A DNA stretch of 64,000 nucleotides from Globisporangium splendens. Taxonomy: Eukaryota > Oomycota > Peronosporomycetes > Pythiales > Pythiaceae. Of the stretch, positions 1 through 64,000 are shown one piece after another (within the stretch, counting starts at the first letter, position 1; every line of letters starts with the position of its first letter). A program made the translations under genes and the position numbers. The stretch covers positions 62,001-126,000 of the forward strand of contig VFIW01000087.1 of the NCBI GenBank assembly GCA_006386115.1, written 5' to 3'. Under the pieces are notes generated by a model that saw nothing but the letters and a program-made list of their open reading frames with translations, searched no databases and was not told the DNA's origin.

Positions 1-581
1 TTCACAGACACTCATCCACATTACTTCTGATCAATAGCCAATGTCAGATACACTCTTTAAGATGTTTGAATGCAATGCTATCGTGTTTTAGAAGGTGCAT
101 TATATATGACTAGAATACTTACTACCTTTCAACTATTATACTGTCTATCCCTGTGTACAATTTGCTACCTTGTCATTTTTATCAAATCAGCTGCTTGACT
201 GATCTGTGCGCTTCAACATCACATGAACTTTTGTGCTACTTTACGTTCAGTGTCCACTCAGAATAGGTGGGTGAATTTATAAAGTGAAAGTCTCTGTTTG
301 CGAAATTGAGTTCCAAGCATGAGTTCTGTAAACGCGACTGATCAAGAACCCATAAACACGAACACGAACAACCGATCGATTATGAACGCTTGCTTTCGTT
401 TTTTCTGATCGTTTTCTTCAAATTATGATACAATAGTGTACTAACAAAGACCAAAGGCGGCTCCACTCAGCGTGGCTTGGGCACAGAAACACAAAGACAC
501 CCTGTGCTTGGATCTCTTTTCTTTCTCAGTATCTGAAGTTTCACGGTCTCACTTGGTTCGTCAGCAGCTCTCAAGTTGGTC
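1..581. other. Left-edge non-coding stretch
   Basis: AT-rich sequence with only short, overlapping ORFs (for example 472-672) and no recognisable domain, RNA gene or repeat. It lies downstream of the minus-strand cupredoxin-like gene, so part of it is probably that gene's 3' flank. Confidence 0.6.
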
Positions 582-3104
582 TCACTTAGTACCCTTCGTC
601 TCCACCAAGGTGCTCAGAAGATCCGACAGCACCAGGCCACAACTGCTTTGTCGCTCAGGGCATCTGGCGTAGACAGCAGACTCCGAAGCGTACTGAGCTT
701 GCGCGAAACCTGCAACAATCAGGCAGAAACACAAAAGTCAAGCGAATCAATTGCCTCACCGAAACAGCCACGAGTAAAAAGGAATATAAACACCTACGTC
801 GCTTGAAAAAATCGTACGCTGCGCCAGCATCAAAGCCCGAGCAGCTCAGCACAAAGCTGCTCCGGTGGCGCGCTTGCGCTGCTTCCGACTTTTGTAACAT
901 CGCAATGATCCGCTGCTGAAAATCCGAAACCTCGTCGTTTTCACCATCGGTCAAAGTGTCCGCCTCGATTGGTCTGACTTCAACAGCAGTAGTGTCCTCC
1001 TCGGTCGATTCAGCAACCAGCGGACACGCAATGTCGCCAACAACGATAAACGCCGCCGCAGCAGCAGTTTGCACCTCCTCCAGCTGCGATAACACGGCAC
1101 GACAGACGCCAGCATCCATTTCGGGCACACGGGACAAGCCTTTGGACGGATGGAAGACCACGACGTCCTCAGAGTGGTCCGAACGAGTGTCCAACTCAGC
1201 ATCGCTCGACGGTTTCTCGGCGATTTTCGACAATTTCTTAACCTTGGCCGCCATTTTCTTCTTACGACGCTGTGAAGCCGTCATTTTTGCTGGAGCGTTC
1301 GCTTTCTCTTGTTCCTTCACGCTCACATCTGACTCACTCACGTGAATGACGCCGTTGATATTGTACACCGAGCAGTGGATGGTAATGTGACCAGCAACGT
1401 TGAAGCGCCACGCAAACCTGCTTCCAGCACCGAGCAGAGGCGTCGAGACCTTGCGAACCAGCGTCCCTGAACGATCGAACTGCGTCGCGTCGAGCGAGTG
1501 CTCGACCATACCCAAAGTCGATTTGCTTACACGCCAGACCACGACATCTCCCTTCTGGATGAACAACTCCGCAGGCTTGAACACGAAATCTTCCAGCAGC
1601 ACCTCATGAACCTTCAGTTTCGCATCACTCGACGTCAAGCTTTCGATCTTGTCCAACGGCAACGACGTTGGGAAGTTCACATCCGCCAGCTCCAGTTCGG
1701 ACGAAGATGCCAGCACATTCCTGCTTGCAATTGCATTATCGCCGGAAATCAGACTGTACTGGAGACCAAACGCCTCGTCGTCCGAGCCCGATTGCGTTTC
1801 CTGACTCGACGATTCCACCACTAGGCAGCTCGGGCTCGTCTTTGTCTTCGTTGCCGAATTCGCGTGTGCTTTTAGCGAATGACGCTCTTCTCGTGTATAC
1901 GCTAGCTCGTCGTCTTCCTCATTTGTGTTCTGGGACGACTCTGTCTGCTCGTTTACGACCGTAAGTACTGGTGTTGTTTGTGCGGGAGCTGAGGTAGCAA
2001 CTGGTTTGACCTTCCACAGCAACTGCTTCATTAAACTGGGACTGGCTTTCCTGTTGTTGTTGTTGTTGACAGTTTGCTTTCGACGCCGGAGCTCAAATGC
2101 AGCGTCTTTCCGTTGCTTTCGCATGTGTGTCTGCTGCTGTGGCTTTGACTCACTGACACCAGTCTTTGGGCAATCAATTGGTTCCGTTGGCTGCTTGATC
2201 TTGGTCATCAAATTGCTGACAGCAGCAACAGGATGCACGGATTCCGTCGCCACAGAATCCGATCTCTCAGACGATCTATCGCTTCCAGCTAACTCTGCAA
2301 AGAAGATACGCAAACACGTGGTTAGTCGCATGCATACAGGTATCAATCAGTGACGAGAATGAAGGGCTCACCTCTATCGCGAACCTGGTGTCTATGCTTC
2401 GTCTTGTTCTGGCGCTTCGCTTTCGGAGTAATCGGCAGGTCAACTGCATCTTTACCTGCGACCGTCACCTGCTTCTCGCTCGCCTCAACAGAAGGCGTTT
2501 TCGCGACCTCAACCGGTGATGCTGGCGTTGCCTCCTGCGCATTGTCACTACACACCGTTGTTGCAGGACCAGTCTCACTCTCACCAGCAGCTGGCGTCTC
2601 CTTGTGCATCTTTTCGCTCTTGTTCTTCGTCAGCTTCTTACCACTTCTATGCGGCAGTTCATTCGCCGCAGCCTTGTGCTTCTTTTTGCGCGTGTACGAA
2701 GCACCTTCTGGCAACCGACTCGACGCGTCAGCATGTCGCTGGCTTTTGCCTTTCACAACCACTGCTGAGGTATCGACAGCGTCCACAGGGTCCACATCAC
2801 GATGCTCGAGCTGATTATCGCCTGCTTCTCCGGCAACGACGTCTTTATTCGCACGCTCTTTGCTGTTCGTATTGCTCGTATCGCGGTTCTCTGATGCGCC
2901 AGCGACGACAGCGCGCTTCGCCTTCAGCGGCTTCGCTTTCGCTTTCGGCTGCTGCTTGACGACCGTAGCTGCTGGCGTCGCGGGGTCGTCATCACTGTGC
3001 TCATTACTGCTGTTATTGTTGTTGTTATTGTCCGCCACAGGCACTTTGCGGCGATAGCGCATGCCAAAGGGGAGGACGCCAACCGACGAATAGACTGCAT
3101 GCAT
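582..3104 (-). CDS. Lys/Ser-rich protein with a cupredoxin-like domain
   Basis: Three exons are inferred: 3104-2372, 2294-798 and 709-582. They join in phase to 785 codons. The introns (2371-2295 and 797-710) have GTGAGC and GTAGGT donors and TTTGCAG and TTGTTGCAG acceptors. Residues 1-470 are low-complexity and Lys/Ser/Thr-rich, with poly-Asn runs. Residues about 472-563 look like a plastocyanin/amicyanin-type cupredoxin beta-sandwich: 'FVFKPAELFIQKGDVVVW', an EHS motif (His near 510) and HCSVYNINGVIHV near the end (Cys near 552). The second His and the Met usual after that Cys in copper proteins are not obvious, so copper binding is doubtful. Basic 'QRRKKKMAAKVKKL' follows. There is no signal peptide, unlike secreted cupredoxins. 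If the last intron is retained, a different C-terminus ends at 655. The start could also be Met at 3062. An upstream exon is possible, because a GCATGCAG acceptor-like site precedes residue 4. Confidence 0.65.
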
Positions 3105-4805
3105 ATGTAGTCAACCCATTAGCGTATCGCTCAGTTTGCCAACGCTGCCATAAAGATACCCACTACATGTGCACACATATACGTCTCCACATATACGCAC
3201 CTTTCTCTGGTGTTTTGCCCATGCTGCTTATGGACTTGTAGGTGGCGCTTGTATCAACTGTGTGTACGTATGGACGAAGGCGCCTTTGTGGAAGGAGGTG
3301 GTGTCTCTTGACGACTCGGCTTATGACAGCAGCGTATTGTTTTTTATGTTTTTATGTTTGTTTTTTCTTTCGACAGATCCACAGGCCAAACAGGCCGTTG
3401 CAAAATCACCCACCCACCACCCGTATGCAGTAATCAATCACAGCATGCAATAGTTGTGCCCAAACCCGGGTTTAGTGGGTTCTGTGGGTTTGCTTTTTGG
3501 GTTTGAGAAAGAAAAGATAAAATACGGCGAAATGCATAAATTACTTGCAATGCGAGCTTTTTCTAGAAAAAACGATACCTGTGAGCGTGTTGCGCACGAA
3601 AATGCGGATCATCGAGCTCGTCGTGTCAAGTCTTTGTGGGATCTTTGTGGCCGATGTATCTATCACCTTGATGCTGCTTACCAGTCAACGTGCATTTGGA
3701 AGGCGGCCGTTACTGTGCAGACAGGGTGGTTAATAGAAGCAGCTTACAGTATCTGCTGACTAACTGGTGTGACTGATCAGTCTGGTCGGATCTTGAGAAA
3801 ATGGCTCCAGGAATTGAAGTTTTGAGATCAAAGATGGCTACTTTGGTGGGCTTGAGAGCCACAATGGCTCGGAGTTGTGCGCTTCATCCGTTGGTAGGAG
3901 GCTTGTGTATCAGATGAGCTTGTGCGTCTCCAGGAGTGCTCGCACAAGTGATTTGCAGACGAGTTGTAGATGAGCACACGACCACCAAGGACACGCTTGA
4001 GGTCCTTCGGTTGTCGCATTGTTTCTCCCTCGAGGCTCCTCTGCAGATGTCTATCTGCTGTGGTTGAAGAGCGATTTCGGTTGGTCCGATCTCTCCAGAT
4101 GGCGCAGATGGGACTGCTGTTCGCACGAATTATCGACAAGAGGAAACACTCTACTGTTTTTTATTGCGCCAATGCGACTAAACTAGCCAAGAGCACCAAG
4201 GTAATACAACTTTCGCCGGGTGGAAAATGTTGCCGCACAGCATTTTGTCTGATCCTGGGGTTGCGAGCTTGACACAGTCGCAACATCTGAGGTTATAGGA
4301 TTCCGTGTGGTCCACTTTAATTACGAATTTCAGTTCATCTTGAAAATCGAGAGAGGAATGATGGTAACTTCTTTTCACCAGACGAATGGCTACAATTACT
4401 TGTCTTGGGCATCTCAACAACTCCATTGGTGATCGACGAGAGACTGCAATGCTAGGATGAGGATTTGGCATTGCTCTTGCGAATGCGTTACACAAATGGC
4501 AGCCGCGAGCCCAGATTCGAGCGAAAGCGACATGCATCTCTTGCAAACGACAAGCAGTCACATGACAAAGAGGGACTTTATACATACCATTCATCGATTA
4601 TGTCATTCAGTATGCTCCGAGTTTTTATTATAAACAATATCAGCACGAAGAAGACCCGAGCGGCGGCGTTTTCAAATAAAAGCCACCTCACTGCGAACTT
4701 CGCTTGTAAACAAATCACGGCAAATAGTGCATCTTGCAAACTCACGCGTGGATGGGTAACCTGGCCATAGCACCTGGCTGGATAGTACGGCTGCTCCAAA
4801 GTTGT
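3105..4805. other. Intergenic region without a supported gene
   Basis: Only short overlapping ORFs on both strands with no recognisable motif. Part of it must hold the promoter of the minus-strand cupredoxin-like gene and the 3' flank of the minus-strand pseudokinase. I see no tRNA, mobile-element terminus or clear repeat. Confidence 0.5.
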
Positions 4806-7224
4806 CTAGATGATCGTATTGACGACATTCGCTTGCGCGGCTTGCAAGACAACAATGATCTCTTCGGCACTCGGACGGTTCATTGGAGAGAGCGACAGAC
4901 ACAGGTCAATCGTGTCACGCAGCGACTGAGGCGCTCGCATGTACTCCCGACGGTTCTCGTGAGGAGCCAGGGTTTCCTGTCGACGCACACGCCTCACAAT
5001 CTCCACGTCGGACAGGGTGTTGCCTACCTCTTCCACTAGGCTCTGGAACGGAGTCGCACGGGCCAGGATCTCGCACATGATGACTCCGAACGCGTAAATG
5101 TTGATTCGCTTCGGGTCCTGTGGCGCAGAGCGGGTGATGATCTCCGGTGCCTGCCATGCGATCTGCCCCATGCCGTACGTCTCGATCGTATCAAACTTCT
5201 CAGTATTTGGGTAGCAGTCAAAGAGATTCAACTTGCATTCCAAGGAGCTGTTGACGAGCACCTTGCGGCTGGACAAGTTGCGCACATACATGTTGCATTC
5301 GGAGCTGTGGAGGTACGCGAGCCCCTTCGCAATGTCCAAACACATCCCGAGCTTCGCCTGAAGGTCATACTGGCTGTTGTTATCCATCAGAACGCTCTTC
5401 AAGTTGCCCTTGTCCATGAACTCCGCCACGATCGCGAAATCCGTCCCGGCAAGCCAAGTGACACCCACGAGGCTGACAATGTTTTGATGGGAAAGAGTCG
5501 CCAGCACTTGTGCTTGGTTCATCAGATTCTTAGTGATGTATGCATCCGACACCTCTGCCTCCACGCGCTTCACGAGCACTTTGTTGCCCGTGAACTCGCC
5601 GATCCACAATCTGCCGGCACCCACTGACTTGGTCAGGGTCACCTCGTGCTGCTGGAGACGTAAGCCACGCAGGGACTCATCGCTCGAAATGAACGACAGC
5701 TTTCCGGACGCCTCGTCTTTTCCAATCAGGTTCACCGAGTTGTCGTCTGCCGCATGGTATCTGGTCGTTTTTGAACGGGACGCGCGTCTGCGGTACACCA
5801 AGAATGCTGCCACCACGAGAACGACAGCGACAACAAGCACGATGACCACAATCAATGTTGTACTGGAAGAGCCGCTGCTGCCGTCTGTAGTGGTAGCAGA
5901 CGGGGATGGGGTCGACGCTGCACTGGGTGCGTTGGTTGTTGAGGTATCAGGGCAGACTTCGATTTTACCAAGCTCAGCTACTCCCGTGCCGCAGTCAGTT
6001 CCGAGTTCGAATGAGGTAGCGGATGCATTCGTGTTGATGTTCGCGGTCAGATTGTTGTAGGCATCTTGAGAAACAAACCAAAAGCCGAGTGGACCAAACA
6101 AATCCACATTCCTGTAAAATGCAAAACAAGCACCAAACGTAAATTCCACAGACCATACAATCCCCAATCAGTGTATACAATTCAGCATGTCGTACGCTGT
6201 CACTTTCTGGCTGTATCGGCGCTGATAGAGGCACTTTGGCACATTTGTCAAACCTGAATTGCCCACGATATCACTAAAGGGGAAAAAGAGGTGCACACAT
6301 AAACAAAAAAGGTAAGAATGGGCAACGCATTGACTCCTTCATAGGAACGCAGAAACGCACACTTGGTTGAGTTTGGATGCCGAGGACACATCCAGAGACA
6401 CGTCAGTGATATTCGAGCCCTCAACTTTCCTACGGTTTGCATCAAAAGAAAACTTAATTTAGCGATCGCAAGCATCATATGACCATGAGTCAAGATCAAT
6501 AAAGGCACGTACAGATAGGTGAGAACGTCTGGGACCTTGAGTTCAAGCAACGAGCTCTTGAAGTTCACCTTGGAGAACGACCTGCACAACGGCAAATTTA
6601 GCACGTCAGTGCTTCTTCAGGCGCCAGCAGGAATCACTCCGAATCACCACGTACAGTGTGTATAATGTTTTATTGGAAAAATCGAAAGAAGCATTGACGA
6701 CTGGTGGAGAGCTTGCGTTGCCACCGTTGCTGAATTCCCTGTGAAACCAAGAAAAGAGAGAGTTAGCATCGATTCGCGGCATGCTGCCAGCAAGCAGATG
6801 TCTTCATCCACCGCTCATCCAATAGAGTGCCGTACAGGCTTTGCAGCGTATCTGGCACCGAGACAATTGTGACAGATGGGCAGGCGATGACGAAGTTGAC
6901 AGCAGTCGAAAGTCCCACAGCTACATCGTCAGGGCTGCCCACGCACTTGTACGCAGCTTGGTTACTGTCCTTTGTGAAGATTTGGATGGTTGCCCCCTCG
7001 GCACAACTGGCGGGTACGAAAAATGGTGTTGGCGATGCCGTCGTCGGGGTCGGTGTTGTCGTTGGCGTCGCTGTGTTGGTCGTCGTGGGTGTCGTTGTCG
7101 GTGTCGCTGACGGTGTCGCATCGTTCGCAGCACTGTTATTTTGTTGCGCGTCGACAGTCGCCGTCGTCATTACCGACGCGAGCGCGATCGCCGCGGCGAG
7201 AACCGCGTTTTTCCAGCGCACCAT
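4806..7224 (-). CDS. Receptor-like transmembrane pseudokinase A (TKL-like)
   Basis: Six exons: 7224-6836, 6738-6655, 6581-6513, 6429-6361, 6273-6196 and 6111-4806, all introns phase 2. The product is 664 residues. It has a signal peptide (about 1-27), a Thr/Pro-rich stretch, and an ectodomain encoded by small exons of 23-28 codons that look like degenerate leucine-rich-repeat modules. A second Ser/Thr-rich stem, one membrane segment (about 315-336, followed by YRRR) and a cytosolic protein-kinase fold follow. The beta3 Lys is kept (VLVKRVEAE, about 411). The HRD motif is VRN (Asp to Asn, about 508), the catalytic-loop Asn is Lys, and DFG reads DCY. The WQAPEII segment is intact. These changes predict a catalytically weak or dead kinase used as a signalling scaffold at the plasma membrane. 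Its paralogue at 10641-13025 shares the exon plan and is transcribed the other way. Confidence 0.85.
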
Positions 7225-7283
7225 GCTTGCAGGACGGCGGGTAGTCGAGAGTCGAGCGGGAATGGCGCACTGAGGACAGCAGC

Positions 7284-7301
7284 AGAGAGAGAGAGAGAGA
7301 G
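7284..7301. repeat. (AG)n microsatellite
   Basis: Nine AG units about 60 bp upstream of the pseudokinase A start codon, probably in its promoter or leader. Confidence 0.9.
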
Positions 7302-7931
7302 ATCACAGGCGAACGAGGACGATCAAACCAACGGCACTCGCTTCCAGTCCTATTGCGGCTTTTTCGTGTTGGGAGCGACTGACTCTATGGAAAACAGAAA
7401 GAGAAGTGGCGTCGCGCACTTGGACCTGCGTCTCCTTTTTTTTTCACCCACACAGCATGCGAGACTATTATATACTCACATCCATTTACACAGGTCACTA
7501 CATTATGCAGGTCAAAAAGGGTGTGTATTGATGTTTAGATGCACTGGGTATCAGAAGTTTACTGGTTTACGCAGTCTGGTTCGCGCAGGAGATGGACGCA
7601 ATTTTGGTTGTTTTTTAGACACAAATCAGCAGTAGTTATTTTCGTTTAGCGCGGCAGGCATTTTTTTCTTTCAATGCCCCGCTTGATTTGTGGCACGTCC
7701 ACATGCATGCGGTTTGTTCACAAACACCTATAGGTTTCTGAAGGCGATCTCCACGCATCCAATTATAAACTGTGGGGGCATGTTGAACATGGCGTCCAGC
7801 TGAAATATTTGACAGGCTTATTGTGTAGGGATGGGGATGATGTTCCGAGTCCACCCCTTCGAGCAAAGTCAAATTTCGAAGGAAGGGACTACCTTTGCGC
7901 ATGAGGACGACTGAGGAAGGTCCATTGAGAC

Positions 7932-7951
7932 GCCTGCCTGCCTGCCTGCCT
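7932..7951. repeat. (GCCT)5 tandem repeat
   Basis: Five perfect tetranucleotide units in the intergenic region between the pseudokinase paralogues. Confidence 0.9.
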
Positions 7952-10640
7952 CCAACTCGTTTTTCCCAAATGAGTTCCCAGTCCGTGGCCAGAAATCACC
8001 AAACGATTTGAGTGGCTTTGATCATCCTGGAATGCGTGGCTTGGCGACGTCAAGACAGCAGGTTTGTTTCTACCTTGTGTGACCATGGATCGTCAAAGTG
8101 CATTATATCATTTTATAGAAGGTTCTTCAGTACGCTTGTCAAGTCCTTCCGTTTTCATGAACATTAGCCAATATAGATGATGAAAGGTGACATAAGTCCT
8201 TATTGGCAGGGCTTGGGATCAACCCACCCGCAAAGACATCAGATGGATCCGCTGGGTTCAAAACAGCCATTGCGGCAAAGTGAGCTCGTCTCGAACAACG
8301 ACAGTTTGCAAAGTGACGAACTCAACCCAGCGCATGTGAGCAATCCCGCATAAGAACAATCCATGAGTTTGGTTTTCACGCACGCATCAGGCTCTCCGAC
8401 GCGTTGTCTTCTCTGTCGTCCAATTCGCGACGAATAGTGAGCTCAGGCTTTGCTGCAAATGGATGAAGAGCACAGCTTGCACAATGGGGTCTGTTAGCCA
8501 CTGCTCGCGCATCTCTTTGATATCAGTGCGCAGGTGAATGAGTTGCTGCTTGACGGATTTAATGAGCTTAGCTGCATGTCCAGTGTCTGCCTCATTTCCA
8601 CGGCGCAACGAATGGAGAGCACAATCAGCACGATTGGGGCTGCTTCCCACATGTGCAGTGTTCGCATCGCTGTGCTCCGTTTCAGTGCGCAGGCGAGCAA
8701 GTCGTTTGACAGATTGGAGCTGCACTCGTCTTCGTGCTGTAAGCCAATGAACCTGCACTTTGTTGAAGGCTCCTCTTCGCCAGTGCGTGAGACACCCCAG
8801 TCGTCTGTTTGCCACCCACCGCTGGGTTGGAGATCGTTTCAGCGCCAGCATCACACTTGCACTGAGCCAAGCGAAAGTGGTGGATATCAATTTATCTTGA
8901 GACGCTGATGAAGAAAAAGAGGATATGCAGTTGGTTTACACCCCCTGGTCGGATGAAACCTAGCGAGTAAAAAGCGAGTTGCATATGCACCTGTCGCAAG
9001 GCATTGCGCCAATTGGTGGTACTGCTGGGAGAGCCCTAGGCATGCTGGCGCGTCGTTGAGAATCAAACCCTAGGTGCACTGGCTCGTTGTTCATTTCCTA
9101 TCTCGCGCGAAAAATGACCGATTGATATAGCGTTGCGGACTGGACAAACTGAAGCAATCGTCAGGAGCATCGCCATTCAAATCGATCTTGAGACAGCGAA
9201 AACATATTCAGAAGAGAGCGCGAGAGAAAACAAAGAGCTGCATTGCCCAGTGCGGAGTATTACACTGCAGGTCTGTTTCGGTCCCGGTACAATTTAGGTC
9301 TACTGTGGAGAAATTGATCGAACTTCCTACCCAGACCCAAATTGCTTACAAGTGCAACAAAAATGCTCCTTTGAAGGTGTTAGATATGGTGCGAGGGCTC
9401 ACAGCTTCTAGATATATGCTCCGGATTGTTGGATCATGCTAACTTCAGCATGTCTTGACTACCCGGGAAAGACCTGATGCCCTGTCGGCGTTTAGCGTCA
9501 ATGTACGGTACATTAGGACATTGTTCACCCTTCCTCAATATGTGTGGACTGAACGCAGCAACGAAAGCCATCAACTTTCACCATTTCTTTAATTAAAGGA
9601 GCATGAGACCAACAAAACGGCTTGCGCTTCCTCCATTTTGGTCCACCTTTTCGTCCAGTACCGGTGCAACAGCAATGCCGCAGAATGCGTGTTAACACAT
9701 ACTTGGTTTCCGTGTCCTCGAACACCCTCCTTGTCAATATTCCAGAGATGCAGCTGCTTGGAGCTCAATCATGAAAACGAGGCAAACTACCAGCCACATG
9801 CACCACCATTAGCAAACAGCCAGCAGGTCAAGCATAGACGGCACTTGCCCCCCATCAAGCTCAACCCAGAGTGACAACCTTTCAGTGCCCAGGCTGAACT
9901 TGGTCAAGTCCCGTCGCAAAACTCAAATGCGCGGAAAGAGACGGCAAAGTTCGGGAGCTCACCGTCTATACTGCTGCTGCGATGCACTCAATATAGAGTG
10001 TGCTTACTCCGCATATCTGCAGGTAGAAGAATGGATGCGCATTGCATTCATCCATCCGTCGCTGCATGAAGTGCCGTTTCCAAGTGCACCTCCACGTCAG
10101 CTTTGTATCTCTACAATAGTCTATTGTCTGCTCTCTAGTGCCTACAGAAATGAAAACCTCTCGTTTCTTTCCAGGCAACTCCATTTTGCTAGTTTTCATC
10201 CAATCCGCACGTCGCATTTAGTCGATTTATCTATTAAATCATCCATTTCAGCCAATCGTCTGCGAGTGTATCTGGCCCGTCCTTTTCCTCTTTCGTCGTA
10301 CAACTCTCACTGCCGATTTCGGTCCAGTGAGAACTCTTGTATCGCATCGGTTCAGCTCGCCCTTTCTGCCAACTCGCTATAAACAGGTCAATCGTCCATC
10401 AAACTCTATTGTTACGCATGATGAGCAGGTTTTCGTGAAGGCACGAACGTAGTTTTTCCAAAGATCATAATCGGGTTTTCTGGGAAGAGAGTGGCACTCG
10501 CGGATGCCCAGTCGAGTCACCTCGCAATAGCGAGTGGCGCCTCGCGTCCACAACGCAAAGCGCGGAGCACGTGGAAGTCAGTCAGCGCCATCTGTCTATT
10601 GCAGCAATTTCCCACAAGAGCCGCGCGGCGGGTGGTGTCG

Positions 10641-13025
10641 ATGCTGGCGTCACGCTTCGCACTCGTGTGGCTCGCGGCGTTGGCGTCTCCGCTGCAAGGC
10701 GCCGCGACGTCGCTGGTCACGAGCCCCGCCAGCTGCACCAAGCCGACACTCAAGCTCATTGGTGTGACGGACGTCGGGATCGTCTGTGACCAGCTCACAG
10801 TTGACAAAGTGCCGCTCGCGGGCATCACGAGCCTCGACGTCGGCGTGCTCTCCGACACGCTCACCATCACGGCGCTCGTGATCGAGTCGCTCACCTCCAT
10901 GTAGGACTCTGTGTAGCTCGGAGAATTTTATGAGAATTTGCGGGGTTTTGCTGACTTATTGGTAAAATGATGAAATGCAGATATATTCACAGTGGGAACG
11001 CGTCGGACACCCGTTACACTGGCGAGCGGAAGACGATCCAGTTTAACGCCGGGTTTTCTGAACTAAAGCAGCTGACGACGCTGTAAGTCGTTCGTGTTAT
11101 TTCGCCATTAAAATGCGTTGAGGGGACAAGACTTCTGGACTGATAATGTGATTTTTTGTGTGTGCAAACCAAAACTTTAGATCGTTTACGAACGTGCTTT
11201 TCCAAGACCCAAACATTGTCCTCACGACCGCAGGCAAACTTACCAATCTGTGCGTTGCATTCTGTTGGCTATTTCCGCGCGACCAATCTTGTGGACTTTG
11301 GAAGCACTCACTCTGTTTTTATATTTCTTCTGTTTGGGACAGAGTAATCGACAACACAAATGCACAAGACGTGTCGCTGAAGATCGCAGAAGGCGAGCAA
11401 ATCGTGCTCACGTCCATGTGAGTGTGCTTTGGCACATGTCTTTGCATTTACCTAAAGATGTCGGTCACGCTAATCGAACTTATTGTTTTTATGCAACTTT
11501 AAAACAGTGACCTGCTGCGAAACTCTTTTACAAAACTACCCAAGGTGCTCTACGAGCGTCAATACATCAGCAACAGTATCAAAGCGTACGTCTTCAGCCA
11601 TTCTCATGCAGTCCAAGCCTGTTTTCTGATTATTCCTTTGATCTGTCTTCGTATAGTGATGTGGATGTTCCAGGCCAGACGTTCGAGGTGTTGGACGCTG
11701 CAAGCTACCAGACGCTGAGTTCTAATCTGGCTGCCACTGGTGTCTCCTTCGAGCTCAGTAACAGTTGCGACTTCAAGACAATGACAGTAGGTCCATCGGG
11801 AGCGGCCATCGCTGGTGGAAAGTACAAAGTCTGTGACGCGTCCACTGCAGTCGGCACACCCCCAGCGAGAGACACCAACTCGACGTCTTCTACTACACCA
11901 ATGCCAGTTGCAGCAGACACCGATTCCTCCAAGAGCAGTTCGTCGGACACGACGATGATCGTGCTGATCGTGCTGATCGCAGCCATTGTGCTCACGTTAG
12001 CCGCGTATTTATTCCGACGTCACTACTTGAGCAAGAGGAGATCTGCCGCGCAGCAAACGAACGACAATACCGTGAATCTGATCGGCAAAGTCGATACCAC
12101 ATCCTCTGGAAAAGCGATCGTAACGAGCGACGAAGCATTGCGGAACTTCCGCTTGGAGAATCCTGTGGTGTTGACCAAACCGGCAGGTGCCGGACGATTG
12201 TGGATCGGTGAGTACAACAGAGAAAAAGTAATTGTGAAGCGGATAGAAGCCGAGGTCTCGGATCCGTACGTGACGAAAAGCCTGATCAACCAAGCGTGTG
12301 TCTTGGCGCCTCTCTCGCACGCGAATATCGTGAAGTTTATGGGCGTAACCTGGGTCGCAGGCACCGATTTCGCCGTTGTCGCCGAGTATATGGACAAAGA
12401 CAATCTGAAGACCGTGCTGTCAGATGCTGAATGGGAGCTGGACATGGAGGCTAAGCTCGGCATTTGCCTGAACATTGCTCGTGCGCTCGCGTACCTGCAC
12501 AACTCGGAGCAGAATATGTACGTCCGAAGCTTGTCAAGTCGCAAGGTGCTTGTAAACAGCTCCCTGGAGTGCAAGATCAACCTCTTTGATTGCTATCCGT
12601 GTCTGAAAAAGTTTCCAGCTGTGGAGAGCTACGGCTCTGGGGAAATCATCTGGCAGGCGCCTGAGATCATCACGCGAGCCGCGCGGATCGACCTGAAGAA
12701 GGCAAATATTTACGCGTTCGGTGTCATCATGTGCGAGATTCTGTCGCGATCGTCGCCGTTCCAGTCGCTGATCGACGAACTCGGCAACACGCGATCGGAC
12801 GTGGAAATTGTCAAGCGAGTGCGGCGGAAGGAGGTACTGATCCCGCACGAGCACCACCAGGAGTACATGTTTGCACCCGAGAGTCTGCGGAATACGATCA
12901 AGCTGTGCCTCTCGATCAACCCTGGGGACCGACCGAGCGCCGAAGACATCATCATGCTGCTCCAGGACGCCAAAGTAGAAGAAATCGCTGCGAGTTTACG
13001 TACAGGAGGCGATTTCTTTGTGTGA
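10641..13025 (+). CDS. Receptor-like transmembrane pseudokinase B (TKL-like)
   Basis: Six exons: 10641-10900, 10981-11082, 11181-11249, 11343-11417, 11508-11585 and 11657-13025. All introns are phase 2, giving 650 residues. The chosen ATG gives a good signal peptide (MLASRFALVWLAALASPLQG); an in-frame start further upstream would bury it. The order is as in paralogue A: ectodomain of 23-34-residue exon modules, Ser/Thr stem, membrane helix (about 295-314), then kinase fold. Exon 3 is 69 nt and exon 5 is 78 nt in both genes. The beta3 Lys is present (VIVKRIEAE, about 389). HRD reads VRS (about 486) and DFG reads DCY (about 506), so catalysis is unlikely. The juxtamembrane NTVNLIGK and the WQAPEII segment are shared with A. 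A gene duplication that kept intron positions, followed by sequence divergence, explains the pair. Confidence 0.87.
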
Positions 13026-13583
13026 GTGTCTCGCGCCTGTTGTTTGTTGTTTTCCAATGTGCTGCATTCTCGATGGATGAGTGGAGTATTGAACGAGCAA
13101 CCGCTGCTGTGTATTGTATGATGTTGTGTTTTGTAAATCTTAGATATTCAAACGGCAGTGAGATCAATGACAAGGAGGAATAAACGCGCAAGGAAGATTT
13201 TTGAGAACACCAGATTCCTTTGATCACATTTTTGGCATTGGCGAGAGCTGAGAGGCAAACATAATCGCATCTTTCGGCGTATTGACGCGGAGAAACAGAT
13301 GCTGGCCACATAGCGAAGAGCATTGGCATGAGCTTCAAGAATTTCACTCCGAATCGGTGGAAAGACGACACCTGAGAGTCTCTTCGGACCATGTGCTTGT
13401 TGAAATGATCCTGTGACTTTCTTGACACGGAAGACGAGACATCCTCCATAAATTGATAAATGAGACATCTGCTATAAATGAATACCCTCCAAAAACTATG
13501 TCTGATTGACCTCTAGGAATTTGTTCTTAGGTGCTGCTGGAGCCAATTCACTGACAAGGTTGCGAGCTGATTGATTGATACCA
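13026..13583. other. Intergenic between pseudokinase B and SMN
   Basis: Contains the 3' flank of pseudokinase B and the upstream region of the SMN gene. Small minus-strand ORFs (for example 13148-13468) show no domain. Confidence 0.5.
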
Positions 13584-14578
13584 ATGGTGAGCTTCTTGTG
13601 CGCGGCGGAAAGGAGCGACTCGCTCTCTGTCCTGCACTGCTGATATAACGCTTAGTAATGCGGGGCTGACGCGCATGTGCATGCTGGGTGGTTCTGTGGT
13701 CGTAGAGCTCCAGCGAGGAGGAGCGCGATTCCGTGAGCGAACTGGAAGAGCAATGGGATGACATGGCGATTGTGAGGGTGTGTCAAAAAGATCTTGTTTT
13801 GTGTGTCTTGATAGCGTGGGCCACATACTGACTGAGCCTGATCTCTCCGTTTCTTTCTTGTGCAGGCATTTGAAGACGCGCTCAATGACCAACGCCAGCG
13901 ATCAGGACATTCCAAAAAGTACGTTGCCTTGCATGCAGTCTTGTGAGAACGACCTGCGGATCTCAATACCCTGCGGTGCATTTTTGATTGGGTCTTGGTC
14001 AAATAATAATCAGGAAGGAGACAACGAAGAGCTCGCATTCAAGCAACAAGCAGTCCAGACGAGCACCGGTTGTGGAGGACGATGCCAAATCTTCTACTCA
14101 CAGGACAGCCCCTGTGCCAGAAAATCACGCACACGCGGCACGAATGCATGGGAATGGCTACAATCGCACCTTCTCTCCTCAGGTCCAGCCTTCGGCGAAC
14201 GGGTATGCGGCAGCAAGCGCCGCCTCAGAGTATGGGACCAGCGACGACGTGTATCAAGCTGCGTATGCTCAAGCGTACGCCCACCTTCAAGCCCAGTTCC
14301 AAGCAGCACATCAAACCGTACCACCCACTCAGTACTCAGCTGGATATGGCACTCACCACGTTCCAGGCTACCCATCGCACTCTTTTCAGCCACAAATGTC
14401 AGGACATGTGCCAGCTCCAAGCCCAATGCCACCGGTTCCGACTGGATTTGGTGCCCACCCTGCTGCAGGAGGAAACGACGACGGTTTATCAAACCTGCTC
14501 TTGGCTTGGTATCAGTCGGGATACTACACTGGTCGCTATCAAGCCATTCAAGAAATGAAAGCGCGCAATCATCGATAG
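13584..14578 (+). CDS. SMN1: SMN-like protein (survival motor neuron), no Tudor domain
   Basis: The C-terminus carries the SMN YG-box oligomerisation motif (about 199-216: LLLAWYQSGYYTGRY). The N-terminus carries a Gemin2-binding-like WDD motif (residues 18-20, in EEQWDDMAIAFEDAL). Inferred exons are 13584-13586, 13706-13771, 13866-13918 and 14014-14578, giving 228 residues. The first coding exon is only ATG, followed directly by a GTGAGC donor. The next exon opens in phase 0 after TCGTAG and has an upstream stop and no ATG of its own, which forces this model or an undetected start. Between the two motifs lies a Tyr/Pro/Gln/Ala-rich linker. No Tudor domain is present; fission yeast Smn1 also lacks one. 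SMN assembles Sm rings on spliceosomal snRNAs with Gemin2. The gene converges with the minus-strand gene ending at 14625. Confidence 0.85.
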
Positions 14579-14624
14579 ATTTCCATGTTGTTCTATAAAA
14601 CAATAGTTTTTCAGCCTCAATCGT

Positions 14625-17600
14625 TCACCCGCCGAATTGTTGTGGCAACCCGTGATTTTGCTGCATCATCCTGAGCATAGTGTCGTGTTAATCGTTTTCG
14701 CTTCGTGTACAACTTTGAAGTCCGGGGTGTGTAATGCTCTGAAGCACAGGGTGAACAAAATCGCTTACCTCCACAGCAATCGAAGCTGATCTTCCGTGAC
14801 AGAATCCTGAACAACACGCTCCAGACGCTCTAAGCTGTTTACGACATTGCATCAATGGATGTACTACCTTCATGGCTCAAACATCCAAGTCTGTATCCTT
14901 ACCTGCTGCTGAACAAGTCGTCGATCGAAATCCTATGCAGGAGAGACTGCGCAGCGTACGGCGATATTATCTGAGTTGATGCAAGAAGACGCTCCTGCTG
15001 CGATTCTTCTTCTAAGAGGAACGGTCGCTCAAACCACATTCGAGGTAATGTTCGGTAGTCGCTGAGTGCAGTCTGGGCACAAACATCCACGATAGACCGA
15101 ATACATCGGCTTGTTTCTTCATCTGATGCACTAAGATACAACTTTTGAACATCGTGAAAACCAATTGTGGAGACTAGCGTGCAACGAGTACCTGGTGAAC
15201 GTTTGCACCCTGATTCGAAAATGCACCAGTGCGGCGAAAAATGCTTGCAAATTTTCTTCAACAAGAGGAGTAATGGTCGAGTCTCCAGCTTCACAAACGT
15301 TATGTACATTTTCAGTTTCAGCACTTCAGAAACATTAGTCCCGAGTTTGACATACCAATTATGATCCAGATGCATTGGAATTGAATCTGCGATGTCGCTA
15401 ACTTGTACGTCAGCGCCTTCATCGAGTTTGTATCTGAGCACATGGGTGTCAAAACCAAGAGTGCTTTGTTTGTTCGTGTGGACGCACACAATACCTTACC
15501 GGTAAAAAGTTCAGTGCTCAGAACGCATATCCCGTTTCTCTCATCAACCAGCAAGTCAATCGGGCACTGCATGTCTCGCTCTATCACTGACACAGCGTAC
15601 TCAGTTGATAATTCATCCAGAATCTCATCCTACGCATTGATTACAACATGGCAAACGTTGCTTCAGCATGATAGACTAGATTTTCGCGCAAAACATTGAA
15701 AACGTACATGAGACAGGAACTGAACCGAGCAAATAAGGCGAACTGGAGGGTACTCTCGTTCATCGCCAAGTAATTTCTGCTTCTTCAGCGGCGGTTCAAT
15801 AGACTGATCGAATGAACTTTTACTCGAAGTGTCCTTCAGTTGGTCATTCTGACGGAGCTTGGTGGAGTCCGTGGTGCTGGAGGGGTCTTCTCCAAAGCAG
15901 TGCAACAGCATACTGAGATCTTTCCAATGTAGAGCTCCGAGTGCTGACTTGTATGTGCTGCTCTTAAAAATCTTTCCAACGAAAAGAAGTGGAGCATTTG
16001 GCTCACCGAGGTTTTGACGACCGCAAATAGCCACCGCTCTTCGCATAGACGTTAGCCTGTTGTCGAGCCGCAAGCAATTCGCAATATTAGAGCATACCTG
16101 AGTGTATGTAGCCAGGAAAGTTGTCGGAAACTCGTGCACGTCTCAAATATCGTTTCGTGGGAAAACGCCGACGGGTTTTTGCTCAATTTTTTCACATTTG
16201 CTTGCTCTTGGAAGATGGTCGACTCCAGTAACTCAAGTGAGAGAGCTTCTAGCGCCAAAGAGATAGAATTTGAGTTGACGTGTAAGACTTTCTTCCGGAT
16301 CAAGTCCCACAGAACTGGCCGAGCAAATCGTTCTATCAGCTTTTCTGTTTGAGCAGTTTCACCTGACACAGGTGTCGCAGAGATTTCCGTGCAAAGTTGC
16401 CTTCCAGGGTCTGCAGCAGCATATGATACGGCCATTTCGAAAAAACCATGCACCAAATCTTCCGTCGTCGTTGGACCTTTATCAGCAAACATTATGACTT
16501 TGGACGGAATTGCATCTGTGATTCTCGCACTCAGTGGTGCTTTTGTTGGAGACACCATGTTCATGATTTCAGGTGGGGAGCTTGATAGCTCAACTTCTTG
16601 AGCCTCGTCTTCAATTGATGTTAGTGGCTCATTGTTCTTGATAAATTCAGGCGTTGCCTTGTTCTGGGGAATGGTTGTAGTCGAAATTTCAGCGACTGGT
16701 GTCCAATCGAGTTTCTCTTCTGGTTTGCTCAGTTCGGCAATTTGAAATGATTCTTGACTCCACAATGACGGCATGTTCAGCATGATGCTTGTCAACGGAC
16801 GCGGAGCTAAACCATTCGAGGACGACTTGATTGCAAAAAGTAATCCTTTCCCTGAGTCAATCATATGGAGCAGCGCTTCATCTCGTTTGCTTTCATCTCT
16901 GCGAAGTAAGCTCGATGGAAGTGATAGCTGCCGAAGCTCGCTCTTCAAGACAGAGTCTGCAACGCTAGCACCCGTGATTTCTTTAAATGAGCCGAACCAA
17001 GGATTCAATGTCGACGCCACAATAGACGATAGCTGAGGCACTTCAAGAACCTCGAGCTTCTTGGAGGTTGGTAAAACTAGTAAAACCTGAGCGTTCTTTC
17101 GAATCGCCTGCTTGAGAATCCAAGTCGATTCCTTGCTCAAAAAAGCCACTGGTACTCGAATCTCTGGGTCGTTTTTCAGCCTTTTCATTTGGTGCATTTG
17201 AGAGAGGTCGTCGTCTTTCTCGACTTGTCGCTGGTGCTTTGAAGACGTAGCTGGGAATATTTCCACGGGTCGATCCAAATCGATTGACGACTCAGCTGCT
17301 GCAAACGTCATCCACATCAATTTGCTGCCTTCGAAAACAGCAAAGCTTGCTTGTTTACCAATCTCTTGCGCTTGAACTAACGCTGTAGACAACAAATCAC
17401 AGCTGGATTGCTTCAGATATGATGCGAATATATCTGGAGCAAAACCTGCTGGACTTCTTGGTATCTCCATAGTGCGAAGAGGGCGTAACCTTACAGAATG
17501 CGGCTCGAGTTGGCTCTCTGCTGGCGGTGCGTCTGAGTGCTTCATGAATGGCCGATCTTGAGTGCCCAACCAGTCAGCTTCTTCATCTCTGGAAGCCAAG

Positions 17601-18217
17601 TCAAATCAATCAGGAGTTTAGCATAATAAAAGTAAATTAAGACGAGCTTCGTACCTGTTCAGCCGAGTCTGTGACTTGTAGGAGGTTTCCAAATTTTGCA
17701 TGCCTTGTTGGAGTGTGACTCGACAAAGCAGTGCAATGTTTTCATCGCACAGCCGTTGGTGCCACAAACCATTTGGAAAGGGAGAGTTGGCCTCAATGTC
17801 CAGCTTTTTCAATCGTGGCATCGTTTCTTCGTTCCGACAAGAGCCAGTTGATTGGTTTGACTCGACTTCTTCTTGCTTGGGGTGCCAGGATAAGCTTTCG
17901 ACATTGTCATTTGAAGTATCTTTCACTTGGTCAAAACCCCAGATTGAGGCAATTTCGCTCTCCTTTAATACCACTCCTCCAACCGTAACACCATCCCCGG
18001 TTGTCGCTCGCGCATCTTTGTCACCGTCTTCATCAACTCGTCTCGCAACGAATGCTTGCAGTTTACGGACCCACCATTCATGGTTCCTAATCGAGTCGCC
18101 ATCGCGACCACCACCATCAACATTTTCTTGGACGCGGGGAAATGCCAGAGCGCTCTTGCTGTACGCGGTTTCTTGCTCTCGCTGACACTCATCGAAGTGA
18201 TCTTCATAGATATTCAT
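14625..18217 (-). CDS. Large unrecognised protein, 7 exons
   Basis: Inferred exons: 18217-17655, 17588-16098, 16038-15708, 15629-15490, 15433-14903, 14834-14769 and 14670-14625. They keep one open frame of about 1055 residues, ending MMQQNHGLPQQFGG. The 15489-15434 intron is the weakest call (donor GTGTGC). An alternative uses GTAAGG at 15499 with a later acceptor. I do not recognise the family. The protein is soluble, without signal peptide or membrane segment. Acidic, Ser-rich stretches sit around residues 330-400, and several helical, Leu-rich segments follow (KLKMYITFVKLETRPLLLLLKKI, LERLERVVQDSVTEDQLRLLW). The helical, low-complexity composition would suit a subunit of a nuclear complex such as Mediator, but no diagnostic motif supports that. 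The gene ends 47 bp from the SMN stop (convergent). Confidence 0.6.
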
Positions 18218-18659
18218 CAGAAAAGGATGACTGTATAATCACAGGCAGGAGCACGTGCTCACACTCGCCAACGCACCTCCAGCAACGCGATCTCCACGAT
18301 ACGCTGCTCCAAGGCCCCGCATCGTTGCGCGCATTCGGTCCTTCTCTTCGTGAATAATGCAGAAATGTGCACCCGCAACGAAAGCGCAAGTTGAAGTTCA
18401 AAGTACCGTATCTCCCTCAATAATAAGAGACATTCTGTCCAACACGATATTCAAAGAGTTTTTATAATGCGTGCCACACGGCGCAGTATGGAAACTTGCC
18501 TCTTCTATTTTATAGATGAACTCCACATTGATGAATGCGGAAATGTTGCAGTTGGCAATGCGGTTGCTGGCAAGGATGCCTGTATGGTGCATGCGTGAGC
18601 ATACGCGCATTTGTCATTTTCTCTCTAAGACTATGGGGAGTCGTGCCGCAAACAGAAGA
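18218..18659. other. Short intergenic region
   Basis: Lies between two minus-strand genes, so it holds the promoter of the 14625-18217 gene and the 3' flank of the coiled-coil gene. Nothing else seen. Confidence 0.5.
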
Positions 18660-19577
18660 CTATCGCAAGCGCGCGGATGCCTCAGCGGAGAAAATGGAGA
18701 TTTGGTGCAATTTCGCAAGCAACTGCTTCTTCTCGCGCGCCAGCTGCTCCAGGTTTGCCTTCAGGTCGTCTTCCAGCGCGCTCGCCTGCACGATCTCGAA
18801 CTTGACGGCGGCGCACTTCTTCTCCAATTGGCGCAAGCGGTAGTAGTGTGCGTCGAGCTCCGTTTTCGCTAGTGCCGCCGCAACTTTGATGTCGGCGACT
18901 TCCTTTTGGAGCCGCTCCACGTCTTTCTCGGAATAGAAGGAACTCGAACTGCTCTTCCGGTCGGTCAAGCGAAGAAATACCAATAAGGATGAGGAATTGG
19001 ACCGTTGCGGTTGCTGGGAGTTAAACAACTCAGCTTCTTCGGTCTCCTTCTCAGTGGTGTATTTCTCAGCGATTGCCAAATCTCGATCCTGTAAATGCTT
19101 GACGATCCGTGCTTCAAGCAGTGCGATGCGCTCTTTGCTGCTGTCGCGTTCCTCTTCGATATCCATCAGTTTCTCGTCGATTCCGCCGTATTCGCGACGC
19201 GCAATGGATATCAAATCTGCGATGGCTTCTAACTCGCCTTCAGCCTCGGCACGTGCAAATTGAGCATGGCTCAAACTCTCAAATCGTGGACGAGCATTTG
19301 CATCCGATTTAACGCTATTCGCTTCGTTGCACAAGCCGTTGTCTGCAGACTCAAGGTCGTCTGACCCCAAAGCGCTTGTCGTAAACGGGATTGTGTCGTT
19401 GATCGTCGTCAGCTCTTCCAAAGATGATCCCAGCAGCCATCGCACGAAGGGCTCGTACGCTACCAATTCCGGGGTCGGAGGCTCCAAAACGATATCCTTA
19501 GACTCCACTTCAAGCGCCACAGAAAGAGGATCATCACCATCGGCGCCATTCACAGCCAGTGCTACGTCATCCGGCAT
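18660..19577 (-). CDS. Coiled-coil protein of unknown function
   Basis: Single-exon ORF of 305 residues starting MPDDVALAVNG. The N-terminal 100 residues are acidic and probably disordered, with LVAYEPFVRWLLGSS as the only hydrophobic patch. Residues about 105-190 and 220-300 have strong heptad character (for example ADLISIARREYGGIDEKLMDIEEERDSSKERIALLEARIVKHLQDRDLAIAEK and the long stretch ending AREKKQLLAKLHQISIF, shown here only in part). A Ser-rich linker separates the coils. It has no catalytic motif and no membrane segment. Possible roles are structural (cytoskeletal or basal-body), but nothing in the sequence decides this. It is transcribed in the same direction as the PPR gene upstream. 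Confidence 0.6.
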   Translation of the reverse strand: MPDDVALAVNGADGDDPLSVALEVESKDIVLEPPTPELVAYEPFVRWLLGSSLEELTTINDTIPFTTSALGSDDLESADNGLCNEANSVKSDANARPRFESLSHAQFARAEAEGELEAIADLISIARREYGGIDEKLMDIEEERDSSKERIALLEARIVKHLQDRDLAIAEKYTTEKETEEAELFNSQQPQRSNSSSLLVFLRLTDRKSSSSSFYSEKDVERLQKEVADIKVAAALAKTELDAHYYRLRQLEKKCAAVKFEIVQASALEDDLKANLEQLAREKKQLLAKLHQISIFSAEASARLR

Positions 19578-19759
19578 CGTCTTCGCTCACTGTCTGGTCG
19601 CGCATGCAGTTCAATAAGATCAAGCTCGTTCAAGCACAACTCGCGCGCATCAGCCATCACGTCCAGGTGATGTGGCTATTTATACAAACTCAGAAGAGCG
19701 CCATTTCTCGCTGCGTCTTGTCCTCTTTGTCAAATAACTCGTCTTTTTCGGGTGGGTTA

Positions 19760-21816
19760 TCATGGTTTTCTATCATCTATCTTCTTATCTATGGATTCAG
19801 TGAAAAAGTCGCTGAAGTCTTCATCATCGTCGCCGTTGTCTTCAACCCCATCTGTTGACCCCGATGCGCGTTTCAGGACATTCCCGTAGCTGTTCCCCAG
19901 AAGCACTTTGATTGCATTCGATTCGTCGAGGCGGTTCAGCGCAGCGTACGCTTTCAAGGCAGACTTCAGCATGATTCGGCGCTTCAAGATTCGCTTCCGG
20001 TCACCGTCCATCGCAGAAAAATCTTCAAACAGATGGATCACTTCTTCGTAGCGTCCCAAACGAATATTCGACGCCATCCCGATCTCCGTGACAGCGATAC
20101 CGAGAGGAATATGCTTGTTCAACCGCAAGGCGCGAATGATGTCGGCCACTTTCTCCAGGTCACCCAGCATCCCAAGTTTGTAGTAGAAGGACACGACTTT
20201 CTCCAGTGCAGCGTATTTGATTGGGATGTTGTTGTCGAGGGCGTGGACGAAAAGTTCATCCACCAGCTGAACGTCTTTGCAGAACACACACGCGATCACA
20301 GCTTCACAGATCGAGAACGAATTCAGCTCAATGACATGCGAGTACTTGCTGAAAAGCGCGATCAAGTCGTCTCCAGTCGTGATATACTTGGCAAGCAGTA
20401 ACGTCCGGATCAAAGGATATACGGTGTGGTGATTTGTCTCGATTTGATGTTCCTCCATGATTTCCAAAATGTCGAGCGCAACCTCCGCTACAGCTTCATG
20501 GTGCTCTGCTTTGCGGTCCTTCAAGCATTTCAAGAGCAAGCACTTCGATAATCTCTCTTTCAGTCCTCGCGTCGCAGTGCTGGATTTCATCACGTTGTTG
20601 TACACTTCCATCATCGCCGAGATGTATCCATGATTGCACAGGCACTGCAAGCAGATCTCAAAGCGAAACTCGGTGAAAGAATCCATCGGTGCGTCAATCG
20701 GGTGGTTGTACACATTCATCGCACGGTCAAGCTCACCGTGCTCAGCGGCCACCTTGATCACAGTTGGGAGCAACGACAGCGGAACGGTATCATTCAGATC
20801 GTGCACCACTTCTTCACACAGTTGCAGGACCAATCCAAGATCAACGTTCTCCTCGTCTTTCAGCAACGTGTTCAAGAGATGAAAGTACGCAACCTTCGTG
20901 ATTCGCACACTCTTCAATCGCATAATTTCCAGAAGTCGCACTGCACTCTCGGTGTCCTTGAGGTGACCACATGCGAACAGAATCGATTCGGCCAGTTGCG
21001 GTGACATCATCAAAGCTTTGTAATTCACCGACTCGCCTCCATTGGTACGTACAGAGAGCTGCTTTTTGAAAAGGTTGTCGATGACGTCACCAAACCGTTG
21101 CTGATAGTTCAGCACGAACGCATAGTTTTCGCAGATAATGGTGCGGTGTTTCATGTTGTTCGCAAACTGCGGAAACACATCATCCCAAACATACGCGATG
21201 GCTTCAATCTGCTTGTAGTCTTTCCGCTGTCGCAAATGGTAGAGATACTTGTCCAGTGGACCGGTCATCGCTTTCTGAAGCCGCTTGCCTTTTTGGTAAT
21301 CAGATTCTCCGTTCATCTTTGCACTGCTCGACTCCACCTTTTTGCCGAGATTTGCCAAAGATTGCTTTGCGCTAGAAGAAAAGTTTGAGGCAGACAGCAG
21401 CAAAGGTAAGAGACATACCATCGACATGAGCAGCTAGAATCAAACGGTAGAACTTACATCTCAATGTCTCGTGTAGTGATGCCAGCAGGAGCTCCATTCA
21501 CAGGACGCAATTCGAGCGAAGACGCTCGCGATCCCTTTGGAACAGAAGCTCGGAATTCCTTTCGGACGGCAGCACCATGTTGTGACTGAGATCCACTGAA
21601 GCTGAACAAACTCCGATGGTCATGCTCTCGCTTCCCATCGACAGCTCTCGGGACGCTGGCGTTCCTGGTCAGCTTCTTCTCGACAGAATCGGTTCCACCA
21701 GCAGTCTCTTCATCAGCCTCTTCCTGTTTGCACGCATTCGTATGCACCGAAAGCCTGCGCGTGGATCGCTTGGTCAAGCGCGACGCCGACGATCGGAGCA
21801 ACACCTGACGCAACAT
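19760..21816 (-). CDS. Mitochondrial pentatricopeptide-repeat (PPR) protein
   Basis: Two exons (21816-21458 and 21371-19760) joined by an 86-nt phase-2 intron give 656 residues. The N-terminus (MLRQVLLRSSASRLTKRSTRRLSV) is a typical arginine-rich mitochondrial presequence without acids. The body is a run of about 35-residue helical hairpins resembling PPR units, for example AESILFACGHLKDTESAVRLLEIM, and HGYISAMMEVYNNVM. The C-terminus is acidic (GVEDNGDDDEDFSDFF). PPR proteins bind organellar RNA to process, stabilise or help translate it; the target cannot be read from this sequence. The gene is divergent from the FHIP-like gene, with starts 624 bp apart. Confidence 0.75.
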
Positions 21817-22440
21817 CGTGTCCGCTCCTTGTCACTCCAGAGTGCAGGCAACAGCGCGCTCTACGGGGAAGGCTATCTCTCCACACACACAGGGGGGAGG
21901 GAGGGAGAACGCACACACTCAAGGGAGAGACGTAGAGTTGGCGTGCAGCGGGGACCCTCGCGAAGCTCTCTCTCCGTGAGCTGCTGCGGCGTGATCTCAA
22001 TGGCGTTCTGCGCCTTTGAGCCACGCGATCGAGGCACACGCTGTGTGTCAAACAAAGGGGGAGGATGGGGCCAAACAGCCGTCCCTTCGTGCAACCTTCG
22101 AGCGACCGACATATAATTCCTGTGCAACATTATACTCTCAACGTGTATGCAATGCTGAGGGTAGAAATCGTTATGCTACAGTAGAGGGAAAATGTCAGAG
22201 GGTGCAATTGCGTCGCATTCGCGTTCGTCCCACAGTAGCAGAGAAAGCGCGGGGTGTGCGCGAATCGACGGGATCCAGCTCGGTGTATTGGCCACTACGC
22301 TGCTCAACGGCGGACATTGCGGTACCCCTTAGACGCTCATTAGCCTCTGTCTATCCTGATACGATCCCCCTCTCCCTGCATATCCATTTCCGTACTCGAG
22401 ATCTGTTTGGCTCTGAACGGCGCCACTTCAAGCCACAGCC
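21817..22440. other. Divergent promoter region (PPR / FHIP-like)
   Basis: Separates two start codons pointing away from each other. It contains purine/CA-rich tracts near 21885-21925. CCATTTC at 22384-22390, 51 bp before the FHIP ATG, fits the oomycete initiator consensus YCAYTYY, but that consensus is weak on its own. Confidence 0.45.
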
Positions 22441-25415
22441 ATGAGCCAATTTATAAATCAGCTCAAGAGCAAGATGAAGATGGTCGCGGCGCGCGCGTCC
22501 GACGCGCTGGCGCAGGCCGCGGACATCGTCGTGCCGACGCTCTACGAGTCCCGCGCAGAGGAGTTCCATCACCGGTGGCAGACGGTCTCGCGCTTCCTGG
22601 AATCGATCATGAACCGAGATCTCGACCCAGCCGAGCAGCGAAGGCTGCTGCTGGAATCGCATACAAGAGACTCGCTGCAGAAGATGGTGCTTCTGATCTA
22701 CGCGGAGGAAAATGCGCTCGACCGTTTGGAGCTCTCGGCTACGAACGCAGGCAATGCGTCACCGCAATCGGATGTGGACGCGCAGCAGCAGCAGCAACAA
22801 CAGCCGCGCGAGTGTCTCGAGTATCTGCTGGAACGACAGATCATCCCGCACCTTTGTGACGCAGGGAAGCGAGACCAACCTTCTGGAATCATGTCGCTCT
22901 CCATGCAGTTTGTTGGCGCACTACTGAGCAGGTATGGGGAAAAAGTCCATTTAGTGGTCATCATGTTGCAGTAACCAAAGTGCTAAAATGTTCATTATAT
23001 GACAGAGTCAACTATCCGCTGCTGCCGACCCGCGAAGTTCACGTGTCGGTCGTGGGGCTGATCGAGGCAGCGACGAAGAAAGAGGTAGAAGACCCTGTGG
23101 TCCGGAAATGCCTGATCAACTTGCTGAACGTTCTATGGAAGAAACTGCGCGCTGATCCTGTGCAGACCGAGTTCTTCTTTCTTCACGCCGACAGTATGAT
23201 CATCCGCAAGAACGGCTCGGGGAGAACGTCCGATTATTCGCTGCATGCGTCTTCCCAGACCCATGACGTCTCGGAGCTCGTACTCTTTACGGGACTGCTG
23301 CCGCACATGTACGCGATGGGCAAAGTCGGCGAGAAATGTCGAGAAGCGCTGGTGATCGCTGCTGCAGTTCACGAGAAAGCACTTTGCCGGTTTGTCCTCC
23401 AGCTCACTCCGTTTTGCCATTACGCCGTCAATGGTGTGATCTCCGCATTCGATAACTTGCCGAAAGCATTGCCAGATGGAACTACACGAGGCGGTGCCGC
23501 GCTGTCGCCGATATCGGGGTCGATGGGGATCGACAATGAACTCTACCTCATCGCGATTCGGCTGCGTTTTTGCTGCACATTGGGGATGGTCGCACGGTTT
23601 GAACTCACGGAAACAGACGATGAGACCGGGGAAGAGGTTCAGACGTCGATTGCAAATGAGTTGCTGCTGCAATTCCGATCGCGCTTTCTCGAAGGTCCGC
23701 TGCTTGAAGGGCTATTGAACACATCCGAGTCTACGGCTCGAACTGCGACACTGTACGCGAGAATCATCCTCGAAGAGATCGTGTCGTGCTGCAGCGATAC
23801 GAGTGCGAACCCGCTGCTTTTCGTCTATGTCCAGTTTTTATTGCAGCAAACGCCTGTGAATGGCCGTCCCATTGTTACGCAAGAGGTGTCGCCACCGAAG
23901 AATGGAGACGAAAGCAAATCGCAGGCGAAGAACTTTTCGGGTGCTGACCCTGCTATTACACACATCCTTCCAAGCGAGCTGCTGCACCGCATGGATTCGC
24001 TCTCCAGCTCCTTGAGCATCGCGACAATCGACTTGTTCACGTATCTTATGGAGCTTCAAGATGAGCACACTGATTTGACTCTGCTCGGTGACTTAGAGGA
24101 GGTGGAACCGGTGCGTCGTCGTAGCAGCTCGGCACTGAGCCCGACTCATACGAACGGCGCTGTCTGGTTTGCTTCCCGTTTTCCGAACTCTGCGGTGGCA
24201 TCGAATGCACACTTGTGGAAAATCCAAGCCTTCGATGGCATGAGTGACGAGCTCGACATCCCAGCTGCAGATGACAGCGAGGAGCAAGTGCTCTCGTTGC
24301 TCTCGTATATCGCAGACGCTGAATACGCTGCGTGTCAGCGTGTGTCTGTAACTCATGAGGAGTCCGACACCAGTGATGACGAGAGTGTTGCAGAAGAAGA
24401 GGATGCTTCGACGCCAGCTGAAGCCAAGCGAGTCAGCGAAAGAGGCGGTTCTCCAGAGAAACCTGTGGAAGGACCTGCCAAGACTGACAAAAAGAGCGAG
24501 GTTGGCTCGGCAACGTCACGAACAGCAGCTACGCGCAACTCCATGAAGCCACTTCGTGAAGTGAATTTGACGCTGAATTTGCCGTCGTTCTCACCTGTGA
24601 CGCCTGCTTTCCAGCGTCAAAAGAGTTTTTCAAGTAGCCAACCAAAGAAGCCAAGTCGGGAGAATGGAGAGCTCCCATTATTTATTCGGGTGGTGTTCAA
24701 TCGCTTGGAGCGACTTCTTGAGAACTCGTTCCAGGAGAACCTCGCGCTGTCTGGTTTGATCGCTGCCATTGCGCAGAAAACCATTTGCGCGTCGGTGGTC
24801 TTCGACATTGCAGAACAGCGACCTGCGGGGCAAAGCGTGCGATCGATTCTAGAAGAAGTATACACGGATGCACTGCGTCGAATCGATCGCTTGTCGAACG
24901 GAGAAGCGAAGCTGCTCGAGATCCGAAAGAAACTGGTCGAAGACGACAACGAAGCGTCATTGAACGACCATGAAGCCGAGACGCGATTGTTGTGTGGATT
25001 CATCGTGCTCGAAGAGATTTTGAAGGAGCTTTGCTCAGTGCTTTTTGCGAAAGAACGCGTGCGGAACTTGCCCGTGAAACCAGAAGGCTACTACTTGTGT
25101 CCGAAGCGAACGAGTTCGTCGGCGATTCGAAAGATCTCCACAGACACAAACTACTCGGACACTGGTTCCTCGTGCGGCTTGTTCTCGCCGACATCGTCTG
25201 AAAATGCAGATGGCAGCGCCCGAGGCTTTGGCGAAGATGGTGAGCTCGTTAGCCCCAAAAAGAAGATCAGCATTGGGCGAGAATTTGAGCAGTTGCTCGC
25301 GGAAGCCGAGTCCAGCATCGAGAGCATCCTGCTCTCGGACCGAGCGCAAGCTGGCAGCACAGCGAGTGAAGCGGACGTGAATGCCGCAATAGCGTCAATC
25401 GACTTCAGCGAATGA
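22441..25415 (+). CDS. FHIP / FAM160-family protein (FTS-Hook-interacting)
   Basis: Exons 22441-22931 and 23006-25415 (phase-2 intron, AGCAG donor flank, ATGACAG acceptor) give 966 residues. The N-terminal half matches the FHIP/RAI16 fold. It shows CLEYLLERQIIPHLCDAGK and YPLLPTREVHVSVVGLI, corresponding to the family's 'EYLL..KIL..LC' and 'HPLL..L.V..P...L' segments, then long helical segments with FFFLHADSMI and HEKALCRFVL. A poly-Gln tract lies at about 119-125. Residues 640-700 are Ser/Glu/Lys-rich linker. In animals and fungi FHIP joins FTS and Hook to link Rab5 endosomes to cytoplasmic dynein. Such a role in long-range hyphal transport is inferred from the family only. Confidence 0.75.
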
Positions 25416-25846
25416 GGCGAAACTAAACATTTTAAACCGAGAGTAATAGTAGATGAGCAAACCCGCATGCTGGCTTCGCGTAGCAGTACAGGCGCAGTAG
25501 ATTTGCGACTGTGACCAACGCGTACCGGCATCGACAGTACCTTGAAAGAAGATGTGGCTTGATAAACATGCTTGCGATTTTGCATCCACCCCTGAGCGCT
25601 CCACGAATTTGTGTTAAACCTTGACGGAATGGCTGCGAACAAGACTCGAGTTACTCAACAACTCCTGCAATCATGCAGTCGTTGGGCATTACATATAATG
25701 CGCGCTATGCCGAACAGAGCAAATATGCAGCAATCGAGCACTTGACAACAATAAAGAACCCTTGTCGGTCATTATCATCCATATCATCTACCTTGTCTTT
25801 GTCTCTCGCTTGAATGCGGGATTGCAATGTGCATTCGCAACCACAA
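25416..25846. other. Convergent intergenic region
   Basis: Between the stops of the FHIP-like gene (+) and the small Tim gene (-). No ORF, RNA gene or repeat stands out. Confidence 0.5.
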
Positions 25847-26215
25847 TTACGTCGACTTGTTCAGACGGTGCACGACGAACGCGCTCGAGTCGATGTACGC
25901 GAGTGTGACGTTCTTGATGCAATCCATTTCCTTCGATGACAGCTCCGAGTCCGGCTTGCTGGCGCTGCACTTATCCCAGGCGATGGCCGTGATCTTCGAG
26001 ATCGCTTGCTGAATCAGCGCGCGCTGCTGCTCCTCGACGAGCAGGTTCTGCATGTCGGACGCGCCGAAGGAGCCTGCCGACGGCGCGCTGCTCACTGGCG
26101 CCGAGTCGAAGGACGACGGCGACGAGCTGTAGTCGTAGGTCGGCTCCTCGTACGAGCCGTACGAGTGCGTCTCGGGCTCTGGCGCCTTGCTCTTTCCGAA
26201 GCCAAAGAACGACAT
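25847..26215 (-). CDS. Tim8-like small mitochondrial import chaperone, outer cysteines lost
   Basis: 122 residues from the preferred Met at 26215 (MSFFGFGKSK). An in-frame Met at 26290 would add 25 unlikely residues. Residues 56-118 align with Tim8: VEEQQRALIQQAISKITAIAWDKC, a KPDSEL segment, then MDCIKNV, YIDSSAFVVHRL. Small Tims have twin CX3C motifs; here each is half lost. Position 79 is Ala instead of Cys1, 83 is Cys2, 99 is Cys3 and 103 is Val instead of Cys4. The inner disulphide pair (Cys2-Cys3) is therefore kept and the outer pair (Cys1-Cys4) is gone. The N-terminal 50 residues are a Ser/Tyr/Pro-rich extension, unusual for the family. The expected role is escorting hydrophobic precursors through the intermembrane space, partnered with a Tim13-like protein not seen here. 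Confidence 0.75.
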   Translation of the reverse strand: MSFFGFGKSKAPEPETHSYGSYEEPTYDYSSSPSSFDSAPVSSAPSAGSFGASDMQNLLVEEQQRALIQQAISKITAIAWDKCSASKPDSELSSKEMDCIKNVTLAYIDSSAFVVHRLNKST

Positions 26216-26944
26216 GTTGCTGCTGCCTTGTTGCTTGTCGTGTTGGGTAATAAAGTGCCGCTGTTGTGTTTGGAAGGCTGTGGGGATCATTGGCTCTTTT
26301 TAATTACATATATGTGCATACAGGTCGTCATAATTTCAATTAAGAGACATAAAATTCACTCTATTTACATAAAAAGTGCTGCAAGGTGGCGAACTTCAAT
26401 TCTGCAATTCCACAGCGCATCGCTGAGTGAACGCGTGATCTGCTGGTGCGTGAGTGAGCCGCTCGCTGTTCAAGGTCAAGCACAGGTCGGTCTATGCACC
26501 TGTGTGCCTACAGGTCCAGGCAGCGTGTCTGAGAAAACACGTACGTTGTCGTTTTGCTTTGAACCGGCGTCTCTTGACGGCGTGAGCAACCATAACGACA
26601 GATGGACACAACCTGCTCGCGCCACCGGATGCTCTATCAATGTGAAGTGATCTACGATGCTGCCCTCGCGAGTTGATCATGTCGGTGTTGTCGACGAGGA
26701 CCTGGGCGGGCCGCAATATCGCTCTCCGCAGAACAAGAGGATTTCGCGACGACTGATGGAGCTTGAGCCTTTACCGGTAGTGCCTCGAATTGAACATGAC
26801 TGGGAAGCTGATGGGGCTCGTCGTAATAACAAGAATGTGGGATCCTTTGTCGAAGATACCCGACTCGAGACCCTGACTGCTAGCAGTCACTCCAGTCAGC
26901 CAAAGATGCTGATGTGACACTCGCCAAAGAAAGTGTATCCATGA
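26216..26944. other. Region between small Tim gene and decayed IQ-SH2-C2 gene
   Basis: Holds the Tim gene promoter. An ORF at 26657-26917 is in the same frame as the decayed gene and may be its 5' part, because only TGA at 26915 and TGA at 26942 interrupt it. No further feature seen. Confidence 0.4.
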
Positions 26945-29900
26945 CTCCGTACAATCGCTCAACTTGCAGAAAACCACGTGCATGCACTGCACAATGGTGA
27001 ATACATAGGACGAAGTGCTGCTCGATGGAAGGACTTTGCCAGCCGCAACGATCAAGAAGAGTTGAGTCATGTGCGTGCGACAGATCGTCCTCCAGAAAGC
27101 TCGTCCGAAGATGCGCGACACGCAGTTTGTATTGCGCGCGAGTCGAGCTCTGTCGTGACTCAAGCGTGTTGGAGACGATTCGCTGCTGTGGCACTTCGTA
27201 AGCGGCTTGTTGATGCCATTCGGATGCGTCAAATGACTGTTGCTGCGTGGATCTCCAAACGACTCGATATTTACCAGACCCATTTAGAGGCGTTAGCAGA
27301 CCATGGGCATCTGTCTGTCGTATCCAGCAGTAATAATGATTCACTGTCGCTTCAGGGAGCGTACTACCATCTTCCGGCGGCATTGCTGGTAGTATAGTTG
27401 TGCTTCATGTGCGCAAAAGCGAGTGGCCATTTTCTTCGACGGTCGCCGATTGTCTTGAAGACGATTGATATTCCAGTGTGGAAAACATACACAGCCATGG
27501 CGCGATGCTGGAAGAAAATCTCAGTGCTTGCAGCACTTTCCGTTCAGTGCTGCGTGAGAGCATTTCGAGCGCGGAAACTGTTCAAAAAGATACATGGAGA
27601 ATTTGTGCAGCGCCAAGCGACACTTCGCTTGCAATATTTCTTTCGCGTATGCTTGGCACGGAAAGTAGCAATACAGCTGCGTAGACGTCTCGCCGCAACC
27701 GCAATTCAATGTTGCTGGAGGTGCTACCAGTCACGTGACCGAGTTAAACGTCAACGAGTTCGTTTTGTGGCCAGAAATGTGTGTGTCGGTGTCGTTCACG
27801 AAGCTCTTTTGCGTGCGACACAGCTCATTGTGGAGCGTGCTGCCACGCTAGTTCAACGGGTTTACCGGGGTCAGAAAGCTCGAAGCCACTGCTGCTGACT
27901 GATCAGTATAAAGGAGCAGAAGGACTGGCTGAAGAATCCAAGCAAAGGGTACATGCTCTTCACGCAGAGGCGGTACGACCACGCAGCACTGTGCCTTGAG
28001 TATTGCTTCCGGCAGGGGGTTTACACTGACGGTTTAGACACCACCGCTCAGGAGAAAGTCGCACAAGATCAATGGAGTGGCAGTGCGTCTAGCCTTGCTC
28101 GTGGCTCAAGAATGCCATTTAGCTTCAGCTCAGCACCGACAAAACTCAGTCCAGACTGGGGTCCCTATTTCTCTTCAACAGTGATTACAGAGGACACAGA
28201 ATCCATCAAGTATCTCAAATTCTGCCTGATGTATGCGCTCAGTCTTTTTGAGGTGTACGAAGCCACCGGCACCGAAAGTAGCCTTGCGCAGTCAAGAGCC
28301 GGATGGGAAACATTATTTCAGCTTTGCGAAAGCCACGAGTCCGAGAGCAAGATCCTTCAACATTTGCGCTTCCAGGCACAGTATTATCTTGTTCGATGTA
28401 TGTTTTGGAGTGGAAAGTCTGATGGCAAACGAGAGGCACTGGTGCGATCCCTCCACTTGCTCCACCAGATTGACTCAGAGAGTCCAGCAAGTGGCAAACC
28501 GGAGCATTCTCAGCAACAGCGTGAAGGAGACGTCCACACTCAGCTTCTGATGATAAGTGCGATGCTCTTCTTTGAGTTGAATGAGCATTCTCAGTGTTGT
28601 CAGCAACTGAAAACATTATTTGCGCTTTCACCTCATCTGTCTTTTTCAGAGCTCGAAGTTCGGTTTCTTTTAGCACTGCTGCTTTAGAAGGAGACCAACA
28701 AGACTGGAAATGAGAAGTCCCGCGCACAATCGGACGATGTAGGCTCTCGACCTGATGGAGGAGAATCCACCAATACCAAGAGTGAGACTACGTTGAAGGC
28801 TGAAGCGCACTTGAAAAAGTGTTACCAGATTATCGAGCTGTGGTCATCGGTTGGATACTACCACGGATATCTCAAGAGTGAACAAGCGAAACAGATCTTG
28901 GCTTTGGCTCCTGTCGGTGCGTATCTAATACATCAAGCAGCAGAGAGTATTGCAGGTGACGAAGGTGTAACAAACAACGTGGAAGCCCAAGCACAGCCCC
29001 TGTTCAGCGAAAGCTCGGCACAGACGATGGTTCTTGCAGTGAAACTGCATGATCGGATCTCGTCGTTGCGTATTCGAGTTGACGAAAATGGACTTTATTA
29101 CACCAAGAAAATCCCCACGTGCAGGCACTTTAGTCTCCACCAGCTTGTTGAGGGCCTACCAGAAGCTGCTGGGATCAATGTGCAGCATGGAGTCAAGAAA
29201 AACTATGTGTGAATGCACTTGAAAAAGCGCTCGATCGCTCCAGATTTGTCTCGGAGAAAACTGCTCGTCGCCATAAAATGCTGTATTGGAGTGACTGGGA
29301 ATCAAGAATGAAAGAGATTAAATCGTCCAAAACCGCTCGACCAAGAAGAAACGAGACGTGGAGCATCGTGTGCCTGGAAGTTGCAAAGGCGCTTGAAAGT
29401 AGTCAATCGTGGGCATTCAGTGCATTTGTTGCCAGCGAAGTCGTAGTGTGCTCCAGAGATTGTCAACTTCGTGCTGATGCAAATTTCCTGTCAGCGGGAG
29501 CTTCATTTCATATGCAAGAGCGAGCAGCAAGTCGATCTTTCTTTCAGCGTGCACGATTAGAAATGGGGTCTGAGCCATCTCGGAGAAGTGGTTTGCGTGC
29601 AGTTGAACGCGCTTTGTATGCATCTCTGTCGAAGCAAGAGAGTTTCGAGTCTCAATTGGAGCGAGTCCAGAAACTCGAGCGGATGTGCCTCAAGACATGG
29701 CGCTACGATAGCCTGGCGGTGAGTATGAAGGCGGATCCGTACTCAGAGGCATTACTGCTTCAGCGTATCCATGCTGAAATGTACTCGGAATGCGCCGACA
29801 CGTGTTTCCTTTGATCTTTACTCAAAGCCCATGTTCGCTCATTTTTGATGAACGGGTTTCGCTTCGAAAACGTGCATTTACAATGTACGCACCGGAATGT

Positions 29901-32900
29901 CGTACAGTTGTTTGAGCTCTTTCGCGCACATTATGGAAATGATGGGCACTCGTTCAAGAACCAAATGGAGGCGTTGAGCCTGCTCTTGAACCCGGCGGGG
30001 TTACATCATCGCAAGGAGTCGGTTTTGTGCGGGGCTTCAGTTGATCACCTGTTGCTAATTTGGCATCACATGCCGTTTTTAGTCTGCTTCGAGATGTCCG
30101 AGGTCTTCTACCGTTCTCCGGCGCCTGAATTCGGTGTGGACAGAGTTACCGATATGTACGAGAGTCTGTATGGGCGTTTGCGCGGCGCGAAGCCACGAAC
30201 GAGTGCGTATTTCGCGTATGAAGAGCTGCTCTTGGTTCGTCTCAGTTTCCTATATGCGCAACGAGCTCTTGATCACAGCTCTGTCCGGTATTTACGATCG
30301 TCCGTCAAGTTGATTGATGAACTGTTATCACTAAGAAGACGACGCAATAATTCACATCTACAAAGCAAGAAGTCCAAGGCAATCAAGTGGCCGTGTTTAC
30401 TTTCATTCCCGTTCAAATTATCCGATTCAGAGCTGGTATTTGTTCGTGGATTCTTGCTGGAAATGATGGAAGATCTGAAGCAGATTCCCATCGAGAAGCG
30501 GAAGAGTTGGAAGATTACAGCGTTCTTCATATGGAGGTGATGGGGATTGCTTCTCAGCGTATGCCAGACAAAAAAGACAAACGGGAGCCGACGGGAATTC
30601 GTCTGCTCGTTGGTCAGACGCAAGACGTGGCCATCCAAAACATGCTCCATAGCAAGCCGTTTGTATCCGTTCAGTGTGAGGGGAAGACAATGTGCAGCCA
30701 GACCGCTCCAACGTGGGTGAGTCTCTCGCCGAGCTGGGAAGAGTATATGGAATTCAACGTCAAATCGTCAAAAGCAAGGCTGGTCGTGAGTCTAATGGAT
30801 CGAGCAAAGAGAATCCCGTTTGTGGACGAAAGCCAGCTTCTTGGATCCGTTCAACTTCATATGGATGAGCTATGTGAAAAACCAGAAGTTTATGCCGCTG
30901 GGCGCTTTTTCGACTTGGTAGCACCAGTGCCTGACCGCCACACTGATTTTGGTTTACCCCAGAAATGTCCCAAAATCTTCTCGAGTATGCAAGTAATATT
31001 CAAAGCCCGGATAATCAGGCAAGCGAAAACGAGATCAAAGCAAATGCGTGGAAATTGGGAGCTTGGCGAACTTCGAACACAACTGCACGGTGACCTCGAG
31101 ACTTTCATCCATTCTCGCTGGATCTGGAGTAGATTTGGAAAGCTGTGGTTCGAGGAACAAGATTATTCCGTCGCAAGGTGGTTTTATAACAAGGCCGTTG
31201 CGGTCGTGCAACAAAGCAACACATCTTGGGGAGAACACAAACTTCTTCATCACGTTCACGATCTGATGGCCATGGCGACGTGCTACAAAGCTACGATGCC
31301 AAAAGAGCATTGAACCTGCTACGCTCTTCCGCTCATTGAAGGCGCGGACACGGTTATCCAGAACGCTATTCATGCCGATGTGATTGGTGCATACGATCCT
31401 GCAATTCGAAAGTTGCTTGACAGTATTGAAAGCAGCAAAATCGATGCAACCTCTCCTTAATCATCGGGTCCGTTCGCAGATGCGCTCGCGCGGAGCACTC
31501 CCCCTTCGTCAGAATGGATGAGGATTCGAGGGCATCCAGGTTCACCATCAGCTGGAAGCGAGTTTTTTTGCAACCTTGACACGGGCGAGTACTTTGTTCC
31601 GATGAATGGGACCACTGCGCCTCTTGAATACGAAGATGAAGATTTGCTGAAGCGGTGCCATTACGAGGCAACGGGGCAAAAGCCGCATCGAATTGTGCTT
31701 TGAACCAAAGAAATGAAAGCGCGAGTGCAATACTTTCGCCAGGACATGCTTGAACGCAAATCACAAGATCCCTACCAGTGGGTCGCGGTGTTCAACACAC
31801 GTCGGCAAGAGATGCAGTTTTCCAGTGAAAAATAGCAAGAGAGCACGTTGCAGCAGATCGTACAAGTAAGGCTGCCTTCAGCTACCGCAAGCAACCTAAG
31901 ACGCACGTCATGGTTGCAGATGAGTATATGCTGTACCATGTCCTCTTGGTGCAAGATGCGTATCGCAAATACCGCACGAGGAGGCAAAGAGGGCGGCGAC
32001 TTCGAGGATTGGTCAAGTGTACTTGCTAGTTTGCGCGAGAACTGTCAGCAGCACGACGAAGGATCCTGTTCCGCGCAGAGCTCAAACGTAAACAGGGTCT
32101 GAATTGTCTCTATGTGATCGTCGAGAGAGCCCACAACTTGCGTGCTGGGGATATGTTTACGAGTGGCCCGTTTGTGATGGTAACGATACTTGATGGCGAC
32201 GAGAACGAAGTTGCAAAAGGGAAGACGAGTGTACGCCATAACACCGTGAATCCAAAATGGAACGAGGAATTCGCATTCCGATATGATTGGCGGACTCGCA
32301 GTGGCTCAAGTATGCCCGAAGCTGAAGGAGATTGCGATGATAGCAATATGTGGACAATGGCTGAGAGCAGTAAGCAGCAGCGGAGCTGTGGCCGACTGAT
32401 TTTCGAGGTTTGCGACTACGACTTAATTTCACCGACGAAGAGAGGTGGAGATCGTGCCGGTGGCTCTGATGATGAAGAAAGTGACGAGGAAGGGAATGGA
32501 TCGAGCAAAAGCAAGGGTCGTAAAGATGGCGATCTTGGTCAAGCGAGCATTCCGATCGTATCATTGGAACATGAGAACCTCTTTGAGGCTGATCTAATAC
32601 TTTGCCGTGAAATGGAAGACGGTGCTTTGGAGTTGGCGCAAGGTACACTGAAAGTGTCTGTCCAGTGGATCTATTCGTCCGAGTTTGACGAACAGAACCA
32701 CCAACCGGAGAAGAAGGCGAGTGGGAAGCTCCTTTTCGAAGCCACAAAGCGGCCGCTACCAAAACCGAGTCTATCTCAAGAGTTAGAGCACGATTTCCGA
32801 CTTATTTGTTCTTTTTTGGAGACCATCACGGAAACGCTTCTGGATTTGGAAACTGCAACAGCCGATCCATTGCGACGACTGCACAAACGCATGCTCAACG

Positions 32901-33577
32901 CACAGGCTGCTGGAAAAACAGCTGAGGAGGCGAAAGTCGTCGAGCAGCGTATGGTTGCTCTCATCAACACACAGTTGCTCCCAAGAGTGGCGCGGTTAAA
33001 CGAAGAATTGTCGAAGTGCTGTGCTGCGGTCAAGCCATTCCAGGATGCCATCACGGAGGCGATCCAAGATTACGTGGACAGTCAAGAGTTTCACAAAGCT
33101 CAAGAGCTCACAGAGATCATACGCAGCATTTCCGAAGCCTTTGCCGCAGAAAAATTGCATGTGAAGGCGCTTGCACAGTATGGAATGGGTTGCAGTAAAG
33201 ATTTGCGAAACCTGAGTTCGTGTTTTGATGCGGTTTTCCGTCGTCGGCGAGCTGTAAACGCATGGATACTCAGTCTCGAAAAGACGATGGAGACGTTCAT
33301 CGCTGCTGATAAACCGTGGACTGTCGCGTCGAAGTTACAAGTCAAAGTCGACGAGATTTACTTTAAAATGGAAGCTCAAATGGATGGTGGGACTGTAATA
33401 TCTTCTCCGTCGAACGATGCACTAAGCGCAAGGAAAATAGAACCCACTGCATCTTCCTCGGAACCTCAGGCTGCGACATCGGCTACACGAGCACAAGGTA
33501 AGGGAACTTCATCGGCAGAGAAGCGTATGGAGCGCATTCAGAAAGAGAAGAGAAAACAGCAGCGTCGACACTACTAG
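26945..33577 (+). pseudogene. Decayed large IQ-SH2-C2 multidomain gene
   Basis: About 6.6 kb of plus-strand coding sequence broken by stops and frameshifts. Frame-preserving internal stops are TAG 27395, TGA 27896, TAG 28685, TGA 29812, TGA 31311, TAA 31458, TGA 31701 and TAG 32027. Single-base losses shift the frame near 29195 (A-run), 30510-30540 and 31828-31832 (A-run). Similarity continues across each lesion. Domains in order: four IQ-like motifs (27520-27890: VQCCVRAFRARK, LQYFFRVCLARK, IQCCWRCYQSRD, VQRVYRGQKARS); a helical repeat-like stretch; an SH2-like domain (about 28840-29200: YYHGYLKSEQAKQIL, GAYLIHQ, LRIRVDENGLYY) with His where the phosphotyrosine-binding Arg is expected; more helical sequence; a C2 domain (about 30590-30900); and a second C2 domain (32105-32690) leading to a Lys/Arg-rich end at 33577. 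The last 487 codons are open and might still be expressed. Confidence 0.8.
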
Positions 33578-33623
33578 ATGCAGGAGAAACAAAGCATGTA
33601 TTGTGGTCCCCTATTGTTTATCT

Positions 33624-34832
33624 CTACGGATCCGTGCATCGTTGCTTGATGTGCTTGCGCAACACTGTCGAGAAACCGTCCAGTTCTTTGTACGATGGGA
33701 AATAGTTCACATCGATCACATACAGCTCCTGCGTGGCGTCGGACACGATCACGTCGAAGCCAAAGAGCGAGAGGTTGAGCTCTTCACGGATGCGCTCACC
33801 GATAGCACGCACGGCGGCGAAAATCTCGCTCTGATCCCGGTACGTAACACCAGCAGTAGCAGTGAGGCTGTCTGTAACGTCAGGATGGAAATCCTCCGCT
33901 GTCGGGTACTGCTTCTGTGTGTTGAAGTGCACGTGCGTGGCCCCAGCCTGGATGTTTGGAAGAGACCGGCGTTCAGCGACGTTGATGAGGTCTCCGAGCA
34001 CGTAGCCTTTAAAAAGACGGCCAGAGTGATTGATGAACTCCTGCCAAGATAGCCATGAATGACGTGTGTGAGCATACCGCATAGAGAAGAGAAACATCAT
34101 GGTGACTGGAAAATGCAAGCCAACCTGGTACAGTGCTGGGTACTCGACAAATTGGAGATCAGAGCGCTGTGTGACGACGCTCATCATGTGCGATCGGTCC
34201 GTAGCTGCAGAACAAGCCACAAAATCAAGCAATCAGCAACAGATGACCATCTTTTTTGCGCGGTTCTTTCCATTACGTTGTCACGTACCGCATGCCTCGA
34301 CGGACTTGCAGATCAGCGGCAACTTGGTTTCCTGTGCATCCACTTGTCGGCAAAGCGCTTCGAATTGCTCGCGCGTCTCGATCACATGGAACTTTGGCAC
34401 GCAAAACGAGACCGCAGTCGCATCTGCTTTCAACCCAGAATCATTTGCATTGGCATCCTTGTGCTGCAGCTTGACGAGCATGTCACACGCCGCATGACGA
34501 TCCGTGAGAAGTTGCACACTCGCGATTGGGTCGATGATCTTCACGCGTTGGTTCTGCAGCACGTACTTCTGCATGATGTCGAGCCGCTTGGCCGCATCGG
34601 CGTCTCCGAGCCGCGCAAACACCATCTCGTGCGCGAGTTTGTGCAGAATCGCGTCGAAGGCGCCATACTTTTCCGTAATGCTCTGCGCACTCGTAACGCC
34701 CGCGTCGTAGAGGTCGATGAGCACGAAGCGCACGCCATCCTTCGTCTCCTGCAGCACGTTGCGCAGGTGGTCGATCTTCTTGGCGGGGAAGATCACGCCT
34801 ACCACGAGAGGCGCATTGTCGGTCATCGCCAT
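33624..34832 (-). CDS. ITPK1: Inositol-tetrakisphosphate 1-kinase (ITPK1-type, ATP-grasp)
   Basis: Exons 34832-34289, 34204-34125 and 34040-33624 give 346 residues. Family landmarks: N-terminal VVGVIFPAKK, DPIASVQLLTDR, PLICKSVEACG, QEFINHSGRLFKGYVLG and the C-terminal ATP-grasp metal-binding segment LFGFDVIV..YVIDVNYFPSYKEL. The enzyme phosphorylates inositol tris/tetrakisphosphates in the pathway to InsP6 and acts in the cytosol. The second intron (34124-34041, 84 nt, donor GTTGGC) is in frame when retained. Family similarity across QEFINH supports its removal. Met at 34832 or 34826 are equally plausible starts; the longer ORF to 34871 adds an unlikely hydrophobic leader. The gene converges with the decayed IQ-SH2-C2 gene, ending 46 bp from it. 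Confidence 0.88.
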
Positions 34833-35346
34833 GTTGGACAATTGAGCTATCTGATAGGAGAAAATGAACATCCATAATAGTAGCCCCTCCTGACAAAATC
34901 TGATAGTGCAAGTACGGTATCATTGCTGAATAGAAGACTCTTTCACATGGGTATACAAGTCTCACATTATCCGGATAGTACAGTTTGGCAATTATTTCTG
35001 AATATGTGGCTGCTTTCTGTAATTTCCATGGAAATCTGGCGCCATCTCCCCACATGTGTGTGTTTGCACACGCGCGCGCGTTCTGTCCCCCAATTCGAGT
35101 TTAAAAGCAGTCGGGCGACGAAGCAGCCGGCCTTGCGAGCCGTTGTACGTGGCGCAGAGTGCACGAACGCGGGCGACTGACAGCATCAGCGTTGACGCGA
35201 GGTCTCGGCAGTTCGACAAGCGCGTTTTCCACTCTCTGAGAGCACTGACTGCGGGAAGTACGACCCGTCGTTTAGAGCAAAGCAACTCAGACGTCTTCGC
35301 GAAAGAGAGGGAAAGAGAGGAAGAGGATTGCTTGTAAGAGGCAATA
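34833..35346. other. Divergent promoter region (ITPK1 / PHD-JmjC-like)
   Basis: About 510 bp between two outward-facing start codons. Contains a (GC)n-rich stretch near 35068-35078 and CCACTCTC near 35230, which fits YCAYTYY loosely. No gene seen. Confidence 0.45.
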
Positions 35347-38300
35347 ATGACCAGCCGCAGTGGTCCTGGGAAGGCAGCAGCAGCGGATCCTCCGCCGCAG
35401 AGCAATTACCGTCTTGGTGGCGCGAACAGCAGCTCGGCTGCGATGACGCCGCCGCTGATTCCACGGAGCAACACCAGCAGTCGCGCGAACACACCGGTTC
35501 TCCACACGGCGACGCCAAATGCTGAGGGTGGCGACGACATGGGCAAGAAAAATCTCCCTGCGCATGTTGGCATTGGCGATGAGAATGTTACCGTGGTGCA
35601 TCCGAGAGAGCCAGTGGCGAAGATCCCAGACAGCGAAGAGCTACAATGCATGACGTGCGGGAAGCACGGGGATGTACCCGAGATGATGAAGTGCTGCAGC
35701 TGTGCGAATGCGTTCCACGCGCGGTGTGCGAACTTGCCGTCGGTGCCGGAAGAAGGCGCGTTTTTTTGTCGATGGTCGTGTTTCTCGAGTTTCCACAAAC
35801 GCAGAGCGCTGGGACCGAGAGAACTGAATGGCGATTTCTCAAAGCTCGCGGAGCAAATCCAGTCGGTGCTTCGCGATATCCCGCGATTGCAACGAGGTTC
35901 CGCCGAGCGCGATGCTTACAGCGGAGCGGAGCGAAAGCGAGCCCTGGGTCATTTAAATGGATACAGCCACCGAAGTTCACGTGCTGAGAATGTTGATGCC
36001 AACCATGTTGATCGCGATGCTGATGTGCGTGCAGGCGGACATTATGGTGCCGCAGATATGCAACGAGAAGACTTCAGCGGTCGACCTGTATGGAAGACAC
36101 GCACGAGCCGAAGTGCGTCTCGCTCGCCGTCTCGAGATTTTGATCGCTTTAGCAGCCATTCACGTCACTCACCTGCTCTAGGACAAGTGCCTAGTGCCCC
36201 AAATAGCCTGCGCAGTCTAAGCAGAGCGAGCAACGAAGCTGAGTACCCGTATCCTCGCAGTGAAAGTCAACGGAAACGCTCCAAGTTTGCTGTGGGAGAC
36301 ATGAGCTGTACGCATGAGAGGATTGGCGGCGTGGGACCGGTTCGGGGTTCGTCCATCAGCCCAGGACCCTTGCCTTCAGGACTCGCACCCGTCGCTGCCG
36401 GGTACTTGATCGATGGATCTCAGAAAGCACAAGTAGATCTGATTGCCCCTGCTGGTTCTCAACCGTTTACCCAGCTGCCCGTCTTATTTAATCAGCATGG
36501 TTCTTCTGGAGAACAGGCGACTCCTCCTCCCCCTCGGCTGCCTATGCTTCACACAGTTGGTGCACGATTCGATCAGGACAGCGTCCATATCAGGAAAGAT
36601 AGCGGGAATAAGTACGGCACTCGGTACGACGCTGCAGGTCTTGCTGCTGGGAAGTCAAGCGCTCGGATTGATGCAAGCGCCGGACTTTCATCTCGCAGTG
36701 GAGGGCGCTTCGATGATCGATACTCAGCTCGCGAGAATGTGCCATACACCCAGCGAGACGTTCCAGTTGCTGTTGCATCATCGAGCGAGAAGGCAGCTTC
36801 GACCTCTTCTTCGCGTGCGGCTTCGCCGAAACCACTCAACATCCCGTGGCTCAATCCCTCGGGCTTCCCAGTCGAGTTATATGAACGGTTCAAGTGTCAG
36901 ACGGACGACTTAAATCGCGTATTTCGAATCGACCTGACGCCAGCATTTGTGGATAAGCGGCATCAACTGCATCAATCCGAGATTGCTTTCTTCTTCAGGT
37001 ACTGTGCGTGTGCACCACACCTGTGTTGGTTGTTCCTATTGGTTTGACTTTGTTGACGACCTTGTTCTCAATTGCTCTAGGTGCTTTGAGTCTGCAGATG
37101 TGACACTCATCGTGAAGGGGATGGCGAGCGAACTCAATCAGTATATTTGGGTGTGGCCGTTTATTCTGGAGAGCTGTGGGAGTGAAGCCTATTTCACGTT
37201 TGATCACTTTCAGTACAAGAAAACTGGAGACGCAGGTCCAGCGCTCGAGTACGTCGGCGAGCTGAAGCTCTCGATGAGAGACTACAATGCATACCTCGAG
37301 AAATATTTATCCAGCGCTTCAGGGAACGAAGCGATCATGTTGGAAGACCACGCAAAGAAAGAACCACTGACTCTTTTGGCTGGGAATAATGTGATCGTGC
37401 TCAACACACTGGTCCTCGCCAAAAGCTGCACCAAGGTATGCATCGCAATCTCTTTGCTGTCAGTTATTTATTGTGCGACTCCCGTTCTCACCACCAACTC
37501 CTGTTTCGCTCTGTAGTTGTATCACGATCTCAAAAATTCGTTCCAATGGGATGTGTTTGCTGGCGGAATCCATTGCTTACTCCAGTATCTCCCAGATCGT
37601 TGCCGCAACGAAAAGTTCTCAAGTCCTCTCTTCCATTTCACGTTCCCAGGCGCAAGAGGCACTCTGTGTGACCCTGGCAATGGGACAACAGACACATCAT
37701 ACCAAGTGCGTGAGCTGAAGGAGGAGGAGGTGTGCTATAGGCATACATGCGTATGGAGTACTGAGCCTTTTCTTTTGTATGCACTCTAGGTTCTTGTCGG
37801 ATGCCTAGAGTTGGTGATTTTTGAGCGCATGGAGCCAAGACATCGCGATGAGTTCAACCGAATTCTTCGTCGAGCAGGGTACCACGCTGAGAAAAAGCCA
37901 ATGCTGCTCGAGTCTCATCTTCATGCATTAAGGTACGACGTGCAGTCAGCCTCATATTAAGGATACACTTGTGAAATACGAAAACACTGAACACGTTTTG
38001 TGTGTTTGGCAGCTCGGCAGGGTTCATGTGGACGTCAGTAAAGGTGAATGATGGAGAGTTTGTTCACATCAACAAGGTACGAGGACATCATTTTGGAGTG
38101 TGAGGGAAGGCAAAAATGGTTTGGATGGACTGCATGTAGCTAATATCGGCGTGATCTCTAGGGTCGAATGCATTTCTGGCGAGTGGTCCCCAAAACGGCT
38201 TCTGTCCATGCGGCTGCGATTGAACCATGCGTGTTCCTGTCGTGGGAATGGGTCTATCAAGGCGTCTCGCAGCGTGGCATCTCCAACGAATGCTGGGTAT

Positions 38301-39437
38301 ATGTTTGCTTCCTTTGTTTATCATCACTATCGTACTGTTTTTGGAAATGCTCACACGATATTTGTGATTCATGTGAATGTTTGTAGTTTGCCATGAAGAA
38401 TGCAAGTTTATGGTCTGGCGGCTGGGCGTTTGATCCACGACGAGCAATCGTTGAATCTGCAAAGGTGGGTGAATGTGCTATTCATTGTTCATATTGCAGA
38501 GTGCGCTGTTGCTGAACCATTATCCCAATTGGATTTTTTTATCGTTCAGACCGGTGTCGCGATCGTTCGAACAGGGAGGTTCTTAGCAACGGGTCCAGGC
38601 GGATTATCGCAGCTTTTGTCGTTCTCGCGTGCTGCTGCAGTCGACGAAGAGGTGGTGAACCAAAAGCAAATGCAGATGGTGCTGTTCCTTGAGTCCATCT
38701 ACCCGTGTCTCGAAGCGATCGTGGCCGACGAATATGAACTCGGCTTAACGAAAGACGATACCGAGCTGTTTGCCAAGCACTCTGGCAGCGAGACGATGTG
38801 GAAACTCGTAGACGCGGACTTGACGGGGAGCGCGTCGCGCAACGTGAACGACATCAGCGCCTACGAGTGCGGGATCTGCGGACTCGAGCTCACGAACATC
38901 TATAAACAATGCCTCGGCTGCACGGCGTACGCCAGCAAACGCCGCCCGAACGTGAGCTACGCGTCGTTCCGCATGTGTCTCCGCTGCCACGCGCACCCGA
39001 AGCACCACCACTTCAAGTCGCGAGCGATCCACGGCTACTACGGCCAGCTACTGAGCTCCGAGGGCCACACGGGGTCGCCGCCGTCCATGACCGAGCGCGG
39101 ATACTTGGAATGCCGCTGCACGATCTCTCGCCCGTGCGACTTTTGCGGTGGCTGCCAGGCGTGCAGCTGTGTGTGCCACACGCGGTTCCAGACGCGCTTC
39201 CGCTTCCTGACGCCTGGTACGTTGTTGTCGCATGTTTGCTTTCAATTGTTGGGTTTTACGGCTTTGTTAGGAGGCATTGTGGAGGCACGCGTTTCTGACG
39301 CGAGAGTGGCGTATGCTTGACGACTAACCCGTTTCCGTGTGCTGCTTGTGCTTTGTGCGTCGTACACAGAGGGCTTGAACCAGCTGCGCTTGGACGTGGA
39401 CGAAGTGATCAAGCTGCACAAGCAGACCGCCCATTAA
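35347..39437 (+). CDS. PHD-finger and JmjC-like chromatin protein
   Basis: Nine exons: 35347-36998, 37081-37435, 37517-37705, 37790-37932, 38013-38076, 38162-38296, 38387-38464, 38550-39216 and 39370-39437. All phases agree and give 1116 residues. A PHD finger lies at about 101-145 (CMTCGKHG..MMKCCSCANAFHARC..FFCRWSC). A long Ser/Arg/Gly-rich disordered region follows. Residues about 530-870 look JmjC-like: YIWVWPFILESCGSEAYF, a DVFAGGIHCLLQYLP block, then GEFVHINKGRMHFWRV and EPCVFLSWEWV. The HINKGR and C..L.W.W blocks resemble the C-terminal part of JmjC folds, but I could not place a clear HxD/E iron site, so demethylase activity is uncertain. A Cys/His-rich zinc cluster sits at about 985-1085 (YECGICGLELTNIYKQCLGC, CLRCHAHPKHHH, CRCTISRPCDFCGGCQACSCVCH). 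Probable nuclear histone reader, possibly an eraser. Confidence 0.75.
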
Positions 39438-39914
39438 ATACACGAACGACAGTGATTCTTGCACGGAGAGATTATCCCAACGGTTTGTATTCATTCCGGT
39501 TGGCAGGATGCGTGCGCATGATGGCATGTGTCAAACACATATAGGGGAGCGCAGAGAATAATGCTGACACACACACAGTCGAACACATACTGAAACAGAT
39601 TGAGAACTGCACGCGGCCATTGCGCCAATGCGAGAATCGTAAACACGCGCCATGCAACCTCGAACGAATGTTGAAGACCGTCGCAAACTGCCGCCCGAAT
39701 TATAAAATGTACCCACAGGACACGCAACACGCAGAAAGAGAACGGAGGATGGACGGACTCCATGGGGTTCACTTTGTGCGCGCGCCTGGTCTGTGGTTGG
39801 ACTTGCGGAAAGCGTGGAATGACCCGACGGATCTTTCTTCTTCTTCTTCTCTCGTAGTGTCGAATGGATTCGCGCTCAACTGCAACTTGCCTTTTGCGCT
39901 TTTGCCGATTGCAA

Positions 39915-39946
39915 ACACATCGTGAAGATAACACATCGTAAAGATA
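39915..39946. repeat. 16-nt tandem duplication
   Basis: Two adjacent copies of ACACATCGTGAAGATA, the second with one G-to-A change, followed by a short CA-rich run. Confidence 0.85.
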
Positions 39947-41188
39947 ACACACGCACACACACGTGCGCATTTTCCGTTGGAATGTGTCAATGCAGTCACG
40001 AACTGGAAAACTCGGTGACTTGCATAAATTGATCGAGTTTGTAGCATTGTCAGAGAAGCGCATAATATAAAATAGTGAAGGTCTGAGCCTTCCAACACAT
40101 ATCGACTATTCCTAACCCTCTCTAAAACGTTTGTCTATTTACTCGTTTTGAAAAGGAAATTGTGTGTGAAAGGGGTTTCCTACTGCAGTGGAGCACAATT
40201 GTAAAAATGCTGGCTCAAAATGTGCTTGGAACCGTTTCTTTCCTCTTTTCCCGCGTTTTGTCGTTTGGACGGCAGGCTTGAAGTTCAACATTAGCTATTG
40301 GCCGCCGACCTTTTATATCGTGCGCGCGCGTGATGATGATGATGCACCGACTTAGAAGCTGATGCATTTGTCTGTCACGCACCATTTCATAGAGGTCAAC
40401 AAAAGAGCAAAAACAGTACAAGTGACGAGGCAGTGGATTTTTCTGTTTTAAATCAGTGCTCACGAAGTCGGTTCGAGAAAAACGAACAGCGATGTCTAGG
40501 ATCATCGAAGGCTTTCGTTGATTCGTCTGACTGCAACACTGAGTTAAGTGGGTTTACTGTCACACGGCGCATTTACTGGATCCTTTAAATCCGTACACAC
40601 AAATGAGGGGATAGAAAGATTCATGCGAGCATAAGATCTGAGCATGATGTGTGCGGCAACTCAACAGCCAGTTTTAACAGCCAGCCGACAGAAACGCAGG
40701 GGAGAAGAACGGCACCAGGCACCAACGTGGGAACAAATGATGGGCTTTTGCTTCTTATGACAGACTCACACACACAAAGACATGCGCAGTGGGTTTGTGT
40801 GTGAAATGCAAGATCGCTGTCTCCATGCAGCACAGCAGAACAGGACCCTGTTTGACTGGACTTGCAACCTTCTCGCACCCAACAAAAGCGAAGTTGTGGA
40901 AAAAGTGTATGCACAGCCAAAAATTAACCGCAAAGTAGTGGCTCAGTTTTATAATCTGTTAAACTTTATCCTAATTTTGCGTCCATCGTGTCTCAGCTTG
41001 GCGCTTTTTCCTGTTTTTTTCGTGGAAGCCGCTTCGTGCGGTATACTCAGATCCATACAACCTGTTTTAAGCGAAGACGGGGCTGGGGGATGGCGTGCTG
41101 GCGACGACCGCGGACGTGGACGAATGAGCGCGCTTCCCACAGGTCAGGGCGGCTGCGTCATCCCTTCTCCAGTACGGTACTCCTCTAC

Positions 41189-41211
41189 CTACTGTACCCT
41201 AAGTACAGTAG
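41189..41211. repeat. Perfect 9-bp inverted repeat, 5-nt spacer
   Basis: Arm CTACTGTAC, spacer CCTAA, then the exact complementary arm. It lies 255 bp upstream of the orphan gene ATG at 41466, next to a second small palindrome (GTACGGTAC, 41172-41180). Could be a dimeric transcription-factor site; this is inference only. Confidence 0.8.
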
Positions 41212-41465
41212 TGGCGCTGCCTCCCTCAGCCAGATGACTGGCCCTACTGGTCGGCAGTGGCGTCGGCGGCTGAAAATGCGCGGCGGTCAAGCACGCATTT
41301 GCTCACTTGGCGTCGACGCCTCGAGTGAAAAAAGGAACGTATCGTTAGCTCCGCCGTGCCCAACCATAAAGTCGCTCAGCCCCGCCCCGAGCGCTCTCCG
41401 CTGCGGCCCGCCGCCTCCCCAATAGCTCCGTCTATTGTCTCCTATTTATTCTGTTGATTCCCAAG

Positions 41466-42188
41466 ATGCGCCGCAACTACGGCTCGCTGAACCTCGCAGC
41501 GCTGGATCTCCACCATGCGTCGGGTGCGACAGTCGACCCGAGCTTCCACGACGCGGCGCTGCTGACGCACGAGCTCGCGCACCTCGAGATGGTCGACCAT
41601 GACGACTGCGCGTCGTCCGTCGGCTTCCCCATGGAAAGCTTGGTCGCGATGATGGAAGGAAACGACGACGTGAATGCGGACGTCGACGCGCTGTCGCCAC
41701 CGCTGCGCCGGAAACGAAGCCTCTCGGAACACGGGCTGCACGCCGAGATCCGCGCAGCGTCCTCCATGTCCACGAGCTGCAGTATTCCCATCTCCAGTCC
41801 CAGCACGACCGTCGCGACGACACCCACATCAGCGGCGGTGGCCGTCGCACCCAAGCACAGCAACAGCTACACTGCCGCAGCGCCAGTATACCAGCACCAG
41901 ATCGCGCTGGACCTGCCGCCGCGACTGGTAGAGCAGCACCACGTCGAGCTCAACGCGCTGCGGTGTCTCAGTCTCAAGATGATGCTGTCGGCGTCGTCCG
42001 CGTCCACATCGTCCTCTACAAGCAGCGGCAACGTGATCACTGTGGTGCCGCAGCCGTCGACGTCGATGCCCAAGATGAACTCGTTCGAGTTCGACATGGG
42101 CTGCCAGCCGCAGAGCGAGCGCGTGAAGACGTCGCTGCTCGCGACGCGCCGTGGCTCGCTGCCGCGCAACATGATCCAGAGCGTGTAA
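41466..42188 (+). CDS. Ser/Ala/Thr-rich orphan protein
   Basis: Uninterrupted 240-residue ORF with high GC and strong third-position bias. The start is MRRNYGSLNLAALDL. I recognise no domain. Visible features: an acidic/His N-terminal third (HELAHLEMVDHDDC), a basic RRKRSLSEHGLHAEIR site that could be a nuclear localisation or kinase site, low-complexity Ser/Thr/Ala runs, LVEQHHVELNALRCLSLKMML as the only helix-like segment, and a C-terminal ATRRGSLPRNMIQSV with RRxS phosphosite-like patterns (RRKRSLS, TRRGSL). Long opposite-strand ORFs here are GC shadows. Its role is unknown; composition suggests a regulatory, intrinsically disordered protein. Confidence 0.65.
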   Translation: MRRNYGSLNLAALDLHHASGATVDPSFHDAALLTHELAHLEMVDHDDCASSVGFPMESLVAMMEGNDDVNADVDALSPPLRRKRSLSEHGLHAEIRAASSMSTSCSIPISSPSTTVATTPTSAAVAVAPKHSNSYTAAAPVYQHQIALDLPPRLVEQHHVELNALRCLSLKMMLSASSASTSSSTSSGNVITVVPQPSTSMPKMNSFEFDMGCQPQSERVKTSLLATRRGSLPRNMIQSV

Positions 42189-42368
42189 AGCGCCTCTTTC
42201 GAGTGATTGAACGGGGGCTGCTCTCTCTCCATCTCTTCAACACACAGGCACACTTGGTATATTTAGATATTTTTTTTTTTTATAAAGTAAAGGTGACTCG
42301 TACATGTTCGTGTGCAGTGAGTGATAATAAGAATGTACAGAAAGGAAGGAGAACAAAGAGAGACATAA

Positions 42369-42382
42369 AGAGAGAGAGAGAG
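42369..42382. repeat. (AG)n microsatellite
   Basis: Seven AG units downstream of the orphan gene, 88 bp after a T11 run. Confidence 0.9.
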
Positions 42383-43064
42383 CCACATATCGTATCGACA
42401 CACCATCACGTGAATTTAATACCTACAACTAAACTATTAGAACCAACGGTACGCACTGGACAAAGCGTTTAAGAATGCTGGTGCTTTTATATCATTTAAG
42501 TGCTCGTTCAAGCGCGCGCTCTGCATTATGGTGACGCGGCATATGTCTGCGCCGTCAAATGCCATTTGGTAACGGAACTACTAACGCCATTCGGGCACTG
42601 TGGAAAGCGCACCGCATTGGATCCAAGTTCCATTTTCCGCGCAGATTCTGCGAACCCGCAGCGCAAGATTCACATGAGCGTGGAGATGAACAGTCTGTTC
42701 TGGTACTGACGAACCCCCATAAATGCATACCTTTGACTATTGAGCAATATTGTGTAGATAGAATATACAGAAGCAAAGTAGAATTATCTTTTGAAGGTGC
42801 CAGAACCTTCATATCTGGATGCAATGCACTGCTCTGATAATACTAAAACCTTTCACAGTTGATATACATCAGGTGGTTCCCTGTGTCAGCATCAAATGAA
42901 CCACCGCTGAGTTGGAGATCATTCATAGCGAAGAGCCACGCACGCACGCACGTGCGCGTGTGTCTTCATGCAAGTTGAGGTTGCAGTTGAACGCGAAACG
43001 CGATCTTTGGTGTGTTTTTCGGTTCTTCATGCAGTCGTGTCTGTCTGTGTCTGTCTCAGTGGCG

Positions 43065-43084
43065 CTGACTGACTGACTGACTGA
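43065..43084. repeat. (CTGA)5 tandem repeat
   Basis: Five perfect units ending 22 bp before the start codon of the UBA5-like gene, hence probably in its 5' leader. Confidence 0.9.
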
Positions 43085-43106
43085 CGCCTGCATCTTCAAG
43101 TTGGGG

Positions 43107-44365
43107 ATGGACCATGATGTGTTCTGCGATGATGGACCGTCGATCTCGCAGCTCCAGGCGGCCGTCAAGGCGCTCGAAGAGTACGTGCACCAGATCGTCC
43201 CACCCGCGGGTCGGAATGTCGGCAAGAATGAGGACAACAATGACGACGACGACGATAAAGAGCGCGGCGCGAAGATCCGCCGCATGAAGGAGCGCACGAC
43301 AACCACGAGGCAGCGCACGACGCGCAAGTTCCCGACGCCGTCGCTCGTGCATCTGTTCAGTCGGCAGGACTTTGCGCGCTCAAAATGGCGCGATTTAGCG
43401 CGCGCGCACGTCGCGATCTACGGACTTGGCGGCGTCGGCGCGCTGGTCGCCGAGTCGCTCGTTCGCTCGGGGATTGGCAAGATCCTGCTCATCGACCACG
43501 CGCGCGTCGAGATGAGCGCCATTGGCGAGATGGCGTTCTACCCGGACGAAGTGGGCTTCTCGCGCACGCAGGCACTGCGGCTGCACCTGCAGAGCATCTC
43601 GAGGACCGACGCGAGCACGTGCGTCGAGTCGTTCAGCGCAGATTTGTCCAAGGACGCCGACCTCGTGGAGCTCAAGAAGCGGCTCAAGGTGAGCAGCGTC
43701 GGCGTCAACAGCACCAGCGTCGTCTACAGCCACAGTCACCCGCATACTTCCAACACTAACGATGCCACGTCCTCGTCGTTCTCGTCATCAGCGCATGACA
43801 GCGAAGCGCTCGGTCTCTTTGAGGCGCTGACGCTGAAGCGGCCCTATGATGCGATCATTTGCTGCGCCGCCGATGAACAGGCGAAGTTCCGCTTAAACGA
43901 GATCTGTCTGCAGCTCAGTCTGCCGCTGTTGGGCGTCGACATCCCACCCAGCAACGCCAAAGTGAGCATCCGCGCCGTGCTGCCTGGCCACACGTGCTGC
44001 CTCGTGTGCATTCGCCAACACGAGGAAGCGACGCACACGTTTACCCCCATGGACCAAGTGGCGCGCTCGATCGCACGCGCATTCCCAGCGTCCTTACCAC
44101 ATGTCGAAGCCATCGCTGCGGGGCTTCTCGCGCAAAGTGTGGTCAAGTAAGTGCTACTGCAAACATACCCACAGTGCTGGGACTGATGACATGCCTTGCA
44201 CATTTGGACAGGTTCTTGCTGGATCTGGGCAAATTTGTACCGTTCTACGTCGTCGATATGCTCACGTTCGAGATCGAATCGTATTCGTTCCCGCCGAACC
44301 GGAATTGCCCAAACACTTTCTGCATCGAGCGTCAAAACGAAGAGCAAAACACGCCAGCAAATTAG
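43107..44365 (+). CDS. UBA5-like E1 (UFM1-activating family) lacking the catalytic cysteine
   Basis: Exons 43107-44146 and 44212-44365 give 397 residues. UBA5 features: nucleotide-binding YGLGGVG (105-111), SGIGKILLIDHARVE, AIICCAADEQAKFRLN, zinc ligands CLVC (Cys 298, 301) and NCPNTFC (Cys 379, 384), and the ASLP..EAIAAGLLAQSVVKFLLDLG block. Human UBA5 has GVCAASLP with catalytic Cys250; here the segment reads RAFPASLP, with Phe (about 326) in its place. The CVDNFEAR segment (Mg/ATP Asp) reads CAADEQAK, and the Asn-Arg after VELAN is also absent. The C-terminal UFM1- and UFC1-binding tail is missing and a charged N-terminal extension of about 90 residues is present. So it probably binds nucleotide poorly and cannot form the thioester. 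It may be a regulatory pseudo-E1. MoeB/ThiF-type E1s fit less well. Confidence 0.78.
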
Positions 44366-44687
44366 AACCTATCCGGATAGCATCATGCAAAATGGCACAA
44401 ACAATTCGCAAAATGTGTGAGTACTGGTATAAGGTATTATACAGCTGCATTTTGGCATCGTCAAAATGAGTCTGGCATTAATTTTAAGAATTCGAGTTCA
44501 TCAACAAATACAAGACCGAACTTCCAACCTTATTTTTTGGAGATTTGCGAATCGATGCACTTGCGAATAGTTCCGGATAATCGGTGCATTAAAGTCCGCA
44601 GTATACCCATTGTGACTCGTTATAATTTTGGAGAATTGCTCCCCCCAAATTCCCCATTGCCAAAAAGACCGCAACAACTAAGAGAGG
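44366..44687. other. Intergenic / INTS8 promoter region
   Basis: AT-rich 322 bp between two plus-strand genes. No gene or repeat seen. Confidence 0.5.
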
Positions 44688-47600
44688 ATGTCGCTCATGC
44701 CCGGGTCGCCGCGGCCGGTGCCGCGCGAGGACGACGACGGCGTGTACCGCTCTATCTTCCAGCAGCCGCTGATCGAGATCCCGCCTGCAGCCCCGTCCTA
44801 CGCGTGGTTCGAGTTCCTGCTGCACCCGGACGCGCTCCAGCGACACGTACGTGATGCAATGAGCGTTTCGAGTTTTCATAAGCTGGTAGATCTGATCATT
44901 CAATCCTCCTTGTGTCCCTGAATTTGAACGGCTCTGTAGCTGGCGGCGCTGCGCAAGCAGAATGCTGCGGGCGCACACAGTGCGACGTCTGCGATCGAAC
45001 TCGTGCGCGAGTTTCTCGACCAGGCACAACTGGTCGCCGACGAAGGCAACATCCGAAACAATCGGTACAAGGCGCTGCAACTTGTCGCTGCCCAGGTATG
45101 CTCTCCTTTTTGGCATTCGACTCTCTTCACAAGCGTAAACGAGCTGTGTCGTTAACTGTGTCGGATGTTCTTGTCGCGTATGTGAACTAGGTCGTGCTAC
45201 AAATGAAATTGACGCTGTCCGCGATCGAAAAGGCGCTGCCGTTGCATTTCCAGCGATTGCTGGTCGACGGCATCGTGGATTTTGCGGAATCGCGTGAACC
45301 TCGGAACGAATTCACGAAGGATATCACGCTGGAACCCTACGAAGCACATCTGCTGCACAACCGGTGGACTTTGCGCGCGATGGTGAGCCAGTCGCAGAGT
45401 GGGTACCTCACGTCCAGCACGCGAAACGAAGCCGACGAGATCATGACGGGGTTCCAGATGGCGCTCGCGGATCTAATGCCCAGCCATATCCAGATCGCGC
45501 AGAATATCCAGGCGACTCTGGTCGACGAAGACAAGCGGAAGCTGCCCAAGCAAACCCAACTTGATGCGTTCTACGACCTCGGCGTGTATTTTTTCAGCTT
45601 TAACGGATACGAGAAAGCGTACGAGTGCTTTAGCCGTGCAAGTGAGCTTGTGGAAGACTTCAGCGACGCAGTTGCGCTGACGGAGGAGGAGAAAGATTCC
45701 CTTGAAGCGTACTTGGCAGCGTGCGAAGCCGTTTTGGAGTCGCGGTCGATGGTCGAGGGAGATACGATCTCAAAGTCACTGAAAGCTCAACTCGAGCTGG
45801 CGTGGGAGACCAAGGACTGGGAGAAGGTTGTCGAACTGCTGCAAGCCGACATGGTCGCGTATGAGCTCACTCGCTTCCCACCAGGGTACCGTCACGCACT
45901 CGAGCAGCGTGCGCTTCGCCTGCTTCGGTTGCAAAATGGTGCTCTCGGTCGCGATGAGGTTGCACTGACAAAGTTGCGTTGCTTGTACAAGCGGATCGCG
46001 CTCGGAAACGCCATTTTCCAGCTTGTGCAAGCAGACGATCAGGATGACTTGATTTCGATGGAGACTTGCGTCTGCTGCATCTTCCGTTTGCTGCAGGAAG
46101 AGATTTACCAATCGTCTACTCCGCTGCAAGGATCAAAGGTAGCCGCCAGCAGCCAGTCGTCAACCAATCTGTTCAGCGACTTGGCTGAGTTCGTGTTGAA
46201 TGCGATTGGATTCCTCTACCCAAGTGTGGCCAAACGACAACAAACGCGTCTGCAGCAGGTTCTTGTTCGTCTGGTGTCCAACTTCAAGGCAATTCCGTCG
46301 CTCAATGGCGCGAAGGAGCTGTTGACACGATGCGAGGTCTCTGAAGCTGATTTGGGACTCCATCTGCCGAGCGCAGACTTAGCAGATACTTTCTCCATGG
46401 AATCACACTTGCAAGCGTCGGTGGCAAGACAGCGGATGCACTTCCGATTAACCTCGGACTTGAACAGCTTGTTTGCATTTGAGCGGACGAGCGACAGAGA
46501 CGCGTTTATTGGCCTTTTGCGCAACGAGTTTTCGTTCCTAAGTGCTGAGACTGCGAGCCTCGCTGCCTTGGATGAAGATGACAAACGTGGCAAATGGAAG
46601 AACCTGATCACGTTTTGCATGCTCCACAGCTGCTGGGACGCATTGACCCATTGGAAGTCGATTGCAAAGGAAAACTCGCTTTTGCACCGACAGCTCGAGT
46701 TTGCTGTCGGGTGCGGAGCTCTCATGCAATATTTGAGCTCGCTAGAAGGCACTCACGAGAGTGGAAAAGCCGAGTTCTCCATTGTGGCGAGCAACAAGTT
46801 GGTGGCAGACATTCTACTGAAGCGCAAACAAGTATTGGACGCTGTTGCAAGTGATCGTGAAGCTGTGGACGAAGACGCGGAAGCCCTCCAGCTCCTGATT
46901 GATCTGCCCTTGTGGATCTTAGAGACACTTGTTTGCATCTCAGCGGGTCTGCTTCAGCGAGCGTATATGCGCAACATCTGTGACTATCGGATCTCGTTCG
47001 AACTGACTCCGTATGGTGATTTGGCATTTCTACAAGCGTTCGCCACCGAGACCCCAAAGAAGAAAAGTGCAGCTGAGGAAGAAGCCAAGGAGTCAGCGAA
47101 TTCAAGCACCGGGGGCAACTTTATGACTGCACCGTTCATCAAGAGCTTCCAGGCAGATCTCGTGGCGCTCCACAGCAGCGGTCTCAACTGCCTGCTTACA
47201 AGATGCTCACGCGAGCCCAGATGGCACTGCGCCAAGGCCGATCTTTCGCTCAATCCAATTGTGAAGCAGAAATTGTCATCGACGTCCGGTACGCTCTCAA
47301 TCATTTTGTCTCGAATTTTGTCCAATTGCTCTAATCTGACCTCGCCATATATATTTGTGTGTGTGTGTGTGTGTGTGGACAGATCCTCATGCGGCTTTGA
47401 AAGGATACCTAGTAGCTGCATCGCTGGCAACGAACTTCTTCTCCGACATGACGTCCGTCGTCGACATCATTGACCAGAGCTCTCTCGTTCGATTGGTACG
47501 CACACATTTCTGCTCCATAGTGATCATGCAGTCCTTGGTTGGTCAACTAATTGCTTGCGTTGCATGCAGAGCCAATGCCTCGTGAAAGTCGGCGCGCACG

Positions 47601-48082
47601 TCGCGGCCGCAGTGCTCTACCAGTGCTTTGCGTCGGAAGAGTTCAAGTACGGTCTGCGCATCCTGCAGTTGGCGCCCGAGTCCCACGACGAGGCTTTTTT
47701 CCAGTACTTTTGGGAGGTACGTAGAGCGCAATCGTGGTCTGAAAACTCGCGACTGTGTCGTGTCTGACGTGGTATCATGATGGGACTTGTAGCTGCCGTT
47801 CCTGGAGCTTCTCGTGCACCTGCACTCGCAGCCCAAGCACTACAACAGCAGGTGCGTCCATCACGACCTATTGAATGGCTGGATGGCGGTCAGCAGTCTC
47901 ATGCGAGCCCTAACGATTGTGCTCGTTTGGTTGTTGCATCTCACAGTCATGTGACACTGCTCACACACCTCATCCAATCGCCCGAGTTGAATAGCTCGAA
48001 CCCGTCGCCAGTCCTGAAAGAGGTGGAGCAGCGCATCTTGCGCTGTTATTTTAGGGAATTGTGCCGCATGTACTTGCGTTGA
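44688..48082 (+). CDS. INTS8: Integrator complex subunit 8
   Basis: Seven exons: 44688-44846, 44940-45095, 45191-47288, 47383-47495, 47570-47716, 47793-47851 and 47947-48082. They give 955 residues in a continuous frame. The N-terminus matches INTS8 (SYAWFEFLLHPDALQRHLAALR, then AIELVREFLDQA and KALQLVAAQ). The helical TPR-like middle includes LDAFYDLGVYFFSFNGYEKA. The C-terminus matches its last helices (YLVAASLATNFFSD, FFQYFWELPFLELLVHLHSQPKHY, IQSPELNSSNPSPVLKEVEQRILRCYFRELCRMYL), next to the human ELNASNPEEVL end. Length is close to human (995). Integrator cleaves snRNA 3' ends and terminates paused RNA polymerase II; INTS8 anchors the PP2A phosphatase module. Intron 3 carries a (TG)11 tract right before the acceptor. 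Confidence 0.88.
47356..47377 (+). repeat. (TG)11 tract at an intron 3' end
   Basis: Sits immediately before GACAG, the acceptor of INTS8 intron 3 (47289-47382). It replaces the usual pyrimidine tract and is likely length-polymorphic. Confidence 0.85.
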
Positions 48083-48438
48083 TCCATCGAACCATGCGTT
48101 ATTTTAGGTTGTTTCCTATTTTTGTTGATGATGTGCGAATGGCTTGCATGGTGAGCAATCAAACGTCACGCGTTACCCTGTCCCTAGTTCATTGCTTGGA
48201 CAAATTTGCGGCCTCTGATTGGTGGAAACGAACCAAAGATACAGTATCTTTCTACGGTAAATCTGGTGGCCCGTCTGCATGCATCCATCACGCTCAGCCG
48301 CCGTTAACCTCCACACGTTCATGCTCAGTGCACTTGTGACTGCCAACTGTCGTGAAGGTTAACGAGCGTTAAGAGTGATTGTTGCCTCCCAGATGAATTG
48401 TGTGTGCAGGGTTGCCAGCTCTCCCTCCTTAGTTTCCT

Positions 48439-48456
48439 CCTCATTCGCGAATTTCC
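48439..48456 (+). promoter_or_regulatory. Oomycete initiator (INR/FPR-like) of THI4
   Basis: CCTCATTCGCGAATTTCC combines an initiator (CTCATTC, consensus YCAYTYY) with a flanking AATTT element, as in the known Phytophthora INR plus FPR core promoter. Transcription starting here would give a leader of about 470 nt that includes the TPP aptamer. Confidence 0.5.
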
Positions 48457-48568
48457 TCCGCAAGACTCAAGTTCCCCGCAAGCTCTTCTCTTAGAATTGG
48501 TAGCGTACTTCTCCCTTTCTTTGCGTGCGTCTTCTTTTTCGTCCCGCATTCCTCCTTCCGATCTCTTC

Positions 48569-48585
48569 TGTGTGTGTGTGTGTGT
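48569..48585 (+). repeat. (TG)n tract in the THI4 leader
   Basis: About eight TG units, 105 bp upstream of the aptamer; may lie in a leader intron. Confidence 0.85.
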
Positions 48586-48631
48586 TGAGACGTGGAGTGG
48601 ATGGGTGCGAGGAAGGAAGGCTGTTGCATGT

Positions 48632-48649
48632 TGTGTGTGTGTGTGTGTG
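48632..48649 (+). repeat. Second (TG)n tract in the THI4 leader
   Basis: Nine TG units, 40 bp upstream of the aptamer. Like the INTS8 tract it could serve as the polypyrimidine-like stretch of the predicted acceptor at 48692. Confidence 0.85.
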
Positions 48650-48677
48650 GATGTGGTTGTATTGGCGTACAAAAAAA

Positions 48678-48692
48678 CTAACATACATTCAG
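48678..48692 (+). promoter_or_regulatory. Candidate 3' splice site overlapping riboswitch stem P1
   Basis: CTAAC (48678-48682) is a perfect branch-point motif, followed by ACATTCAG with the acceptor AG at 48691-48692. That AG lies inside the 5' strand of aptamer stem P1 (48690-48694), so TPP-stabilised P1 would bury it. Confidence 0.6.
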
Positions 48693-48712
48693 CGAGGGGT
48701 GCCGTGGCAATT

Positions 48713-48742
48713 ATGGACGAGTTCCATTTCTTGACCGGCTGA
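48713..48742 (+). promoter_or_regulatory. Upstream ORF 1 inside the aptamer P3 arm
   Basis: ATG at 48713 opens nine codons (MDEFHFLTG) and stops at the TGA within the invariant CTGAGA. If the aptamer stays in the mature mRNA this ORF precedes THI4 and could reduce its translation. Confidence 0.5.
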
Positions 48743-48753
48743 GATTATACCCT

Positions 48754-48783
48754 ATGAACCTGATCCGGGTCATACCGGCGTAG
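48754..48783 (+). promoter_or_regulatory. Upstream ORF 2 inside the aptamer P4/P5 arm
   Basis: ATG at 48754 opens nine codons (MNLIRVIPA) and stops at the TAG within the invariant GCGTAGGGA. It is in a different frame from upstream ORF 1. Confidence 0.5.
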
Positions 48784-48912
48784 GGACTGCTGTGTTGACG
48801 TTGTTGCTTTCATCGTTATGCTGTTGCCTCTCTCCTGTCGTCGTGCTGTGTGGGCGATCGACGCCGACTTGGTCAATCTACTGTGAGCAGTCTGTCACTA
48901 CCAACCAGCATC

Positions 48913-50127
<1,215 letters not shown>

Positions 50128-50666
50128 GCCAAGCATCTGTCCCCGTTGCCAAAACTACAACTACTATCCAAGCGCGAGTACGGTTAGTAGGATCGCGTGA
50201 TGTTCTATGTGGGCGTCTTCTTTTGAACCAAAGCTTCGTTTCCCCACAGTTAGTTGATATGCCGTGTGTGGTGCAATACAGCATATCCTGCTTGGCACAG
50301 AACTGAGTATACGTCATGTGTGTTTGATTCTCTGTCTTTGCTTGCATCGTATACCTTACACTTTGAGAGAAGCATTCAGGTCGAAGAAACTCGAGAGCAT
50401 CATGCTATTTCACGTATGGGTGAGTGACAGCCTGCTGCTAACAATAGCGATGTCGGCAAGATCATTTCTGGAGCCAAAGCGATCTGATCAGTTTCTATTT
50501 CCGCCTTGCTGCGGAGCCAAAAACGGCATCTGCATGCACACACTCCTTCCCACTCCGCAGGGAACGCGCCGAGCGCTGACACACGCTCGAGCTGTGAATT
50601 GGTCAAGACACAGACATCCACGCTATCTCCCTCGACACACACCGACAACGCTCCTGCAAGTCCGAG
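50128..50666. other. Intergenic between THI4 and the DM10 gene
   Basis: THI4 3' flank and promoter of the DM10 gene. CCACTCC near 50564 fits the YCAYTYY initiator. No gene or repeat seen. Confidence 0.5.
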
Positions 50667-52341
50667 ATGGCGTCGTCGTTCGCGCCGAAGAACACGCTGC
50701 TCGGAGCGACCAATTGCGACCCGCACACCAAGTCCCACTTGAAACCACAGCGGTTCAAACTCGTGGAGAACCAGTTGCGCATTGACAGCACGCTGAGCCA
50801 ACTGAACCAACTGACCACTCACAGCGATCTTCGCGATACACGAGGCTTCGACACGACAGCAAGTGACATCGGTGGCAAACTGGACTGCGTCCTCGTCCCC
50901 GAGAGCAAATTCGCGCCGCAGAATGTGAACAAGGTGCGTTCTCCTCATTCTCGCTTTCTTTCGAGCGTCTAAAACATACTCTGAAAATGCAAACGCAACG
51001 TAATTGCAGGTGCTGCGCTTCCAGAGTTTCTATGTCGAAAGCGTCGACGAAAGCAACTTGGAGATTGTGCGGCTGCGCAAGAACACCATCTTGTTGTACC
51101 TGCACGGCGAGACGTTCGAGATCATCGAGTCGCGAGTCCAGAACAGCGGTATTCCGCAGGGTACGTTCCTCAAACGCTGTCGGTTCAACAATCCCGATGG
51201 CTCGCCGTACACGTCGAGAGATCTCCGCATTGGCATGGACTTCCCGATCTTTGGGCGATCGTTCAAGCTCTATGAGTGCGACCCGTTCACGCGCGCTTTC
51301 TACGCGGATCAGGGTATCGACGTCGGCAAGACCATTGAGCTGCCCAAGGACGAATACACGTTGACGCGCGAGCAGATCACGCGCATGTGCGGCAGTGATC
51401 GCGACCATTTCTACGGCAAGGTGGGCTACCCACTCAAGACGTGCATGGAGGCGTCGCTCGGCAACCCGAATCGGTCGAGTTTGCAGAGCGAGAAGAAGCG
51501 CAGGTTCCTGGCGAATAACCGCAAAGTGTTGTCGTTCCATTGCGAGTACGACGTGCGCGACCGGTTGTACAGCGATCTGATGACGTACATTCTCGACTAT
51601 TTCCTCGAAGACGACACGACCGAGTTCAAGGAAGTGCAGACCGCCAACTCGGGCCACGATCCGTTCCCGAAGCTCTTGCGACGCTGCCGCTTACTCAAGA
51701 ACTGGAAAGAGAGCTTGGCGGACGAGCAAGACCGCGGCGTGGAGACGCCAACGTCTGCCGAGAGCTACTACAACGAACAGGACCTTTATGTTGGCGCTGT
51801 GCTCAACGTGTATAGGGAGAAGATGAAGCTGGTGGACGCGGATCTGTACACGCGCGACTACTACAAGATGGCGTGGGGGCTCAACCTAGCGCCACCGATG
51901 ATCACAGTGCTGGAGAAACCTGTTTTTGAGAAGCCCGAGCCGCCAGCGTACAACGGTTATGGGACTGAAGAAGACTCGCTCGGCTCATGTAACTCGCTCT
52001 GTCCAAAGCCGCCGCGCAAGGATTTCAAGAAAATGGCCGCGTTCGATCGCATGCTGCTGCGGTTCTCGGCCAAGATGATCTCGAGCCGCAAGGAGCAGCA
52101 TCAGCGACGATTCATCATCACGTTTTTCCTCACGGACGACACGATAGCGATCTACGAACCAGAACAGCGCAACTCCGGCGTCGTAAACGGTAAGTTCTTG
52201 GAACGCAGACGCTACAAATCGAATGACGGTGTGTACTTCAACCTCCAGCATTTCACGATCGGCGCCGAGTTAGTGTTCAACTCGCATCGCTTCGAGATCA
52301 CCGATGCCGACGAGTACACGAAGAAATTCCTAGCGTCCTAG
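50667..52341 (+). CDS. Axonemal protein with three DM10 domains (EFHC/Rib72-like)
   Basis: Exons 50667-50933 and 51010-52341 give 532 residues. The N-terminal helix-rich region is followed by three DM10 domains at roughly residues 90-200 (VLRFQSFYVESV..FKLYECDPFTRAFY), 260-390 (VLSFHCEYDVRDRL..MKLVDADLYTRDYY) and 430-530 (LLRFSAKMISS..FEITDADEYTKKFL). Three DM10 domains in this order are the signature of EFHC1/EFHC2 and Chlamydomonas Rib72, microtubule inner proteins in the A-tubule of ciliary doublets. Those relatives carry a C-terminal EF-hand. Here the protein stops right after DM10-3, as if lacking the calcium module. Expected location: zoospore flagella, so expression in sporangia/zoospores is likely. 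Confidence 0.88.
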
Positions 52342-52527
52342 GGGAAAATGACGCACACGACCGTCGCAACTGCTGCTCAGAGAAGACAGAGATAGAGGAC
52401 ACCACGAAAAGCTACCAAGTATAAAACGATTGCATCTTTTGTATTATTTATTCGTACGTCGCTTGCGTTCATGATGAGGACATGCCGCAACGGGCTAATA
52501 TTGTGTGCCGCAGGCGGACGAAGTTAC

Positions 52528-55500
52528 TTAGGCGGTATCCCCAAAGTACCGGATGAGTCCATGCGAGATCTGGATCAAGTTGTCCTCTTCCAGCGATCGC
52601 AGCGCCATCTGGAACTCGGTGCCTTTCACTTCGCCATGACGCTTTTCCTCGAGAAACTTGCGTGTCTCGCCAACAGTCATGGACTGACCGGGTGCGTCGC
52701 TCAGGATTGCCTTCATCGCGTCGATGATATCGGCAATAGCCTCACGCTCCGAGGTACTGTGACCCGTGTTGATCATGTCCATGTCGATGGTACCCGTGCG
52801 CGGGTCCATGGCGGCGCGCTGGGTCGCGACGTTCATGAGCCGCAGTGCTTCATCGACGTCGCGCTTGTAGATCACGTCGCTCAACTTCATCTTCGCGAGC
52901 GCTTCCGAGATACGAATCAACGACTCCAACTGGCGCGGCGTCGCCGTGATGTTCTTCTTCGACGCGTGCGCGCCGCCACCACCGCCCATGCGCCGCAGAT
53001 CCAGGTACGCAGCGATCAATGCGTCACGTGCTTCCGGAAGCAAGCGCGGTTGGATGTGCTTCTTCGCGTATGAAATGTACTCGGCCAAGAGCTTCATGGA
53101 GATCAATTGCGGTCCACTGCCGTTCGCGCTCGCGTTGTTTTGGCGCTGGGTGCGGATGTCATCGTCGTAGTACAGCGCGACAATGTGTTTGGCCAGTTTC
53201 CGGTCCGATTCCGCTTGCGGTTTATCCAAGATCAGGTAAATCAAGTCGAATCGTGAGAGCAAGGTCGGCAAGATGTTGACGTTCTCAATCACGGACTTAT
53301 TGGGGTTGTACCGCGACTCGATCGGGTTGGCAGACGCGAGGATCGACGCGCGCGCATTCAGGGAACAGATGATCCCAGCCTTCGCGATCGAGACCGTCTG
53401 CTGCTCCATCACTTCGTGCAGCACGGAACGCGCCGAGTCGGACATTTTGTCGAACTCATCGATGCAGCAGATGCCTTCGTCCGAGAGCACCAACGCACCG
53501 GATTCGAGCACGAGGTCCCCGGTCTCCATGTCGCGAATGATCGACGCCGTGAGACCCACGGCAGAACTGCCCTTTCCGGATGTGTAGATACTTCGCGGAG
53601 AGAGCTTGTGCACATACGACAACAGCTGGGATTTCGATGTACCCGGATCGCCACACAGCAAGATGTTCATGTCGGATCGCATCGTCTTGGTCGGCATCAG
53701 AGCGCCGTCAATACCGTCGGGGCTGTTGCCAGTCGTGTTGCCCGCCTTGTCCTTGCGCGTACCTCCAAAGAGCATGCACAAGATCCCTTTCTTCACGTCA
53801 TCGAGCTCCCAGATCGACGGTGCAAGCGAATGCGCCAAGTTCTCGTACACATTTGGATGCGCTGCGATCTGTTTGAATTCCTGAATCTTGGCTTCTTCCG
53901 TAGACTGGATGTTGTTCGGATCATCGAGAAGCGCTCCGTTCTCACTAGAACCCGCACTTTGCTCGTCACCACGACGCGCGAGCTCGTCCACGCGTCGGAA
54001 ATGCACGACGTCAATGTACGTTTTGAAGACGGACTTGACCACGCGCTGGCGGGACGATGCGCGCAGTGGCACTGCACGGTAAATGCCCGTGACCTCCACT
54101 TTGTCACCGGGGCGCACGTCGTCAACGAGGTCATCGAACGCAAAAAGCATCACCGTGTATGGCGTCTCACCTTCTGGGATCGCGTCCGGGGTCTCTTGCA
54201 TTTTCACCATCTGCTTGTCGGTGAACGAACATCGGTTGTGGATCATCTCCATGCACAACCGCGTGTTGCAGCGCTCACAGTACGTTGGCTCTTCGATGCG
54301 GCCGCGGTCCAACTCGACTTGGGTCGTCGCATGGCAGATCGTGCACCGAAAAAAGGCTTCTTTCAGGTCCGGGATGATCGCACTGCAGCGCGTGACCATA
54401 CCTTTCAGGCACACCAGTTGGTCAATGTCCGAAGGATTCAGGTTTCGCATTGGCGACAGGTCGCTCAAGTTGAATGGCCGCACTTGCAGTCTCGACTCCT
54501 CTTCCGTAGCCTCGGGGAATAGCTTCTGAAACTCTTCGCTTACGACCATATCGAGGATCCGGATCAACACCTGGGGGAACAATAGCAACTGGTTGTAGAG
54601 TTTCCGCGCCGAGCGGAATTGCAGCAAGTGCTGCGTGTCCAAGTTGAAGACAAGCGACTGCGTGAGTGCCAGTTGACGAAGCACTTTCACGTAGTAGCCT
54701 TCCTCGTGACGCAGTCGTGGAGGATGACCCGGAAGTTGGTATTGGTGCAAGAAGGCACGGAACAGTGTCATGGACTCGGAGACGCTGATATTCGTTCCCC
54801 ATACGACTGCTCCGGACAGATTCTGGTCACTATCTGGAGGCATATGGGACACTGTTTGTGGAGAGCGATGTGACGCCGAGAAATCGTCGCCATTGAATCT
54901 GCCTGCGGCAGTGCTGCTTCGCGATCGTGGAGAGCTTGGAGGCGAAGCTGGTGGTCGTGGCAAAGCAGACTCATTCTGCGCGCTGCTGGCTGCCGAGCGA
55001 ACCGACGACGTGGGCGAAGACGGTGCGCCACCCATGTCTCCGTAAGACTGGGATGACGTGGCTGCAGTTGCGTGCGGCGTAAAATTATCCAAGCGCCACT
55101 CCTGTCTCCCCAGATCTCCTCGTGGCAGTTGTCGCTGCGCCATGCGCCGCAGTTCAGCTTCCACGTCGTCTTCTGGCTCACTTGCATCGCCACCGTATCC
55201 ACCTCCAGCACCAAATCGTCCAAGATATCGCGGCGTCGGCGTTGCATCAATCGACGCGCTCATCTCTGGGAACGTGTACCTCGGCTGCTCTGTTGCCGAC
55301 ACAGCAGACGCAGAGATAGACACTCCCGATGTCGGGGACATGGGCGATGTTGGACTCAGTGGAGACTGCGGTCGGCCATCACCGTATCTGTTGTATGCAA
55401 AACTCGATCTTGACGCACTGATTCCACGCTCAAAGCTCGTCGTAGTGCTGCTCGTTGTCGCAGTAGCATCAATCATCATGGGTTGAGTGATGTCGTCTAC

Positions 55501-55713
55501 CATCATCTCGGTATCCTCCGTCAGCATCTGCGTTTCTTCATCGTAGCTGCTCGCTGCATGATGTTGCGCTGGCGCTGCTGCTCCTAGGGGAGGAGATTCA
55601 CGCGTCAAGTGCCGTGGATTGGACGCTGCGATGTGGCTGGACGAGAGCGGACTCGACGGCGGCGTCGCAGGCGGCGTGCCCGCGCCGTCGTCGTGATTCA
55701 GATCACCGCTCAT
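52528..55713 (-). CDS. MCM4: DNA replication licensing factor MCM4
   Basis: Single-exon ORF of 1061 residues from Met at 55713 (MSGDLNHDDGAG). The longer in-frame ORF to 55836 adds a Cys-rich leader without support. The N-terminal 290 residues are Ser/Thr/Pro-rich with SP sites (SPLSPTSPMSPTS), the usual CDK/DDK-targeted tail of MCM4. Then follow the OB/zinc region (C457xxC460..C479xxC482), LNPSDIDQLVCLKGMVTR and DRGRIEEP, diagnostic of MCM4. The AAA+ core has Walker A GDPGTSKS (688-695), Walker B CIDEFDK (750-756) and arginine finger SRFD (820-823). The C-terminal winged-helix segment ends IRYFGDTA. It is one of six subunits of the MCM2-7 helicase loaded at origins in G1. All catalytic motifs look intact. 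Confidence 0.95.
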   Translation of the reverse strand: MSGDLNHDDGAGTPPATPPSSPLSSSHIAASNPRHLTRESPPLGAAAPAQHHAASSYDEETQMLTEDTEMMVDDITQPMMIDATATTSSTTTSFERGISASRSSFAYNRYGDGRPQSPLSPTSPMSPTSGVSISASAVSATEQPRYTFPEMSASIDATPTPRYLGRFGAGGGYGGDASEPEDDVEAELRRMAQRQLPRGDLGRQEWRLDNFTPHATAATSSQSYGDMGGAPSSPTSSVRSAASSAQNESALPRPPASPPSSPRSRSSTAAGRFNGDDFSASHRSPQTVSHMPPDSDQNLSGAVVWGTNISVSESMTLFRAFLHQYQLPGHPPRLRHEEGYYVKVLRQLALTQSLVFNLDTQHLLQFRSARKLYNQLLLFPQVLIRILDMVVSEEFQKLFPEATEEESRLQVRPFNLSDLSPMRNLNPSDIDQLVCLKGMVTRCSAIIPDLKEAFFRCTICHATTQVELDRGRIEEPTYCERCNTRLCMEMIHNRCSFTDKQMVKMQETPDAIPEGETPYTVMLFAFDDLVDDVRPGDKVEVTGIYRAVPLRASSRQRVVKSVFKTYIDVVHFRRVDELARRGDEQSAGSSENGALLDDPNNIQSTEEAKIQEFKQIAAHPNVYENLAHSLAPSIWELDDVKKGILCMLFGGTRKDKAGNTTGNSPDGIDGALMPTKTMRSDMNILLCGDPGTSKSQLLSYVHKLSPRSIYTSGKGSSAVGLTASIIRDMETGDLVLESGALVLSDEGICCIDEFDKMSDSARSVLHEVMEQQTVSIAKAGIICSLNARASILASANPIESRYNPNKSVIENVNILPTLLSRFDLIYLILDKPQAESDRKLAKHIVALYYDDDIRTQRQNNASANGSGPQLISMKLLAEYISYAKKHIQPRLLPEARDALIAAYLDLRRMGGGGGAHASKKNITATPRQLESLIRISEALAKMKLSDVIYKRDVDEALRLMNVATQRAAMDPRTGTIDMDMINTGHSTSEREAIADIIDAMKAILSDAPGQSMTVGETRKFLEEKRHGEVKGTEFQMALRSLEEDNLIQISHGLIRYFGDTA

Positions 55714-55976
55714 CGATCTGCTCTTGCTTCTAAGCAAATGCGCTTCCAACGACCCGCCAAAGCAGCTTCCCGCCAAAAATAACACCACACACCTCTCTAG
55801 TCCGCTAAGTTCGCACTGCCCGAATACTGACCTCAATTGTGTATACTTTTGTCATATCCGTCAAATGAGAACCAATGTCCTCTCCACTTATCCGGACGAA
55901 ACCAAAACCTATGGTTTTCCAAACCCAAGGAAGCGCATTCACTAAAGCCACCAGCAACTAGCGCAAGTGAGTGACC

Positions 55977-58826
55977 ATGTTGACCGCGAAGGACGCGCCG
56001 CGCAGTGCACCCAAGCCAGCGGCATCGAGCGCGCCGTCGGACAACAACGGAGGTGACGACTGGGTGCTGCGCAAGAACCTGGAGCTCTGTGGCTCCGTGC
56101 TGCCGCCGGTGTACGCGGACGTCACCAACGAAGCGAACCTCAACACTTTCGACGTGAACGAGAACGGCAACGCCGTGATCTTTGGCGAAAATGGACGCTT
56201 GTTCCTCGTGAACCTCTTCCAAGTGCGCAAGAAAGAGACACAAGGCAGCAGTAGTAGCCAGCAGCATGCTGGCGCTCAGGATCCACCGATGGTGCATTTG
56301 GTGCTCGACCCACCGCTGCCAGCGGACGAAGTGAAGCAGGTGGAGCAGGTGAAAGTGAACGCGAGCGGATCGCACATCCTGGTGATCGCGCGCAAGTGGG
56401 TGAAAGTCGTCAAGATCCCGGCCGATGTCGCGGGGAGCGCGGTGTTCGGACGCCCCAATGGCGCCAGCAGTCAGCAGAAGAAGAGCACGTTGTTCGGCCA
56501 CCAGAACCACAGCGTGACGTCCGCGCCACAGCGCTTCTGTGTGCGCTTTGCCGATGGAACCACTGAAGACATCATGTTGGACGCTTCGAAGGCCATCCCT
56601 GCTTCTGGTGGAAGCCTCCTGTCGCGCGTGCAGCAGCACACCGACCGCTACTTGAAGAAGAAATCTGGCAAAGTCGTGTCGATCTCCCGGGAAGCCGGTG
56701 CCGCGACGGTGCGTCAGATCGGCTACTTCTCCATCGTAGTGCAGGCTGCTTGGCATCCCCTCAGCGATAGTCATGTTGTGGTTTTGTCGGATGCCGAAGA
56801 GATCTGCGTGTTTAACACAAACCAGGACGTGTCGAAGTCCGAGCAGCGCCACCTGCTGGATTTCCAGATCAAGGGCCGTGCCACTGGCGCGATGACCACG
56901 TCGTTTTCGTTCGGCTCGGCGCACATGCTGTGGGATATTTTCACATGCTACATCCTGCGCTCCGATGGATCTGTGTACGCGTTGTGTCCGCTGATTCCGT
57001 ACGACTGCCGTATCAGCAGCAGCATTATCGCGACGTTGCGCAGCGAAGTGGACGCGCACTTGTCGCTGTGCAAGAAGAAGATGGAAAATCTTACCGCGAG
57101 CCATCCTCCAGCGTCGACCTCGATCGTGAGAAGCAACGGCAGCAGTGGTGCGCACCACCATACAAGCGAGTACAACGCGTTGCTGGCGAAAATCGCCGAA
57201 CTCAAGTCGCAAAAGTACTGGCTGCAAGAATCCTGGACTCCCGATTATTCTCATAACAACAATGGCACCAGCCGTGCAAAGGATGATACCGAGTTTGTTA
57301 AGTCGGTGAAGCCCCACATCAGCGGTATCTCGCCAGATACATGGCCGTTGGCTCTCCAGGGCGCCGTTGAGGTAACACCAAAGTCCGTGATTGAAGGGAA
57401 GCATAATGTACCAGGGGGATCGTCTGCGAACTCTCTCTTGCTAGTCCCGTATGCATCCCGTAGCGACAAGATAGCCGGCATGAACCCGTTCCTAATGCGA
57501 TCATTTACCTCGGGTCACGTGGAGTTGATGCTGTTGGACGCGCCGATTCGTCCGCAATGGAAAAGCGGCAAGCAGATGATGTCACGAAAGCTACCAGCAC
57601 TGCTGCTCGAATGCCTGAACCTTGGGATCGACGACTCGGGCGGGAAAGCGGTCTTGGAACGGGACCCTGCGGATCCGCGCTTGGTGTACTCGTTGCACTC
57701 GACGGGCGTTCATGTGATCAACGTGAGCTGGGTGTTTGCGCTGGCGACGGGAAAGCAGTTCACGTCCCTGCCGAAGAGCTCTGCTCGCCATATCTTCAGC
57801 GTTTCGCCTGGCGCCACGACGTCTTCTTCTTCCCAGTCCTTCAGTGCCACCAGTTCAAACTCGTCTCCAGTCAACGTTTCCAACATTGTCGGCGGTCGTG
57901 TCGTGAAGAACGTGTTTTTCGGTCATTTGCTGCTTCTTCGTCTCGCGTCGGGCAACTTTGAAGTCGTGAATGTGAGTGCGGCGTCCAGTGAGCTGCTCAA
58001 GGGCGTGCAGGACAACAAGAATGCAGCAGAGGAGGCGCTCAGCTTGGGCGATTCCAGTAAGCCATTTACGAAGCTTCCAGGTGCATTGGCCCCGATTGCT
58101 TCGGCAAAGACACGAGCCGCTGGAGCGGGTGTCTCCAATGCCATCCGACCATTTAGTGACATTGTGGAAGAAAAAATTGAGAGCCTCACTGCTCTCGGGT
58201 CGCGTGTGAAGGGAAATACGATGCTTCATGAAGTGGACGACGCCGTGCTGGCGTTCGTGATCGAGCGCATGAAGATCCTTTTCGAGGACGTCGAGTACAT
58301 TGACGACATAGACACGATGATGAAAGATCGGCTCTGTTTGCACGCCGAGATGATCAAGACCCAGACCGAAAAGGCTGGGAGTGTGCAACAAAGCGTGGTG
58401 GCCGCAAAGGAGGCGCTCAAGAAGCTCCAGGAGAAGATGGACCGCGCGTTGGGTGTCCAGCAAAACCTGCGCAAGCGCGCCGCTGCCGTGCTTCAAGCTG
58501 TCAAGGAGAACCAGCCGAACTTGTCGCGCGCCGAGCGAGAGTTCAAGATCGAGTTGGAGCAGATGTCCGTGGAAGTGCGGCGAATGAAGCCTCGTGTGGC
58601 GCAGCTGACGGTCTCGGGTCAGCGCATGGTGCGCAATCTTGAGAATGTGGCGTTTCCTGCTTCGTCGTCGTCGTCCCGCTACGGTAGTGCTGGCGCGTCG
58701 AGCTTGCTCTCAGACGACAAGAAGAAAATGTGCTTTGAAGTGCTGCGTGCGGAGACGCAGTTGATTGACGACACGAAGGCGCTGATCGACGACATGACGG
58801 CAAACCTGCAGCACCTCAAGGCGTAG
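55977..58826 (+). CDS. NUP88: Nucleoporin NUP88
   Basis: Single-exon ORF of 949 residues from ATG at 55977. The N-terminal two-thirds form a predicted beta-propeller (FDVNENGNAVIFGENGRLFLVNL, VNASGSHILVIARKWVKVVKIP, WHPLSDSHVVVLSDAEEICVFN). The last 150 residues are coiled coil with QPNLSRAEREFKIELEQM, matching the human LPVLSDSERDMKKEL stretch of NUP88. Human NUP88 has 741 residues; the extra length lies in Ser-rich loops, for example around 305-420. NUP88 binds NUP214 and NUP98 on the cytoplasmic face of the nuclear pore and supports mRNA and CRM1-dependent export. It is divergent from MCM4 with 263 bp between starts. A 523-codon minus-strand ORF across its 5' half is a shadow. Confidence 0.82.
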   Translation: MLTAKDAPRSAPKPAASSAPSDNNGGDDWVLRKNLELCGSVLPPVYADVTNEANLNTFDVNENGNAVIFGENGRLFLVNLFQVRKKETQGSSSSQQHAGAQDPPMVHLVLDPPLPADEVKQVEQVKVNASGSHILVIARKWVKVVKIPADVAGSAVFGRPNGASSQQKKSTLFGHQNHSVTSAPQRFCVRFADGTTEDIMLDASKAIPASGGSLLSRVQQHTDRYLKKKSGKVVSISREAGAATVRQIGYFSIVVQAAWHPLSDSHVVVLSDAEEICVFNTNQDVSKSEQRHLLDFQIKGRATGAMTTSFSFGSAHMLWDIFTCYILRSDGSVYALCPLIPYDCRISSSIIATLRSEVDAHLSLCKKKMENLTASHPPASTSIVRSNGSSGAHHHTSEYNALLAKIAELKSQKYWLQESWTPDYSHNNNGTSRAKDDTEFVKSVKPHISGISPDTWPLALQGAVEVTPKSVIEGKHNVPGGSSANSLLLVPYASRSDKIAGMNPFLMRSFTSGHVELMLLDAPIRPQWKSGKQMMSRKLPALLLECLNLGIDDSGGKAVLERDPADPRLVYSLHSTGVHVINVSWVFALATGKQFTSLPKSSARHIFSVSPGATTSSSSQSFSATSSNSSPVNVSNIVGGRVVKNVFFGHLLLLRLASGNFEVVNVSAASSELLKGVQDNKNAAEEALSLGDSSKPFTKLPGALAPIASAKTRAAGAGVSNAIRPFSDIVEEKIESLTALGSRVKGNTMLHEVDDAVLAFVIERMKILFEDVEYIDDIDTMMKDRLCLHAEMIKTQTEKAGSVQQSVVAAKEALKKLQEKMDRALGVQQNLRKRAAAVLQAVKENQPNLSRAEREFKIELEQMSVEVRRMKPRVAQLTVSGQRMVRNLENVAFPASSSSSRYGSAGASSLLSDDKKKMCFEVLRAETQLIDDTKALIDDMTANLQHLKA

Positions 58827-59137
58827 CTGCAAAGACAACAATCCAGCACCATCGACAAGACTCCAGCAGATACACACAGCAACTCGGACGATGCGAGCAA
58901 AGGCAATAGCAACATTTTCGAATGTACTTCAAAGCATGAAAAACCAATTGCTGCATCTTGAGAACTGATCTTTGCGTCCATCATATTGTATTGCGATTGT
59001 CTGTGTTTTATTTTCTAAAGGCGCGCTGCTTGTTTGGTTCTCTGGTGAGGAGTAAATCAAAATACTTTTTCTTAAATCTACTTAGATACTTTTTGAATAA
59101 AAGTTGGTTGCTTGTTGCGGTTTGTTGTTGGGATTTG
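58827..59137. other. Convergent 3' intergenic region
   Basis: Between the NUP88 stop and the stop of the minus-strand membrane-protein gene. AT-rich, no gene seen. Confidence 0.5.
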
Positions 59138-60916
59138 TTAGACGCATGGGGTGGACGTCGAGTGGTACGAGTAGTAGTTGTCGTCGTACTCCAGGTCACC
59201 AAAGCACTCGTCTTCATACTCAGGCTCTGGCAGCGCCGCGTCTTCTTCTGCGCATTCCTCAGCAGGGACGTCGGCAGTAGGAGCTTCGACTTCTGGGCTC
59301 GTTGTCTTCTCTTCCTCCACTACAGAGAGGGACACCAAGAAGTCCCAGTTATCCGCCAGCGTCGAGTACATCGACGACACCATGCTGTTCATCTCGTCCA
59401 CCATGAGGCGGAGGTCCGGGTTCGTCATCGACTTGATCTCGAACGGCTGGTTCGTTTGCTGGAGCGAGCGAACGTTCGCTGCTTCAGCGATGTACCGTGT
59501 GCGATCTTCGTCCGCAGCAGCAACGGATGGCGACGGCGTCGCCTTGCTGGCCACGAGAATTGGCTCCAGCAGGAGGAACTCGTCGTAGGAAGAGAGTCGC
59601 TCCGTCGCAGTGGAGCGTCTTGATCTTCGCGAGTGACGTCTTCTCCGTGATTTCTCCAGCCTCTCGGTGGGATCACTTGGGCGTGGCGACACCACAACTG
59701 TGTCATCGGCAACGATAACCTGTGTCTCAACGTGCACAGCAGGAGTCGACTTGATGTCCTCCACGGAGGTCACTGGCTCCTGTCGCTCCTCCTGTGGAGG
59801 AGGCAGTTGCAGAGCAGCCGCCACATCCTCCTTCAGGTTTTCAACCGCATTGATCGGCGTCTTCTGCACGGAAGCAGAGCTGCTTTGACGTTTCTTTGTG
59901 GCTTGCTTTGATTTCTTCTTGCCCACTGACTTTCGTTCAGTGGCGGGTTGAGTGAGTGGCTTTGAATGAGAGGAAAGCGAGGATCGGGGTGGCGCCAATG
60001 TTGGCAAGATTTCTTCGCCCTTGAGCTGTTTGAGCACGACTGTCGAATCCTGTTTCAAGTCGCTCGCGACCTTGGAAGCGGAAGCAGGGGTCGCCTTGAT
60101 CGCTTTCAGCACAGGGATATTCAGCAACGGCAACGTCGCTGGCACTGATGAAGCCTGTTCAATTTGAAGCTGCTGTTTCTCTGGTTCTTTGGTCTCTTTC
60201 GCTGGCGCGGCGACGAGTTGGGACTCACCAACGATATTTTCAATGGTGATTTTGCCCGTGTACGTCGTCGTCATGGTCTTCATGCGCTGTTGTTTCTTCA
60301 ATTTCTTCTTCTGGGTCGCTGTGATTGTGCTGGTCTTGCGTTGTTTCGTCCCGAGAGACGTCGCTGTGCTGCTGTGCGTCTGCTCCTCTTTGGTCTCCAC
60401 AAGCTCGAGCAGGTCATGATACGCCGAGCTGCGCGTAATAGACACCGTGAACGAGTAATCGAGCATGCTGCGGTGCAGCGTCTTGATGCACTCGATCGCG
60501 CGCAGGATCTTGTAGAGCACATAGTGGATACAGTCGGTGAACCGCAGCGTGCCGCGGCGGAAGCGTCTCTCGAGGTGGGCGAGCGTGGTCACGCATTCTA
60601 GCATCTCGTCTTCATACTTTTCGAAAGTGAGGCTCGAGTAGCCCATAAGCAGCACGAAGCTCGCGAGCGTGACGGCGCAAAAGAGAAGCACTGACCTGAA
60701 CACATAGAACACGCCGGCCGCCACCACGGTGGCCTTGAGCACCGAGGGGAGTGCGACAAGTCCCCTGATTTGGAAGGTGCGAATCGACGCGGTCTTCCGC
60801 GTCTCCACTATGAGATCCTCCCACACGTCGTCATCGCGTTCTTCCGCCCTCTGCGCTTGTCGTTTCCTCTGCGGCGATGGAAATTTTGGCGCTCTCGAGC
60901 TCTTCTTGGCTCGCAT
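59138..60916 (-). CDS. Membrane-anchored protein of unknown function
   Basis: Single-exon ORF of 592 residues. A basic N-terminus (MRAKKSSRAPKFPSPQRKRQ) precedes one or two closely spaced hydrophobic segments at about residues 52-95 (VLKATVVAAGVFYVF, then FCAVTLASFVLLMGY), probably a membrane hairpin. Next comes a helical region rich in aromatic and charged residues (DCIHYVLYKILRAIECIKTL). The remainder is Lys/Ser/Thr/Glu-rich and probably disordered, with KKKSKQATKKRQSS and RRRRHSRRSRRS blocks. It ends in an acidic, Tyr-rich tail (EYEDECFGDLEYDDNYYSYHS). The hairpin-then-tail layout recalls ER-shaping or nuclear-envelope proteins, but no family motif confirms it. Upstream stops prevent a longer N-terminus. 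Confidence 0.65.
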   Translation of the reverse strand: MRAKKSSRAPKFPSPQRKRQAQRAEERDDDVWEDLIVETRKTASIRTFQIRGLVALPSVLKATVVAAGVFYVFRSVLLFCAVTLASFVLLMGYSSLTFEKYEDEMLECVTTLAHLERRFRRGTLRFTDCIHYVLYKILRAIECIKTLHRSMLDYSFTVSITRSSAYHDLLELVETKEEQTHSSTATSLGTKQRKTSTITATQKKKLKKQQRMKTMTTTYTGKITIENIVGESQLVAAPAKETKEPEKQQLQIEQASSVPATLPLLNIPVLKAIKATPASASKVASDLKQDSTVVLKQLKGEEILPTLAPPRSSLSSHSKPLTQPATERKSVGKKKSKQATKKRQSSSASVQKTPINAVENLKEDVAAALQLPPPQEERQEPVTSVEDIKSTPAVHVETQVIVADDTVVVSPRPSDPTERLEKSRRRRHSRRSRRSTATERLSSYDEFLLLEPILVASKATPSPSVAAADEDRTRYIAEAANVRSLQQTNQPFEIKSMTNPDLRLMVDEMNSMVSSMYSTLADNWDFLVSLSVVEEEKTTSPEVEAPTADVPAEECAEEDAALPEPEYEDECFGDLEYDDNYYSYHSTSTPCV

Positions 60917-62302
60917 TTCCTTGAATCTCCTCTGCCTTGACCCCGCAACGCGCAGCTGCCCTGTTGGTCGAAATATTGCGCTTCGTCAGGAACAATCTCG
61001 ACTTCTCCACAATAAGAAAATTCGACGCGAACTCAATAAGATTCCGCTTGTCTCTCCCTCCAATGCGCGTGTTTTTCTTCCACCCTTTCGAAAATCAGGG
61101 AAACACACGCTCTTCCTTCCGCTAAACGAAGCGCTGCGGGTCACAGAATAACAACACCAAAATGAAAGCGCTTGCTTCCTCTCTGCCGCTTTCCACAAAT
61201 GCGCCGACGAATCCACCGCGAGTGTCCTAAAGAATGCGATTGCGCCGTCGTTCTCTCGAGCGAGTGAATACGCCGCCACTTTGCTTCTTGCTGCGTTTTC
61301 TTCCTGCCTTCTGCGTGTCCCTCTGCTCCCGTTTCCCACACTGTGTGACTCGGCGATCAATTTTCCCCCCTCTGTCATTTGTTGCCGGTACAGTACATGG
61401 TCAACTGGCCTTTTTTGGCACGGATCCGCCCCGAATCCAGCAACTGCAAACTACCTGCGATTGGAACTGTATGGGATGAGCGAGATGCCGCTCCTGATAC
61501 AGCAACTCCATGAGGTTGGAGAGTGTGAGAAAAAGGGGGAGTTTGCGCTGGTGGGTGGTGGCGTGCACTGCTTCGCGGTTGCAAACGCGTTCTCGACTTT
61601 CCTTGAGACGCGAACTGAATCCCTCAGCATATTTTTGGTTCGGTATAGTGAAACCAAGATAAAAATTAGAACAGCGAGTCGGTTCGTATGGATACTACGA
61701 ACGAAACGAACGAACGAACGCCATTTCGAACTGAATAATCGTCATCGTCATCGCGACAGTCGGATCGAAATGCTCAATAAAGAGATGCAGTTGGAAGCAA
61801 AATACACGTGGCAGAATGGCTTTTGAGCCAAAACGCCATGCAAGCACACACTGTCGAGCGCAAACACCTGCTTCATCATAGTGAATCCTCCCTTCCAGAA
61901 GTTCCTCCGCCCTAAATTTACGCCACACGAACTGCCCCGCTTTTCACACGCAGAGAAGCGCTCCTCTCTGCCAGCTGGCAAAAGCAGCCATGTGAACCTC
62001 CCCGTTTGCTCGTTTTTCGAATTTTTGGGGTGTCAAATCGATCGTGCCTTTGACAGCTGAATGCTTCGACTATATTAAATAACCAGGTTATTTAGGTTCA
62101 AGAGGTATCTTGGCTATCACAGTTGAGAGGCATGAGTAATTTATAGTCGCTCATTGCTTTTCTGAAAGAATGCCCTTGAATATAGAAAATAGACTTTGAT
62201 CTCGTATTTAAAAGGGTATTAAATAATAGTGGGTTCGGATGATGAACCTGACTGTGTGATCAAGAGGGGACAGCGATTGGATGCGGCGAGAGCTACCAAC
62301 GG
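60917..62302. other. Divergent intergenic region (membrane protein / hydrolase)
   Basis: About 1.4 kb without a supported gene. ORFs such as 61281-61826 (+) lack domains. Contains a perfect 19-nt palindrome and AT-rich sequence from 62030. Confidence 0.5.
62076..62094. repeat. 19-nt perfect palindrome
   Basis: TAAATAACCAGGTTATTTA: 9-bp arms around a single A, 209 bp upstream of the hydrolase ATG. Candidate site for a dimeric DNA-binding protein. Confidence 0.8.
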
Positions 62303-63453
62303 ATGAATGCATCGCAGCAATTGGAGCTCGTGCGCGTGCATGACGCCGCGGGGCTCGCGCTCGTGCGCATTCGCGGCGGCGACGAAGGCACCACCAAATG
62401 GATCCCGTGGCCGCCATCCGCAGGCGATGCCTCGTCTTCTCCTTCTTCCAGCGCAAAAGAGCCCTCTGTCGAGCTCCGCAAAGCGGATTTTGCACCAAAC
62501 ACGCACTTCCAGACCGCTGCGAGCGCCGATGGCCATTCGCCGCAGAACGTGCTGGTGTTTCTGCATGGACGCGGGGACAACGAAGCGCCCTTCGCGAAGC
62601 TTGGCGCGCAAATGGCACTGCCGCAGACAGGTATGCGAGATGATCTCTGCAGCCACGTTGAAGTGGGGATAAATCACTCACTTGACGTTACGAAGATGCA
62701 TTCATTTGATCGTTTTGAGCCTTGTTCGTCACCTTAATCTGTCCGTTTTGCTATTTGGTAGCTGTGATCTCTCTGCGCGCGCCAGTCGAATTGCCATTTG
62801 GACTGGGAAACACATGGTACAACGATCTGGACGACGACTTTGAAGTGATCCCTCCGCATGTGCCGCATGCAACGCGCAGCGAAAGGTGAGCATGTTGCGA
62901 TTGATTTGCATCCGCTGCGTGACTGGCATCACGGAATAATTGGCATTTGCCTTGTTCCTACAGGTTGACAATTGCAGAGCAGTTTGTATGGGATTTCCTA
63001 CAAGTGCTGCATTCTGTATATGGATGGAAGTACGAGCGCATGTTCCTCTTTGGGTTCTCGCAGGGAGCGTGCGTGGCGTATCATTTGCTGATGACACTTC
63101 CTGCTTCCGTTCGCCTCGGTGGCGTTGTTCTCGTGGCAGGAGGCTGCATTATCGGTCCGCACTCTACAGAATATGCGGCGTCTTTGGATGCCGAGACTCC
63201 TGTGTTGGGCATGTGGGGCTCGAACGATCCCGTGTACCCAACGGCACTGGCGCTGCAAACGGAGCAGTTGTTTGCCGAGCGATACCCCAAAGCGAAGACG
63301 CTGTTCACAAAGTACATCGCGAGCAACAAGAGCCACGAAATGATCCGAACGCGGGACGAAATGCTGCAGGTCATGACGTTTTTCTCGTCGCATCTCTACT
63401 TGAAGAACATGGCGCTGGAGGCACGAAGTGATCTCATTGAAATTAAGTATTAG
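62303..63453 (+). CDS. Alpha/beta hydrolase, acyl-protein thioesterase / carboxylesterase family
   Basis: Exons 62303-62630, 62762-62885 and 62964-63453 give 313 residues. The fold landmarks of the phospholipase/carboxylesterase (APT/LYPLA) family are in order: LVFLHGRGDNEAPFAKLGAQM (oxyanion loop), AVISLRAPVELPFGLGNTWYN, nucleophile elbow GFSQG (Ser about 183), GSNDP (Asp about 239) and NKSHE (His about 275), so the catalytic triad looks complete. It has no signal peptide or membrane segment, so it is cytosolic. Relatives remove palmitate from proteins or hydrolyse lysophospholipids and short esters. A Ser-rich loop of about 20 residues before the hydrolase core and an extended C-terminus are extra. 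The substrate cannot be read from the sequence. Confidence 0.85.
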
Positions 63454-63609
63454 CGCAAATGGATCCTTGTCTCCCACACTTTTTTTCTCCCCATATTTCT
63501 GTCTTCATATATCTCCATGTTGCTTGGTTTTAATGCGAAAAAATACACCACTTTCCACTGCCCTTACCGCCTTCTTCCTGTACACATTGCTGCTCTCTTT
63601 CTCTTCTAT

Positions 63610-64000
63610 CTATTTGTTCAAAAACGCCATGAACGACGCGTAGGCGCGCTCGAGGTCGAAACTGAGCTGCCGCGCCTGGTCCTCATCCAGTTCGTCCGAC
63701 GCGCGCATGCCGTTCATCGTGCACAGCCAGCCCTCGAGCTTCTCGCGGCACTCGAAGTCCGGCGGCAACCCGCTCACCTGCGTCAGACTCGCCATCATCT
63801 CGCTCACGAGCGGCTGGATCTCGTCCACAGCGCGGATGTTGAGCTTGAGCACGTCCATGAGTGTGATGAAGTTCTGCACCGTCTGCGCCACGTTCACCGA
63901 GTCAGTCTTCCGGTTCGTCGTGTTGTGCACGACGGTTGCAGGCACTCCGATGCGCACGAGCCGCTCCAGCGCACGCGGACAGTCGAGGCGGTAGTGCGCA
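63610..64000 (-). CDS. VPS28: VPS28, ESCRT-I subunit (5' end outside the window)
   Basis: The minus-strand frame is open from the window edge to the stop at 63610, giving the last 129 or so residues. HYRLDCPRALERLVRIGVPATV is the end of the VPS28 N-terminal (ESCRT-I core) domain. After a short linker, the C-terminal four-helix bundle follows: NFITLMDVLKLNIRAVDEIQPLVSEMM, LPPDFECREKLEGWL, ASDELDEDQARQLSFDLERAYASFMAFL. These match human VPS28 closely, including the segment that binds VPS36 of ESCRT-II. ESCRT-I sorts ubiquitinated cargo into multivesicular bodies on endosomes. The start codon and most of the N-terminal domain lie beyond position 64000. Confidence 0.93.
   Translation of the reverse strand, partial: AHYRLDCPRALERLVRIGVPATVVHNTTNRKTDSVNVAQTVQNFITLMDVLKLNIRAVDEIQPLVSEMMASLTQVSGLPPDFECREKLEGWLCTMNGMRASDELDEDQARQLSFDLERAYASFMAFLNK

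What the first reader, a model, noticed from the sequence alone, without database searches (positions are those of the whole stretch)
48690..48792. Complete TPP riboswitch in the THI4 leader of an oomycete-like genome
Seen directly: all conserved TPP aptamer motifs (CTGAGA, ACCTGAT, GCGTAGGGA) with compensated P1, P2, P3, P3a and P5 stems, 120 bp upstream of THI4 on the same strand. TPP riboswitches are established in fungi, plants and algae. I am less certain how far they are described in oomycetes, many of which are reported thiamine auxotrophs.
Basis: partly seen in the sequence, partly recalled or inferred. Interest (0 to 1): 0.9.

Follow-up and report, generated by a model that had tools for sequence, protein, structure and literature searches.

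The report
TPP riboswitch before oomycete THI4
The leader of a vitamin B1 synthesis gene in a plant-infecting water mould carries a convincing vitamin B1 sensor made of RNA; such sensors are already known in this group, but its splice signals suggest it may switch the way plant and green-algal ones do.

Summary
Rfam's TPP model matches window 48685-48804 (+) at 71.2 bits (cut-off 54.3, E 5e-12), end to end. THI4 starts 120 bases after the aptamer. The genome is Globisporangium splendens (formerly Pythium splendens). A genome search found five TPP hits over cut-off, at three kinds of locus: THI4; an intron of a TenA-HMP-kinase gene (two haplotigs); the leader of a symporter-like gene (two haplotigs). 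Novelty is answered in print: McRose 2014 reported TPP riboswitches in Phytophthora, and Mukherjee 2018 in 15 of 17 oomycetes, on NMT1, THI4, HMP kinase and transporters. This is a new member of a known kind.

One detail is less ordinary. At all five copies a consensus-like branch point, CTAAC, sits 7-8 bases before an acceptor-like CAG that forms the 5' strand of P1; 0 of 22 bacterial TPP aptamers have that pair. Splicing there would keep upstream ORFs (THI4, transporter) or create a premature stop (HMP kinase). That resembles the aptamer-embedded acceptor of plants and green algae more than the alternative-donor types described for oomycetes. There is no RNA evidence, and folding tests gave mixed signs.

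The parts
48440..48499 (+). putative first leader exon of THI4, starting at an oomycete initiator-like motif (motif recalled), without ATG
   Evidence: neither transcription start nor donor is shown
48500..48505 (+). candidate 5' splice site GTAGCG, same hexamer as in the transporter leader; other donor-like sites exist, e.g. GTGCGT at 48525
   Evidence: inference
48678..48682 (+). CTAAC, branch-point-like motif just upstream of the aptamer, also at the HMP-kinase and transporter aptamers
48690..48692 (+). CAG, candidate 3' splice acceptor inside the 5' strand of P1 (CAG|CGAGGGG)
   Evidence: inference
48685..48804 (+). TPP riboswitch aptamer, RF00059 (P1 boundaries 48690-48792)
   Evidence: 71.2 bits, E 5.1e-12
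48713..48742 (+). short upstream ORF MDEFHFLTG* in the P3 arm, ending at the TGA of the invariant CTGAGA; the transporter aptamer has MDEFLASTG* / MDEFLAPTG*
48754..48783 (+). short upstream ORF MNLIRVIPA* across P4/P5
48818..48886 (+). 22-codon upstream ORF after the aptamer
48883..48908 (+). candidate distal 3' splice acceptors (after 48890 or after 48908) that would remove the aptamer and every upstream ATG
   Evidence: inference
48913..50127 (+). THI4 (thiamine thiazole synthase), 339 aa, exons 48913-49088, 49211-49922, 49996-50127; PF01946; keeps the SCMDP cysteine motif of suicide-type THI4 (motif recalled)

Best explanation
It is a TPP riboswitch that gives THI4 negative feedback from vitamin B1. 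Shown by computation: a complete aptamer in the THI4 leader, with sister aptamers on a TenA-HMP-kinase gene and a transporter in the same genome. Inferred: the switch works on splicing of the leader intron. When TPP is scarce a distal acceptor near the THI4 start is used, the aptamer and all upstream ATGs are removed, and THI4 is made. When TPP is bound, the acceptor embedded in the aptamer's own 5' strand (CTAAC...CAG|CGAG|GGG) is used, the aptamer and its short upstream ORFs stay in the mRNA, and THI4 translation falls. In the HMP-kinase gene the same choice would create a premature stop. I put about 0.95 on 'TPP riboswitch', about 0.85 on 'splicing-based repression' and about 0.5 on 'the embedded acceptor is the regulated site'.
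For: Covariance-model match of 71.2 bits end to end. Five hits over cut-off in the own genome, at thiamine genes or a transporter. The HMP-kinase aptamer lies in a 408-nt coding intron: my spliced product is identical to the NCBI protein P0121, which is the gene prediction of this same genome, and a second Globisporangium protein, P0122, skips the stretch too. Under one criterion anchored on the Rfam hit start (CAG in P1, CTAAC 4-18 nt upstream), 5 of 5 own copies (3 kinds of locus, two of them in both haplotypes) have the pair; of 22 bacterial RF00059 hits 3 have the CAG and 0 have it with CTAAC, CTRAC or even YTRAY. In the window 4 of 2495 CAGs on both strands, the aptamer's own included, have CTAAC 4-18 nt upstream. 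Consequences have one sense at all three genes: the distal acceptor candidates leave 0 upstream ATGs in THI4 and transporter and give the 657-aa HMP-kinase fusion; the embedded acceptor leaves 3 and 1 upstream ORFs and a stop 13 codons past the HMP-kinase junction in both haplotypes. [quoted passage not shown]), and in Chlamydomonas THI4 TPP causes retention of an upstream ORF (PMC12371167, passages).
Against: No RNA data were available: neither transcripts nor TPP binding were tested. The THI4 and transporter elements resemble each other beyond the aptamer (178-nt match, 74% identity), so the three loci may count as two. The candidate donor GTAGCG is not a strong site and other donors exist, so fungal-type alternative donors are not excluded for the leaders. 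Folding the leaders with and without the aptamer enforced gave mixed signs: the branch point opens in THI4 (0.42 to 0.65 unpaired) and transporter (0.19 to 0.72) but closes in HMP kinase (0.78 to 0.46), and the embedded CAG is fully paired in the aptamer form at all three; a paired acceptor would naively be used less, not more, when TPP binds. That the upstream ATGs fall inside the distal intron is weak evidence, because that intron is most of the leader. Fold energy is not clearly better than shuffles at any of the three aptamers (z -0.17, 0.60, -0.99).
Confidence: 0.8

Rival explanations
1. Fungal-type switch (Mukherjee Type I in the leader, Type III in the HMP-kinase intron): TPP chooses between two 5' splice sites upstream of the aptamer, with one fixed acceptor downstream of it.
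For: PMC5882874 describes these types for fungi and oomycetes. The THI4 leader holds more than one donor-like GT and several upstream ORFs.
Against: Type III is described with an in-frame stop between two donors, upstream of the aptamer; in the HMP-kinase intron the frame stays open for 121 codons past the exon end, through the whole aptamer, in both haplotypes. It does not explain the CTAAC + CAG pair at all five copies.
Confidence: 0.3
2. Intron retention: P1 formation with TPP hides the acceptor CAG, so the upstream leader intron stays in and adds inhibitory upstream ATGs; no distal acceptor is involved.
For: Unspliced leaders carry 6 (THI4) and 4 (transporter; 6 in its second haplotype) upstream ATGs, against 3 and 1 after splicing at CAG. 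The embedded CAG is fully paired in the aptamer form. Thiamine-inhibited leader splicing is known in Aspergillus oryzae thiA (PMC10226581, passage).
Against: In the HMP-kinase gene splicing at the CAG gives a truncated protein, so hiding it would not repress that gene.
Confidence: 0.12
3. Aptamer without a working switch, as found for a diatom THIC aptamer.
For: The predicted Phaeodactylum THIC aptamer did not regulate in tests (PMC9544697, passages).
Against: Diatom aptamers are said there to lack an obvious acceptor AG and to lie in 3' UTRs; here three loci keep the aptamer together with splice signals, two of them in both haplotypes.
Confidence: 0.06

Closest known systems
TPP riboswitches of oomycetes on THI4, NMT1, HMP kinase and transporters (Mukherjee et al. 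2018, PMC5882874; McRose et al. 2014, PMC4260697, Phytophthora)
   Same: Same aptamer class, same gene set (THI4, HMP kinase, sodium-symporter-type transporter), same broad group; some Pythium species there have the riboswitch on HMP kinase instead of NMT1, as found here.
   Different: This species' genome was published in 2020, so it is probably not among their 17 (their supplement was not seen). The parts of the main text that I read describe alternative donors and mention no acceptor inside the oomycete aptamer.
Green-algal and plant TPP riboswitches with an alternative acceptor in P2 (Croft 2007, Wachter 2007, as cited in PMC9544697; originals not read)
   Same: AG on the 5' strand of the aptamer, here preceded by a branch-point-like motif; predicted outcome is retained upstream ORFs or a premature stop.
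   Different: Here the better-placed acceptor candidate is the CAG of P1, four bases before the P2 AG; use of either is not shown.
Neurospora crassa THI5/NMT1 and THI4 riboswitches (Cheah 2007, via PMC5997356 and PMC7404189 passages; original not read)
   Same: Leader intron, upstream ORFs, thiamine represses.
   Different: The regulated site there is a second 5' splice site.

Membership tests
TPP riboswitch (RF00059) | Covariance-model score over the curated cut-off, full length | tested here: met
   71.2 vs 54.3 bits, 1-105/105
TPP riboswitch (RF00059) | Conserved ligand-contact motifs CTGAGA and GCG | tested here: met
   48739-48744 and 48778-48780; their role as contacts per PMC9544697 passages
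TPP riboswitch (RF00059) | P1-P5 architecture | tested here: met
   cmscan alignment and minimum-energy fold; fold energy itself not better than shuffles
TPP riboswitch (RF00059) | Linked to thiamine synthesis or transport genes | tested here: met
   THI4 by PF01946; sister copies at HMP kinase and at a transporter that matches TIGR00813 at E 4e-12 but below its cut-off, and SGLT1 at E 3e-6
TPP riboswitch (RF00059) | Binds TPP and changes expression | not testable with these tools
   needs probing and transcript measurements
Embedded-acceptor (green-algal/plant) expression platform | Acceptor AG on the aptamer's 5' strand | tested here: met
   CAG|CGAG|GGG at 5 of 5 copies, with CTAAC upstream
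Embedded-acceptor (green-algal/plant) expression platform | The acceptor is used in a TPP-dependent way | not testable with these tools
   no RNA data; folding test gave mixed signs
Mukherjee Type III (alternative donors, internal intron), for the HMP-kinase copy | In-frame stop codon between two donors, upstream of the aptamer | tested here: not met
   frame open 121 codons past the exon end in both haplotypes
Mukherjee Type I (alternative donors, 5' UTR intron), for THI4 | Two donors flanking an upstream ORF before the aptamer | tested here: inconclusive
   several donor-like GTs and upstream ORFs present; none confirmed

The most novel reading that the evidence does not exclude
Oomycete TPP riboswitches do not, or not only, use the fungal alternative-donor scheme described for them but an acceptor embedded in the aptamer itself, with its own branch point, as in plants and green algae. 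One portable module (branch point + acceptor + aptamer) then serves a synthesis gene, a TenA-HMP-kinase gene and a transporter, and a version with a short MDEF... upstream ORF in P3 appears to have been copied between the THI4 and transporter leaders.
Probability: 0.4. Interest if true: 0.45.

Novelty: new member of a known kind. Interest (0 to 1): 0.27.

Why it matters
It indicates that a plant-associated Globisporangium controls its own vitamin B1 synthesis by RNA, unlike thiamine-requiring Phytophthora. If the embedded-acceptor reading holds, the mechanism class given for oomycete riboswitches would need revision, and ordinary RNA-seq or RT-PCR with and without thiamine can settle it.

Tried and rejected
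Comparative oomycete DNA: I found none to compare. The collections offered hold prokaryotes, viruses, phages, plasmids and E. coli; viral contigs, phages and plasmids were not searched, and metagenome scans were capped at zero. Only the loci and haplotypes of this genome could be compared. A protein search with the HMP-kinase exon read on through the intron, meant to catch relatives' aptamers in unspliced gene calls, returned one protein that ends before any aptamer. A riboswitch near NMT1/THI5, TMP synthase and thiamine pyrophosphokinase: none at E up to 0.5 in the three stretches given (L010, L012, L015). HMP-kinase intron as Type III: rejected. That the 180 nt after the HMP-kinase aptamer is a hidden coding exon: the annotated Globisporangium proteins skip it, left open. 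Folding-based accessibility: mixed signs, not used as support. A first bacterial control by regex (80 loci, 37 cores in 34 loci, 23 with a P2 strand; 3 with CAG, 1 with CTAAC, 0 with YTRAY and CAG) was rough: it misplaced my own aptamers, and Rfam did not confirm 3 of the 23 (L056, L089, L091). It is replaced, which uses the 22 RF00059 hits in the 23 loci given to Rfam; the other 57 of 80 loci were not given to Rfam.

Papers: PMC7163027 read whole; PMC5882874 passages plus section 7; PMC4260697, PMC6747730, PMC5997356, PMC2248709, PMC7404189, PMC10226581, PMC12371167, PMC9544697 passages only; PMC12702839 one passage, a reference entry. Cheah 2007, Croft 2007 and Wachter 2007 not read; Li and Breaker 2013 and Mehrshahi 2020 not held. 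That an embedded acceptor in oomycetes is not in print rests on searches (listings) and on the parts of PMC5882874 that I read; its supplement was not seen.

Full report
What is there. The Rfam TPP model matches window 48685-48804 on the + strand over its whole length with 71.2 bits against a cut-off of 54.3 (E 5.1e-12); nothing else in the 64 kb reaches any Rfam cut-off. The predicted fold has P1, P2, an extended P3 arm, P4 and P5, though its energy is like that of shuffled sequence, so the case rests on the covariance model and on context. THI4 follows at 48913-50127 in three exons, 339 aa, with the same length and domain as an annotated Globisporangium polare protein and 99% identity over the 227 residues searched.

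Which organism. My spliced product of the gene around the HMP-kinase aptamer is identical to an NCBI protein of Globisporangium splendens that lies on a contig of 413472 bp, the length of contig C126 here. The published draft genome of strain rgcb-1 has 53.3 Mb, as here. It is an oomycete, order Pythiales.

The set of riboswitches. The genome search, which scored 49 of 1746 candidates, gives five matches over cut-off, re-confirmed. Two pairs look like haplotigs of one locus each (95%, and 94% and 98% in two long pieces), which leaves three distinct loci: THI4; a TenA-HMP-kinase gene with the aptamer inside a 408-nt coding intron; and the leader of a 478-aa transporter with a weak match to sodium/solute symporters, below the family's cut-off. 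THI5/NMT1 is present, and no riboswitch shows in the 3.4-kb stretch around it. ThiC is not found; TMP synthase and thiamine pyrophosphokinase matches are. The route to TPP therefore looks complete, in contrast to Phytophthora, described as a thiamine auxotroph without THI4 (PMC2248709, passages).

Is it new? As a kind, no. PMC5882874 reports TPP riboswitches in 15 of 17 oomycete genomes, on NMT1 and THI4, on HMP kinase in some Pythium species, and on transporters of the sodium symporter superfamily. PMC4260697 had already reported them in Phytophthora. The three loci here fit that description closely. This exact copy is probably unreported, because the genome came out in 2020, but I did not see the 2018 supplement.

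How it probably works. In all five copies the aptamer's 5' strand reads CAGCGAGGGG and CTAAC, a consensus-like branch point, lies 7-8 bases before its CAG. In this window 4 of 2495 CAG trinucleotides on both strands, the aptamer's own included, have CTAAC 4-18 nt upstream. As a control for what the aptamer itself demands, I took bacterial TPP aptamers, which are not spliced: under the same criterion, anchored on the Rfam hit, 3 of 22 have the CAG and 0 of 22 have it with CTAAC, CTRAC or YTRAY, against 5 of 5 here. Splicing at this embedded acceptor has the same sense at all three genes. It leaves three upstream ORFs in THI4 and one in the transporter, where the distal acceptor candidates leave none. 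In the HMP-kinase gene it brings a stop 13 codons after the junction, where the distal acceptor gives the annotated 657-aa protein. In green algae and plants an acceptor AG inside the aptamer (P2 'AGGG') is reported as the regulated site, and in Chlamydomonas THI4 TPP leads to retention of an upstream ORF. I therefore favour the plant/green-algal scheme over the alternative-donor types described for oomycetes, at about even odds. The HMP-kinase intron fails the in-frame-stop criterion of Type III.

What speaks against. There is no RNA evidence. The THI4 and transporter elements share sequence beyond the aptamer and may count as one. Donor sites are ambiguous. Enforcing the aptamer in folding opens the branch point in two loci and closes it in the third, and fully pairs the embedded CAG at all three, so how TPP would favour that acceptor is not explained.

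Verdict. Confirmed and correctly identified by computation, already known as a kind. The residual interest is the embedded acceptor, which is cheap to test.

Noticed in passing
L006 6417-6596 (G000:C126:16416-16595), second half of the HMP-kinase intron: 0 differences in 180 nt between the two haplotypes, while the gene's other introns and the pre-aptamer part differ by 2.4-4.7%, the aptamer by 2.8% and the exons by 0.7-2.2%. Either an unannotated alternative exon, a further regulatory stretch, or chance.
   Followed up: partly
window 48713-48742; L008 and L009 P3 arms: The THI4 and transporter aptamers share the P3 stretch ATGGACGAGTTCC, which starts a short ORF (MDEFHFLTG*, MDEFLASTG*, MDEFLAPTG*) ending at the TGA of the invariant CTGAGA; the HMP-kinase aptamer has a shorter ATG frame ending there, read by eye.
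   Followed up: partly
L006 5314-7932: The TenA domain precedes the HMP-kinase domain in one gene; yeast Thi20 has the opposite order (recalled). Ten aligned oomycete proteins show the same order.
   Followed up: partly
G000:C179:173610-174342: THI5/NMT1 gene without a detectable TPP riboswitch in the fetched stretch, although NMT1 carries one in other oomycetes.
   Followed up: partly
window 51235-52338: DM10-domain ORF next to THI4. The G. polare THI4 hit bears the name Rib72, a DM10 protein (recalled), which suggests a naming slip from a neighbouring gene and perhaps conserved gene order.
   Followed up: no
window 48570-48585 and 48633-48648: GT repeats in the THI4 leader upstream of the aptamer, inside the putative intron.
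   Followed up: no
window 43107-44150: ThiF/E1-like domain ORF about 5 kb upstream of THI4; the family also covers ubiquitin-activating types, so a thiamine role is not implied (recalled).
   Followed up: no
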